A stretch of 37,977 nucleotides of DNA from Chloroflexota bacterium (GTDB taxonomy: Bacteria; Chloroflexota; Anaerolineae; B4-G1; SLSP01), in NCBI GenBank assembly GCA_022707705.1, contig JAKJAC010000008.1, forward strand, positions 11,282 to 49,258, read 5' to 3'. The notes beneath the pieces were generated by a model. That model was not told the DNA's origin and did not search any database. It saw nothing but the letters and a program-made list of their open reading frames with translations. Positions 1-37,977 of this stretch are shown here, piece after piece; position 1 is the first letter of the stretch, and each line of letters begins with the position of its first letter. Made by a program: the position numbers and the translations under genes.

Positions 1-1881
1 CACCCCACCCTTATGTGAGTCATAGCCATTGAAACCCGGCGCGCTGAGTTTGATGCCGTTGGCGGTATTCAGGCGCTCGTAGACGGCATCCAACGCCATC
101 CGCGCCCGCTCCCCCGATGCAAAGCCCGAAATCACGGGCCAACTTTGCCCGTTAGCAAAAATCTGTCCCTGAGTGTTGGTATGCGAGCCAAGGGGCGTCC
201 CATCGGCATCGAAATAGCGCACATACCATGAGCCATCCCAAGCCACCGCATTGACACGTTCAGCCATCTCTGAATAGTATATCATAAAAAGCGCCGCAGT
301 GTCCACATCGCCTCGGAATTTGGCGAGAGCACTCAATTCCAGCAGCGCTTTGCCATAGAGATTGGCGTTGAACAACGACTCGGCGCCGGTCCGGAGGTTC
401 ACCGTGTCATTCCAGTCAGCATAGCCCAGGAGAGGCAACCCGTGCGCCCCCACATGTGTGCGACTGAAGTGACCGGCACGCTGCATATGTTCCCACACCG
501 TGGCGCTTTCGAGCGGCGCGCCAGATTTATCCTTTTCGTAGAAGGGGATGTTCTGATCAAGGAATGCCAGGTCGCCGGTCTCTTTTAAATAAGCCGCCAC
601 TGCCAGCACAACCCACAGATGATCATCGCCGTAGAACTTGGGACGATCCTCCATCTCCGCGGCGTCACCACAACTCGCCACCATAGTCAACGGGTTGAAC
701 TGATGCATCGCCGAACCATCCCGCAACTGCACCTGCAGCAGTTTCTCCAGCAATGCTTTGGCGCGTTCGGGTGCACTGACCACCGCCCCCATCACATCCT
801 GTGAGGTATCGCGGAAGCCAATGCCCCGAGAACCAAAGCCCAGCTGGTAGAGCGACAAATAGCGTGACCAATTCAAGGTGGTGAATACCTGACGCGGATT
901 GTGAACGTTGAGCATGGCATTCATCGCTGCACTCGGCGTTGCCACCTGCAGGTGATTCAGATAGCCATCCCAGAAACGCGCCAGTGCGGCAAGAGCAGCT
1001 TCAGCAGCGGCGGGGTCCCGATAACGGGTGATATCCGCCTGAGCAGCGGCGAAGCTCGCGGCTTGTCCCAGCTGGGTCACAAAGACACGTGTCTCGCCCG
1101 GCGCCAGTTCTCCCAACGAGAGCAAGAGCGCGGCAATGTTATCGCCACGCAAGGCTTCGTAATCGCTCAATGTGGGCTGCTGTAACGCGTGCGGCGCAGC
1201 CCACGTCCCATAACGCCCCAGGAACCGCGCGCGATCGGATTCAAAAGAGCTCACGGGCAAGCTTGCCGTGAAATAGTTGATTTTGGTATCACGGAACATA
1301 AAGGGGTATTGAAGCAGGGTTTTGTAGCCATCGCCCTCATCCACGATACGACTGGTCATCGTCTGCGGGACCCAATCCGCATTGGTCAACTGTTTGAGGG
1401 CATCAGGATGGGTATATTCCACCACGGGAATCGCATCCAGGGTTAGCACCGTCTCGCGCAGGTTGGTCACCCGCACCAGGCGCAGCTCCTGCGTGCCTCC
1501 CTCCGGCACGAAGATGGTGACATCGGTACGAATGCCGGCTATCTCGGAAACGATGCGGTTATAGCCCAACCCCACATGGCAAGCAAAGGCAGCGTAGGCA
1601 TCGAGTGTGGGCGTATAGAAGGGCGAGAAAACACGGTAGCCTGCGCCTTCCGGGATGCGCAGATAGAGCGTGGCGCCCTTGAAATCGGCATCCGGCAGTT
1701 GCGTGATGTACTTTGTGATGCGGTTGAGTGAGGGATCGCTCTGGCACAGGACCACCCCACCCGTATGGTCTACGAAGCCACCGAAAGCCAGCGTCCCGAT
1801 GTAGTTGATCCACTTCACCGGTGTTTTGGGGTCGGTGATGATGTATTCACGCACAGCAGCATCAAAATAGCCGTAATTCAT
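1..1881 (-). CDS. GH94 disaccharide phosphorylase, 3' end cut by window edge
   Basis: Glycoside hydrolase family 94 (old GT36) enzymes cleave a beta-glycosidic bond with inorganic phosphate in the cytoplasm, giving a sugar 1-phosphate. The reading frame is open from ATG 1881 to base 1 (627 codons) with no stop, so the C-terminus lies outside the window. Visible family landmarks are an N-terminal YGYFD..REYIIT start, GIGFRDTSQDVMG (R357, D358) and GYADWND near residues 487-492; Asp492 lies where the general acid of characterised GH94 enzymes is found. The ATG follows an AGGAGG 9 nt away. The gene starts 18 nt after the upstream cellobiose phosphorylase stop, so it is the third gene of that operon. 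It is clearly diverged from its neighbour (NWSRYLSLYQLGFG instead of FNMSRSASYFESG), so the acceptor sugar probably differs. Chitobiose, cellobionate or another beta-glucoside are possible; the sequence does not decide. Confidence 0.9.
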   Translation of the reverse strand, partial: MNYGYFDAAVREYIITDPKTPVKWINYIGTLAFGGFVDHTGGVVLCQSDPSLNRITKYITQLPDADFKGATLYLRIPEGAGYRVFSPFYTPTLDAYAAFACHVGLGYNRIVSEIAGIRTDVTIFVPEGGTQELRLVRVTNLRETVLTLDAIPVVEYTHPDALKQLTNADWVPQTMTSRIVDEGDGYKTLLQYPFMFRDTKINYFTASLPVSSFESDRARFLGRYGTWAAPHALQQPTLSDYEALRGDNIAALLLSLGELAPGETRVFVTQLGQAASFAAAQADITRYRDPAAAEAALAALARFWDGYLNHLQVATPSAAMNAMLNVHNPRQVFTTLNWSRYLSLYQLGFGSRGIGFRDTSQDVMGAVVSAPERAKALLEKLLQVQLRDGSAMHQFNPLTMVASCGDAAEMEDRPKFYGDDHLWVVLAVAAYLKETGDLAFLDQNIPFYEKDKSGAPLESATVWEHMQRAGHFSRTHVGAHGLPLLGYADWNDTVNLRTGAESLFNANLYGKALLELSALAKFRGDVDTAALFMIYYSEMAERVNAVAWDGSWYVRYFDADGTPLGSHTNTQGQIFANGQSWPVISGFASGERARMALDAVYERLNTANGIKLSAPGFNGYDSHKGGV

Positions 1882-1899
1882 GTGCAAGTGCCTCCTGGA

Positions 1900-4344
1900 T
1901 TACCCCAACACGACTTCGACGACTACCTCAGTCTGCCCCGCCGCCGGCAGGGGGATGAGCGTCCCGGCAACCGGCTTGCCGTCCACACGCAGGGAAACGG
2001 TGTTACCCGCGCCCTGACGCTTTACCGTGATATGATAGGTCACACCCCGGAACAGACGCGTCGCGGTAAATCCCTCCCATGAGGCGGGAATAACCGGCGC
2101 GAGCTCCAGTCCATCGAAAGTGGGGTGAATGCCCAAAATCCATTGGGTGATGGCGACGAAATTCCACGCCGCGGTACCGCTAAGCCAGGAGTTCTTTGCC
2201 TCGCCATGCGTTGGCGCATCTTTGCCGGCAATCATTTGGGCGTATACATAAGGTTCGCAACGATGCACGTCGCTGATGGCTTCCCGCGCCGACGGATTGA
2301 TGCGGGTGTAATAATCGAAAGCCCGGTCGCCGCGACCCAATACCGCCTCAGCAATCATGATCCAGGGGTTGGTGTGGCAGAAGACACCGGCGTTTTCTTT
2401 GTAGCCCGGCGGATAGGAGGTGATTTCCCCAAGTTCAATGTGATAGCGCGTATACGCCGGTTGGTTCAGCACGATGCCGTGCGGTGTGGCAAGCTGCTCC
2501 CCTACCGAAGCGAGCGCCTGCGCCGCCAAACCGGAATCCACACCAATGCGCGCCATCACGCACATTCCCTGCGGCTCAATGAAAATCTTGCCCTCAGCAC
2601 ACTCTGCGGAGCCTACTTTGGCGCCAAAATGGTCGTAGGCACGCAAAAACCAGGCGCCATCCCAGCCTTGCTGCTCCACCGTCTGCGCCATCCGCAACGC
2701 CGCTTCGACAAGCCAGGCTTCATCAGCCGCTTGCCCATGGCGGCAGGCAATCGCTGCCAGTTCTTCCGCCGCCAACACGAACAACCCACCAATGAAAACC
2801 GATTCTGCCGTCTTGCCATCCTGGCTTTGGAGCACCTGGAAGGATTGACCCGGTTCATCGGAAAAAGTGTTCAGATTGAGGCAATCGTTCCAATCTGCGT
2901 GCCCGATGAGCGGCAAGCCATGGGGTCCCAAACGATCCAAGGTGTAACGCGCCGCGCGTTGCAGATGTTCATAGAGCGGCATTTCAGTGCCGGATTGGTT
3001 ATCGTAAGGTGTCAGCGCATCAAGGATCGCCCAATCGCCTGTCTCTCGCAGATAAGCGCCCACGCCCAGAATCAGCCACAGGGGATCATCATTAAAGCCG
3101 CTGCCCACATCCAGGTTGCCGCGCTTGGTGAGCGGTTGGTACTGGTGATAGGCGCCCCCATCGGGCAATTGCGTCGCGGCGATATCAAGAATTCGCTCAC
3201 GCGCGCGCTCGGGCGCCATGTGGACGAAACCCAACAAGTCCTGGTTGGAATCGCGGAAACCCATCCCCCGCCCCATTCCAGACTCAAAGTACGAGGCAGA
3301 ACGGGACATATTGAAGGTAATCATACACTGGTAGGCATTCCAAATGTTGACCATCCGATTCGTGTGCGCATCGGGTGTGGCAACCGCCAGACGGCCCAGC
3401 AAGCCATCCCAATACAGGCGCAGCTCCTCAAAAGCCGCGTTCACATTGGCGGAGTCGAGATAGCGCGCGATGACCGGCTTGACCGTTACCTTATTGAGCA
3501 CCTGCAAGCCCGGGTCAGCGAATTTCGCATCGCGGGGATTCTCGTGATATCCTAAGACGAAGAGCAGTTCCTGTGATTCGCCCGGCGCGAGTTCCAGCTT
3601 GACGTGATGGGAACCCATTGGCGCCCACCCCCGGGCGATGGAATTGTGCGCGGCGCCTTCAGCAACGGCTTGCGGCGAAGCCCAACCACGGTAGGGACCC
3701 AGGAAGGCTTCACGCTGTGTATCAAAGCCCGCCAGGGGCGCGGAGCAGGCGAAGTAAGCAAAGTGATCCCGGCGTTCACGATACTCGGTCTTGTGATAAA
3801 TGACACCATCTTCCACCTCCACCTCGCCAATGCTGAAGTTGCGTTGGAAGTTGGTCGCATCGTCTTGCGCATCCCAGAGCGCGAATTCTACGGCGGAGAA
3901 CAGCGAAAGCGCCGCCGTCTCTGAGCGGTAATTCGTGACTTTAACCTGCCAGACTTCGAGGGTCTGGTCCAGGGGGACAAAATAGCGCATCTCAGCTGCA
4001 ATACCGGCGTGGGTAGAGCCGATGACCGTGTAGCCCATGCCATGACGACAGGTATACTGGTCCAGGGGCGTTTGAGTCGGTTGCCAGGTTGGAGACCAGA
4101 ATGCTCCGGAGGCATCATCACGCAGGTAGAGATAGCGCCCACCGGAATCGAGGGGGACGTTGTTGTAGCGATAGCGCGTGAGACGCCGCAAGCGCGCATC
4201 CCGGTAGAAGGAATAACCGCCAGCCGTGTTTGAAATAAGGCCAAAATACTCCTGACTTCCCAGGTAATTAATCCAGGGCAGTGGCGTATCCGGACGGGTA
4301 ATGACATACTCTCGCCGTTCATCATCGAAAAAACCGTAGCGCAT
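1900..4344 (-). CDS. cbpA: Cellobiose phosphorylase (GH94)
   Basis: This 814-residue cytoplasmic enzyme has the length and motif set of cellobiose phosphorylase, which converts cellobiose plus phosphate into alpha-glucose 1-phosphate and glucose. In order it shows the N-terminal MRYGFFDDERREYVITRPDT start, an NTAGGYSFYRDARLRR substrate-loop segment, FNMSRSASYFESGMGRGMGFRDSNQDLLG, and HADWNDCLN, where Asp487 matches the general acid. Further on, YPPGYKENAGVFCHTNPW is the conserved phosphate-site region. The start is supported by GGGAGGTG 5-6 nt upstream. It sits 81 nt downstream of the LacI-type regulator and 18 nt upstream of a second GH94 gene, all on one strand, which makes a regulator-phosphorylase-phosphorylase operon. 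GH94 membership is certain; cellobiose specificity is inferred from close resemblance to the cellobiose phosphorylase branch. Confidence 0.93.
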   Translation of the reverse strand: MRYGFFDDERREYVITRPDTPLPWINYLGSQEYFGLISNTAGGYSFYRDARLRRLTRYRYNNVPLDSGGRYLYLRDDASGAFWSPTWQPTQTPLDQYTCRHGMGYTVIGSTHAGIAAEMRYFVPLDQTLEVWQVKVTNYRSETAALSLFSAVEFALWDAQDDATNFQRNFSIGEVEVEDGVIYHKTEYRERRDHFAYFACSAPLAGFDTQREAFLGPYRGWASPQAVAEGAAHNSIARGWAPMGSHHVKLELAPGESQELLFVLGYHENPRDAKFADPGLQVLNKVTVKPVIARYLDSANVNAAFEELRLYWDGLLGRLAVATPDAHTNRMVNIWNAYQCMITFNMSRSASYFESGMGRGMGFRDSNQDLLGFVHMAPERARERILDIAATQLPDGGAYHQYQPLTKRGNLDVGSGFNDDPLWLILGVGAYLRETGDWAILDALTPYDNQSGTEMPLYEHLQRAARYTLDRLGPHGLPLIGHADWNDCLNLNTFSDEPGQSFQVLQSQDGKTAESVFIGGLFVLAAEELAAIACRHGQAADEAWLVEAALRMAQTVEQQGWDGAWFLRAYDHFGAKVGSAECAEGKIFIEPQGMCVMARIGVDSGLAAQALASVGEQLATPHGIVLNQPAYTRYHIELGEITSYPPGYKENAGVFCHTNPWIMIAEAVLGRGDRAFDYYTRINPSAREAISDVHRCEPYVYAQMIAGKDAPTHGEAKNSWLSGTAAWNFVAITQWILGIHPTFDGLELAPVIPASWEGFTATRLFRGVTYHITVKRQGAGNTVSLRVDGKPVAGTLIPLPAAGQTEVVVEVVLG

Positions 4345-4425
4345 GAAACACCTCCCAGGAGAAACTTGAATCCTAGATCTCAGATTGCACAGACCAGAGG
4401 CGCAACAAGAAACATCGCGGAGCGC

Positions 4426-5436
4426 TCAACGCAGATGCGCCCCACAGGATTCCCGCACAATCAACTGTGTCGGCAGGATAATACGCCGGGGACCGGAATC
4501 AGGGTGCTCGATCGAATGCAGTAGGGTCTCAACCGCCATCTCACCCAGAACCGCGATGGACTGTTTCATCGTGGTCAGTGGAGGTTCGGCGTGTGCCGCA
4601 GCTGGCGTGTCATCAAAGCCCACAAGAGCGATATCCTGGGGCACACGCAAGCCTGCCTCACGCAACACGCGCAACACGCCCACAGCCATCGTATCACTGG
4701 CAACAAAGACAGCATCGGGATGGAAGGGGAGAAGCTGCCGCATTGCCGCCGCGCCGCCTTCCTCAGTAAAACCGCCATCCTGGATGAGCTCTGGGAGCGC
4801 CGGTAAATCGTGTTCGCGCAAGGCAATCTCATACCCCCGAAGCCGGTCCACACCGGCAATAGTCTCCAACATACCGGTGATGGTGGCGATGCGCCGGCGC
4901 CCCAACTGGAACAGATGCTCCACCGCCGCCTGAGCACTGGAGATATTATCTACATCCACATAGCTCACCGCCGGGGCGCTGGGATGGCGCCCAACCAGAA
5001 CAAAGGGCAGAGCCGAGGCATCCAGAGCCGTGATGAGGGGGTCCGCCAGGACCATAGAGGAGACAATAACGCCATCCAGTAAGCCATTGTTCAACACTTT
5101 GGCGATGAAACGCAGCTCATCTTCGGGGTCCGCAAGCCACAAGGTCACCGCATAGTTGAAACTGTTACAGGCAGTCGAGACGCCCTGCAGCAAAATAGGG
5201 AAGTAGGGGTCCGAAAAGAGTTCCATGACGCGTTTGGGGATGATGACTCCCAAAACATGCGTCCGTCCCGCAGCCAAGCTGCGCGCAATAACATTGGGTT
5301 GGTAGTTCAGTTTACGCACCACTTCCATTACCCGCGCACGCGTTTTTTCGCTGACATGCGGGTCATTGTTGACAACTCTGGAAACGGTGGAGCGGGAAGC
5401 ACCACTCAGGCGAGCAATTTCCTCCAGTGTGACCAT
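4426..5436 (-). CDS. LacI-family transcriptional regulator, CelR-like
   Basis: A 336-residue LacI/GalR repressor. The N-terminal helix-turn-helix (residues about 2-25, MVTLEEIARLSGASRSTVSRV) is followed by the hinge helix (ARSLAAGRTHVLGVIIP) and a periplasmic-binding-protein-like effector domain ending in the usual LPTQLIVRESC segment. I take ATG 5436 as the start because AGAGGAGC lies 6 nt upstream and the HTH begins there; an earlier in-frame start at 5487 would add 17 residues with no family counterpart. It is the first gene of an operon with two GH94 phosphorylases, so cellobiose or a related beta-glucoside is the likely inducer. The promoter carries GGGAGCGCTCCC over the start point, the core of the operator described for actinobacterial CelR, so autorepression and control of the phosphorylases are expected. 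Confidence 0.93.
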   Translation of the reverse strand: MVTLEEIARLSGASRSTVSRVVNNDPHVSEKTRARVMEVVRKLNYQPNVIARSLAAGRTHVLGVIIPKRVMELFSDPYFPILLQGVSTACNSFNYAVTLWLADPEDELRFIAKVLNNGLLDGVIVSSMVLADPLITALDASALPFVLVGRHPSAPAVSYVDVDNISSAQAAVEHLFQLGRRRIATITGMLETIAGVDRLRGYEIALREHDLPALPELIQDGGFTEEGGAAAMRQLLPFHPDAVFVASDTMAVGVLRVLREAGLRVPQDIALVGFDDTPAAAHAEPPLTTMKQSIAVLGEMAVETLLHSIEHPDSGPRRIILPTQLIVRESCGAHLR

Positions 5437-5482
5437 GTGCAGCTCCTCTGAGAATCGCAGACGTGTAAACCCACAATAAGAA

Positions 5483-5534
5483 GGCACTTTCTGTGCCGAC
5501 CAGGGGAAGCCACCAGATAATGGTGATTTTCCCC
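5483..5534 (-). other. Two hairpins in the leader of the lacI mRNA
   Basis: The roughly 170-nt untranslated leader can form GGCAC-5 nt-GTGCC (5483-5497) and a longer interrupted stem (GGGGAA 5503-5508 with TTCCCC 5529-5534, and CACC 5511-5514 with GGTG 5522-5525). Neither is followed by a T-run in the direction of transcription, so they are not obvious terminators. A role in mRNA stability or translation is possible but unproven. Confidence 0.4.
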
Positions 5535-5597
5535 GCGTTCATCCAACCACAAAACTATAAGCAGTTTTGCGTAACTGAAAATGGGCGCGCGCCGTAC

Positions 5598-5611
5598 CGG
5601 GAGCGCTCCCA
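5598..5611. promoter_or_regulatory. CelR-type LacI-family operator
   Basis: CGGGAGCGCTCCCA contains the perfect 12-base palindrome GGGAGCGCTCCC (5599-5610). It differs at one outer base from the TGGGAGCGCTCCCA site known for the cellulase regulator CelR of Thermobifida (recalled knowledge). It begins 6 nt downstream of the -10 box of the lacI promoter and so covers the expected transcription start, the classical place for a repressor to block RNA polymerase. I saw no second copy near the GH94 genes. Confidence 0.85.
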
Positions 5612-5616
5612 ATTTC

Positions 5617-5644
5617 ATTATATAGGCTTTTTAGGCTGTGTCAA
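5617..5644 (-). promoter_or_regulatory. Sigma-70 promoter of the lacI-GH94 operon
   Basis: On the minus strand, TTGACA (5639-5644) is followed after 16 nt by TATAAT (5617-5622), a full match to the housekeeping consensus in both boxes. The predicted start falls inside the GGGAGCGCTCCC operator, leaving a leader of about 170 nt before the lacI ATG at 5436. Confidence 0.85.
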
Positions 5645-5763
5645 CTTTGAAAGTGCGAGCATTCGTAGCAATTTGGCAGACTGCTGCGCCCTTTTTGAGG
5701 CTCGCTGTGCGAATGAGGTGCTACGCGACCTTGCTGCTTGGTCAACGAACCCGCGAAGAAGGC

Positions 5764-5800
5764 AAAGAAAAACCGTCCGGCAAGCATTTGCCGGACGGTT
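5764..5800 (-). terminator. Intrinsic terminator of the tRNA-Gly gene
   Basis: Read on the minus strand, a perfect 13-bp stem (5788-5800 with 5771-5783, 4-nt loop) is followed by TTTCTTT, directly downstream of the tRNA 3' end. It insulates the tRNA from the lacI promoter about 120 nt further on. Confidence 0.85.
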
Positions 5801-5801
5801 G

Positions 5802-5873
5802 AGCGGGTAAAGGGATTCGAACCCTTGACATCTTGCTTGGGAAGCAAGCGTTCTACCACTGAACTATACCCGC
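5802..5873 (-). tRNA. tRNA-Gly(CCC)
   Basis: The minus strand folds into a complete cloverleaf. The acceptor stem is GCGGGTA/TACCCGC (7 bp) and the D arm pairs GTTC/GAAC. The anticodon stem CTTGC/GCAAG carries the loop TTCCCAA with anticodon CCC. The T arm is AAGGG-TTCGAAT-CCCTT. The discriminator base is T and CCA is not encoded. Anticodon CCC reads glycine GGG codons. The gene has its own promoter and terminator and no tRNA neighbours; I see no integrase or attachment-site duplication beside it. Confidence 0.96.
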
Positions 5874-5893
5874 ACTCGTCTTAAGTGAAGTAA

Positions 5894-5921
5894 ATTATAG
5901 CACAGACAAACGATTTGACAA
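5894..5921 (-). promoter_or_regulatory. Promoter of tRNA-Gly
   Basis: Minus strand TTGTCA (5916-5921), 16-nt spacer, TATAAT (5894-5899). The -10 box ends about 20 nt before the mature tRNA 5' end, leaving a short 5' leader for RNase P. Confidence 0.8.
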
Positions 5922-5930
5922 GGGTTAAGG

Positions 5931-5951
5931 GTATACGGTATACGAGTATAC
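5931..5951. repeat. Triple GTATAC motif
   Basis: Three copies of the palindrome GTATAC lie within 21 bases (5931, 5938 and 5946), upstream of the tRNA promoter. It may be a protein-binding cluster or low-complexity sequence; nothing further can be said from sequence. Confidence 0.5.
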
Positions 5952-6011
5952 GACAGATTATTGGGAGAAATCAGAAGAGGTTCTGCAAACCGGCGAAGAG
6001 GATCTTCTTTT

Positions 6012-6059
6012 GTGTTATTTGGACGCGGCGTCGAATTCGGCGCCGCGTCCAAATAACAC
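6012..6059. repeat. Perfect 19-bp inverted repeat between divergent genes
   Basis: Arms 6012-6030 and 6041-6059 are exact reverse complements around a 10-nt spacer that itself contains GAATTC. The tail is TTTCTATC on the plus strand and A-rich on the minus strand, so only plus-direction termination would be conceivable, and no plus-strand gene lies upstream. A repetitive extragenic palindrome or a regulatory hairpin ahead of the next gene is equally possible. Confidence 0.7.
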
Positions 6060-6098
6060 TTTCTATCAAGGAGTTGCTGAATAGTTACTGGCAAGGTG

Positions 6099-6107
6099 TG
6101 GTATGAT
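6099..6107 (+). promoter_or_regulatory. Extended -10 element of a probable leaderless transcript
   Basis: TGG-TATGAT (TG at 6099-6100, hexamer 6102-6107) ends 6 nt before ATG 6114, exactly the distance from a -10 box to +1. No Shine-Dalgarno sequence precedes that ATG, so the mRNA may start at the start codon. I find no -35 match. Confidence 0.5.
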
Positions 6108-6113
6108 ACAGGC

Positions 6114-7358
6114 ATGGATGCCAGTCTGCAACGCAAGCTCCGCCGTCTGGGTGTCGTCAAGGGCGTGCAAAACCTCAAACCGGCGAGCATTCAACTGCCG
6201 GTTGAAATGCCCGCGACACCCTCAACGCCTTCAGATGCCCCCCTGCCAGGGGAAGCTATCAGCACGCCACGCGGCGATGCCTGGGTGTGGCGACGCCATT
6301 ATCCGGCAGGGACCACTCACGGCAATTACCGCCTGGGAGAGCTGGCAAGCCTCGATCCACAAGCGCTCGATTTGCTTGGCGGCGGGGCTCTCGGCACACA
6401 CATCGCATTCCTCGATACCGAGACCACCGGACTGGCAGGAGGCGCGGGCACGCTGGTATTTCTGACGGGGGTTGGCATCTGGGAAGGCGACGGAATCACG
6501 CTGCACCTGGTTTTTTTGCGCGACCCGGACGAGGAACCGGCAGCGCTCACCTATCTTGCCAATCTATTGCAGAGCAGCACCGGGTTAGTCACCTTTAATG
6601 GCGCAGGCTTCGACCTGCCATTGTTAGAGAGCCGCTTCATCCTGCAACGTATGCCACCTTGCTGGGGCGCCCTACCCCATCTGGACCTGCTTACGGTAGC
6701 GCGATTGCTCTGGCGCGAACATCTCCCCTCGCGGCGGTTGGGGATGCTGGAAACGGCAGTCCTCGGCATCACCCGAACTGACGCAGATCTGCCCTCGTGG
6801 TTGATTCCCAGCGCCTACCGCGAATACCTCCTCACGGGACGCACAGATGAGATTCAGCGCATCTTTTACCACAACGAGGTAGATGTCCTGAGCATGGTGA
6901 CGTTGCTGGTGCATTGCGCACGTCGCCTGCAAGCACCCGAAGCGTTGCCGCTTGCGGCGGGAGAGTGGGTAGGCGTGGGACGGCTCTACGAGCGTGCCGG
7001 TCGAATCCCGGAAGCCGAGGCTGCCTGGGAACACGCGCTCGAAGAGGATACGCTGCCCCCGGATGTAGCAGCACGCCTGTGGGAAACGCTGGCACACCGT
7101 CGCAAACAAGCCGGCGAATGGGAAGCCGCACTCGAGATCTGGGAATGTTGGGCGAATCGCCTTCCCACTGCGATCGAGCCGCTGGTCGAGCGCGCGAAGG
7201 TCTTTGAGTGGCTCAACCACGATGCTGCCACCGCGTTACAAGAGACCGAACGTGCGCTCAAACGTGCTGCCCGCCTGCCCCGCGGTATCGCGCGCGAGGA
7301 GGCGCTCGTTGAATTGCATCACCGGGAAAACCGGCTGCAACGCAAGCTGAAGGCGTAG
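6114..7358 (+). CDS. RNase H-like (YprB-type, DEDD) exonuclease domain protein
   Basis: A 414-residue protein with a YprB-like ribonuclease H-fold domain in its first two-thirds. The three exonuclease motifs are visible: FLDTETTGLAGG (DxE, ExoI), LVTFNGAGFDLPLL (ExoII) and YHNEVDVLSM (ExoIII). The last third (WVGVGRLYERAG...EAEAAWEHALEE...WETLAHRRKQAGEWEAALEIWE) reads as TPR-like helical repeats, probably for protein contacts. It should cut single-stranded nucleic acid 3'-5' with two metal ions in the cytoplasm; the substrate is unknown. ATG 6114 is preferred to GTG 6096 because an extended -10 box sits just before it, which would make the mRNA leaderless. It stands alone, with divergent tRNA upstream and the next operon 168 nt downstream. 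Confidence 0.85.
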   Translation: MDASLQRKLRRLGVVKGVQNLKPASIQLPVEMPATPSTPSDAPLPGEAISTPRGDAWVWRRHYPAGTTHGNYRLGELASLDPQALDLLGGGALGTHIAFLDTETTGLAGGAGTLVFLTGVGIWEGDGITLHLVFLRDPDEEPAALTYLANLLQSSTGLVTFNGAGFDLPLLESRFILQRMPPCWGALPHLDLLTVARLLWREHLPSRRLGMLETAVLGITRTDADLPSWLIPSAYREYLLTGRTDEIQRIFYHNEVDVLSMVTLLVHCARRLQAPEALPLAAGEWVGVGRLYERAGRIPEAEAAWEHALEEDTLPPDVAARLWETLAHRRKQAGEWEAALEIWECWANRLPTAIEPLVERAKVFEWLNHDAATALQETERALKRAARLPRGIAREEALVELHHRENRLQRKLKA

Positions 7359-7400
7359 GAACGCAAGGACGCGGGAGTTTCCCATTTCGGCGCCTTTGAG

Positions 7401-7406
7401 TATAAT
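7401..7406 (+). promoter_or_regulatory. Possible -10 box for the 7527-9322 operon
   Basis: TATAAT (in GAGTATAATCTG) lies 120 nt before the first gene of the operon. The -35 region (around 7378) is poor, so this is a tentative promoter. The 168-nt gap holds nothing else I recognise. Confidence 0.4.
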
Positions 7407-7526
7407 CTGAGGACACAGGCACTAACCAGCCTATTCTGCAAGCCCAAGCAGTGAGCGCCGAATACCGTCTGCTGACCGCTGACCTGTATCGCCGCCTACT
7501 GAGTCCTGCTTTTGAAGGAGCAATGG

Positions 7527-8189
7527 ATGGAAATCACGTGGTATGGACTTGGCTGTTTTCGTCTCATCGAGCGGGGCTATCCCGCTATCATCACCGATCC
7601 CTTCGATGAAGAAGCCAGCGGCTATGCTTTGCCGCGCACGCGTGCAGAAATCGTGACCCTGAGCCAACCCGTGGATGATCCACGCGAGGTCTCCTGGGCA
7701 CGCTTTCGCGGTCCCACACGCACGCTGGCAAGTCCCGGCGAATACGAAATTGGGGGAATCTTCATTACGGCAATCCCTTCGTTCCGCGACCGGCAAAAAG
7801 GTGCAGAACGCGGTCAAAACATCATTTACACCTATGACCTGGGGGCGCTCACCGTCTGTCACCTCGGCGAATTGGGTCACGTCCCCAGTCAGTCGCGTAT
7901 CGAAGGGTTGGGAACCGTCCATGTGCTGTTGATTCCGGTGGGGATTCCAGATGGGTTGACGCCATCTATGGCATCGGAAGTCGTCAGTCTCATTGAGCCC
8001 AACATTGTCATCCCCATGAGCTACAAAACGCCCGGTCTGGAACTTGGGTACCAACCGGTGGACCGTTTCCTCAAAGAGATGGGGGTTACCAATCCCGATA
8101 CACAAGCCAGCCTCAAGCTGACCGCCGGCGCCATGCCAGAGGAGACGCAGATCATCCTGCTGGAGCCACAAAAAGGTAACGGGGCATAA
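7527..8189 (+). CDS. MBL-fold protein without the metal-binding motif
   Basis: A 220-residue protein with the layout of UlaG-like metallo-beta-lactamase-fold hydrolases: MEITWYG..CF, ITDPF (Asp24), LASPGEYEIGGIFITAI, CHLGELGH (His112, His118) and PNIVIPMSYKTPG. The key metal motif HxHxDH, which should follow VTLS, is replaced by QPVDDP (residues 47-52). The His of WYGHSCF is Leu8, and the His of IPMHY is Ser. What is known of the family says these residues hold the catalytic zinc or manganese pair, so this copy is probably not a normal hydrolase and may be a binding or regulatory protein. ATG 7527 is chosen because GAAGGAG lies 6 nt upstream. It leads an operon with a TPR lipoprotein 20 nt downstream. 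Confidence 0.82.
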   Translation: MEITWYGLGCFRLIERGYPAIITDPFDEEASGYALPRTRAEIVTLSQPVDDPREVSWARFRGPTRTLASPGEYEIGGIFITAIPSFRDRQKGAERGQNIIYTYDLGALTVCHLGELGHVPSQSRIEGLGTVHVLLIPVGIPDGLTPSMASEVVSLIEPNIVIPMSYKTPGLELGYQPVDRFLKEMGVTNPDTQASLKLTAGAMPEETQIILLEPQKGNGA

Positions 8190-8209
8190 TCAAGCCAGGA
8201 GAAAGAACG

Positions 8210-8992
8210 ATGCTCAAACGATTTCCGCTGTGGGGATTAGCCATATTGATCACGCTGAACCTGCTGGCAGGCTGCGGCACACCAGAAGCCATAGCGCCAT
8301 TGGACCTCGAAGCTATCAAATCGCAGATGGATGCCGGAGAGGTCGATACAGCTCTCAAAGCCCTGGAAGCGGCAGTGAAACAAGAGCCTCAAAACGCCGA
8401 AGCCTATTTCTTGTTAGGAGTGGCGTATTTCAAGACGGGTGCATACGAAAAAGCGCGAGAAGCTTTCAATGAGACTCTCGATTTGGACCCGGAACGCGCT
8501 GCCGCGGTACATCACAACCTGGGAGCACTCGCCATTCAAGTAGAGGACCTCGACACCGCCGTCACCGAGTTCAAGACCGCGCTGGAAATCGAACCAGACG
8601 ATCCCGACACCCATTATCAGCTCGGAGCAGCCTACTTGCTGCAATCGTTGCCAACGGATGAAACCAGCGCGCCGTTGGAGGATAAACTCGTGCTGGCGCG
8701 CGAGGAATTTGAGCGCGCCTGGGAACTGGCGCCAGGTAAGGCCGAGGTGTTGGTCGGACTAGGGAATGTCCATCTGCTCGAGGGCAATCTGGCGCAAGCC
8801 ACAGAGGTTCTCGAACAAGCCGTTACCACAGCGCCGGAAATGCCTGAAGCGCTGTTCGCGTTGGGTCGCCTCTATGCTCTAACGAACGACTTCGATGGCG
8901 CACGGGAAATGTTGCAGCGCTGTCTGGCAGCCAATCCTCCAGAGGTATGGGCACAGCAGGCTCAGGAGTTGCTGGACATGCTGGGAGAATAA
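8210..8992 (+). CDS. TPR-repeat lipoprotein
   Basis: A 260-residue protein with a lipoprotein signal peptide (MLKRF, hydrophobic core, LLAGC with the lipidated Cys22). It is followed by about five to six tetratricopeptide repeats of the EAYFLLGVAYFKTGAYEKAREAFNETLDLDP type running to the C-terminus. It should sit on the outer face of the cytoplasmic membrane as a scaffold for protein-protein contacts. The start is supported by AGGAG 9 nt upstream. It is in the middle of a three-gene plus-strand operon, between the degenerate MBL protein and a small unknown protein. No enzymatic motif is visible, and the partner is unknown. Confidence 0.88.
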   Translation: MLKRFPLWGLAILITLNLLAGCGTPEAIAPLDLEAIKSQMDAGEVDTALKALEAAVKQEPQNAEAYFLLGVAYFKTGAYEKAREAFNETLDLDPERAAAVHHNLGALAIQVEDLDTAVTEFKTALEIEPDDPDTHYQLGAAYLLQSLPTDETSAPLEDKLVLAREEFERAWELAPGKAEVLVGLGNVHLLEGNLAQATEVLEQAVTTAPEMPEALFALGRLYALTNDFDGAREMLQRCLAANPPEVWAQQAQELLDMLGE

Positions 8993-9013
8993 CTCCGGGC
9001 AAGGGAGAAATTC

Positions 9014-9322
9014 ATGAATAAACCCGTCAAGCTGTTGATGAGCTGGAATATCCGCTCAGGTCGGGAGGAATCCTACTTGCAATTCATCACCCAGGAATTC
9101 CCCGAGTCCATGATCAAAGCTCACCTGCAGCCTTCTGAAGCGTGGTACACCATTTATGGCGATTGGCCCGAGGTCACTATGGGTTTCGTCGCCGATGACC
9201 TGGAATCTCTGAGAACATTCCTGAATTCGGATACCTGGGCAAAGTTACGGCGTAAGCTTGCTGCCTTTATCAAAGATTACCGCCATCGCGTTGTGCCGCT
9301 TCGGGGCGGTTTTCAGTTTTAG
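9014..9322 (+). CDS. Small conserved-looking protein of unknown function
   Basis: A 102-residue soluble protein with no signal peptide or membrane segment. The pattern KLLMSWNIRSGREESYLQFI...TIYGDWPEVTMGFVADDLESLRTFLNSDTWAKL resembles the small dimeric alpha/beta-barrel (ABM/NIPSNAP-like) proteins: a beta-strand, a helix, and a late strand-helix unit around GDW. I do not recognise the exact family. GGGAG lies 7 nt before the ATG. It is the last gene of the operon starting at 7527, followed by a strong terminator. Confidence 0.75.
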   Translation: MNKPVKLLMSWNIRSGREESYLQFITQEFPESMIKAHLQPSEAWYTIYGDWPEVTMGFVADDLESLRTFLNSDTWAKLRRKLAAFIKDYRHRVVPLRGGFQF

Positions 9323-9351
9323 CTCTGTTCCAGCCAAGAGAACATATAAGG

Positions 9352-9399
9352 AAGAGGCTTCGGCGCCGCATGAGACATGCGGCGCCGAAGCCTCTTTTT
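9352..9399. terminator. Strong bidirectional intrinsic terminator
   Basis: A perfect 21-bp stem (9352-9372 with 9376-9396, 3-nt loop AGA) ends in TTTTT on the plus strand and in a weaker CTTCCTTAT tail on the minus strand. It separates the convergent genes ending at 9322 (plus) and 9416 (minus) and probably ends transcription of both. Confidence 0.9.
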
Positions 9400-9415
9400 C
9401 AAACAGTGTATTGGT

Positions 9416-9865
9416 TCAGTCTGCACCGACCAAAGCCATGACTGCAGCTTTGATCTCCTCGCTATTCGGTGCGCCCGCCCGCCCGTAGGTCGGCGTCCCA
9501 TCGCCGGCGACAACGAAGAAAGTAGGGACACCGTAGACACGCCACGCAGCGGCTAAGGGTTGCACCACAGGGTCCTTGACGTCGAGGCGCAAAACGGCTG
9601 CAGTGTCCTGCAGTTCGGTTTCCAGACGGTCCACCTTGGGCTTGGAAACCAGGCAGATGCTGCAGGAATTCGAGTAGAACTCCACTACCGTCGGTTGCCC
9701 GGTTTGAAGTTGCGCTTGCAGCGCCTCCGTCGAGGCAAACGTTTGTCGCGGGGTGTGCAGAATCAAGTATGCAATTGCCAGCCCCAAAACCACCAGGATG
9801 ATGAGCCAATTCTCTTTCCAGAAAACACGCCACGCGCCTGGTTTTTGCTCATTCTCAGCGTTCAT
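9416..9865 (-). CDS. Membrane-anchored thioredoxin-fold protein
   Basis: A 149-residue protein with one N-terminal membrane anchor (residues about 20-37, WLIILVVLGLAIAYLIL) and a thioredoxin domain facing outward. The active site is CSIC (Cys68, Cys71) within VVEFYSNSCSICLVSKP, and YGVPTFFVV carries the cis-proline. It would reduce or exchange disulfides in extracytoplasmic proteins. ATG 9865 is chosen because TTGGAG lies just upstream; the in-frame TTG 9877 is part of that ribosome site. The next gene upstream is a TlpA-like lipoprotein 129 nt away, so the two probably form one extracytoplasmic thiol pathway. Confidence 0.88.
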   Translation of the reverse strand: MNAENEQKPGAWRVFWKENWLIILVVLGLAIAYLILHTPRQTFASTEALQAQLQTGQPTVVEFYSNSCSICLVSKPKVDRLETELQDTAAVLRLDVKDPVVQPLAAAWRVYGVPTFFVVAGDGTPTYGRAGAPNSEEIKAAVMALVGAD

Positions 9866-9994
9866 GATATGCTCCAAAATAATCTTTCCAACGTAGTACC
9901 TGTCAGCGCTCTCCCGCTGGTCGCAGAGAAGCAGCTGAAACCGCGATGTTCCTTTTGGCAGACTTCGGAACTAAGTCTGGGCAGTAACCCAGAA

Positions 9995-10543
9995 TCACTC
10001 TTTTGCCAGACACTCCTCCAGATAGGGCGTCAGTTGCTGTTCCAAAAGGCTCGCCGAGACGGCGCCGGGCCAAAAGCCGATGAGCCGTCCATCACAGTCG
10101 ATGAAAAACGAGGTCGGTAAGCCGACAACGCCGTATGAGGCGGCTGTTTTGCCCTCTGGATCCAACAGCATCGAAAAAGAGATCTCCGCACCGGTCACAA
10201 AAGAAGCAATGACCTCGGCATCCTCCTGATAGTTGATGCCCAAGACCACCAAGTTCTCCACCTGATGCGCTTGGTGATACAATTCCAGAGAAGCCATCTC
10301 CGAACGGCAGGAAGGACACCAGCTAGCCCAAAAGTTGAGCAGCACAACTTTGCCTCGATGTTCCTCCAGGCTGACCAGCTCACCCTCAAGGTTGGTCAGC
10401 TGAAAATCAGCAGCAAGCGGGCGCTCAGGTTCGGGGGATGCAATCGGCCCCGGGGTATTAGCAGCGCGCTCAGTCTGCGCGGCACGGCAACCAGCAAGCA
10501 GCCAAAGCCCTATCACGCATAATCCCAGAAAACGGCGCAACAT
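9995..10543 (-). CDS. TlpA/ResA-like thiol-disulfide lipoprotein
   Basis: A 182-residue lipoprotein whose signal peptide ends in LLAGC (Cys19), followed by a Pro/Glu-rich linker and an AhpC/TSA-Redoxin-type thioredoxin fold. The motif WCPSC (Cys76, Cys79) lies in VVLLNFWASWCPSCRSEM, and GVVGLPTSFFID holds the cis-proline. Proteins of this class reduce extracytoplasmic disulfides, often in cytochrome c maturation; no cytochrome gene is in the window, so the client is unknown. ATG 10543 has AGGAG 4 nt upstream; an in-frame TTG at 10558 is less likely. It starts just after the terminator of the OsmC gene, so it probably has its own promoter. Confidence 0.9.
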   Translation of the reverse strand: MLRRFLGLCVIGLWLLAGCRAAQTERAANTPGPIASPEPERPLAADFQLTNLEGELVSLEEHRGKVVLLNFWASWCPSCRSEMASLELYHQAHQVENLVVLGINYQEDAEVIASFVTGAEISFSMLLDPEGKTAASYGVVGLPTSFFIDCDGRLIGFWPGAVSASLLEQQLTPYLEECLAKE

Positions 10544-10570
10544 TCTCTCCTGCCTCAAAGATCAGGTGAC

Positions 10571-10605
10571 AAAGTGCCCGTCGAAGGCGCTTCGACGGGC
10601 ACTTT
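10571..10605. terminator. Intrinsic terminator after osmC-like gene
   Basis: A perfect 16-bp stem (10571-10586 with 10590-10605, 3-nt loop) lies 17 nt downstream of the OsmC stop. On the minus strand the arm ends in CTTT with only a short T-run, so it may be a partial terminator or an mRNA 3'-end stabiliser. Confidence 0.7.
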
Positions 10606-10621
10606 TGAACATGCAATGTGC

Positions 10622-11083
10622 TTATTCGCCCGCACTGCCGCCAGGCATGTTCGGCAGGGGCTGGTCCTCAACGACGCGATAGCTGTTGGTGATTTTCACC
10701 GCCGGACGCAGCATCGCCATCACAGAGCAGTACTTCTCCTCTGAGAGCGCAATGGCGCGCGCCACAGCATCCTCGCTCACCCCCTGCCCATAGAGCACGT
10801 ATTCCAGGTGTATATGCGTATAGACCATCGGGTGCTCATCCGCCTGTTCAGCGGTCACATTGATCTGCATGCCGGTGAAGGGTTGGCGCTTCTTGCTCAG
10901 AATCGAGATGACATCCATACCACTGCAACCCGCGACGCCCATCAAAATCAGCTCCATCGGCGAAGGTCCCGAATGGGTGCCGTTAGGTGGTCTGACGCCA
11001 TCCATGATAATCGCCGGACCGTTGTTTGCCTCACCCGTGAGACGGTATGCCGGACCAATCCACGTTACTTTAGCCTTTGCCAT
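10622..11083 (-). CDS. OsmC-family peroxide/thiol protein
   Basis: A 153-residue OsmC/Ohr-family protein of the YhfA-like branch. The two conserved cysteines are present: Cys53 in MGVAGCSGMDVI and Cys119 in LSEEKYCSVMAML. In characterised family members this pair reduces organic hydroperoxides using thiol donors in the cytoplasm. SD GGAGGAG is 8 nt before the ATG. It lies 17 nt downstream of a cupin gene and in the same run as thioredoxin reductase, so oxidative-stress defence is a reasonable role. The substrate is not known. Confidence 0.9.
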   Translation of the reverse strand: MAKAKVTWIGPAYRLTGEANNGPAIIMDGVRPPNGTHSGPSPMELILMGVAGCSGMDVISILSKKRQPFTGMQINVTAEQADEHPMVYTHIHLEYVLYGQGVSEDAVARAIALSEEKYCSVMAMLRPAVKITNSYRVVEDQPLPNMPGGSAGE

Positions 11084-11100
11084 AATTCACTCCTCCAACG

Positions 11101-11430
11101 TTATTTAGTATGCGGGATGACGCAGATAAATTTCAGCGTCTTTTCTCCCGTATTGCGGTAACCATGCAGCTCATCTGGCGGGACAAAGATTGCCTGTCCC
11201 TGCATGAGTGGTCGCTCGCCCTCAGCGCCGAGCAACACTCCTTCGCCTTCCAACGCATAGATTTCATGCTCCCAGGGATGCGCATGCGGCGCAAAGGTAA
11301 CCCCGGGTTCGATTTCAATCACACGCATGGCGAAGTTTGGCGCGCCATCCTTAGCCGCGATGAGCCAACGAATGCCAATTCCCTCCTGAGCCGGCTCAAG
11401 AGGCACTTCGGACGCAGGTTTGACTAACAT
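11101..11430 (-). CDS. Single-domain cupin protein
   Basis: A 109-residue cupin (cupin_2). Motif 1 is PHAHPWEHEIYALEGEG (metal-binding His and Glu) and motif 2 is PPDELHGYRNTGEKTLKFICV (last metal-ligand His). Small cupins of this type bind one metal ion and are of varied function (dioxygenases, isomerases, sugar or signal binding); this one cannot be assigned. SD AAGGAGG precedes ATG 11430 by about 7 nt. It lies between the DUF2892 gene (55 nt) and osmC (17 nt) and is likely co-transcribed with both. Confidence 0.88.
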   Translation of the reverse strand: MLVKPASEVPLEPAQEGIGIRWLIAAKDGAPNFAMRVIEIEPGVTFAPHAHPWEHEIYALEGEGVLLGAEGERPLMQGQAIFVPPDELHGYRNTGEKTLKFICVIPHTK

Positions 11431-11485
11431 GTGCCCTCCTTATCAAGTGTGACGAGAATTCAACGCAGGAAAATCCAGACCAGTC

Positions 11486-11827
11486 CTACGCAGTTGGCGA
11501 ATCATCAGAAGATTCTGGCTCAATCTCCTCAACCGGGGAAACATCAAGCAACGTGGCTTGCGCGCCGGCAGCATCCGTCTCAGCCGGTGCCACCTCGAGG
11601 TCGTCCTGCTCCGAGGTTTGCGGCGCGGCAACCTGAGGCAACTCGCGCCCCATCAAAGCATAGATACCGCACCAACCCGTGGCTCCGGTGGCAAAGACCA
11701 ATAGCCCGACGAAACCGAGCAAATTCCCAACCAACCCGGAGATGAACAGGAAGCCCAACAACATGGCATAGATGCCGAGAATCACGCGCAGAAGCCGCTC
11801 CAAATCACCAACATTCCGTCGCAACAT
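11486..11827 (-). CDS. DUF2892 (YgaP-like) membrane protein with acidic tail
   Basis: A 113-residue membrane protein. The first half matches the DUF2892 family: RNVGDLERLLRVILGIYAML, a second hydrophobic segment, and TGWCGIYALMG. This gives two transmembrane helices, as in the C-terminal region of the rhodanese YgaP. The second half is an unusual Ala/Glu/Asp/Pro-rich acidic extension of about 50 residues, probably disordered and cytoplasmic. ATG 11827 is 7 nt after GGAGG; an alternative ATG at 11833 overlaps the thioredoxin reductase stop codon as ATGA, so translation is coupled either way. Function unknown; the setting is redox. Confidence 0.82.
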   Translation of the reverse strand: MLRRNVGDLERLLRVILGIYAMLLGFLFISGLVGNLLGFVGLLVFATGATGWCGIYALMGRELPQVAAPQTSEQDDLEVAPAETDAAGAQATLLDVSPVEEIEPESSDDSPTA

Positions 11828-11829
11828 GG

Positions 11830-12810
11830 TCATTCCTCCAGTTTTGCGAGATATTCACGCGCCGCAAGCGCTGCCTTGGTGCCATCGCTTACCGCAACCG
11901 TCACCTGAGCCAGGTTATTTGCCCGAACATCGCCAATTGCCATCAAGCCTTCAACCCCGGTCCACATTTGGGTATCTGTCTTGATGTAACCCCACTGATT
12001 CATCTCCACCAGGTCACCAAGGAATTTGGTATCGGGACTGTAACCGACATAGATGAAGACCCCCTCAGTAGGGAGCTCTTTCACTTCGCCAGTAGCCCGG
12101 TCCTTCATCACAACCGCGGTCACCATTTTGTCACCCTTAATCTCCAGCACCTGATGATTGAAATAGAAGGTGCTATTGGGGTGATTCATCGTTCGCTCCT
12201 GAAGAATTTTTTCCGCAATCGAATAGGGCAGGAACTCGATGAAGGTAACACTCCTGGCATAGCTAAGCAAATTGACGCCTTCCTGCAATCCGGAATTGCC
12301 AGCGCCAATCACGACGACATCCTTGCCCCGGAAGAGAGGTCCATCGCACGTAGCGCAATAGGACAGCCCGCGTCCGTAGAACTCATCCTCGCCCGGGAGA
12401 TTGAGCTTCTTGGGTTTGCTGCCTGTAGCCAGCATCACCAGTTTTGCCTCGAATACCTCATCCGAGGCAGTATGCACGCGCAATAAACCTTTGCGCACCG
12501 GCTCGATGCGGGTGACTTCCTCAAACTCGAGGATTTCTGCACCAAACCGGACGGCTTGTTTTTGAAACAGGTCCATCAAATCAGAACCGGCGATTCCTTC
12601 AGGAAAGCCGGGGTAGTTCTCGATATGGTCTGTCGTTGCCGCCAAACCGCCAGCGGCTGATTTTTCAATCACCAAAGTCTTAATGCCATCGCGAGCGGCA
12701 TAGATTGCAGCTGCTAGTCCAGAGGGTCCGCCGCCCACAATGATGAGGTCGTAGCGACTGCTGCCAGAACTGCCCTTTGAAACATCAGTACTGAGTTTGA
12801 AATCGAACAT
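11830..12810 (-). CDS. trxB: Thioredoxin reductase
   Basis: A 326-residue FAD/NADPH flavoprotein of the low-molecular-weight thioredoxin reductase type. It has the FAD-binding GGGPSG (residues 26-31), the redox-active CATC (Cys152, Cys155) in SYCATCDGPLF, the NADPH-binding GAGNSG (169-174), and the C-terminal GLMAIGDVRANNLAQVTVAVSDG. It keeps a thioredoxin or glutaredoxin-like partner reduced. The probable partner is the protein disulfide oxidoreductase encoded 215 nt upstream on the same strand, as in thermophiles that pair these enzymes. SD GGGAGG is 7 nt from the ATG. The extra N-terminal 18 residues before RYDLIIVGG are slightly longer than usual. Confidence 0.95.
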   Translation of the reverse strand: MFDFKLSTDVSKGSSGSSRYDLIIVGGGPSGLAAAIYAARDGIKTLVIEKSAAGGLAATTDHIENYPGFPEGIAGSDLMDLFQKQAVRFGAEILEFEEVTRIEPVRKGLLRVHTASDEVFEAKLVMLATGSKPKKLNLPGEDEFYGRGLSYCATCDGPLFRGKDVVVIGAGNSGLQEGVNLLSYARSVTFIEFLPYSIAEKILQERTMNHPNSTFYFNHQVLEIKGDKMVTAVVMKDRATGEVKELPTEGVFIYVGYSPDTKFLGDLVEMNQWGYIKTDTQMWTGVEGLMAIGDVRANNLAQVTVAVSDGTKAALAAREYLAKLEE

Positions 12811-12840
12811 CTTTGTCCTCCCAGTATGAACTCTGTAGAA

Positions 12841-12870
12841 AAGCCAGCTTTACCTGCAAAAGTCTGGCTT
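12841..12870 (-). promoter_or_regulatory. Hairpin in the trxB leader
   Basis: AAGCCAG...CTGGCTT arms with an inner CTTT/AAAG extension (12841-12870) form an 11-bp stem with one bulge and are followed by TTTTC on the minus strand, 30 nt before trxB. It could act as a weak attenuator or protect the 5' end. No known leader family is recognised. Confidence 0.4.
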
Positions 12871-12966
12871 CAAAGTCTATTTTGCCCCCAACCCTGATAA
12901 ACGCAAGCATGGAGTTGGATGTGCAACCGGCGCCCGCTTTTACACTCCACGAGAAAATTCTATAGA

Positions 12967-12997
12967 GAGAGGCCCGGCTGTAAGAACCGGACCTCTC
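12967..12997 (-). terminator. Terminator of the disulfide oxidoreductase gene
   Basis: Minus-strand stem GAGAGG-TCCGG with CCGGG-CCTCTC (one mismatch), followed by TCTATAGAATTTT. It is about 30 nt downstream of the stop at 13026. A second small palindrome, GCTTTGCAAAGC (13006-13017), lies between them. Confidence 0.65.
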
Positions 12998-13025
12998 AAG
13001 ACAACGCTTTGCAAAGCTTTTTCGA

Positions 13026-13673
13026 CTAGGCGAGCACTGACTTAATCGTCTCGACAATCATTTGCTGCGGCGCGCGCCCCTCGACCCGACCGGTCTCATT
13101 GATGACATTGAGAGGCACTCCCATTACGCTATAGCGATCGGCAATCTCAGGGAATTCAGAAGCCTCGACCACTTCGGCGCGCACCCAATCGCTTGCAACC
13201 GCCATATCATATGCCAGCACCGCTGCCCCCGGGCAATACGGGCACGTGGGCGTAACAAAGACCTGGTAATGAACAGGCGCGTTTAGCGATGCCAGATAGC
13301 TTAATGTGGATTCCTCCAGCTGACCCGGAGCGCCGTGCCCCGCCGCCTGAATGCCGTGAATCAATGTAGAGAACTCATAATTGGCAGGCAAGCCAAAGAA
13401 GCGCAAGCCGTAATCTTTCGCGCCCACAATGGCGAGCGCCGGCGCCCTATCAATGCCGTAAGACTCAGCCACATCCTTATCTGCATCTAGCTGGTGAGTT
13501 TCCACCACAACCCTGGCTGAGGTCTCAGCGAGTTCCGTAATGAGCTCCTCAATGACGCCACAGTATTCACATTGATCCTCAGGTAACTTAAAGAAAACCA
13601 AACGCACCACATCAGGCATGGCATCCAACAATTCACGCACCTGCCCACGAATCTCATCATTTAACAAAGCCAT
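13026..13673 (-). CDS. Protein disulfide oxidoreductase (PDO), tandem thioredoxin folds
   Basis: A 215-residue cytoplasmic protein built from two thioredoxin/glutaredoxin folds. The first carries CEYC (Cys35, Cys38) and the second CPYC (Cys144, Cys147, in VTPTCPYCPGA); SVMGVPLNVI supplies the cis-proline of the second unit. This is the protein disulfide oxidoreductase family typical of thermophiles, which forms, reduces or isomerises disulfides with thioredoxin reductase as the electron source. trxB lies directly downstream. SD AGGAGGT is 7 nt before the ATG. It has a clear promoter and a terminator, so it forms its own transcription unit. Confidence 0.92.
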   Translation of the reverse strand: MALLNDEIRGQVRELLDAMPDVVRLVFFKLPEDQCEYCGVIEELITELAETSARVVVETHQLDADKDVAESYGIDRAPALAIVGAKDYGLRFFGLPANYEFSTLIHGIQAAGHGAPGQLEESTLSYLASLNAPVHYQVFVTPTCPYCPGAAVLAYDMAVASDWVRAEVVEASEFPEIADRYSVMGVPLNVINETGRVEGRAPQQMIVETIKSVLA

Positions 13674-13732
13674 TGTAACCTACCTCCTCAGAGTTTAGCC
13701 GTGATTTTGGTTCTAATCCGGCAAGTAGCCGC

Positions 13733-13760
13733 ATTGTAACATATTCCATAAAAATGTCAA
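13733..13760 (-). promoter_or_regulatory. Promoter of the disulfide oxidoreductase gene
   Basis: Minus strand TTGACA (13755-13760), 16-nt spacer, TACAAT (13733-13738), about 60 nt before the ATG at 13673. The sequence upstream is AT-rich, as expected for a strong promoter. Confidence 0.8.
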
Positions 13761-13888
13761 TTTAATAGATTAAAAAGAGAATAAATCTCCTTGCAACTGT
13801 CGTTTGCCAGACAAAGGTTAAGATTCGCACCACCGAGTACACATTCCAGACTCAAAGCCCATCAACCAGAGTGTTATGCCCAAAAATC

Positions 13889-13916
13889 TTGACTTTTCAC
13901 GCGGTAGAGGTATGCT
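13889..13916 (+). promoter_or_regulatory. Promoter of the deoxynucleoside kinase operon
   Basis: TTGACT (13889-13894), 16-nt spacer, TATGCT (13911-13916), about 85 nt before the kinase start at 14001. It is divergent from the disulfide oxidoreductase promoter about 130 nt away. Confidence 0.65.
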
Positions 13917-14000
13917 TAGGCTCAGTACGGGATTATCCAACGCGCACCTTTGCTTGCAGCCGACACATCATCACTTGTCATCCCACACAGGAGTTGTGAA

Positions 14001-14897
14001 GTGAATACTGCCAGCCATCATTCTTCCATCGTCTTTGAGGGGGTAATCGGTGTAGGAAAGACCACACTGGCACGGCTGTTACAGCCACGATTTCGAGCCG
14101 CCCTCATTCTTGAAGCTTTTGAGGAGAATCCTTTTCTATCCGATTTCTATAGCGACCGCGCCCGATATGCATTCCAGACGCAGATATTTTTCCTGCTGAG
14201 TCGTTACCGCCAACAGCAGCTGTTGGCCTCGCAACAGCAACAGGGAGCGGTGTTGGCAGATTATCTCTTCGCGAAAGACCGGTTGTTCGCCCATCTCAAT
14301 ATCACCGGCGAGGAACTGGCGATGTACGACCGTCTGTACGAAGCTCTGGCTGAGAATACGCCCAAGCCTGACCTGGTGGTCTATTTGCGCGCCAGTCTCG
14401 ATACGCTGATGGAACGTATCGCCATGCGAGACCGGCCCTATGAGCGGCGCATGGATCGCAGCTATATTGAGGCGCTGCGCCAAGGCTATGAGGGGCTGTT
14501 CAATAACTACACCGAAGCGCCACTACTCATCATTGATACGGACAGCCTGAACTTTGTGCGCGCACCGGAAGATTTGGAATTCATCGAAAGGCGCATTTTC
14601 GCGGCACTGGCGGGGATGCACCAGCCCAGTCTCCTGACCGCAGAAGTAGAGACAGTTCCACACTTCAACTGGAGCCTGCCAATCAAGACCGCTGAAGCAC
14701 AGTGCGAAACCAATTGGCAAGCTCTGGGAGATTTCCTCGCCCTAACACAGGCAGTGGGTGAGGTTGGCGGTGCGCTGACGCAGCGCCCTCCAATTGGTCC
14801 AGAAGGGACATCTGCGGAATTGGAGCAGGCTCTGATGACTACACTGGCTGCATTAACAACGCTGGCACGTCGCGCCGGCATTTCAATGAAAGGATAA
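14001..14897 (+). CDS. Deoxynucleoside kinase with degenerate MazG-like C-terminal domain
   Basis: A 298-residue protein. Residues about 8-215 are a deoxynucleoside kinase (dGK/dAK/dCK family): P-loop GVIGVGKTT, the ADYLFAKDRLFAH segment, and RDRPYERRMD, the arginine lid. It would phosphorylate deoxynucleosides for salvage. The last 60-70 residues read like a MazG-type NTP pyrophosphatase helix pair (LTQAVGEVGGAL, then ELEQALMTTLAALTTLARRAGISM), but the metal-binding EExxE and ExxD acids are mostly gone, so this part is probably structural or regulatory. GTG 14001 is the start because AGGAG lies 7 nt upstream; an in-frame TTG at 13950 has no ribosome site. A second kinase follows 15 nt downstream, recalling the dAK/dGK pairs of Firmicutes. 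Confidence 0.88.
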   Translation: MNTASHHSSIVFEGVIGVGKTTLARLLQPRFRAALILEAFEENPFLSDFYSDRARYAFQTQIFFLLSRYRQQQLLASQQQQGAVLADYLFAKDRLFAHLNITGEELAMYDRLYEALAENTPKPDLVVYLRASLDTLMERIAMRDRPYERRMDRSYIEALRQGYEGLFNNYTEAPLLIIDTDSLNFVRAPEDLEFIERRIFAALAGMHQPSLLTAEVETVPHFNWSLPIKTAEAQCETNWQALGDFLALTQAVGEVGGALTQRPPIGPEGTSAELEQALMTTLAALTTLARRAGISMKG

Positions 14898-14912
14898 TTC
14901 CAGGCACCCTCG

Positions 14913-15551
14913 ATGAAAAAATACTATATCGCTATCGCTGGAAACATCGGTGCAGGAAAGACCACGCTCACCACGCTCTTAAGCCGAAGGCTAGGATGGG
15001 AGCCTTTCCTGGAAGGCGTTGCGGATAACCCTTACCTGGCTGATTTCTATGATAGCATGGAGAAATGGAGTTTCCATTCCCAGGTCTTCTTCCTGGCGCG
15101 CCGGTTGCGACATCATCGCGAATTGCTCGATCGCCCCAACTCGGTCATCCAAGACCGTACGGTCTACGAGGATGCCGAGATTTTCGCGCAGAATCTGTTC
15201 CTGCGCGGCGCGATGCAGCCCCGCGATTTCAACACCTACCGCGACCTGTATGAGGCAGTGACTGCCATCCTGCCGCCGCCGGATCTGGTCATTTACTTAC
15301 GCGCTTCGCTTCCAACGTTGATTGAACGCATTCAACACCGTGATCGCAGCTACGAGCGCCAGATCGGCGCCGATTATGTCGCCCAGCTCAACACGCTTTA
15401 TGAAGCCTGGTTTCAGTCCTTTACGCTGTGCCCGGTCCTGACTGTGCCCGCGGACCGTCTGGATTTTGTTGCCAATGGGGATCATCTGAGCATGATTAGC
15501 GAGCGCATTATGGAGCGGCTACAGGGTAAAGAAGTTGTCACTTTCGATTAA
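14913..15551 (+). CDS. Deoxynucleoside kinase (dGK/dAK type)
   Basis: A 212-residue, standard-length deoxynucleoside kinase. It shows the P-loop AGNIGAGKTT (residues 9-18), the substrate-site IQDRTVYEDAEIFA (DR-T/S motif), and RDRSYERQIGADY, the lid arginines. It transfers the gamma-phosphate of ATP to a deoxynucleoside in salvage. It lies 15 nt after the fused kinase and shares its operon; the two differ clearly in the DR motif region, so they may form a heterodimer or split substrates, as known for paired dAK/dGK. Base preference cannot be read from sequence alone. The ribosome site is weak (CAGGCACC), so coupling to the upstream gene is likely. Confidence 0.93.
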   Translation: MKKYYIAIAGNIGAGKTTLTTLLSRRLGWEPFLEGVADNPYLADFYDSMEKWSFHSQVFFLARRLRHHRELLDRPNSVIQDRTVYEDAEIFAQNLFLRGAMQPRDFNTYRDLYEAVTAILPPPDLVIYLRASLPTLIERIQHRDRSYERQIGADYVAQLNTLYEAWFQSFTLCPVLTVPADRLDFVANGDHLSMISERIMERLQGKEVVTFD

Positions 15552-15684
15552 GCCATAACAGATTCGATTTATGTCAATCGCGCCGAGGTGAGACTGAGCA
15601 ACCATTCTTATCTCTGGTCCATAGGATCAATGATATACCGGCATTCTGGAACGGACAGCTCACGCTCTGTAAGAGAAGTCGAAC

Positions 15685-17922
15685 ATGAAATTACAAACCA
15701 GTGCCCCTCAGGAACCAGCAGGATTGCAACCACACCGGGAAAATGATGATTCCGGCGTGAATAACCGGCTCAAAGATCTCTGGATGCGATTGCGAAACGG
15801 TTTCAAAACCCAACCGGGTGAGGTTCAGCCGATCGAAAATGGAGCTGTAAAAGACAGCACCATCCAACAGGTGTTGACCACCCTCGCCCACGCCAGTCAT
15901 CGATTCGCCGGCGCCGCTGACCTGACTGAAGTGCTCAACCTGATTCTGCGCCAGATGCAAAAGGTTGTCACCTTCGATGGCGCGGTGGTTTTCTTGACCG
16001 AAAAAGAAGTCCTGCGCGCAAGAACCTGGTTCGGAACCTCCGGCGAGTCGCCAGTCAATCCGGTTATCAATCTGCAAGAGGATAGTCCAGCAGCGCAAGC
16101 CTTCCACGCGCAACAACCGACCTATATCGGCGACTTAAGCGCATTGCCAGAGGCGCAATCTCAGGCAACCGGGTTCGCGTGGCGCAGTTGGTTTGGAATT
16201 CCCCTCACCTCTGGAGGGGAGAAATTGGGGCTACTGCTCATCGTCGGCAAACAGCCCCAGCAATTCTCCGATACCGACCGGCGCTGGGCGCGGTCCATCG
16301 CGGAGTACATTATCGCTGCGTTGCGGAATGCCCATTTCGCCGAATGGGCGCAACGCGGCGCCGCACGCCAAGCCTTTCTGCTGGAAGCTGCCAGGACTCT
16401 AAGCGCCACACTGAATAGCGATGAGGTGCTCCAACAACTTCTGAATCTTACCCTCAAATACTTCCAGCCTGCGGCTGTCTCGATTGCGCTGGTCAACGCC
16501 GATGGAAGCACTACCTTTCAAGCCGCCTCAGGTCAGGTGGCAGACCAGATGGTCGGATTACATCTGCCGCCCGGCAAAGGCATTGTCGGTTGGGTCGCCG
16601 AACATGGCGAAGCCGTATGGGTTCCGGATACGTATGCCGACCAGCGCTTCCATGTCCAGACGGATCAACAGACTGGATTCCGCACCGAAGCCATCTATGC
16701 TGCCCCGGTCATCCAGAAAGACCACGCGGTTGCGGTTATCGAAATGATCAACCCGGCACAGGATATGGAAGTGCAGGAAACGCGCGAGATCATGTCTGCT
16801 CTGGCTGACCTGGCCGCACCTGCCATCCAGAACGCAATCCTCTTCGAGCAAGTCTATAATGCCGAAGCACGCTATCAACAGCTCTTCGACCTCAACCTGG
16901 ACCCCATCATCATTCTGGATGAAGCCGGAACAGTTCTGGACCTGAACCAGGAAGCACAATCGTTGCTGGACGTTGCGGCAGCATCCCCACAGAATGCTCT
17001 GACGGCGATGGGGCTTGCCGGCGAGAGGTTCGCTGAAGCTAAGAGCACATTACAGGCGCAGAAAACAGACATCTGGGAATATGCCCTCCCCATCGCGGAA
17101 GAACAGGATCGCACTTTCAAGGCGCATCTCACGGCACTGCCCCGATACCGTCCCGAACCCAGTTTTCAGTGGCTGGCACACGATATCACCGATCGCGTGG
17201 CGCTGGAGACCATGCGCGAGCAACTCTCAAACATGATCATTCATGATCTGCGCGGTCCTTTGAACAGCATTATCAACAGCATCGAATTAATCCGCGCCGC
17301 ATGGCAGCAAAAAGACCTTACCATGCCCATCGAACAGCTGCTGCAAATCAGCCTGCGCAGCGCCCAACGCATGGACCGGCTAATCAATACCATCCTGGAT
17401 ACGGCACGGCTGCGTCAGGGTGAGCGCCCCCTTTCGATTACTTCCTTCGATGTCACCATGCTGCTACGGGAAGCCGAGGAAATCAGCCAGCCCATGCTGA
17501 CACACCGGCGACAAACGCTCAACATGAACCTGCCCGCTGCGCCCCCCATGATTCAGGGAGACCTGGACCTGCTGCGCCGGGTGTTCACCAATCTGCTCAG
17601 CAATGCCATCAAGTTCACGCCCAACGGCGGAGTCATTGACCTGGATATGGTCGTTGAGGATACCATGTTCAAATTCTCCGTCCGCGATAACGGTCCCGGC
17701 ATTCCGCTCAATGAACAGGAACACATCTTCGACATGTACACGCGCGGCGCTGCCACTGGTCAAATCCAGGGGTCTGGCGTGGGTCTGGCTTTCTGCAGAC
17801 TCGCCATCGAAGCCCATGGGGGTCATATCTGGCTTAACAGCACGCCCGGCGAAGGCGCCACCTTCAGTTTCACGATTCCGCGCACCCTCCCTCCCGAACT
17901 AACTGAGGCGTTACCTGGATGA
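15685..17922 (+). CDS. Soluble GAF-GAF-PAS sensor histidine kinase
   Basis: A 745-residue histidine kinase without membrane segments. Order: an unstructured N-terminus, GAF domain 1 (about 75-215), GAF domain 2 (about 230-385), a PAS domain (about 390-510, starting RYQQLFDLNLDPIIILDEAG), HisKA with the phospho-accepting His520 in MIIHDLRGPLNSI, and a HATPase_c domain. That domain has the N box NLLSNAIKFTP, G1 DNGPGIP, F box HIFDMY and G2 GSGVGLAFC. The GAF and PAS domains should sense a small molecule, redox state or light; the ligand is not evident. No response regulator is adjacent, so it is an orphan kinase. Its stop overlaps the start of the next gene as ATGA (17919-17922), so it is translationally coupled to a tRNA-editing protein, an odd partner. 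Confidence 0.95.
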   Translation: MKLQTSAPQEPAGLQPHRENDDSGVNNRLKDLWMRLRNGFKTQPGEVQPIENGAVKDSTIQQVLTTLAHASHRFAGAADLTEVLNLILRQMQKVVTFDGAVVFLTEKEVLRARTWFGTSGESPVNPVINLQEDSPAAQAFHAQQPTYIGDLSALPEAQSQATGFAWRSWFGIPLTSGGEKLGLLLIVGKQPQQFSDTDRRWARSIAEYIIAALRNAHFAEWAQRGAARQAFLLEAARTLSATLNSDEVLQQLLNLTLKYFQPAAVSIALVNADGSTTFQAASGQVADQMVGLHLPPGKGIVGWVAEHGEAVWVPDTYADQRFHVQTDQQTGFRTEAIYAAPVIQKDHAVAVIEMINPAQDMEVQETREIMSALADLAAPAIQNAILFEQVYNAEARYQQLFDLNLDPIIILDEAGTVLDLNQEAQSLLDVAAASPQNALTAMGLAGERFAEAKSTLQAQKTDIWEYALPIAEEQDRTFKAHLTALPRYRPEPSFQWLAHDITDRVALETMREQLSNMIIHDLRGPLNSIINSIELIRAAWQQKDLTMPIEQLLQISLRSAQRMDRLINTILDTARLRQGERPLSITSFDVTMLLREAEEISQPMLTHRRQTLNMNLPAAPPMIQGDLDLLRRVFTNLLSNAIKFTPNGGVIDLDMVVEDTMFKFSVRDNGPGIPLNEQEHIFDMYTRGAATGQIQGSGVGLAFCRLAIEAHGGHIWLNSTPGEGATFSFTIPRTLPPELTEALPG

Positions 17923-19121
17923 CCGAAAAGATCTACTATACCGACGTCACCTGCAAGGATTTCACTGCGCGCGTGGAATCGCGACAACAAAGCCCACAGG
18001 GACCAGCAATCTGTCTGGATCGCACTGCCTTCTACCCCACTTCGGGCGGACAAAGCCATGATGTAGGCACCATCAATGGCATTGCAGTACGGGATGTGTG
18101 GAACGATGCCGAGGGCAATATCTGGCACCTTTTGGAACGACCACTGGATGCCATCGAGGTCCAGGGCAGCATCAATTGGGATGTGCGCTTCGATCATATG
18201 CAACAGCACACGGGGCAGCACCTGCTCTCCGCAGCGTTTTTGCGCTTGCTGCAGGCAAACACGCTCTCAGTCCACATGGGAGCAGCCATCAATACCGTTG
18301 ATTTCGACCTGTCACAATTGAGCTGGGAGGAAGCCTTCCGCGTCGAAGAGGAAGTCAATCGCATCATCCAGGAAAACCGCCGTGTAACAATTGCCCTGGT
18401 GGGGGAAGAGACGCTGGCGGATTTCAACCTGCGCCGCGAACCACAGGTGCGGGGGGTCATCCGTATTGTGCAGGTCGAGGGCTATGATGTCAGCCCGTGT
18501 GGCGGGACGCATACGCCTTACACGGGGCAGATTGGCCTGGTAAAGCTCACCGCCATCGAGCGTTACAAGGGGGGCGTCAGGGTCACCTTCCTTTGTGGGG
18601 CGCGGGCGCTGCGTGATTATCGCCATGCATTGCAAGTCCTCCAAAAGTTAGGCGCGCAGCTCAGCGTCGGAAGCGATGATTGCCCCGATGCCGTAGCCAG
18701 GTTGCTAGAGGATAACCGGTTATTGCGGCGTAGCCAACAGCAGACGCAGCAAACGTTCGCCGAGATGGAGGCGCAGCTTCTGTGGCAAGCGACTTCAGTC
18801 AGCAAGGGAGCGAGGCGTATCGTCAAACATTGGGAAGCGCGCAGTTTCGGCGAAATCCAAGCCCTGGCGCGGCAGCTGCAAAACTTGCCCAATACTGCTG
18901 CTTTCTTGATGGTCACAGAGGGGGATAGCTTGCGGCTCATCTGCACCCGCAGTCATGACCTGGAGAAGATGGATGCTAACGCTTACCTGCGCGCAGCCCT
19001 CGGGGAGCTCGGCGGTCGCGGCGGCGGTACACCCACCCTTGCACAAGGGGGAGCACCTCTCACACCACCTGAAGCAGCCCTTGTGGTTCTCAACAAAGTT
19101 CTTGCTGATGGTGAATTCTGA
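17919..19121 (+). CDS. Alanyl-tRNA editing protein, AlaX-L type with DHHA1 domain
   Basis: A 400-residue stand-alone homologue of the alanyl-tRNA synthetase editing half. It has the TRAFYPTSGGQ-like segment near residue 30, the zinc and catalytic motif HTGQH (His97, His101), the second motif CGGTH (Cys194, His198), a helical linker (about 245-300) and a C-terminal DHHA1 domain with ELGGRGGGTPTLAQGG. It hydrolyses Ser or Gly mischarged onto tRNA-Ala in the cytoplasm. The length and DHHA1 tail place it in the long AlaX class. The ATG overlaps the kinase stop by 4 nt, and an MBL-fold gene follows after 24 nt, so the three form one operon. Confidence 0.93.
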   Translation: MTEKIYYTDVTCKDFTARVESRQQSPQGPAICLDRTAFYPTSGGQSHDVGTINGIAVRDVWNDAEGNIWHLLERPLDAIEVQGSINWDVRFDHMQQHTGQHLLSAAFLRLLQANTLSVHMGAAINTVDFDLSQLSWEEAFRVEEEVNRIIQENRRVTIALVGEETLADFNLRREPQVRGVIRIVQVEGYDVSPCGGTHTPYTGQIGLVKLTAIERYKGGVRVTFLCGARALRDYRHALQVLQKLGAQLSVGSDDCPDAVARLLEDNRLLRRSQQQTQQTFAEMEAQLLWQATSVSKGARRIVKHWEARSFGEIQALARQLQNLPNTAAFLMVTEGDSLRLICTRSHDLEKMDANAYLRAALGELGGRGGGTPTLAQGGAPLTPPEAALVVLNKVLADGEF

Positions 19122-19145
19122 ATTTAAATGCTGGCTGAGGAAAAA

Positions 19146-20072
19146 ATGCAGGAAATTGCCCCCAACATCATCATAGAAAAGCGCTTTGCACCCTACAACC
19201 TCGGCGTTGTCGTCACCGAGCACGGCGTGATTGCCATTGATGTGCCCCCCCAACCGAGCCAGGCGCAGCTCTGGCTGGAAGAGATTCGCAACTCGTGGGG
19301 GCAACCGCGGTTCCTGATGCTTAGCGATGGACAACCCGAGCGGCTCATCGGCGCCGCGCTGGCATCCATTCCAACGATTATGACACGGGCAGCAGCACAG
19401 AGCCTTGCCGCCTTTGATGAAAAAACCTGGCTCGAAATGCTGCACACCATCGGGCAAAACTATCCCGAAGAACTTGAGGTGCTCACCAACCTGCGACCTC
19501 CTCGCCCCACCCTGATCATCTCCCAGACCTTGCACCTGCACTACACCACACCACCCCTCACTTTTGAACCCCTCAGTGGTAATTCGCCTGGCAGCTTGAT
19601 GTTGACCGTTCCGGAGCACAAAGTGCTGTTTGCTGGGGATACGGTGGTCGCGGACCAACCGCCTGACCTGCGATACACACCAGACTTCAACGATTGGCTC
19701 AAGACGTTGGCAGCGCTCGCCAAGCGTAAAGATATCAGGTGGATTGTGCCTGGACGAGGGTCAGGTCCTCTCCCACGAGGGGACCTGGAAAGTCAACAGG
19801 AACTCATGCACGAACTGGAACACGCTGCCAGGCGCTTAGCGCGCAAAGCCGATGATAGTGAGGGCATCACTCAAGCCACAACCGATTTACAACAGGTCTT
19901 CTATCCCCACGCGGCGCGAGGGTCAGCCATCCACAAGACCTTGCGCCAGGCGTTGGAGATTCTGGCAAGCCAGAAACGCGCGGAACGCCTGGAAGCAGCA
20001 GAGCAGAAAGCAGCTCAGAGGGCAGCGGCTGTTTCAGCAGAAAACGCTGTCACGGGCGAACCGGAAAGATAA
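19146..20072 (+). CDS. MBL-fold protein with lost metal ligands
   Basis: A 308-residue protein with the framework of a metallo-beta-lactamase hydrolase: NLGVVVTEHGVIAIDVPP (Asp32), PGSLMLTVPEHKVLFAGDTVV (Asp165) and WIVPGRGSGPL. The metal-binding His residues are missing. The usual THxHxDH site reads LSDGQPERL (59-67), and the GHG of the last motif is GRG (Arg204). By family knowledge this removes the dinuclear site, so it is probably a pseudoenzyme. The C-terminus is a charged, Ala/Glu/Lys-rich helix. ATG 19146 is 5 nt after GAGGA; an upstream ATG at 19128 has a poorer context. The last 58 bases overlap the convergent pncC gene. Confidence 0.8.
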   Translation: MQEIAPNIIIEKRFAPYNLGVVVTEHGVIAIDVPPQPSQAQLWLEEIRNSWGQPRFLMLSDGQPERLIGAALASIPTIMTRAAAQSLAAFDEKTWLEMLHTIGQNYPEELEVLTNLRPPRPTLIISQTLHLHYTTPPLTFEPLSGNSPGSLMLTVPEHKVLFAGDTVVADQPPDLRYTPDFNDWLKTLAALAKRKDIRWIVPGRGSGPLPRGDLESQQELMHELEHAARRLARKADDSEGITQATTDLQQVFYPHAARGSAIHKTLRQALEILASQKRAERLEAAEQKAAQRAAAVSAENAVTGEPER

Positions 20073-20530
20073 GCAACCACATAGTGCAGAGCTGCTTGCG
20101 CCGAAGCCAGTTTGTTGGGCGAACGAGCGCCAAGCCAGACTTGCCGCCAGACGCGTCGCTCACCGGGCGCCGCCAACGCAATGTAGGTCAAGCCGGTAGG
20201 CTTGACCGCCGTGCTTCCACCCGGACCCGCGATACCGGTTATGCTCACCCCAAGCTCTGCGCCGGATACCCTGCGCACACCCTCCGCCATCTCCAGCGCG
20301 ACCTGTGCACTGACCGCGCCCCACCGTTGCAGGCTCTCGGCGCGCACTCCCAACAATGCCTGCTTCATAGCATCGGCATAGGCTAACACGCCGCCGAGAA
20401 AATACGCCGAACTACCGGGAATCTCGGTGATGAGATGACCTAACAAGCCCCCGGTGCACGATTCCGCTACTGCTAACCACCAGGCTCGCCTTTGTAGCAG
20501 CTCTCCGATGCGGATAGCCTCGTCCTGCAT
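20015..20530 (-). CDS. pncC: Nicotinamide-nucleotide amidase (CinA C-terminal domain)
   Basis: A 171-residue stand-alone CinA-C/PncC protein, which deamidates nicotinamide mononucleotide to nicotinic acid mononucleotide in NAD recycling. Family motifs are AESCTGG with its active-site Ser, GSSAYFLGGVLAYADAMKQALLGV, and GVSITGIAGPGGSTAVKPTGLTY. ATG 20530 is favoured because GGGAGG is 5-6 nt upstream; an ATG four codons earlier precedes that site. The 3' end overlaps the convergent MBL gene by 58 bases, so the two mRNAs are antisense there. The VWA gene ending 38 nt upstream on the same strand suggests co-transcription with the chelatase locus. Confidence 0.93.
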   Translation of the reverse strand: MQDEAIRIGELLQRRAWWLAVAESCTGGLLGHLITEIPGSSAYFLGGVLAYADAMKQALLGVRAESLQRWGAVSAQVALEMAEGVRRVSGAELGVSITGIAGPGGSTAVKPTGLTYIALAAPGERRVWRQVWLGARSPNKLASAQAALHYVVAYLSGSPVTAFSAETAAAL

Positions 20531-20567
20531 GTGTCCTCCCATTCACCCAGAGATGAAAAACCGATGC

Positions 20568-21467
20568 TTACTTGCGAAGCTCACTCTGTACCGTTTGCAG
20601 CAATGTATCAGCCTGTAGCGATGCAAGATTGTAGCACTCGCCGCCAAGATGCTCCGCCAGGCTCTGCGCCAACCCTTGATCGAAGCGTTCATCTTCCATG
20701 TTGATCACCACAGAGCGCACTTCCGCATCGCGGAGCTGTTCGGCTAGCAGATACGCCTCCTCTTGAGGCGGCATATCCCCCATAGAGACATTGCCCGCGC
20801 CATCCGTGAGAATCACCATCAAAGGCTCCAAATCTGGATGGCGCAGCAGCTCCTGTTTGATGGTGTGCGCCGCCAACCACAAACCCGCGGAAAGTGGGGT
20901 TTTGCCGCCCACAGGGAGATCTTCCAACCGTTTTTGTGCCAGGTCCACGCTGTTTGTCGGCGGAAGCACGACCAAGGCGCGGTCCTTCTGAAAAACAATC
21001 ATTCCCACGCGGTCCCGGCGTTGGTAGGCATCCGTCAACAGCGAAACCACCGCGCCCTTCGTCGCTTGCATCCGCTCTTCCACCGCCATGGACCACGAGG
21101 CATCCACCACGAACAGCACCAGGTTGGCAGCCCGTCGCACACGCACCTTACGTTGATAATCGTGTGAACGTAGTTGCAGCGCAGGACCGTGAGGGTGGTT
21201 GATATGGCGCTGCCCTTGGAAAGGGGCAGCTGCGCGCAACGTCGCATCAAGCGCCAGGTCGGAAGGGTCGCGAGGAGAAGGGCGCGCCCGCACATAGCGT
21301 CCGCGCTTGAGCGTGGTTACCGTGCGGCTACGACGACCACCAGAACGTCGCTCCTGACGGTCCATGGGCGTTTCGAGCCGTCTGGGGTCAAAGAGTGCGC
21401 CTATTTCTGTGGGCCTACCACCATCCCACCAGGCGCCCTCGCTGGTCCATTTGGGGATTGCCTGCAT
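20568..21467 (-). CDS. chlD: ChlD-like VWA domain, C-terminal half of a frameshifted ChlI-ChlD protein
   Basis: 299 residues from ATG 21467. After a basic, Arg-rich linker comes a von Willebrand A domain with MIDAS residues: VVDASWSMA (DxSxS), GGKTPLSAGL (Thr) and ILTDGAGN (Asp). This is the C-terminal part of magnesium/cobalt chelatase subunit D. No stop interrupts this frame between the ATG and 21536, where it meets the ChlI gene in the -1 frame. A -1 slip on the A7 run there would give a 691-residue ChlI-ChlD fusion, the normal ChlD architecture. Independent initiation is also possible, since AGGAG lies 9 nt before ATG 21467, inside the 3' arm of the downstream stem. Absence of other tetrapyrrole genes leaves open whether the metal is cobalt or magnesium. 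Confidence 0.88.
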   Translation of the reverse strand: MQAIPKWTSEGAWWDGGRPTEIGALFDPRRLETPMDRQERRSGGRRSRTVTTLKRGRYVRARPSPRDPSDLALDATLRAAAPFQGQRHINHPHGPALQLRSHDYQRKVRVRRAANLVLFVVDASWSMAVEERMQATKGAVVSLLTDAYQRRDRVGMIVFQKDRALVVLPPTNSVDLAQKRLEDLPVGGKTPLSAGLWLAAHTIKQELLRHPDLEPLMVILTDGAGNVSMGDMPPQEEAYLLAEQLRDAEVRSVVINMEDERFDQGLAQSLAEHLGGECYNLASLQADTLLQTVQSELRK

Positions 21468-21476
21468 CGCCTGTTG

Positions 21477-21556
21477 CTCCTGAGGACTCGAAGTCTCTGG
21501 TGCGACTTCGGGTTCTCCCTCAGGAGGCGTCAGACTTTTTTTGGCGTCGGGTCTCC
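21477..21556 (-). promoter_or_regulatory. Apparent -1 programmed ribosomal frameshift signal
   Basis: Read on the minus strand in order: an SD-like GGAG (21553-21556), a 10-nt gap, and the slippery run A-AAA-AAA (21536-21542; zero-frame codons CCA AAA AAA GTC TGA). Next come the zero-frame stop (21530-21532) and, 9 nt after the slippery run, a stem CTCCTGAGG (21518-21526) pairing perfectly with CCTCAGGAG (21477-21485). Inside its loop is a second perfect 7-bp stem (21504-21510 with 21489-21495). After a -1 slip the ribosome reads AGT CTG ACG CCT and continues into the VWA frame. All parts match the dnaX-type arrangement of slippery site, upstream SD and downstream hairpin. Confidence 0.82.
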
Positions 21557-22642
21557 GTCACCCACGGGCAGCGCCTCCGATGGGCGGGGCAGCTGCTCCT
21601 CTGTCTGTTTGCGAGCTTGACCCAAACGCCGGTCCAATGTCTCCAGGGAGGTCTGCACCTCATCGAAGGGTTTTCGCTTGAGGCGATGCGGCAGCGCCAG
21701 TTGCGCCGCCAGAACGATATCCATATCCGTCAAGCGGGTGCGCCCTTCCCAAGCGGCATGCGCCGTCGCCGTCTTGAGGATGACCAAATCCGCGCGGTGT
21801 CCATCCACACCCAGGTCAGCCATCATCATAGCAATGGATGCCAGATCAGCGCGGGTGTAATGAACATGGGGGAGAATCGCCCGCGCCTCTTCAATCTGTC
21901 GCGCCAGCTTTTTCTCTTGCGGTAGCCATTCCTGGTAAAAGCCCTCGGGATCCTGCTCATATGCCAGATTGCGTTCCATGATCGCCATCCGCGATTGAGC
22001 ATCGCGGACCCCCACCACATCCACGCACAAAGCAAAACGATCGAGCAGCTGTGGGCGAAGGTCGCCTTCTTCAGGGTTCATCGTGCCGACCAGGATGAAG
22101 CGTGCAGGATGCTGAAAAGAGATTCCCTCTCGCTCCACCGTGTTCACGCCCATCGCCGCAGCATCGAGCAACACGTCCACAATATGGTCATCCAACAGGT
22201 TGACCTCGTCAACGTAAAGGATGCCGCGATTTGCCGCTGCTAGGACACCTGGCTCAAAACGGCGCTCGCCCTTCTGAATCGCTCGCTCAATATCGAGAGT
22301 GCCCACAACACGATCTTCGGTAGCCCCCACAGGCAATTCCACGAAAGGCACCTTCCGCGTAGCGTGCAGCAATTCCTCTCCGGCATCAGCCCGCTCCCGG
22401 CACAGGGTGCACCAGGTTGCCGGTTGGTCGGGGTCGCAACCAAAGGCGCCATCCAGGAGCACCTCGATTTCTGGCAACAACGCTGCCAACGCGCGCGCAG
22501 CGGTAGATTTCGCCGTGCCGCGTTCGCCGCGAATCAACACGCCGCCGATGCGGAAATTGATCGCATTCAGAATCAGCGCGCGCTTCATGCGCTCTTGATC
22601 TACGATAGCAGTGAATGGAAACACCAATCGCTCACCCTGCAC
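21530..22642 (-). CDS. chlI: Magnesium/cobalt chelatase AAA+ subunit (ChlI-like), zero-frame product
   Basis: A 370-residue AAA+ ATPase of the chelatase I family. Walker A is RGERGTAKSTAARAL, the Cys-containing insert (CDPDQPATWCTLCRERAD) is present, Walker B is GILYVDEVNLLDD, and LVGTMNPEEGDLRPQLLDRFALCVDV holds sensor 1 and the arginine finger. With a D subunit it forms the hexameric motor that drives metal insertion into a tetrapyrrole. GTG 22642 is preferred: GGGAGG lies 6 nt upstream and VFPFTAIVDQ, the usual N-terminus, follows closely. The C-terminal 40 residues (RRLGQARKQTEEQLPRPSEALPVGDGDP) form a linker that ends at the slippery A7 run, so a fraction of ribosomes should continue into the VWA domain. 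Confidence 0.93.
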   Translation of the reverse strand: MQGERLVFPFTAIVDQERMKRALILNAINFRIGGVLIRGERGTAKSTAARALAALLPEIEVLLDGAFGCDPDQPATWCTLCRERADAGEELLHATRKVPFVELPVGATEDRVVGTLDIERAIQKGERRFEPGVLAAANRGILYVDEVNLLDDHIVDVLLDAAAMGVNTVEREGISFQHPARFILVGTMNPEEGDLRPQLLDRFALCVDVVGVRDAQSRMAIMERNLAYEQDPEGFYQEWLPQEKKLARQIEEARAILPHVHYTRADLASIAMMMADLGVDGHRADLVILKTATAHAAWEGRTRLTDMDIVLAAQLALPHRLKRKPFDEVQTSLETLDRRLGQARKQTEEQLPRPSEALPVGDGDPTPKKV

Positions 22643-22692
22643 TCTGTACCTCCCTGCTGCCCAAAGGGGCACGCTGTCCGTTCAATAACGCT

Positions 22693-22698
22693 ATTATA
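22693..22698 (-). promoter_or_regulatory. Probable -10 box of the chlI/chlD operon
   Basis: Minus strand TATAAT in GAGTATAATAGC, about 50 nt before GTG 22642. The -35 region is weak, so an activator or an alternative start may be involved. Confidence 0.5.
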
Positions 22699-22791
22699 CT
22701 CCAATTCGCGGCTCATTACCGCGCGGCAAAGGGTAAGGGTACGTTTACAATGGAGGCGACAATCTCAGAGAGATCTCTGCGGCACAACAAA

Positions 22792-22816
22792 GACCGGCGT
22801 CATGATGACGCCGGTC
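22792..22816 (-). terminator. Terminator of the RRM protein gene
   Basis: GACCGGCGTCAT and its complement form a near-perfect 12-bp hairpin with a minus-strand tail TTTGTTG, 33 nt downstream of the RRM gene stop. It also separates that gene from the chlI promoter. Confidence 0.75.
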
Positions 22817-22848
22817 GGTTAAATTCGGTATGGCCTTGCGCTAACAGA

Positions 22849-23151
22849 TTAGCGATCAGAATAGCGCTGCGGACGCCGCCCCTCTTCACGAGCCGGACGT
22901 TCACGCTGTTGGGCCTCATTCACCCGCAACGTGCGCCCACCGAACTGCGTGCCGTCTAATGCCGACATTGCTGCAGTTGCACCAGAGGCTTCCATCTCAA
23001 CGAAGCTGAATCCACGATAGCGGCCAGTCTCCCGGTCGTTAATCATGCGCACAACCTGGACTTCACCATGCTGTGAAAACAGTTCCTGGATTTGTTCCTC
23101 GGTCACATCAAACGGCAAATTACCAACATACAGCGTCTTGTTCATCTCCAC
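22849..23151 (-). CDS. RRM-domain RNA-binding protein
   Basis: A 100-residue single-RRM protein. RNP2 is LYVGNL near the N-terminus and RNP1 is RGFSFVEM; the aromatic residues that stack on RNA bases are present. A short Arg/Glu-rich tail (QQRERPAREEGRRPQRYSDR) follows the domain. Such small bacterial RRM proteins bind single-stranded RNA and often rise in the cold. GTG 23151 lies 5 nt after AAGGAG; ATG 23145 (MNKTLYVGN) is 11 nt after it and is an equally plausible start. It is a single-gene unit with its own terminator and a probable extended -10 promoter. Confidence 0.93.
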   Translation of the reverse strand: MEMNKTLYVGNLPFDVTEEQIQELFSQHGEVQVVRMINDRETGRYRGFSFVEMEASGATAAMSALDGTQFGGRTLRVNEAQQRERPAREEGRRPQRYSDR

Positions 23152-23225
23152 CCAAACTCCTTGCGAAACAGTGAAATAATGCTCTCTAGCTTTAGGCTCA
23201 ACCTCTCAGTGTCAAGCCAAAGGGA

Positions 23226-23231
23226 ATTATA
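23226..23231 (-). promoter_or_regulatory. Extended -10 promoter of the RRM gene
   Basis: Minus strand TGG-TATAAT (hexamer 23226-23231), about 75 nt before the start codon. A TTGACA just upstream is only 8 nt away and cannot serve as its -35; CTTGCC at 16 nt could. The rest of the 23152-23632 gap holds only one plus-strand promoter and no gene I can support. Confidence 0.5.
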
Positions 23232-23443
23232 CCACAATCTGTCAAAAGGCAAGAACGCAGAGCTTTGTTGTGCAATGCAAGGGGTCAGTGCATGTTGCCT
23301 TGATGCGGTTTTGCCGCAACAAGCAAGGCAAGGCGATGTTTCGCCCAATTTCAAGGCTGCCAGGAAGCGCACTGTAGCTAAGTACAATGCGTTGCGCGAA
23401 ACGCGAGAACAGCGGACGGCTGCCCTATCGCTTCTTGTAGTGC

Positions 23444-23471
23444 TGGACAAGCTTCCCCTTCGTGCTATACT
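23444..23471 (+). promoter_or_regulatory. Promoter of the 23633 membrane-protein operon
   Basis: TGGACA (23444-23449), 16-nt spacer, TATACT (23466-23471), leaving a leader of about 155 nt before the ATG at 23633. Confidence 0.6.
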
Positions 23472-23632
23472 TCTAGAAATGAGCGAGTTCAATATTGACG
23501 CAATTCAAGCAGACTCCAGGAGCATGGATCCCCGCATCTCGAACCCAGGCAATCTAGCGGGACCTCAGAACTCCAGGGCGATATGATGAAGGCACACCCG
23601 TTGACTTCTAGTCCGGCACTGAGAGACAAATA

Positions 23633-24853
23633 ATGGAATCTTTGGAAACCCCAGCAGAGCAATCAGCGGCACCAGAAATGCCACTGGAAACACCAGCACA
23701 ACTCCCAGGTGATTTTGAGAGCCTGATGCAGCGCCACGCGCAGATGGAGCGCCAACAACGCCAAAATCCAGAGAGCCTGAATACGGAGACGTTGCGGGCA
23801 TTCGTCGCTGAACTACAAGCGCTGTCCCAATCCGTCACCGGCGAACAACGCGAGACGCTCGAGGCGGCGCAGCGACGGTGGATCGCGTTTCTGGAATTAC
23901 GCAAAGCCATGGCTTCCAATCGCCGCGGCGGGATTCCGGTGTGGGCGCTGATGCTCATTACCGTTGCCGGTATGCTTGCCATCTCACTTGGCATCACCTG
24001 GATGCTGCGTCGCGACGCCACGCCCACAGTTTCCCCCACGCAAATCAGCCTGGCGGACCTGACCCCCACAGGAACCCTGCCTGGAGGAGGGATAACGCAG
24101 CTGGCAACACCAACTCTGGAAATCCTCCCCACTCCCACACCCGTTTTCCAGGTACTGCCCACTGTTACGCCCATTCCGACGCCAGAAACGACCCCGGAAC
24201 CCACAACGGAAGTCACAGTCACGGTGGCGCCCACGGTAGCGCCGTATACGGATCCCAGCGGCGATATTGCTTCGCTCGCCGGAGGGCAGGCTGTCAGCGA
24301 TCCGCCTGTAGGATTGGACAGTATCAGCTGCAATGTCGGTGGGGATACGCTGGTGTTGCGCGATGCGCTGCCACCCTTTACCGTTGAAGGCGCGGGAGAC
24401 GCGACGCGCCTGACCGTTTGGCTTAAACTTGCTGAGCCGCCTCCGGCGCAGCGCGCACTCACCTATCACTGGATTCTGGCGCTGGATGTGGATGGCAATG
24501 CCGGCACGGGTCGCCCGCGAGGCGCGGGTTACATCAATCCCGACCTGGGAACCGAAGTGGGTGCGGGGGTGCTCTTCTACCCGGATGGACGCGCGGAACC
24601 CTATTTCTATATCTGGGACAGCGCCCAAGGGGACTGGGCATCCGGAACGCGCGTACCCGATTTGTTGCAGGTGACGTTCACGGAGAATCGTGACGCCATT
24701 GCGCTGAGCTTCCCCATCGCAGAATTGAGCGCCGCGATTCAGGATATCTCCGGTGTCACCCTCGATGCCGCACAACTGCGGGGGCGTATCGGCACAATTG
24801 CCAGCTCAGACACGGTGGCTTCGATTGTAGATTTCTGCCCCGACCTGCCTTGA
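23633..24853 (+). CDS. Membrane-anchored protein with Pro/Thr linker and extracytoplasmic domain
   Basis: A 406-residue protein of unknown function. Residues 1-100 are cytoplasmic and largely helical (QRHAQMERQQRQNP, AFVAELQALSQSVTGEQRETLEAAQRRW). One membrane helix follows (about 102-125), then a Thr/Pro-rich linker of about 85 residues typical of Chloroflexota surface proteins. The C-terminal domain of about 190 residues has a beta-sandwich look (VWLKLAEPPPAQ, HWILALDVDGNAGTGRPRG, PYFYIWDSAQGDW). The DVDGNAGTG segment resembles a calcium-binding or carbohydrate-binding loop. The segment pattern recalls domains that describe a measured quantity in secreted proteins, but I do not recognise the family. 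The ribosome site is weak. Two further membrane-protein genes follow. Confidence 0.8.
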   Translation: MESLETPAEQSAAPEMPLETPAQLPGDFESLMQRHAQMERQQRQNPESLNTETLRAFVAELQALSQSVTGEQRETLEAAQRRWIAFLELRKAMASNRRGGIPVWALMLITVAGMLAISLGITWMLRRDATPTVSPTQISLADLTPTGTLPGGGITQLATPTLEILPTPTPVFQVLPTVTPIPTPETTPEPTTEVTVTVAPTVAPYTDPSGDIASLAGGQAVSDPPVGLDSISCNVGGDTLVLRDALPPFTVEGAGDATRLTVWLKLAEPPPAQRALTYHWILALDVDGNAGTGRPRGAGYINPDLGTEVGAGVLFYPDGRAEPYFYIWDSAQGDWASGTRVPDLLQVTFTENRDAIALSFPIAELSAAIQDISGVTLDAAQLRGRIGTIASSDTVASIVDFCPDLP

Positions 24854-24902
24854 CCTGAAAACCAGGCACAACGGGCGGGAACAATTCAGGCTGAGGATCA
24901 CG

Positions 24903-25472
24903 ATGATTGCCCGATGGTGGAATCGTTTGTTGCCCACAACGAGTCATCCGGCGTTGCGAGCACGGGCAAGCGCGATACTCGCCGCCTGCATCAGCATCAG
25001 CCTGGCGTTTGTGGTATTGCTCCTCACCTGGTTGCTCAGCGGAGACCTTGAAGGCGCCACCGTGGTTGCTGCCGGTGTCTTTGTCGCTGTTCTTTTCAGC
25101 ATCGGGGTATTAGTGCGGCGCGGGCGGGTGTTGCTTGCGGGTTGGTTGCTTACCGGCATACTGCTCCTGCTCATCACAGCAGATGTGTGGAGTTACGGTC
25201 TGGGATCGCCAGCTGCGGCAGGTTATATTATCCCCATTCTGTTAGCAGTGTGTGCTCTGGGCGGGGGTACAGGCATGGGCGTAGCTGTGGCATGTAGCCT
25301 CAGCGTGTGGTTGCTGGCGTGGGGCGAAGTTGCCGGGTGGCACATCCCCTACAGCCCGGTAGAGGTCTCGCATCTGACTTTCAATGCACCCGCGCTCAGC
25401 GTCATTTTTCTGATAGCTGCCGCCATTCCCGGCGCAATGGCACACTCGCTCACACCAAAGGAGGGCACATAG
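24903..25472 (+). CDS. Multi-pass membrane protein of unknown function
   Basis: A 189-residue very hydrophobic protein with about five to six predicted membrane helices (for example ILAACISISLAFVVLLLTWLL, VVAAGVFVAVLFSIGVLV, LAGWLLTGILLLLITADVW, VIFLIAAAIPGAMAH). It resembles the N-terminal membrane sensor regions found on Chloroflexota histidine kinases and GGDEF proteins, but no signalling domain follows, so it may be a stand-alone or shortened sensor. SD GAGGA is 5 nt before ATG 24903. It lies 49 nt after the anchored protein and 3 nt before the YgjV-like gene, so the three are probably one operon. Confidence 0.75.
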   Translation: MIARWWNRLLPTTSHPALRARASAILAACISISLAFVVLLLTWLLSGDLEGATVVAAGVFVAVLFSIGVLVRRGRVLLAGWLLTGILLLLITADVWSYGLGSPAAAGYIIPILLAVCALGGGTGMGVAVACSLSVWLLAWGEVAGWHIPYSPVEVSHLTFNAPALSVIFLIAAAIPGAMAHSLTPKEGT

Positions 25473-25475
25473 CCT

Positions 25476-26117
25476 ATGACTCCCCAAGCGGTTTACGAAA
25501 TCATCGGATATATTGCCTCCATCCTGATTGCAATCTCGTTGATGATGAGTTCACTGCTCAAATTGCGCCTCACCAATCTCATCGGGGCGCTCTTCTTCAC
25601 GGCTTATGGATTGCTGATCAAAGCCTATCCCATCGCTGCTGTCAACGGTTTTATCGTCATCGTGGATATCTACTACCTCTATCAAATGCTGCGGGCGAAA
25701 GAATACTTCTCACTGCTAGAGGTGATGAAGGGGTCACGCTTCCTGCATACTTTCCTCAACTTCCACCGCGCAGAAATCCACCGGTTCTTTCCCAACTTCG
25801 TCTATGAAGCCTCCGATGAGTATTTGGCGTTCTTTGTCCTGCGGGATATGGTCCCCGCAGGTTTGTTCATCGCCAAACCCACAGGACCGCAATCTGCCGC
25901 CATTCTGCTGGATTTCGTCGCCCCGGGCTATCGCGACCTGCGGGTGGCGCAGTTTGTCTTCGTCGAGAATGCCCACATCTTCCGCGAGAAGGGTATCCAC
26001 CAGTTCACGGCGGAAGCAACAACACCCAAACATGCCAGGTACCTGGAGCGCATTGGATTTCATCCGGAAACCACAGCGGAGGCAGGGGTTGCCCGCTATG
26101 TGCTGACGATTGCCTGA
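25476..26117 (+). CDS. YgjV-like membrane protein fused to a GNAT-like domain
   Basis: A 213-residue two-part protein. Residues 1-75 contain three membrane helices and match the YgjV-type inner membrane family (IIGYIASILIAISLMMSSLLKLRLTNLIGA, then AVNGFIVIVDIYYLYQM). Residues about 95-213 look like an N-acetyltransferase fold (FFVLRDMVPAGLFIAKPTG, FVAPGYRDLRVAQFVF, TTPKHARYLERIGFHPE). The last pattern matches the C-terminal part of GNAT enzymes, although a clear acetyl-CoA loop is not evident. The substrate is unknown. The ATG comes 3 nt after the previous stop, with AGGAGG upstream of that stop. A strong terminator follows. Confidence 0.85.
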   Translation: MTPQAVYEIIGYIASILIAISLMMSSLLKLRLTNLIGALFFTAYGLLIKAYPIAAVNGFIVIVDIYYLYQMLRAKEYFSLLEVMKGSRFLHTFLNFHRAEIHRFFPNFVYEASDEYLAFFVLRDMVPAGLFIAKPTGPQSAAILLDFVAPGYRDLRVAQFVFVENAHIFREKGIHQFTAEATTPKHARYLERIGFHPETTAEAGVARYVLTIA

Positions 26118-26190
26118 CCCGAGGCTAGTTTGGAGAAAAACCACACGATAGCATCCGATATCAGAGAAAAGCCAGCTGCACTCACCTCAA

Positions 26191-26222
26191 AAGGGGGGCG
26201 GAAATCCGCCCCCCTTTTTTCA
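26191..26222 (+). terminator. Intrinsic terminator after the YgjV-like gene
   Basis: A perfect 12-bp GC-rich stem (26191-26202 with 26205-26216) and a run of T residues directly after it, 73 nt past the stop at 26117. Confidence 0.93.
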
Positions 26223-26240
26223 ACGCCGGTAGGAGGCATA

Positions 26241-26271
26241 AGCTATGCTTTATTACCGTCAAAGTATAGCT
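26241..26271. promoter_or_regulatory. Inverted repeat upstream of the dehydrogenase operon
   Basis: AGCTATGCTTT (26241-26251) and AAAGTATAGCT (26261-26271) pair over 11 bp with one mismatch, with a 9-nt spacer. It lies about 35 nt upstream of the -10 candidate for the dehydrogenase operon, a likely place for a regulator. Confidence 0.45.
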
Positions 26272-26303
26272 AAATCTCAGTATAACGGCGCAAAGCACAG
26301 GAT

Positions 26304-26309
26304 TATAAT
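26304..26309 (+). promoter_or_regulatory. Possible -10 box of the dehydrogenase operon
   Basis: TATAAT in GATTATAATGGG, 122 nt before ATG 26432. No good -35 is present, which fits control by an activator at the inverted repeat upstream. The rest of the 26118-26431 gap holds the terminator and that repeat. Confidence 0.45.
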
Positions 26310-26431
26310 GGGAATGATGCGTATTTCGTCCTGCACATTCGTCATGCGGTAACGGGCTGACCCATTACCCCCTCGCGCAGTACGAATTGCGCAGCAAATC
26401 ACCTATGACGCATCAGGTTTTAGGAGAGTCT

Positions 26432-28531
26432 ATGGCTGAATATCGCATCACCCAACATCCGATTCTGACCGCTGTGACGGGCGAAGAGATACCATTCACG
26501 TGGCAAGGGCAACCGCTGACGGCAAAGCCGGGCGAGATGATCTCGTCGGCGTTGTTTGCACATGGCGTGCGCACCTTCGGACATCATCCCAAAGATGGGG
26601 CGCCGCAGGGCATTTTCTGCGCCAACGGGCAGTGCGCCCAATGTCTGGTGGTGGCGGATGGCAAGCCCGTCAAAGCCTGTATGACGCTGGTGACGCCAGG
26701 AATGGCAGTTATGCCGATGGACGGGTTACCCGATCCTCCGGCTATCGCAGGGACTCCCATCCTGCACGAGGCGGAAAGCGTTGAAGTCCCCGTGCTCATC
26801 CTCGGCGGTGGACCCGCAGGGATGTCAGCAGCGATTCAACTAGGGCAACGCGGTGTGCGCTGCCTGCTGGTGGATGATAAGCACCGGCTTGGCGGGAAAC
26901 TCGTGCTGCAAACGCACCGCTTCTTCGGTTCGATCAACGCCGTCTATGCCGGCACACGTGGCATAGATATCGCCACACGGCTGGAAAATGAGGTTCGCCA
27001 GCACGAAGGCGTCGAAATCTGGCTCAACAGTACCGCGCTCGCCGTGTTCAGCGACGGGAGAGTGGGGATTCTGCGGGGAGGTGAAGATGCGCACTATGCG
27101 CTGGTGAAACCTCAAATTCTGCTAGTCGCGACAGGGGCGCGGGAGAAGTCACTGGTGTTCAAAGGGAACACGCTGCCGGGTGTGTATGGGGCGGGAGCGT
27201 TCCAAACACTCGTGAACCGCGATTTGGTAAAAGCAGCAAGCCGGCTTTTCATCATCGGGGGCGGCAACGTGGGCTTGATCGCAGGTTATCATGCGCTACA
27301 AGCCGGCATTGAGGTTGTGGGACTGGTGGAAGCGCTACCCGAATGTGGCGGCTACAAAGTTCACAAGGATAAGCTCGCGCGCTTTGGGGTGCCGATTTAC
27401 ACGCGCCACACTGTAGTCAGTGCGAATGGCAAGGATCAGGTAGAATCAGTTACCATCGCGCAGCTCGATGACGCCTGGCAGGTCATTCCCGGCACGGAAA
27501 AGTCATTTGCATGCGATACAGTGCTGATTGCTGTGGGCCTCGACCCGGTCAATGAGTTCACCGCAAAGGCGCGCGAGTACCATATCACGGTTTTTGATGC
27601 AGGTGACGCGGAGGAAATCGCGGAGGCTTCGGCAGCGATGTTCTCCGGAAAGATCAAGGGGCTGGAAATCGCCCGCGCATTGGGGGTCGCAGAAGAAGAT
27701 GTGCCGCGCGACTGGTATCGCACCGCGGAGATTCTGAAATCACACCCCGGCAAGACCATTGCCGAACGCATCCCGGAGAAGCAGAGTGGTATCTTCCCGG
27801 TCTTTCACTGTTCGCAGGAAATCCCCTGCAACCCCTGTACGTCGGTCTGCCCGCAACAGCTCATCGCCATTCCCGAAGATGATATTCGCCATGTTCCGGA
27901 GTACCTGGGTATACAAATGGAGAAGGAATGCCTGGGCTGCGAGAAATGTGTCACCATCTGTCCGGGCCTGGCAATCACGCTGGTGGATTACCGCAAGGAT
28001 GCAGAGCAACCGCTGGTGACTATCGCCTACGAATTCCTGCCGGATAGCGTACACGAGGACGACGTTATGACGGCGCTCGACGCGATGGGCGAGGTATTGG
28101 GCGATGTGACAGTTGCCAGCGTGCGCACCATCAAGCGCAATGACCGGACGGTGATGGTGAAGGTACGCGCGCCACAAGCCATCGCCAAACGCATCGCGGG
28201 CTTACGGGTGCAGGAGCCGTGGGTCGGCGCAGCGCTGGAAGAAGAAATCACACGCATTGACGATGATGAGATTGTCTGCCGCTGCGAGCGCGTAACCGCA
28301 GGCGAAATCCGCGACCTGATTCGCAAAGGGTACCGCGACCTGAACGAGATCAAGGCGGTCACACGCGCGGGAATGGGCGCGTGTGGCGGGAAAACCTGCA
28401 CCAATCTGATTCTACGCCTATTCCGTGAAGAGGGCGTGCCGCTCAATGAGGTCACCCGAAACGTCCCGCGCCCCCTGTTCGTAGAGGTGCCACTGGGGGT
28501 GTTCGCCGGAGTCAAGAGTCAGGAGTCATAA
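26432..28531 (+). CDS. Amino-acid dehydrogenase alpha subunit, multi-cofactor FAD/Fe-S protein
   Basis: A 699-residue protein resembling sarcosine oxidase alpha, hydrogen cyanide synthase A/B and the alpha subunits of dye-linked proline dehydrogenases. Domains in order: an N-terminal [2Fe-2S] domain (Cys63, Cys68, Cys71, Cys83), then an FAD/NAD(P)-type pyridine-nucleotide oxidoreductase fold with GGGPAG at 125-130 and a second nucleotide loop IIGGGNVGL. A two-cluster ferredoxin-like region follows (HCSQEIPCNPCTSVCP and CLGCEKCVTICP). Last is a BFD-like [2Fe-2S] module (VCRCERVT...ACGGKTC). It should pass electrons from the beta subunit to an acceptor. SD TAGGAG precedes ATG 26432. Its partner follows 59 nt downstream. 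Proline, hydroxyproline, sarcosine or another secondary amine are candidate substrates. Confidence 0.9.
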   Translation: MAEYRITQHPILTAVTGEEIPFTWQGQPLTAKPGEMISSALFAHGVRTFGHHPKDGAPQGIFCANGQCAQCLVVADGKPVKACMTLVTPGMAVMPMDGLPDPPAIAGTPILHEAESVEVPVLILGGGPAGMSAAIQLGQRGVRCLLVDDKHRLGGKLVLQTHRFFGSINAVYAGTRGIDIATRLENEVRQHEGVEIWLNSTALAVFSDGRVGILRGGEDAHYALVKPQILLVATGAREKSLVFKGNTLPGVYGAGAFQTLVNRDLVKAASRLFIIGGGNVGLIAGYHALQAGIEVVGLVEALPECGGYKVHKDKLARFGVPIYTRHTVVSANGKDQVESVTIAQLDDAWQVIPGTEKSFACDTVLIAVGLDPVNEFTAKAREYHITVFDAGDAEEIAEASAAMFSGKIKGLEIARALGVAEEDVPRDWYRTAEILKSHPGKTIAERIPEKQSGIFPVFHCSQEIPCNPCTSVCPQQLIAIPEDDIRHVPEYLGIQMEKECLGCEKCVTICPGLAITLVDYRKDAEQPLVTIAYEFLPDSVHEDDVMTALDAMGEVLGDVTVASVRTIKRNDRTVMVKVRAPQAIAKRIAGLRVQEPWVGAALEEEITRIDDDEIVCRCERVTAGEIRDLIRKGYRDLNEIKAVTRAGMGACGGKTCTNLILRLFREEGVPLNEVTRNVPRPLFVEVPLGVFAGVKSQES

Positions 28532-28590
28532 GTCGAGTAGTCAATAGCCGAGCAATTGGAAGAAGACTACAGGACTAAAGGGAGAAATTC

Positions 28591-29775
28591 ATGGAGACAA
28601 CAACAAATCGCACTTACGATGTCATCATCATCGGCGCAGGGAGCGTGGGCGCACCGGCGGCGCTGGCGATAGCAAAAGCCGGGATGAAAGTGCTGGTACT
28701 CGACCAATTCCCAAGCCAGGGACAAGGCTCGAACAAGGCAGCTATCGGCGGTATCCGCGCCACGCATTCCGATCCGGCGAAAATCCGGCTATGCCTGCGC
28801 ACGCTGGAAATCGTAAAGAGCTGGCAGGAGACCTACGGACATAATCTCGAATGGACGACCGGCGGCTATTCCTTCGTCGCCTACCGCGAGCAGGAAGAAC
28901 AGACGCTCAGAACCTTGCTCAAAGTCCAGAAAGCCTATGGGCTCAATATCGAATGGTACGACAAAGAGACTTTGTTGGACATCATCCCCGACCTCAACCG
29001 CGACGGGTTGATCGGGGGGACGTTCTCGCCTGAGGATGGGCATTGCTCGACGCTGCTGGCAGGGCACGCCTACTACGACACGGCAAGGCAGGCCGGCGCC
29101 GAGTTCCGCTTCAACGAGCGGGTGGTCGAAATCCTCACCCGCGAAGTCGCGCACGGTTCACACCGCGAAATCACGGGGGTGCGCACGAACAAGGAAACCT
29201 ACCATGCGCCAATCGTGATCAACGCAGCAGGACCCTGGGCAGCGCAAGTGGGCGAGTTGCTGGGCTTCGACCATCCCGTGCGACCCGATTCCCATGAGGG
29301 CGGCATCACCGAACCGGTGGCACATTTTCTCGGACCGATGGTGGTGGATATTCGACCCGCACCCGGTTCGAAGAACTACTACTTCTTCCAGCTGCACAGC
29401 GGGCAGATTGTTTTCTGCATCACGCCGGATCCGAGCATCTGGGGCTTTGATTGTCGGGAGACGAGCGTGTTCCTGCCGCAGGTAGCGCAACGGATGGTGG
29501 ACCTGATGCCCCGGTTGGCGAATATCCGCGTGCGGCGCACCTGGCGCGGACTGTATCCTATGACGCCGGATGGTTCGCCGCTGGTGGGTTGGACGCGCGA
29601 GGTCGGCGGCTATCTGATGGCGATAGGCATGTGCGGGCAGGGCTTCATGCTGGGACCGGGGTTAGGTGAGCTGCTGGCGCGCATGGTGACGCAACAGACG
29701 ACGGTAGATGATCGGGAGACGCTGGAAATCCTCTCGCCATACCGGGCGTTCAAGGGGATGGAGGCGTTGAAGTAA
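28591..29775 (+). CDS. Amino-acid dehydrogenase beta subunit (DAO-family flavoprotein)
   Basis: A 394-residue FAD oxidoreductase of the D-amino-acid oxidase (DAO) family, like sarcosine oxidase beta or proline dehydrogenase beta. The Rossmann FAD motif is YDVIIIGAGSVGAPAALAIAKAG (residues 9-31), and later motifs are VINAAGPWA and the C-terminal GMCGQGFMLGPGLGELLA. It would oxidise an amino acid or secondary amine and hand electrons to the alpha subunit encoded just upstream. SD GGGAG is 8-9 nt before the ATG. The 59-nt gap contains several AGTC-like repeats but no terminator, so the genes are co-transcribed. Confidence 0.92.
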   Translation: METTTNRTYDVIIIGAGSVGAPAALAIAKAGMKVLVLDQFPSQGQGSNKAAIGGIRATHSDPAKIRLCLRTLEIVKSWQETYGHNLEWTTGGYSFVAYREQEEQTLRTLLKVQKAYGLNIEWYDKETLLDIIPDLNRDGLIGGTFSPEDGHCSTLLAGHAYYDTARQAGAEFRFNERVVEILTREVAHGSHREITGVRTNKETYHAPIVINAAGPWAAQVGELLGFDHPVRPDSHEGGITEPVAHFLGPMVVDIRPAPGSKNYYFFQLHSGQIVFCITPDPSIWGFDCRETSVFLPQVAQRMVDLMPRLANIRVRRTWRGLYPMTPDGSPLVGWTREVGGYLMAIGMCGQGFMLGPGLGELLARMVTQQTTVDDRETLEILSPYRAFKGMEALK

Positions 29776-29795
29776 GAATCGCACCGGCAAATGCA

Positions 29796-29829
29796 AAGCG
29801 TGAGCATCGTCAAGACGATGCTCACGCTT
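29796..29829. terminator. Bidirectional hairpin between convergent genes
   Basis: A perfect 16-bp stem (29796-29811 with 29814-29829, 2-nt loop) lies between the dehydrogenase (plus) and rloB (minus). The U-tracts are short on both sides (CTAGG; TTGCATTTG), so it may block read-through and stabilise 3' ends rather than be a strong terminator. Confidence 0.75.
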
Positions 29830-29856
29830 CTAGGACCACCAAGTCGCGCGGAATGC

Positions 29857-30522
29857 TTAGACTACCCGCGGTTCGCGTTCCATAATATGTTCAGCAAGTA
29901 GATATACCCGTGTTCCCAAATCCTGCGGCCAACGATCCTCGGAATGGATGTCCAGTGCACGAGCGCGTTCGATAGCAACGCCAACATGCGGAAGAAAAGC
30001 CTCAGTTTTTGGCGCGGCCTTGTTGTACTCTCCCAATAAAGCCAATAACTCTCGCTCCAATCGCGTTCTATCGCCCGTCTTACGATTTATGCGAAAATCG
30101 TCCAGCGTTTCAACAGAATATCCATCTAGAGATCGAAGGTGTAGAAGTAGCCACAATTCAAAGCAAGGATTACTTGCAGCCATTAAGTAACCCTTTTGAT
30201 AACACAAAGTCGCAATGCCTGCGAGTTTGGCAGTACCCCAGCGATCTGTGTCCAAAACCAGCCATAGCTCATCTTGTTCCTTGAGTTGGTATTGACGGTA
30301 GAATTCATCTAGGGATTGCAACACTGCCTCAGGGGCAGAGTGCGTCGCATCTCTCTCCAATACCTCAACATGAATGCGCGGATTATAAAAATAACCCGGT
30401 GAGGCCATATCTTCAAAATACGTACGCTCTGTGCGGGCCCCTTCAGCCGCAATGATGATGAGCTTAGGATCGCGCACCCCACTAACGCGCTTTCGGGTTT
30501 TGAAGTGTCGCTTCTCCGGCAT
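29857..30522 (-). CDS. rloB: RloB/AbiLii-family protein, Toprim-like
   Basis: A 221-residue RloB-family protein. The family signature is SNPCFELWLLLHL (residues 117-129). The front half has features of a Toprim nuclease fold: a hydrophobic strand with AEGARTERTYFE (Glu27, Glu32) and WLVLDTDRW (Asp91, Asp93). Basic residues dominate the N-terminus. RloB is known as the second subunit next to the RloA ATPase in type-I restriction accessory loci and as AbiLii of lactococcal abortive infection; the toxin role is by analogy. The ATG is 1 nt after the rloA stop (TGATATG), so the pair is tightly coupled. The region is visibly AT-richer than its neighbours, which suggests transfer. Confidence 0.9.
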   Translation of the reverse strand: MPEKRHFKTRKRVSGVRDPKLIIIAAEGARTERTYFEDMASPGYFYNPRIHVEVLERDATHSAPEAVLQSLDEFYRQYQLKEQDELWLVLDTDRWGTAKLAGIATLCYQKGYLMAASNPCFELWLLLHLRSLDGYSVETLDDFRINRKTGDRTRLERELLALLGEYNKAAPKTEAFLPHVGVAIERARALDIHSEDRWPQDLGTRVYLLAEHIMEREPRVV

Positions 30523-30523
30523 A

Positions 30524-31852
30524 TCAGACTCTCCGGGAAAACGATGTGCGCCTAAAAACCGGTATTGCGCCGAAACGTCCCATCAGATAACCCCGCTCGA
30601 TGTCTTTGTCATAGCGTGGCGCAAATTCCTCCAGCGAATAAAGTCGCGAAGCTCCGGTCAGATCTTTTTCAATAAACCAGATTTCATCGCGCCGCAGTAA
30701 TTCCAAATCGAGGAGGTGTTCCTCATGCGTCGTAGCGATAAGCTGACTATGGCTTTCCACATCTGCCAGGAAAAGTTTGATCAATTCATAGCTGAGGCGC
30801 GGATGGAGGCTACGATCCAATTCATCAATAACAATCACCTGATCCCGGCCCGTCAAGCTGGCAAATTGAGGCAACAGATCAAGCATGCGACGTGTTCCAT
30901 CAGATTCTTCCTTTATGTCAAATAAGACATCCTCATTGCAGTCTCCCATTTTGTGCTTGAACATGAGTTTTTGGGCTTGAATTTGCCCTTCTGTCACATC
31001 AACAATAAAACGCTCACCGCCTGGGCCGACCACAAACACGGATTTTCCTTCTAGTTCTGGTAGTTCACGCATCTCTGTTAGGATATCAAGCGGAAACTCT
31101 ACTTCAGGGTTCATATCCAATAAGTCAAAACCACGAATACCTGTTCCAAGCTGCTCTAGATACTGAGCAATACTCGCTGCGAAATCACCTTCTGCTATTT
31201 TGCTGGCTAACGGCAAGTATTGTGAATCTGGATAGATAATCACCAGAGTTTCATCGAACCATTGGTATACATTCGCGAAATGGGGAATATTGCGTTCCAT
31301 ACTTTCTGTCAAAAACAGCTGATTTGAGCGAGTGCCCTTTGCCACCCCTGCAACAAACTGCTGGTCTTCTTTATCTTGGAATCCGACCTTACCAAACTGG
31401 ACAGAGACTTTACCCTCTTCGGTCGTCGCACGTTCAAAAAGCAAAGTCTCGGCAGTCTTCTTGATCTCATATAACCATTCAGTGTGAATCCGTTGATGAT
31501 CAACTTCAAAACCATAGATGTAGCAATTTGCCCCATGCCGGAATTCAAATTCAAATCTAGAAGGACGTACCCCACTTTCCTGGCACAATTTGAAAGGGAT
31601 CCGCGGAATGGATTGTTTGATACGTGTGCCCTCCAGAATGAGTCGCTGGGCAAAACGCATCGCGCGAACCATATTAGACTTGCCAGACGCATTAGCGCCA
31701 TAAATCACTGCGGCACGTAAGATATCTATATCACATCCAGCAGTATTTCGAACAATATGCTCCGAGTGTTGTCGCACCCGGCTTGGGATGAGTGAGAGTT
31801 CAACCTCTTCGCTAAACGATAGAAAATTACTGACATGGAAACGGAGTAACAT
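30524..31852 (-). CDS. rloA: RloA/AbiLi-family AAA ATPase
   Basis: A 442-residue ABC/SMC-type ATPase (AAA_21 group). Walker A is YGANASGKSN (residues 51-60), the ABC signature region is EESDGTRRML, Walker B is VIVIDELDRSLHP with the D-loop region, and the switch histidine is in LIATTHEEH. The middle (about residues 90-330) is a helical insert typical of RloA/OLD-like ATPases. By analogy it senses infection and controls the Toprim-like partner RloB encoded 1 nt downstream. No SD is seen very close to the ATG except GAGGTGACTT. The base composition is lower in GC than the flanks, and no restriction genes are adjacent. Confidence 0.9.
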   Translation of the reverse strand: MLLRFHVSNFLSFSEEVELSLIPSRVRQHSEHIVRNTAGCDIDILRAAVIYGANASGKSNMVRAMRFAQRLILEGTRIKQSIPRIPFKLCQESGVRPSRFEFEFRHGANCYIYGFEVDHQRIHTEWLYEIKKTAETLLFERATTEEGKVSVQFGKVGFQDKEDQQFVAGVAKGTRSNQLFLTESMERNIPHFANVYQWFDETLVIIYPDSQYLPLASKIAEGDFAASIAQYLEQLGTGIRGFDLLDMNPEVEFPLDILTEMRELPELEGKSVFVVGPGGERFIVDVTEGQIQAQKLMFKHKMGDCNEDVLFDIKEESDGTRRMLDLLPQFASLTGRDQVIVIDELDRSLHPRLSYELIKLFLADVESHSQLIATTHEEHLLDLELLRRDEIWFIEKDLTGASRLYSLEEFAPRYDKDIERGYLMGRFGAIPVFRRTSFSRRV

Positions 31853-31868
31853 AAGTCACCTCAATTAC

Positions 31869-31943
31869 GAGAAAAAATCCCCCAAAAACGCCAATATATG
31901 TATTCTAACATGGTTATTGTCAAAAGTAAAGAGATTTTTTCTC
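31869..31943. repeat. 11-bp inverted repeat flanking the rloA promoter
   Basis: GAGAAAAAATC (31869-31879) and GATTTTTTCTC (31933-31943) are exact reverse complements with 53 nt between them, enclosing the promoter candidates of rloA. They could be operator half-sites or a large stem. The plus-strand copy GATTTTTTCTC could also end transcripts coming from the left. Confidence 0.6.
31895..31930 (-). promoter_or_regulatory. Promoter region of rloA-rloB
   Basis: Two overlapping solutions on the minus strand: TTTACT (31925-31930), 17 nt, TAGAAT (31902-31907); or TTGACA (31918-31923), 17 nt, CATATA (31895-31900). The leader is 40-50 nt. Surrounding sequence is strongly AT-rich. Confidence 0.55.
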
Positions 31944-32040
31944 TCAGTATGCGTGTTCGCCAGATATCCATCGTGATACTAACTTGTCTATTCCCATTTC
32001 CGATGTATCCTCTCCCTATAAACTCATAAAGGATCGCTAT

Positions 32041-32439
32041 ATGGAATCTATCCTCACCCGTTGCGGGTATCGTTGCGATTTGTGCCTGGCGTACAAGCCG
32101 AATATCGAGGCGCAACCGGAGAACCGGCAAGTGCTCAGCGATGGTTGGCATACTTATTTCGGCTTCCGAATTCCACCGGAGGCGCTCTGCTGCGATGGCT
32201 GTATGGCGGAGAATCCACATCTCATTGACAGCGCCTGTCCGGTGCGCCCGTGCGCTATTGCGCGAGGGTTGGAGCATTGTGCGCAATGCTCGGACTACGA
32301 GGGCTGCGAGAAGCTTGCCGAGCGGTTGGTGGTGTTCGAGGAATTGCAGGCGCGACGGGGCATTGCGATTCCAGAAGAAGACCGCACGCGCTTCATTCTG
32401 CCATACGAGAACAAGCGACGTCTCGAAGTTCTGAGGTAA
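32041..32439 (+). CDS. DUF3795 cysteine-rich protein
   Basis: A 132-residue protein of the DUF3795 family, with Cys pairs CGYRCDLC near the N-terminus, CCDGC, ACPVRPC and HCAQC...GC, which suggest two zinc or iron-sulfur sites. It is cytoplasmic with no membrane segment. The function of the family is unknown. ATG 32041 is 8 nt after AAGGA; an in-frame start at 31984 would add 19 residues with no ribosome site and would extend into AT-rich promoter DNA. The next gene, a HAD hydrolase, starts 4 nt after its stop, and a corrinoid protein lies beyond it on the other strand. Confidence 0.85.
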   Translation: MESILTRCGYRCDLCLAYKPNIEAQPENRQVLSDGWHTYFGFRIPPEALCCDGCMAENPHLIDSACPVRPCAIARGLEHCAQCSDYEGCEKLAERLVVFEELQARRGIAIPEEDRTRFILPYENKRRLEVLR

Positions 32440-32443
32440 ACCT

Positions 32444-33160
32444 ATGGCACGTTTCGAAATCATCGCCTTTGATGCTGACGATACGCTCTGGCACAATGAG
32501 CGCCTATATGCCGACGCACAGGAGCATTTCCGGCAGCTGTTATCGCAGTATCACAGCCTCGAATGGATTGATGAGCAGCTCTTTCAGACCGAGATGCGCA
32601 ATATGCAGCACTTTGGCTATGGAATCAAAGCCTTTGCGCTCTCGATGATCGAGACGGCTGTGGATTTGACCGAGGGGCGCATCTCCGGGCGTGAGATCAA
32701 AACGATTGTGGATAAAGCCAAAGCCATGCTCACCGCTAAGGTAGAGTTGCTGGAGCATGTGGCTGAGGCTGTTGCAGAGGTAGCCAAGACCTACACGCTG
32801 ATGGTCATCACCAAGGGGGATTTGCTCGATCAGGAATCGAAGGTTGCACGCTCGGGATTGGCGCAATACTTCCGGCACGTCGAAATTGTGAGCGATAAGA
32901 ACAGCACCACGTACGCCGCGCTGTTGCAGCGGCACGCACTGGTACCGGAACGTTTCCTGATGGTCGGCAACTCTCTGCGCTCCGATATCCTGCCGGTATT
33001 GGAATTGGGTGCAGTTGCGGTCTACGTGCCGCACGCCCTCACCTGGGCGCACGAAATAGCCGAAGCTCCGCAAACCGGACAGCCAGGTTATTATGAGATC
33101 GAACACCTGGGTCTGCTACCCGGTTTGTTGGAGACGCTGGAGCGCGGCGCCTCACAATAG
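32444..33160 (+). CDS. HAD-superfamily hydrolase
   Basis: A 238-residue HAD phosphatase. Motif I is FDADDTLWHNE (Asp10 nucleophile, Asp12), motif II is VITKGD, and motif IV is MVGNSLRSDILPVLELGAVAVYVP, which supplies acidic magnesium ligands. A helical cap (about residues 20-110) lies between motifs I and II, placing it in subfamily I. It probably acts on a small phosphorylated metabolite in the cytoplasm; the substrate cannot be predicted. It starts 4 nt after the DUF3795 gene and ends only 9 nt from the convergent corrinoid gene, without a terminator between. Confidence 0.93.
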   Translation: MARFEIIAFDADDTLWHNERLYADAQEHFRQLLSQYHSLEWIDEQLFQTEMRNMQHFGYGIKAFALSMIETAVDLTEGRISGREIKTIVDKAKAMLTAKVELLEHVAEAVAEVAKTYTLMVITKGDLLDQESKVARSGLAQYFRHVEIVSDKNSTTYAALLQRHALVPERFLMVGNSLRSDILPVLELGAVAVYVPHALTWAHEIAEAPQTGQPGYYEIEHLGLLPGLLETLERGASQ

Positions 33161-33169
33161 GCGAGTGGA

Positions 33170-33817
33170 TCAAGCCCCCAGGGCTTCGACCAACGCGCGA
33201 GCGACGGCGACCGCACGACTGGCATCGGGTGCATAGCCATCCGCGCCAATCTGTTGCGCAAAGCGCTCCGTCACCGGCGCGCCACCGACCATCACCTTGA
33301 CCTTGCCGCGCAAGCCCGCCGCATCCAGCGCCGCGAGCGTCGCCTTCATGTTCCCCATCGTCGTGGTGAGCAGCGCCGACATCGCCACGAGGTTGACGCC
33401 ATCCCCCTGCGCCGCTTCCACAAAGCGCTCCGGCGACACATCCGTACCCAGGTCTACAACCTCGAAACCCGCACCCTCGAGCATCATGCAGACGAGGTTT
33501 TTGCCGATGTCGTGCAGGTCGCCTTGAATGGTGCCGGCAACCACCTTCCCCAACGCAGGGACATCCGCTTCGACCAGGCGGGGTTTGAGCACCGCCAAAC
33601 CGGTCTTCATGGCGCGCGCCGCGATGAGCATCTCCGGCACGAAGTATTCGCCCTCCTCGAAGCCCCGTCCAATCTCCGCCATAGCGGCAATCATGGCTTC
33701 GGTGAGAATCTGTGCCGGAGGCAGATTTGCCTCTAGCGCCATGGTGACTTGCGCCGCAATGCTGCTGGCGTCACCCTCGATGATACTGTCGAAAATCGCT
33801 TGCAGTGTAGGTTCCAT
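33170..33817 (-). CDS. Corrinoid (B12-binding) methyltransferase protein
   Basis: A 215-residue cognate corrinoid protein, as in methylamine, methanol and other C1 methyl-transfer systems (MtbC/MttC type). Residues about 1-85 are the helical cap, and 90-215 the B12-binding Rossmann fold. The cobalt-ligating motif is GDLHDIGKN (Asp100, His102, Gly105). SALLTTTM and VGGAPVTE line the cofactor tail pocket. It would shuttle a methyl group between a substrate methyltransferase and an acceptor, but neither is in this window. ATG 33817 follows GAGGT; an ATG 15 nt earlier has no such site. The GH51 gene ends 54 nt upstream on the same strand, so co-transcription is possible. Confidence 0.92.
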   Translation of the reverse strand: MEPTLQAIFDSIIEGDASSIAAQVTMALEANLPPAQILTEAMIAAMAEIGRGFEEGEYFVPEMLIAARAMKTGLAVLKPRLVEADVPALGKVVAGTIQGDLHDIGKNLVCMMLEGAGFEVVDLGTDVSPERFVEAAQGDGVNLVAMSALLTTTMGNMKATLAALDAAGLRGKVKVMVGGAPVTERFAQQIGADGYAPDASRAVAVARALVEALGA

Positions 33818-33871
33818 GTTACCTCTGATCAAAGTAATTGAAGGATTTGGTTATGTTAGCCATCCAAAAAC

Positions 33872-35377
33872 TCAGGCATCCGCCGTCAGCACCACGGTCA
33901 ATGAAAGAGGCGGCAGGAGCAACTGAGCGGCGCCGTCCACAATCGAGGGCGCAGTAATTGCTGTCGGTGCGACCCCTGTGGGGCGCTCAAAAGTGTTCGC
34001 AGCCTTTGGGTCGGCGCCCGCCAGGCGTACTGCCTCCGTGATCCGTTGCGGCGCCTGGCGCTGCCAGAGCAATTCCACCGGCAAGGGTTGCTCCTGGCTA
34101 CGGTTGACAAGGAAGACTGCTCCCGTCCCCGTGCCCGGGTCGTAGCTGGCGGAAACATCGAGCAGGGGCACAGCGCCAAATCTCTGAGTGGCATAGTGTG
34201 GCGCCTCGACGTGAGCATCCAACGCCAGGCCGCGCGCGGCGCGCCGGAAGAGCTGGAAGGGATAGAACGTGCTCTGCCTGAGCAAGCTCTCACGGGTGGT
34301 GAGGATGGGAGCAATGACATTGACAATCTGCGCCAGGCAGGCGATGTGGAGCACATCACAGCGGCGGAGAAAGAGATTGAGCCACTGAGCTACCACCAGC
34401 GCGTCTTCCAGGTTGTAGACTTCTTCGATAAGATGAGGCGCTTCGGTCCAGCCCCCCTGCATGGTCATGTCCTTGTACCAGACATTCCACTCATCCCAAG
34501 AAAGGTGAACCTCGTGACGCGAGCGCAACCGCGCTTTGACATAACGCAGCGTCGCCGCGAGAGTATCCACCTGCTCTTCAAGGCGGTGAGGGAGAGCAAG
34601 GTAGCTGCCGGTGTCGTCATCGCGGTTGCCCACATAGGTATGCAGCGAGAGATAATCCACCTGTTCCCAACAGTGCTCCAACGCGACCCGATCCCACTCC
34701 GGGAAGGTGGGCATATCCATGCCCGATGAGCCGCAAAGGGTGAGCTTGATCGAGGAATCCTGCCATTTCATCATCTTAGCAGCTTCGCGCGCTTTGAGGG
34801 CGTAGGCTTCTGCGTCTAGCCCACCGATTTGCCAGGGACCATCCATCTCATTGCCCAGGCACCAATGGCGTACCCCATGCGGCTCACGGTAGCCATGAGC
34901 CGCCCGCAGGTCAGCCATTGCCGTGCCCACCGGAGCGTTGCAGTACTCCACCAACGCTGCCGCCTCCTCGATAGTGCCGGTTCCCAGATTGACGCCCAAC
35001 ATCGGCGCCGTTCCCATACGCCGGCAGAAATCCATAAATTCGTTGACGCCAAATTGGTTGGTCTCGATGGATTGCCACGCCAGTTCCCGCCGCCGGGGGC
35101 GCTGCTCGCGGGGACCGACGCCATCACGCCAGTGATAACCGCTGAGGAAATTACCTCCGGGGTAACGGATGATCGAAAAATCCAATTCCGCCAATGCCGC
35201 GAGGACATCGCGCCGGAAACCCTGCTCATCAGCGTGAGGAGAAGCGGGATCGAAGATGCCCTCGTAAATGCAACGTCCCATGTGCTCGGCAAAGCCGCCG
35301 AAAAGGTATGGCGAAATCTCGCCAATCACCCGCTGTGAATCGAGATAGACCTGTGCTGTTGGTGTTGGCTCAACCAT
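33872..35377 (-). CDS. abfA: Alpha-L-arabinofuranosidase (GH51)
   Basis: A 501-residue GH51 enzyme, cytoplasmic (no signal peptide). The N-terminal segment is [15 protein letters not shown]. The acid/base Glu177 is in [12 protein letters not shown] and the nucleophile Glu296 in SWDEWNVWY. The (beta/alpha)8 barrel occupies about residues 20-380 and a beta-sandwich follows to the C-terminus. It removes arabinofuranosyl side groups from arabino-oligosaccharides or arabinoxylan. ATG 35377 has AAGGAG 8 nt upstream; an in-frame start 30 residues earlier overlaps the upstream gene. It begins 2 nt after the GH3 stop, so the two enzymes are translated together, fitting breakdown of arabinoxylo-oligosaccharides. 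Confidence 0.95.
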
Positions 35378-35379
35378 GC

Positions 35380-37524
35380 TCAGAACTCCTTGGGAAACTG
35401 CAACGTAAAGGTGGCGCTCACCGGTTCCGGCGCACCCAGGGCAATGCCGCGCGCTCCAGGCGAGCAACCGCCGATGGTCAACCTGAAGTCGCCTGCTTCA
35501 AGACGCGAGGCGCCCGCCTCATCCACCAATGCCAGCATATCTGGGGTAATCTCGAACGTCAACTCGCGCGACTCGCCCGGCGCAAGTTCCACCCGGCGGA
35601 AGGCGATTAACCGGTGATACGGCACCACTACCGAAGCCTCCACATCGCTCAGGTAGACCTGCACCACCTCTTCACCCACCGTAGCGCCGGTATTGGTCAG
35701 AAGTACGCGAGCGGTTAGGGTCCCGTATGCAAGATTGCCCTCCAGGCGCAGATTGCTGTAGGCAAAGCTTGTATAGCTCAAGCCGAAACCAAAAGGATAG
35801 AGCGGTTCCCAGGTGGCGTAACGGTAAGTACGCTCCTGCATGGCATAATCCGTGAAGGGCGGGAGTTGCTCGATGGATTTGGGGAAGGTCACCGGCAGTT
35901 TTCCAGAGGGCGTGGCTTTGCCGAAGAGCACATCCGCCACAGCGCGCCCGCCCTCTTGACCCGGATACCAGATGAAGACCACCGCCTGCACCAGGTCCTC
36001 CAACTCACCCAGGGCAATGGGACTGCCACCGGTGAGCACCAGCACGATTTTCGCGCCATGCGCCGCCAGGCGTTTGATGTACTCCACCTGCACAGCGGGC
36101 AAACCAATGCCAGAGCGGTCACCGTTCTCCAGCGTGAGAATGGCGTCCCCTTCCTCGCCCTCCAGGAGCGGCGAAAGTCCCATACAGGCAATGGTCACGT
36201 CGCATTTGCCCGCTTCGACCACCGACCAATCATGACCGTTCTGGTTCACATGAGTCAAGCCGCAACCGGGACGGTATTCCAGGCGGGTACCTTCAGGCAC
36301 CGCGCCAACGATGCCCTCCAGCAACGTCGTCAGCGTATCGCTCAGCCCATGATAATTGCCCAATAGCACATCCAACCCGGCAGCATTGGGACCCACCACC
36401 AGAATCTTGCGCATCTGCCCCTGCAAGGGCAGCAGGTTATCCGCATTCTTAAGCAATACCACCGATTTGACCGCCGCCTCATAAGCCAGTTCGCGGTGCG
36501 CCGCGCTCCCCACCACTTCCATAGGGATGCCGGCGTAGGGCACCAGCTCCAGAGGATCGAACATGCCCAGTTTGAAGCGGGTAGTCAATGTGCGCGCCAG
36601 TGCGCAGTCCACGTCTGCTTCGGTAATCAATCCCCGCTCAATCGCTTCTGGAATGTGCTCGTAGACACAATCGCAGCCCAAATCACAACCGCGCTTGAGT
36701 GCCAGGGCGGCGCTCTCAACCGCATCCTGGGCCAAGTGATGATTCGCGTGAATATCGGTAAGCGCCCCACAATCAGAGACCACGTGCCCCTCGAAGCCCC
36801 ACTCGTCGCGGAGAATATCCCCCAACAACAGTTGACTGGCGCAGCAGGCTTCGCCATTGGTGCGGTTGTAAGCGCCCATCACCGCTTCGACTTTGGCTTC
36901 GGTGACGAGTTTGCGGAAAGCAGGCAGATACGTATCGTAGAGGTCGCGCCGCGAGACAACTGCGTTGAAGTTGTGGCGTTCCTTTTCGGGTCCGCTATGG
37001 ACGGCGTAATGCTTCGCGCAGGCGGCGGTTTTGAGGTATCGGGGGTCATCGCCCTGCATACCACGGACGAATGCCGCGCCGAGCTCGCCGGTAAGAATGG
37101 GGTCCTCACCCCAGGTCTCCTGCCCACGCCCCCACCGAGGATCACGGAAGATGTTGACATTGGGAGACCAGAATGTGAGACCCTGGTACCAATCGGTGTG
37201 ACCTTTGCGACGCAGCGCCTCGTGATATTTGGCACGCGCCTCATCGCTGATCGCGACGGCGCTTCGTTGCACCAGGTCCGCATCCCAGGTCGCAGCCATG
37301 CCAATCGCCTGCGGAAAAACCGTGGCACGCCCATTGCGCGCCACCCCATGCAGGGCTTCATTCCAGTAATTGTAGGCTGGAATGCCCAAGCGAGGAATAG
37401 CTTGCGCCGGATGGCTCATTTGGGTAACCTTCTCGGAAAGGGTGAGGCGGGATATCAAATCCTGAACGCGCTCCGCAAGCGGGTGCGTGGGGTCGAGGTA
37501 GATGGGTACGACAGGCTGGTTCAT
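35380..37524 (-). CDS. GH3 beta-xylosidase / beta-glucosidase
   Basis: A 714-residue family 3 glycosidase without signal peptide, hence intracellular. Order: an N-terminal TIM barrel ([13 protein letters not shown] near 51-63, the [15 protein letters not shown] segment near 128-142, KHY near 171-173, nucleophile Asp251 in [10 protein letters not shown]), then the alpha/beta sandwich that provides the acid/base residue, and a fibronectin-III-like domain at the C-terminus. The [10 protein letters not shown] and [10 protein letters not shown] versions of the motifs point to the beta-xylosidase branch. It should trim xylose or glucose from oligosaccharides. ATG 37524 is 9 nt after AGGAG; an ATG 9 nt earlier directly abuts that site. 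It is the first gene of the GH3-GH51 operon. Confidence 0.93.
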
Positions 37525-37557
37525 GGGCGACATCTCCTATGGTCATGCAAGCAAGTT

Positions 37558-37606
37558 GCGTCAAGACGCTAGCCGTAAAGCTTAACCTGATTGGCGAGAA
37601 CGTCAA
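37558..37606 (-). promoter_or_regulatory. Promoter candidate and palindrome of the GH3-GH51 operon
   Basis: Minus strand TTGACG (37601-37606), 16-nt spacer, TAAGCT (37579-37584, poor match), followed by the palindrome GCGTC-TT-GACGC (37558-37569) just after the expected start point. The position suits a LacI- or GntR-type repressor site. No regulator gene is next to the operon in this window. Confidence 0.35.
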
Positions 37607-37650
37607 ATGCTCGTCGCATAGGGGGTGCGTTTCAAAACGGAGGTGAAAAT

Positions 37651-37677
37651 CTTCTGCGCCCCTACAGGGCGCAGAAG
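37651..37677. repeat. 11-bp hairpin upstream of the GH3 operon
   Basis: CTTCTGCGCCC and its exact complement form an 11-bp stem with a 5-nt loop (ctaca). There is no T-run on either side. It is the first of several hairpins in the non-coding end of the window. Confidence 0.7.
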
Positions 37678-37680
37678 GAA

Positions 37681-37725
37681 ATTGATTCTTTGCGACGGGA
37701 CTTCGTCCCGCCGCAAAAAATCAAT
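37681..37725 (-). terminator. Long imperfect hairpin, possible terminator of a gene beyond the edge
   Basis: Arms 37681-37701 and 37705-37725 pair over 21 bp with three mismatches around a TTC loop (core CGGGAC/GTCCCG). On the minus strand a T-rich stretch precedes and lies within the first arm. It may end a minus-strand transcript arriving from the right of the window. Confidence 0.5.
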
Positions 37726-37791
37726 AAAAAAGGTATCTCTTGTATGACAATCGGCTTCCTTTTTCCCAAAAGCTGAAATGCACCCTCGCAT

Positions 37792-37938
37792 GGGGATTTC
37801 GTCGCAGGTCGCTGACCGAAGTCACGCTATGCACCTCACGCCACAGCGTGCCCCACGGGGGACGCAGAAGCCCTTTCATCTACTACGAATGCCCCATAGG
37901 GGATTTCGTAGCAGGTCGCTGACCGAAATCGCACTATG
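37792..37938. repeat. Two 40-nt direct repeats with associated palindromes
   Basis: Units 37792-37831 and 37899-37938 are about 90% identical (GGGGATTTCGT, GCAGGTCGCTGACCGAA, CTATG blocks), 107 nt apart. Each is next to a palindrome, for example CTACGAA...TTCGTAG around 37884-37912 and CACGCT/AGCGTG in between. They look like a dispersed extragenic repeat. The 37534-37977 stretch contains no supported gene. Confidence 0.7.
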
Positions 37939-37977
37939 TTCCGCATAACACCTCTGAAGCGCAAGCAAGGCATTCGC

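Follow-up and report, generated by a model that had tools for sequence, protein, structure and literature searches.

A deoxynucleoside kinase with a fused, decayed MazG-like tail in a Chloroflexota bacterium

A deoxynucleoside kinase encoded by a Chloroflexota bacterium of the class Anaerolineae continues for 85 residues beyond its kinase domain. Where does this tail come from, and can it still have a function? The stretch of DNA analysed, here called the window, is 37,977 nucleotides long (contig JAKJAC010000008.1). The initial annotation, made from the window's letters, had described the gene as a deoxynucleoside kinase fused to a degenerate MazG-like domain and had proposed that the tail senses nucleotides.

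The kinase pair

The features of the locus are as follows.

13989..13993, + strand: Shine-Dalgarno-like AGGAG before the GTG start, read directly; putative ribosome-binding role
14001..14897, + strand: deoxynucleoside kinase 1, Dgk-type, 298 aa and a stop codon, with a pseudo-MazG tail at its C terminus
14028..14585, + strand: kinase domain, residues 10-195 (Pfam dNK, E 1.2e-37)
14619..14693, + strand: flexible linker at about residues 207-231 (pLDDT falls below 50 across residues 211-236)
14694..14783, + strand: tail helix A, residues 232-261 (first five low-confidence), with metal columns A251 and E254
14814..14876, + strand: tail helix B, residues 272-292, with metal columns A277 and T280
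14913..15551, + strand: deoxynucleoside kinase 2 (Dck-type), 212 aa, without tail (Pfam dNK, E 3.7e-53)

Kinase 1 starts with GTG at 14001 and carries the P-loop GVIGVGKT. An AlphaFold2 model of the full-length protein, built with 59 aligned sequences, has a mean pLDDT of 84.9 and a pTM of 0.66, with block means of 83-97 over residues 11-200. Both the Pfam dNK match and the deoxynucleoside kinase structures found by Foldseek, together with the P-loop, place kinase 1 among the canonical (non-TK1) deoxynucleoside kinases. It is expected to phosphorylate deoxynucleosides, deoxyguanosine in the case of the Dgk type.

The two kinases were typed by comparison with three Bacillota kinase pairs, among which the dgk and dck names are attached only to the Bacillus subtilis pair. 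Kinase 1 matched the first genes of these pairs best (B. subtilis dgk, 37.5% identity over 192 aa, 136 bits; dck, 99 bits). Kinase 2 matched the second genes best, at 37-39% identity and 153-165 bits: the Priestia gene reached 165 bits and B. subtilis dck 162 bits (38.5%), with dgk near behind at 141 bits (38.1%). Because the best matches and the gene order both agree with the Bacillota pairs, the window genes most likely form a salvage pair of the dgk-dck type. The B. subtilis Dgk likewise has a Dck-type kinase directly after it, but it is 207 aa long and ends with the kinase, whereas the window protein adds the 85-residue tail. Kinase 2 also ends with its kinase domain, and the claim that the second kinase lacks the tail holds.

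Fifteen bases separate the kinase 1 stop from the kinase 2 start. The two frames overlap by 4 bases in three relatives (L041, L051 and L059, under an in-house start rule), like the annotated Bacillus dgk and dck. The window's own genome holds a third deoxynucleoside kinase paralogue (G000:C423:46670-47275, open frame of 241 aa), whose match spans kinase 1 residues 10-207 at 36% identity.

Origin of the tail

Taken alone, the window tail has no MazG match in Pfam, where the only hit is FAP42_B3 (E 0.077, below the FAP42_B3 cut-off), and it has no match in NCBIfam. Its origin becomes detectable through relatives. A scan of genome contigs gave at least 546 confirmed relatives, of which the best 80 loci were kept (Chloroflexi/Chloroflexota, Anaerolineae, Thermoflexia and subgroups); start codons of relatives were picked by the in-house rule. 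The 139 kinase 1 sequences gave 115 rows after 24 duplicates were dropped; the search pattern found no kinase 1 in L003, L103, L104 and L142-L145. Three kinds of protein occur: those of about 335-370 aa have a full MazG-like domain, those of about 255-330 aa a shortened one, and those of about 210-226 aa lack it. The Pfam MazG cut-off (22 bits) was passed by four of the ten relatives scanned (L034, 25.6; L041, 22.7; L068, 31.0; L028, 23.1), and the six below it (L054, L059, L020, L008, L012 and L067) had mostly been picked as degenerate. In the A3 alignment, all 20 chosen tails match Pfam MazG at E <= 0.1, and the solved chains nearest to the A3 profile are SSO3215 (1vmg), RS21-C6/dCTP pyrophosphatase 1 and a nucleotide pyrophosphohydrolase.

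An intact-tail HMM was built from the 35 rows that carry all five letters E,E,E,E,D. The window tail scores 10.2 bits against it; when the shuffles of 51 tails are pooled, 1 in 10,200 does as well. As further controls we took 85-residue pieces from other stop-to-stop frames of at least 250 residues, genes or not; 2 of 3,737 such pieces reach 10.2 bits, and one of the two is the true intact MazG tail of L146. Reversed family tails stay at or below 0.9 bits. Single members vary (L093 of the family, 3.0 bits; the non-family L021, -0.6 bits), and the MazG case rests on profiles and not on individual sequences.

A profile of 21 family tails, which excludes the partial L103 and the family member L010 (48-residue tail, 0.4 bits), matches the intact tails with 80.6% probability, E 1.5e-6 and a score of 34.9, against a best score of 11.0 among 200 column shuffles. 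With the family-tail core (residues 237-298) the probability rises to 95.4% (E 1.7e-8), and the whole family-tail alignment reversed gives 0.35%. Seventeen strongly degenerate non-family tails, a set that excludes L010, match the intact tails at 42.4% (E 4.2e-5) and the family tails at 98.4%. The tail at L012:3980-4927 is short and dead, yet scores 48.7 bits against the intact-tail HMM; it is an intermediate that bridges the intact and the dead short forms. By these computed comparisons the window tail is homologous to MazG, at the level of profiles and through its relatives, its single sequence falling below Pfam MazG. The reading as a kinase with a degenerate MazG-like domain is thus borne out by intact fusions in relatives and by controlled profile tests.

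An intact fusion query has a match somewhere in 309 of the 396 genomes of the window's class; at least 88 have a match to residue 330 or further of 352, which means a full-length tail and says nothing about intact metal acids, and at least 7 of these matches have an internal stop. No match spanning 80% of the fusion was found among the phage records with a match (0 of 103) or the 47 such plasmid records. When 151 genomes drawn from the phylum were searched at the strict limit E 1e-40, there were matches in 17, of which 15 belong to the window's class and 2 lie outside it (G408 and G531). One match, that of L146 from the window's class, extends through the MazG tail; those of G408 and G531 cover only the kinase, and their frames stop there. 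The draw is a weak test of absence, since distant kinases fail so strict a limit and decayed tails go unmatched, and the window's own match also ends at query residue 202.

We found no paper on a fusion of a deoxynucleoside kinase with MazG in the open-access literature, and it may be described in subscription journals or domain databases.

Decay of the metal site and history of the fusion

The MazG of Mycobacterium tuberculosis binds metal through Glu119, Glu122, Glu138 and Asp141 (PMC10014863). The spacing of the E..E and E..D pairs suggests which alignment columns correspond to these residues. Intact relatives have E, E, E and D in these columns, and the window has A251, E254, A277 and T280. 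One of four ligands is therefore kept, as the initial annotation had noticed in reporting that most of the metal-binding acids are gone. The computed loss of ligands extends through the family, in which alanine occupies column 1 in 19 of 21 rows and column 3 in 20 of 21. Column 2, which is E254 in the window, is arginine in 10 of 21 rows, and column 4 still holds aspartate in 10 of 21.

The predicted fold is reduced as well. In the AlphaFold2 model the window tail consists of two helices (232-261 and 272-292) beyond a disordered linker, and the tail of the intact relative L051 is modelled as four (232-246, 252-284, 287-320 and 324-337). By alignment, helix A is the counterpart of the MazG EExxE helix and helix B that of the ExxD helix. 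The predicted structure of the window tail thus lacks the four-helix MazG subunit, and alignment and model agree that the first and last MazG helices are missing. A conserved K..N..R end, present in most A3 rows, is gone from the window together with MazG helix 4. The tail helices had been said to follow the MazG pattern, with a structure unrelated to the four-helix fold named as the evidence that would speak against it. The model has no four-helix fold, but its two helices correspond by alignment to the metal-motif helices of MazG, so that it is not an unrelated structure either. Foldseek searches of the PDB with the full-length models of kinase 1 and L051 returned only dNK-type kinases among the 50 matches listed for each, which speaks neither for nor against a MazG fold of the tail.

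The window tail descends from the fold of the MazG-like all-alpha NTP pyrophosphohydrolases (PF03819; RS21-C6/DCTPP1), but it keeps one of their four metal ligands and, in the model, two of their four helices. The name MazG enzyme is therefore not appropriate for it, and hydrolysis of NTP to NMP and PPi appears very unlikely. Three other MazG-family matches occur in the window's own genome, none of them the kinase 1 tail, so that house-cleaning need not depend on the tail.

The same losses weigh on the proposed sensing function, in which the tail would act allosterically by binding a dNTP or NTP uncut and relaying this to the kinase. Its descent from a nucleotide-binding domain and the purifying selection on it in close relatives favour such a role. 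However, the metal ligands, the first helix and the C-terminal helix with its conserved lysine and arginine are gone, and E254, the one ligand kept, is arginine in 10 of 21 family members. In deoxynucleoside kinases of this kind, moreover, dNTPs already inhibit by binding at the kinase active site itself; among the Foldseek matches listed, the Mycoplasma mycoides dAK has been solved with dATP and with dCTP bound. Sensing is poorly supported, and with three of four ligands and MazG helices 1 and 4 missing we depart from the initial annotation here and regard a nucleotide-sensing tail as quite unlikely.

The 115 rows were labelled by the state of the tail. The label intact stands for at least four of the five letters E,E,E,E,D; it applies to 40 of 115 rows, among them L061, which lacks the Asp ligand, and the dead_long label includes L045 and L138, which partly retain the metal site. 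Full-length tails with most metal acids replaced occur at L054:3971-5011 (AATQS), L079:135-1157 (ATRQD) and L059:3983-5002 (RHEHH); judged by these residues, they are MazG domains that are dead but not shortened, and they belong to lineages other than that of the window. Two family genomes, G002 (L091, L105) and G013 (L089, L106), have two diverged copies of the tailed kinase each, which may be paralogues or reflect mixed bins.

A rooted tree was built from 92 rows; three Bacillota rows serve as its outgroup, and two further rows come from outside the class. It excludes the contig-cut L162 and, among rows that share a label, those with 85% identity or more; L156, which is 'k2' under a loose pattern, was treated as kinase 1. 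The window falls inside a clade of 21 rows with dead short tails, which has support 99/93. On the starred branches the minimum number of label changes is 7 for intact, 4 for none, 4 for dead_long and 2 for dead_short. Read from this tree, the metal site has been lost several times, also outside the window's clade. The outgroup branches are long and the basal forks unsettled. The tail-less L157, from outside the class, lies at the base, and the likewise tail-less and outside L156 falls among tailed rows with weak support (96/29). Given these forks and the placement of L156, a single origin of the fusion appears likely but is not proven, and we infer its direction as one gain followed by several losses.

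Selection and possible role of the tail

If the catalytic site is lost, is the tail merely decaying? Selection was estimated as omega (Nei-Gojobori), with residues 241-296 as the tail core. The 10 pairs of the window genus give 0.04-0.09 in the kinase and 0.00-0.18 in the tail. A second group of the family, also with 10 pairs (four g2 rows plus L106 of g6), gives 0.04-0.09 in the kinase and 0.02-0.10 in the tail. Tail values are looser in genus g10 (0.10-0.34, obtained for 8 of 10 pairs) and in the L011-L032 group (0.13-0.45, 24 of 28 pairs; kinase 0.00-0.16), where the tail may be drifting. Many dS values exceed 1 and are saturated, so that few close pairs carry weight. The tail dN in the window genus is up to twice that of the kinase. 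Among the 21 family rows the kinase has a mean pairwise identity of 74%, the tail one of 58% and the linker (residues 207-236) one of 41%, and each position of the tail motif NWQALGDFLAL is conserved in 18-21 of the 21 family tails. The remnant is thus conserved among close relatives, a computed result that suggests that the tail probably still has a job.

These data bear directly on the possibility that the tail is a functionless leftover heading to full loss. Related lineages are tail-less, the state 'none' requiring at least 4 changes on the starred branches, L010 retains just 48 tail residues, and the looseness in g10 and L011-L032 fits such a course. Against this, tail omega is near that of the kinase in the window genus and the second family group, the NWQALGDFLAL positions are conserved, and dead short tails persist throughout a 21-row clade. 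We therefore regard a mere leftover as unlikely, though the least so of the three alternatives considered here.

The neighbouring gene offers another candidate role. The tail could dock kinase 1 onto its Dck-type operon partner and so give a heterodimer or heterotetramer. The 1,000 bases downstream were searched by tblastn in all but 4 of the 115 rows, whose sequence was too short. A partner kinase was found in 33 of the 38 intact rows, in 7 of the 7 dead_long ones and in 24 of the 38 dead_short ones, a total of 64 of 83 tailed rows, compared with 3 of 28 tail-less ones. Gaps of -4 bases between the two kinases are common, and the products of the Lactobacillus dAK/dGK tandem genes form heterodimers. 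The correlation, however, comes from few clades: it amounts to 1 independent pair on the starred branches and 3 on all branches, so that a sign test on the link is uninformative. The link is strong by count but not independent on the tree. In addition, 19 tailed rows have no partner within 1,000 bases downstream, and the three Bacillota kinase pairs have no tail. Docking onto the partner is distinctly unlikely.

Instead, we favour a tail that is probably a co-opted pseudo-MazG. A Dgk-type kinase of this bacterial class would have gained a C-terminal MazG domain, an all-alpha NTP pyrophosphohydrolase. In the window's lineage the metal site of this domain, together with helices 1 and 4, would have disappeared, leaving the two-helix former catalytic core as a hairpin retained by selection. 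The hairpins of two subunits would then pair to form a dimer or higher oligomer, and this assembly would tune substrate affinity, as the terminal extensions of the Giardia dAK do. MazG-fold enzymes work as dimers, and the remnant keeps the two core helices. Most non-TK1 deoxynucleoside kinases are dimers too (PMC11662666). Pairing of the hairpins across subunits would therefore be the most likely mechanism. We give this explanation, taken whole, an even chance. Within it, the role in oligomer assembly and the effect on affinity are drawn by analogy, and a part in assembly or tuning seems likelier than the cutting or sensing of nucleotides.

The precedent is the dAK of Giardia intestinalis (8puu), which belongs to the same kinase family, has terminal extensions and is the best match of kinase 1 by sequence and by fold among solved structures. 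It forms tetramers through its N- and C-terminal extensions, and removal of both raises KM about 50-fold (PMC11662666). Its extensions, unlike the window tail, are short and act by beta-sheet and side-chain contacts, and the paper mentions no MazG origin for them, the word 'MazG' occurring 0 times in it (PMC11662666). The C-terminal contact is a beta-sheet and not made of helices (PMC11662666), which makes the precedent an analogy only. The existence of tail-less clades indicates that the kinase can function without the tail.

A broader scenario, which we advance tentatively and consider somewhat doubtful, starts from the products of the two activities. A kinase (dN to dNMP) and a dNTP pyrophosphohydrolase (dNTP to dNMP) both yield dNMPs, and their joining may have created a regulator of the nucleotide pool. 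The hydrolase would then have lost its active site repeatedly, and several lineages would have kept it as a pseudo-enzyme under constraint, with a part in regulating or assembling the kinase. If true, these proteins would form a natural series from a bifunctional enzyme to a regulated kinase. A tail missed by profile libraries can be identified through its relatives. At the level of sequence, one enzyme family presents a series of intact fusion, dead full-length tail, dead short tail and no tail, which allows a direct test of what a pseudo-enzyme domain does when attached to a nucleotide salvage kinase.
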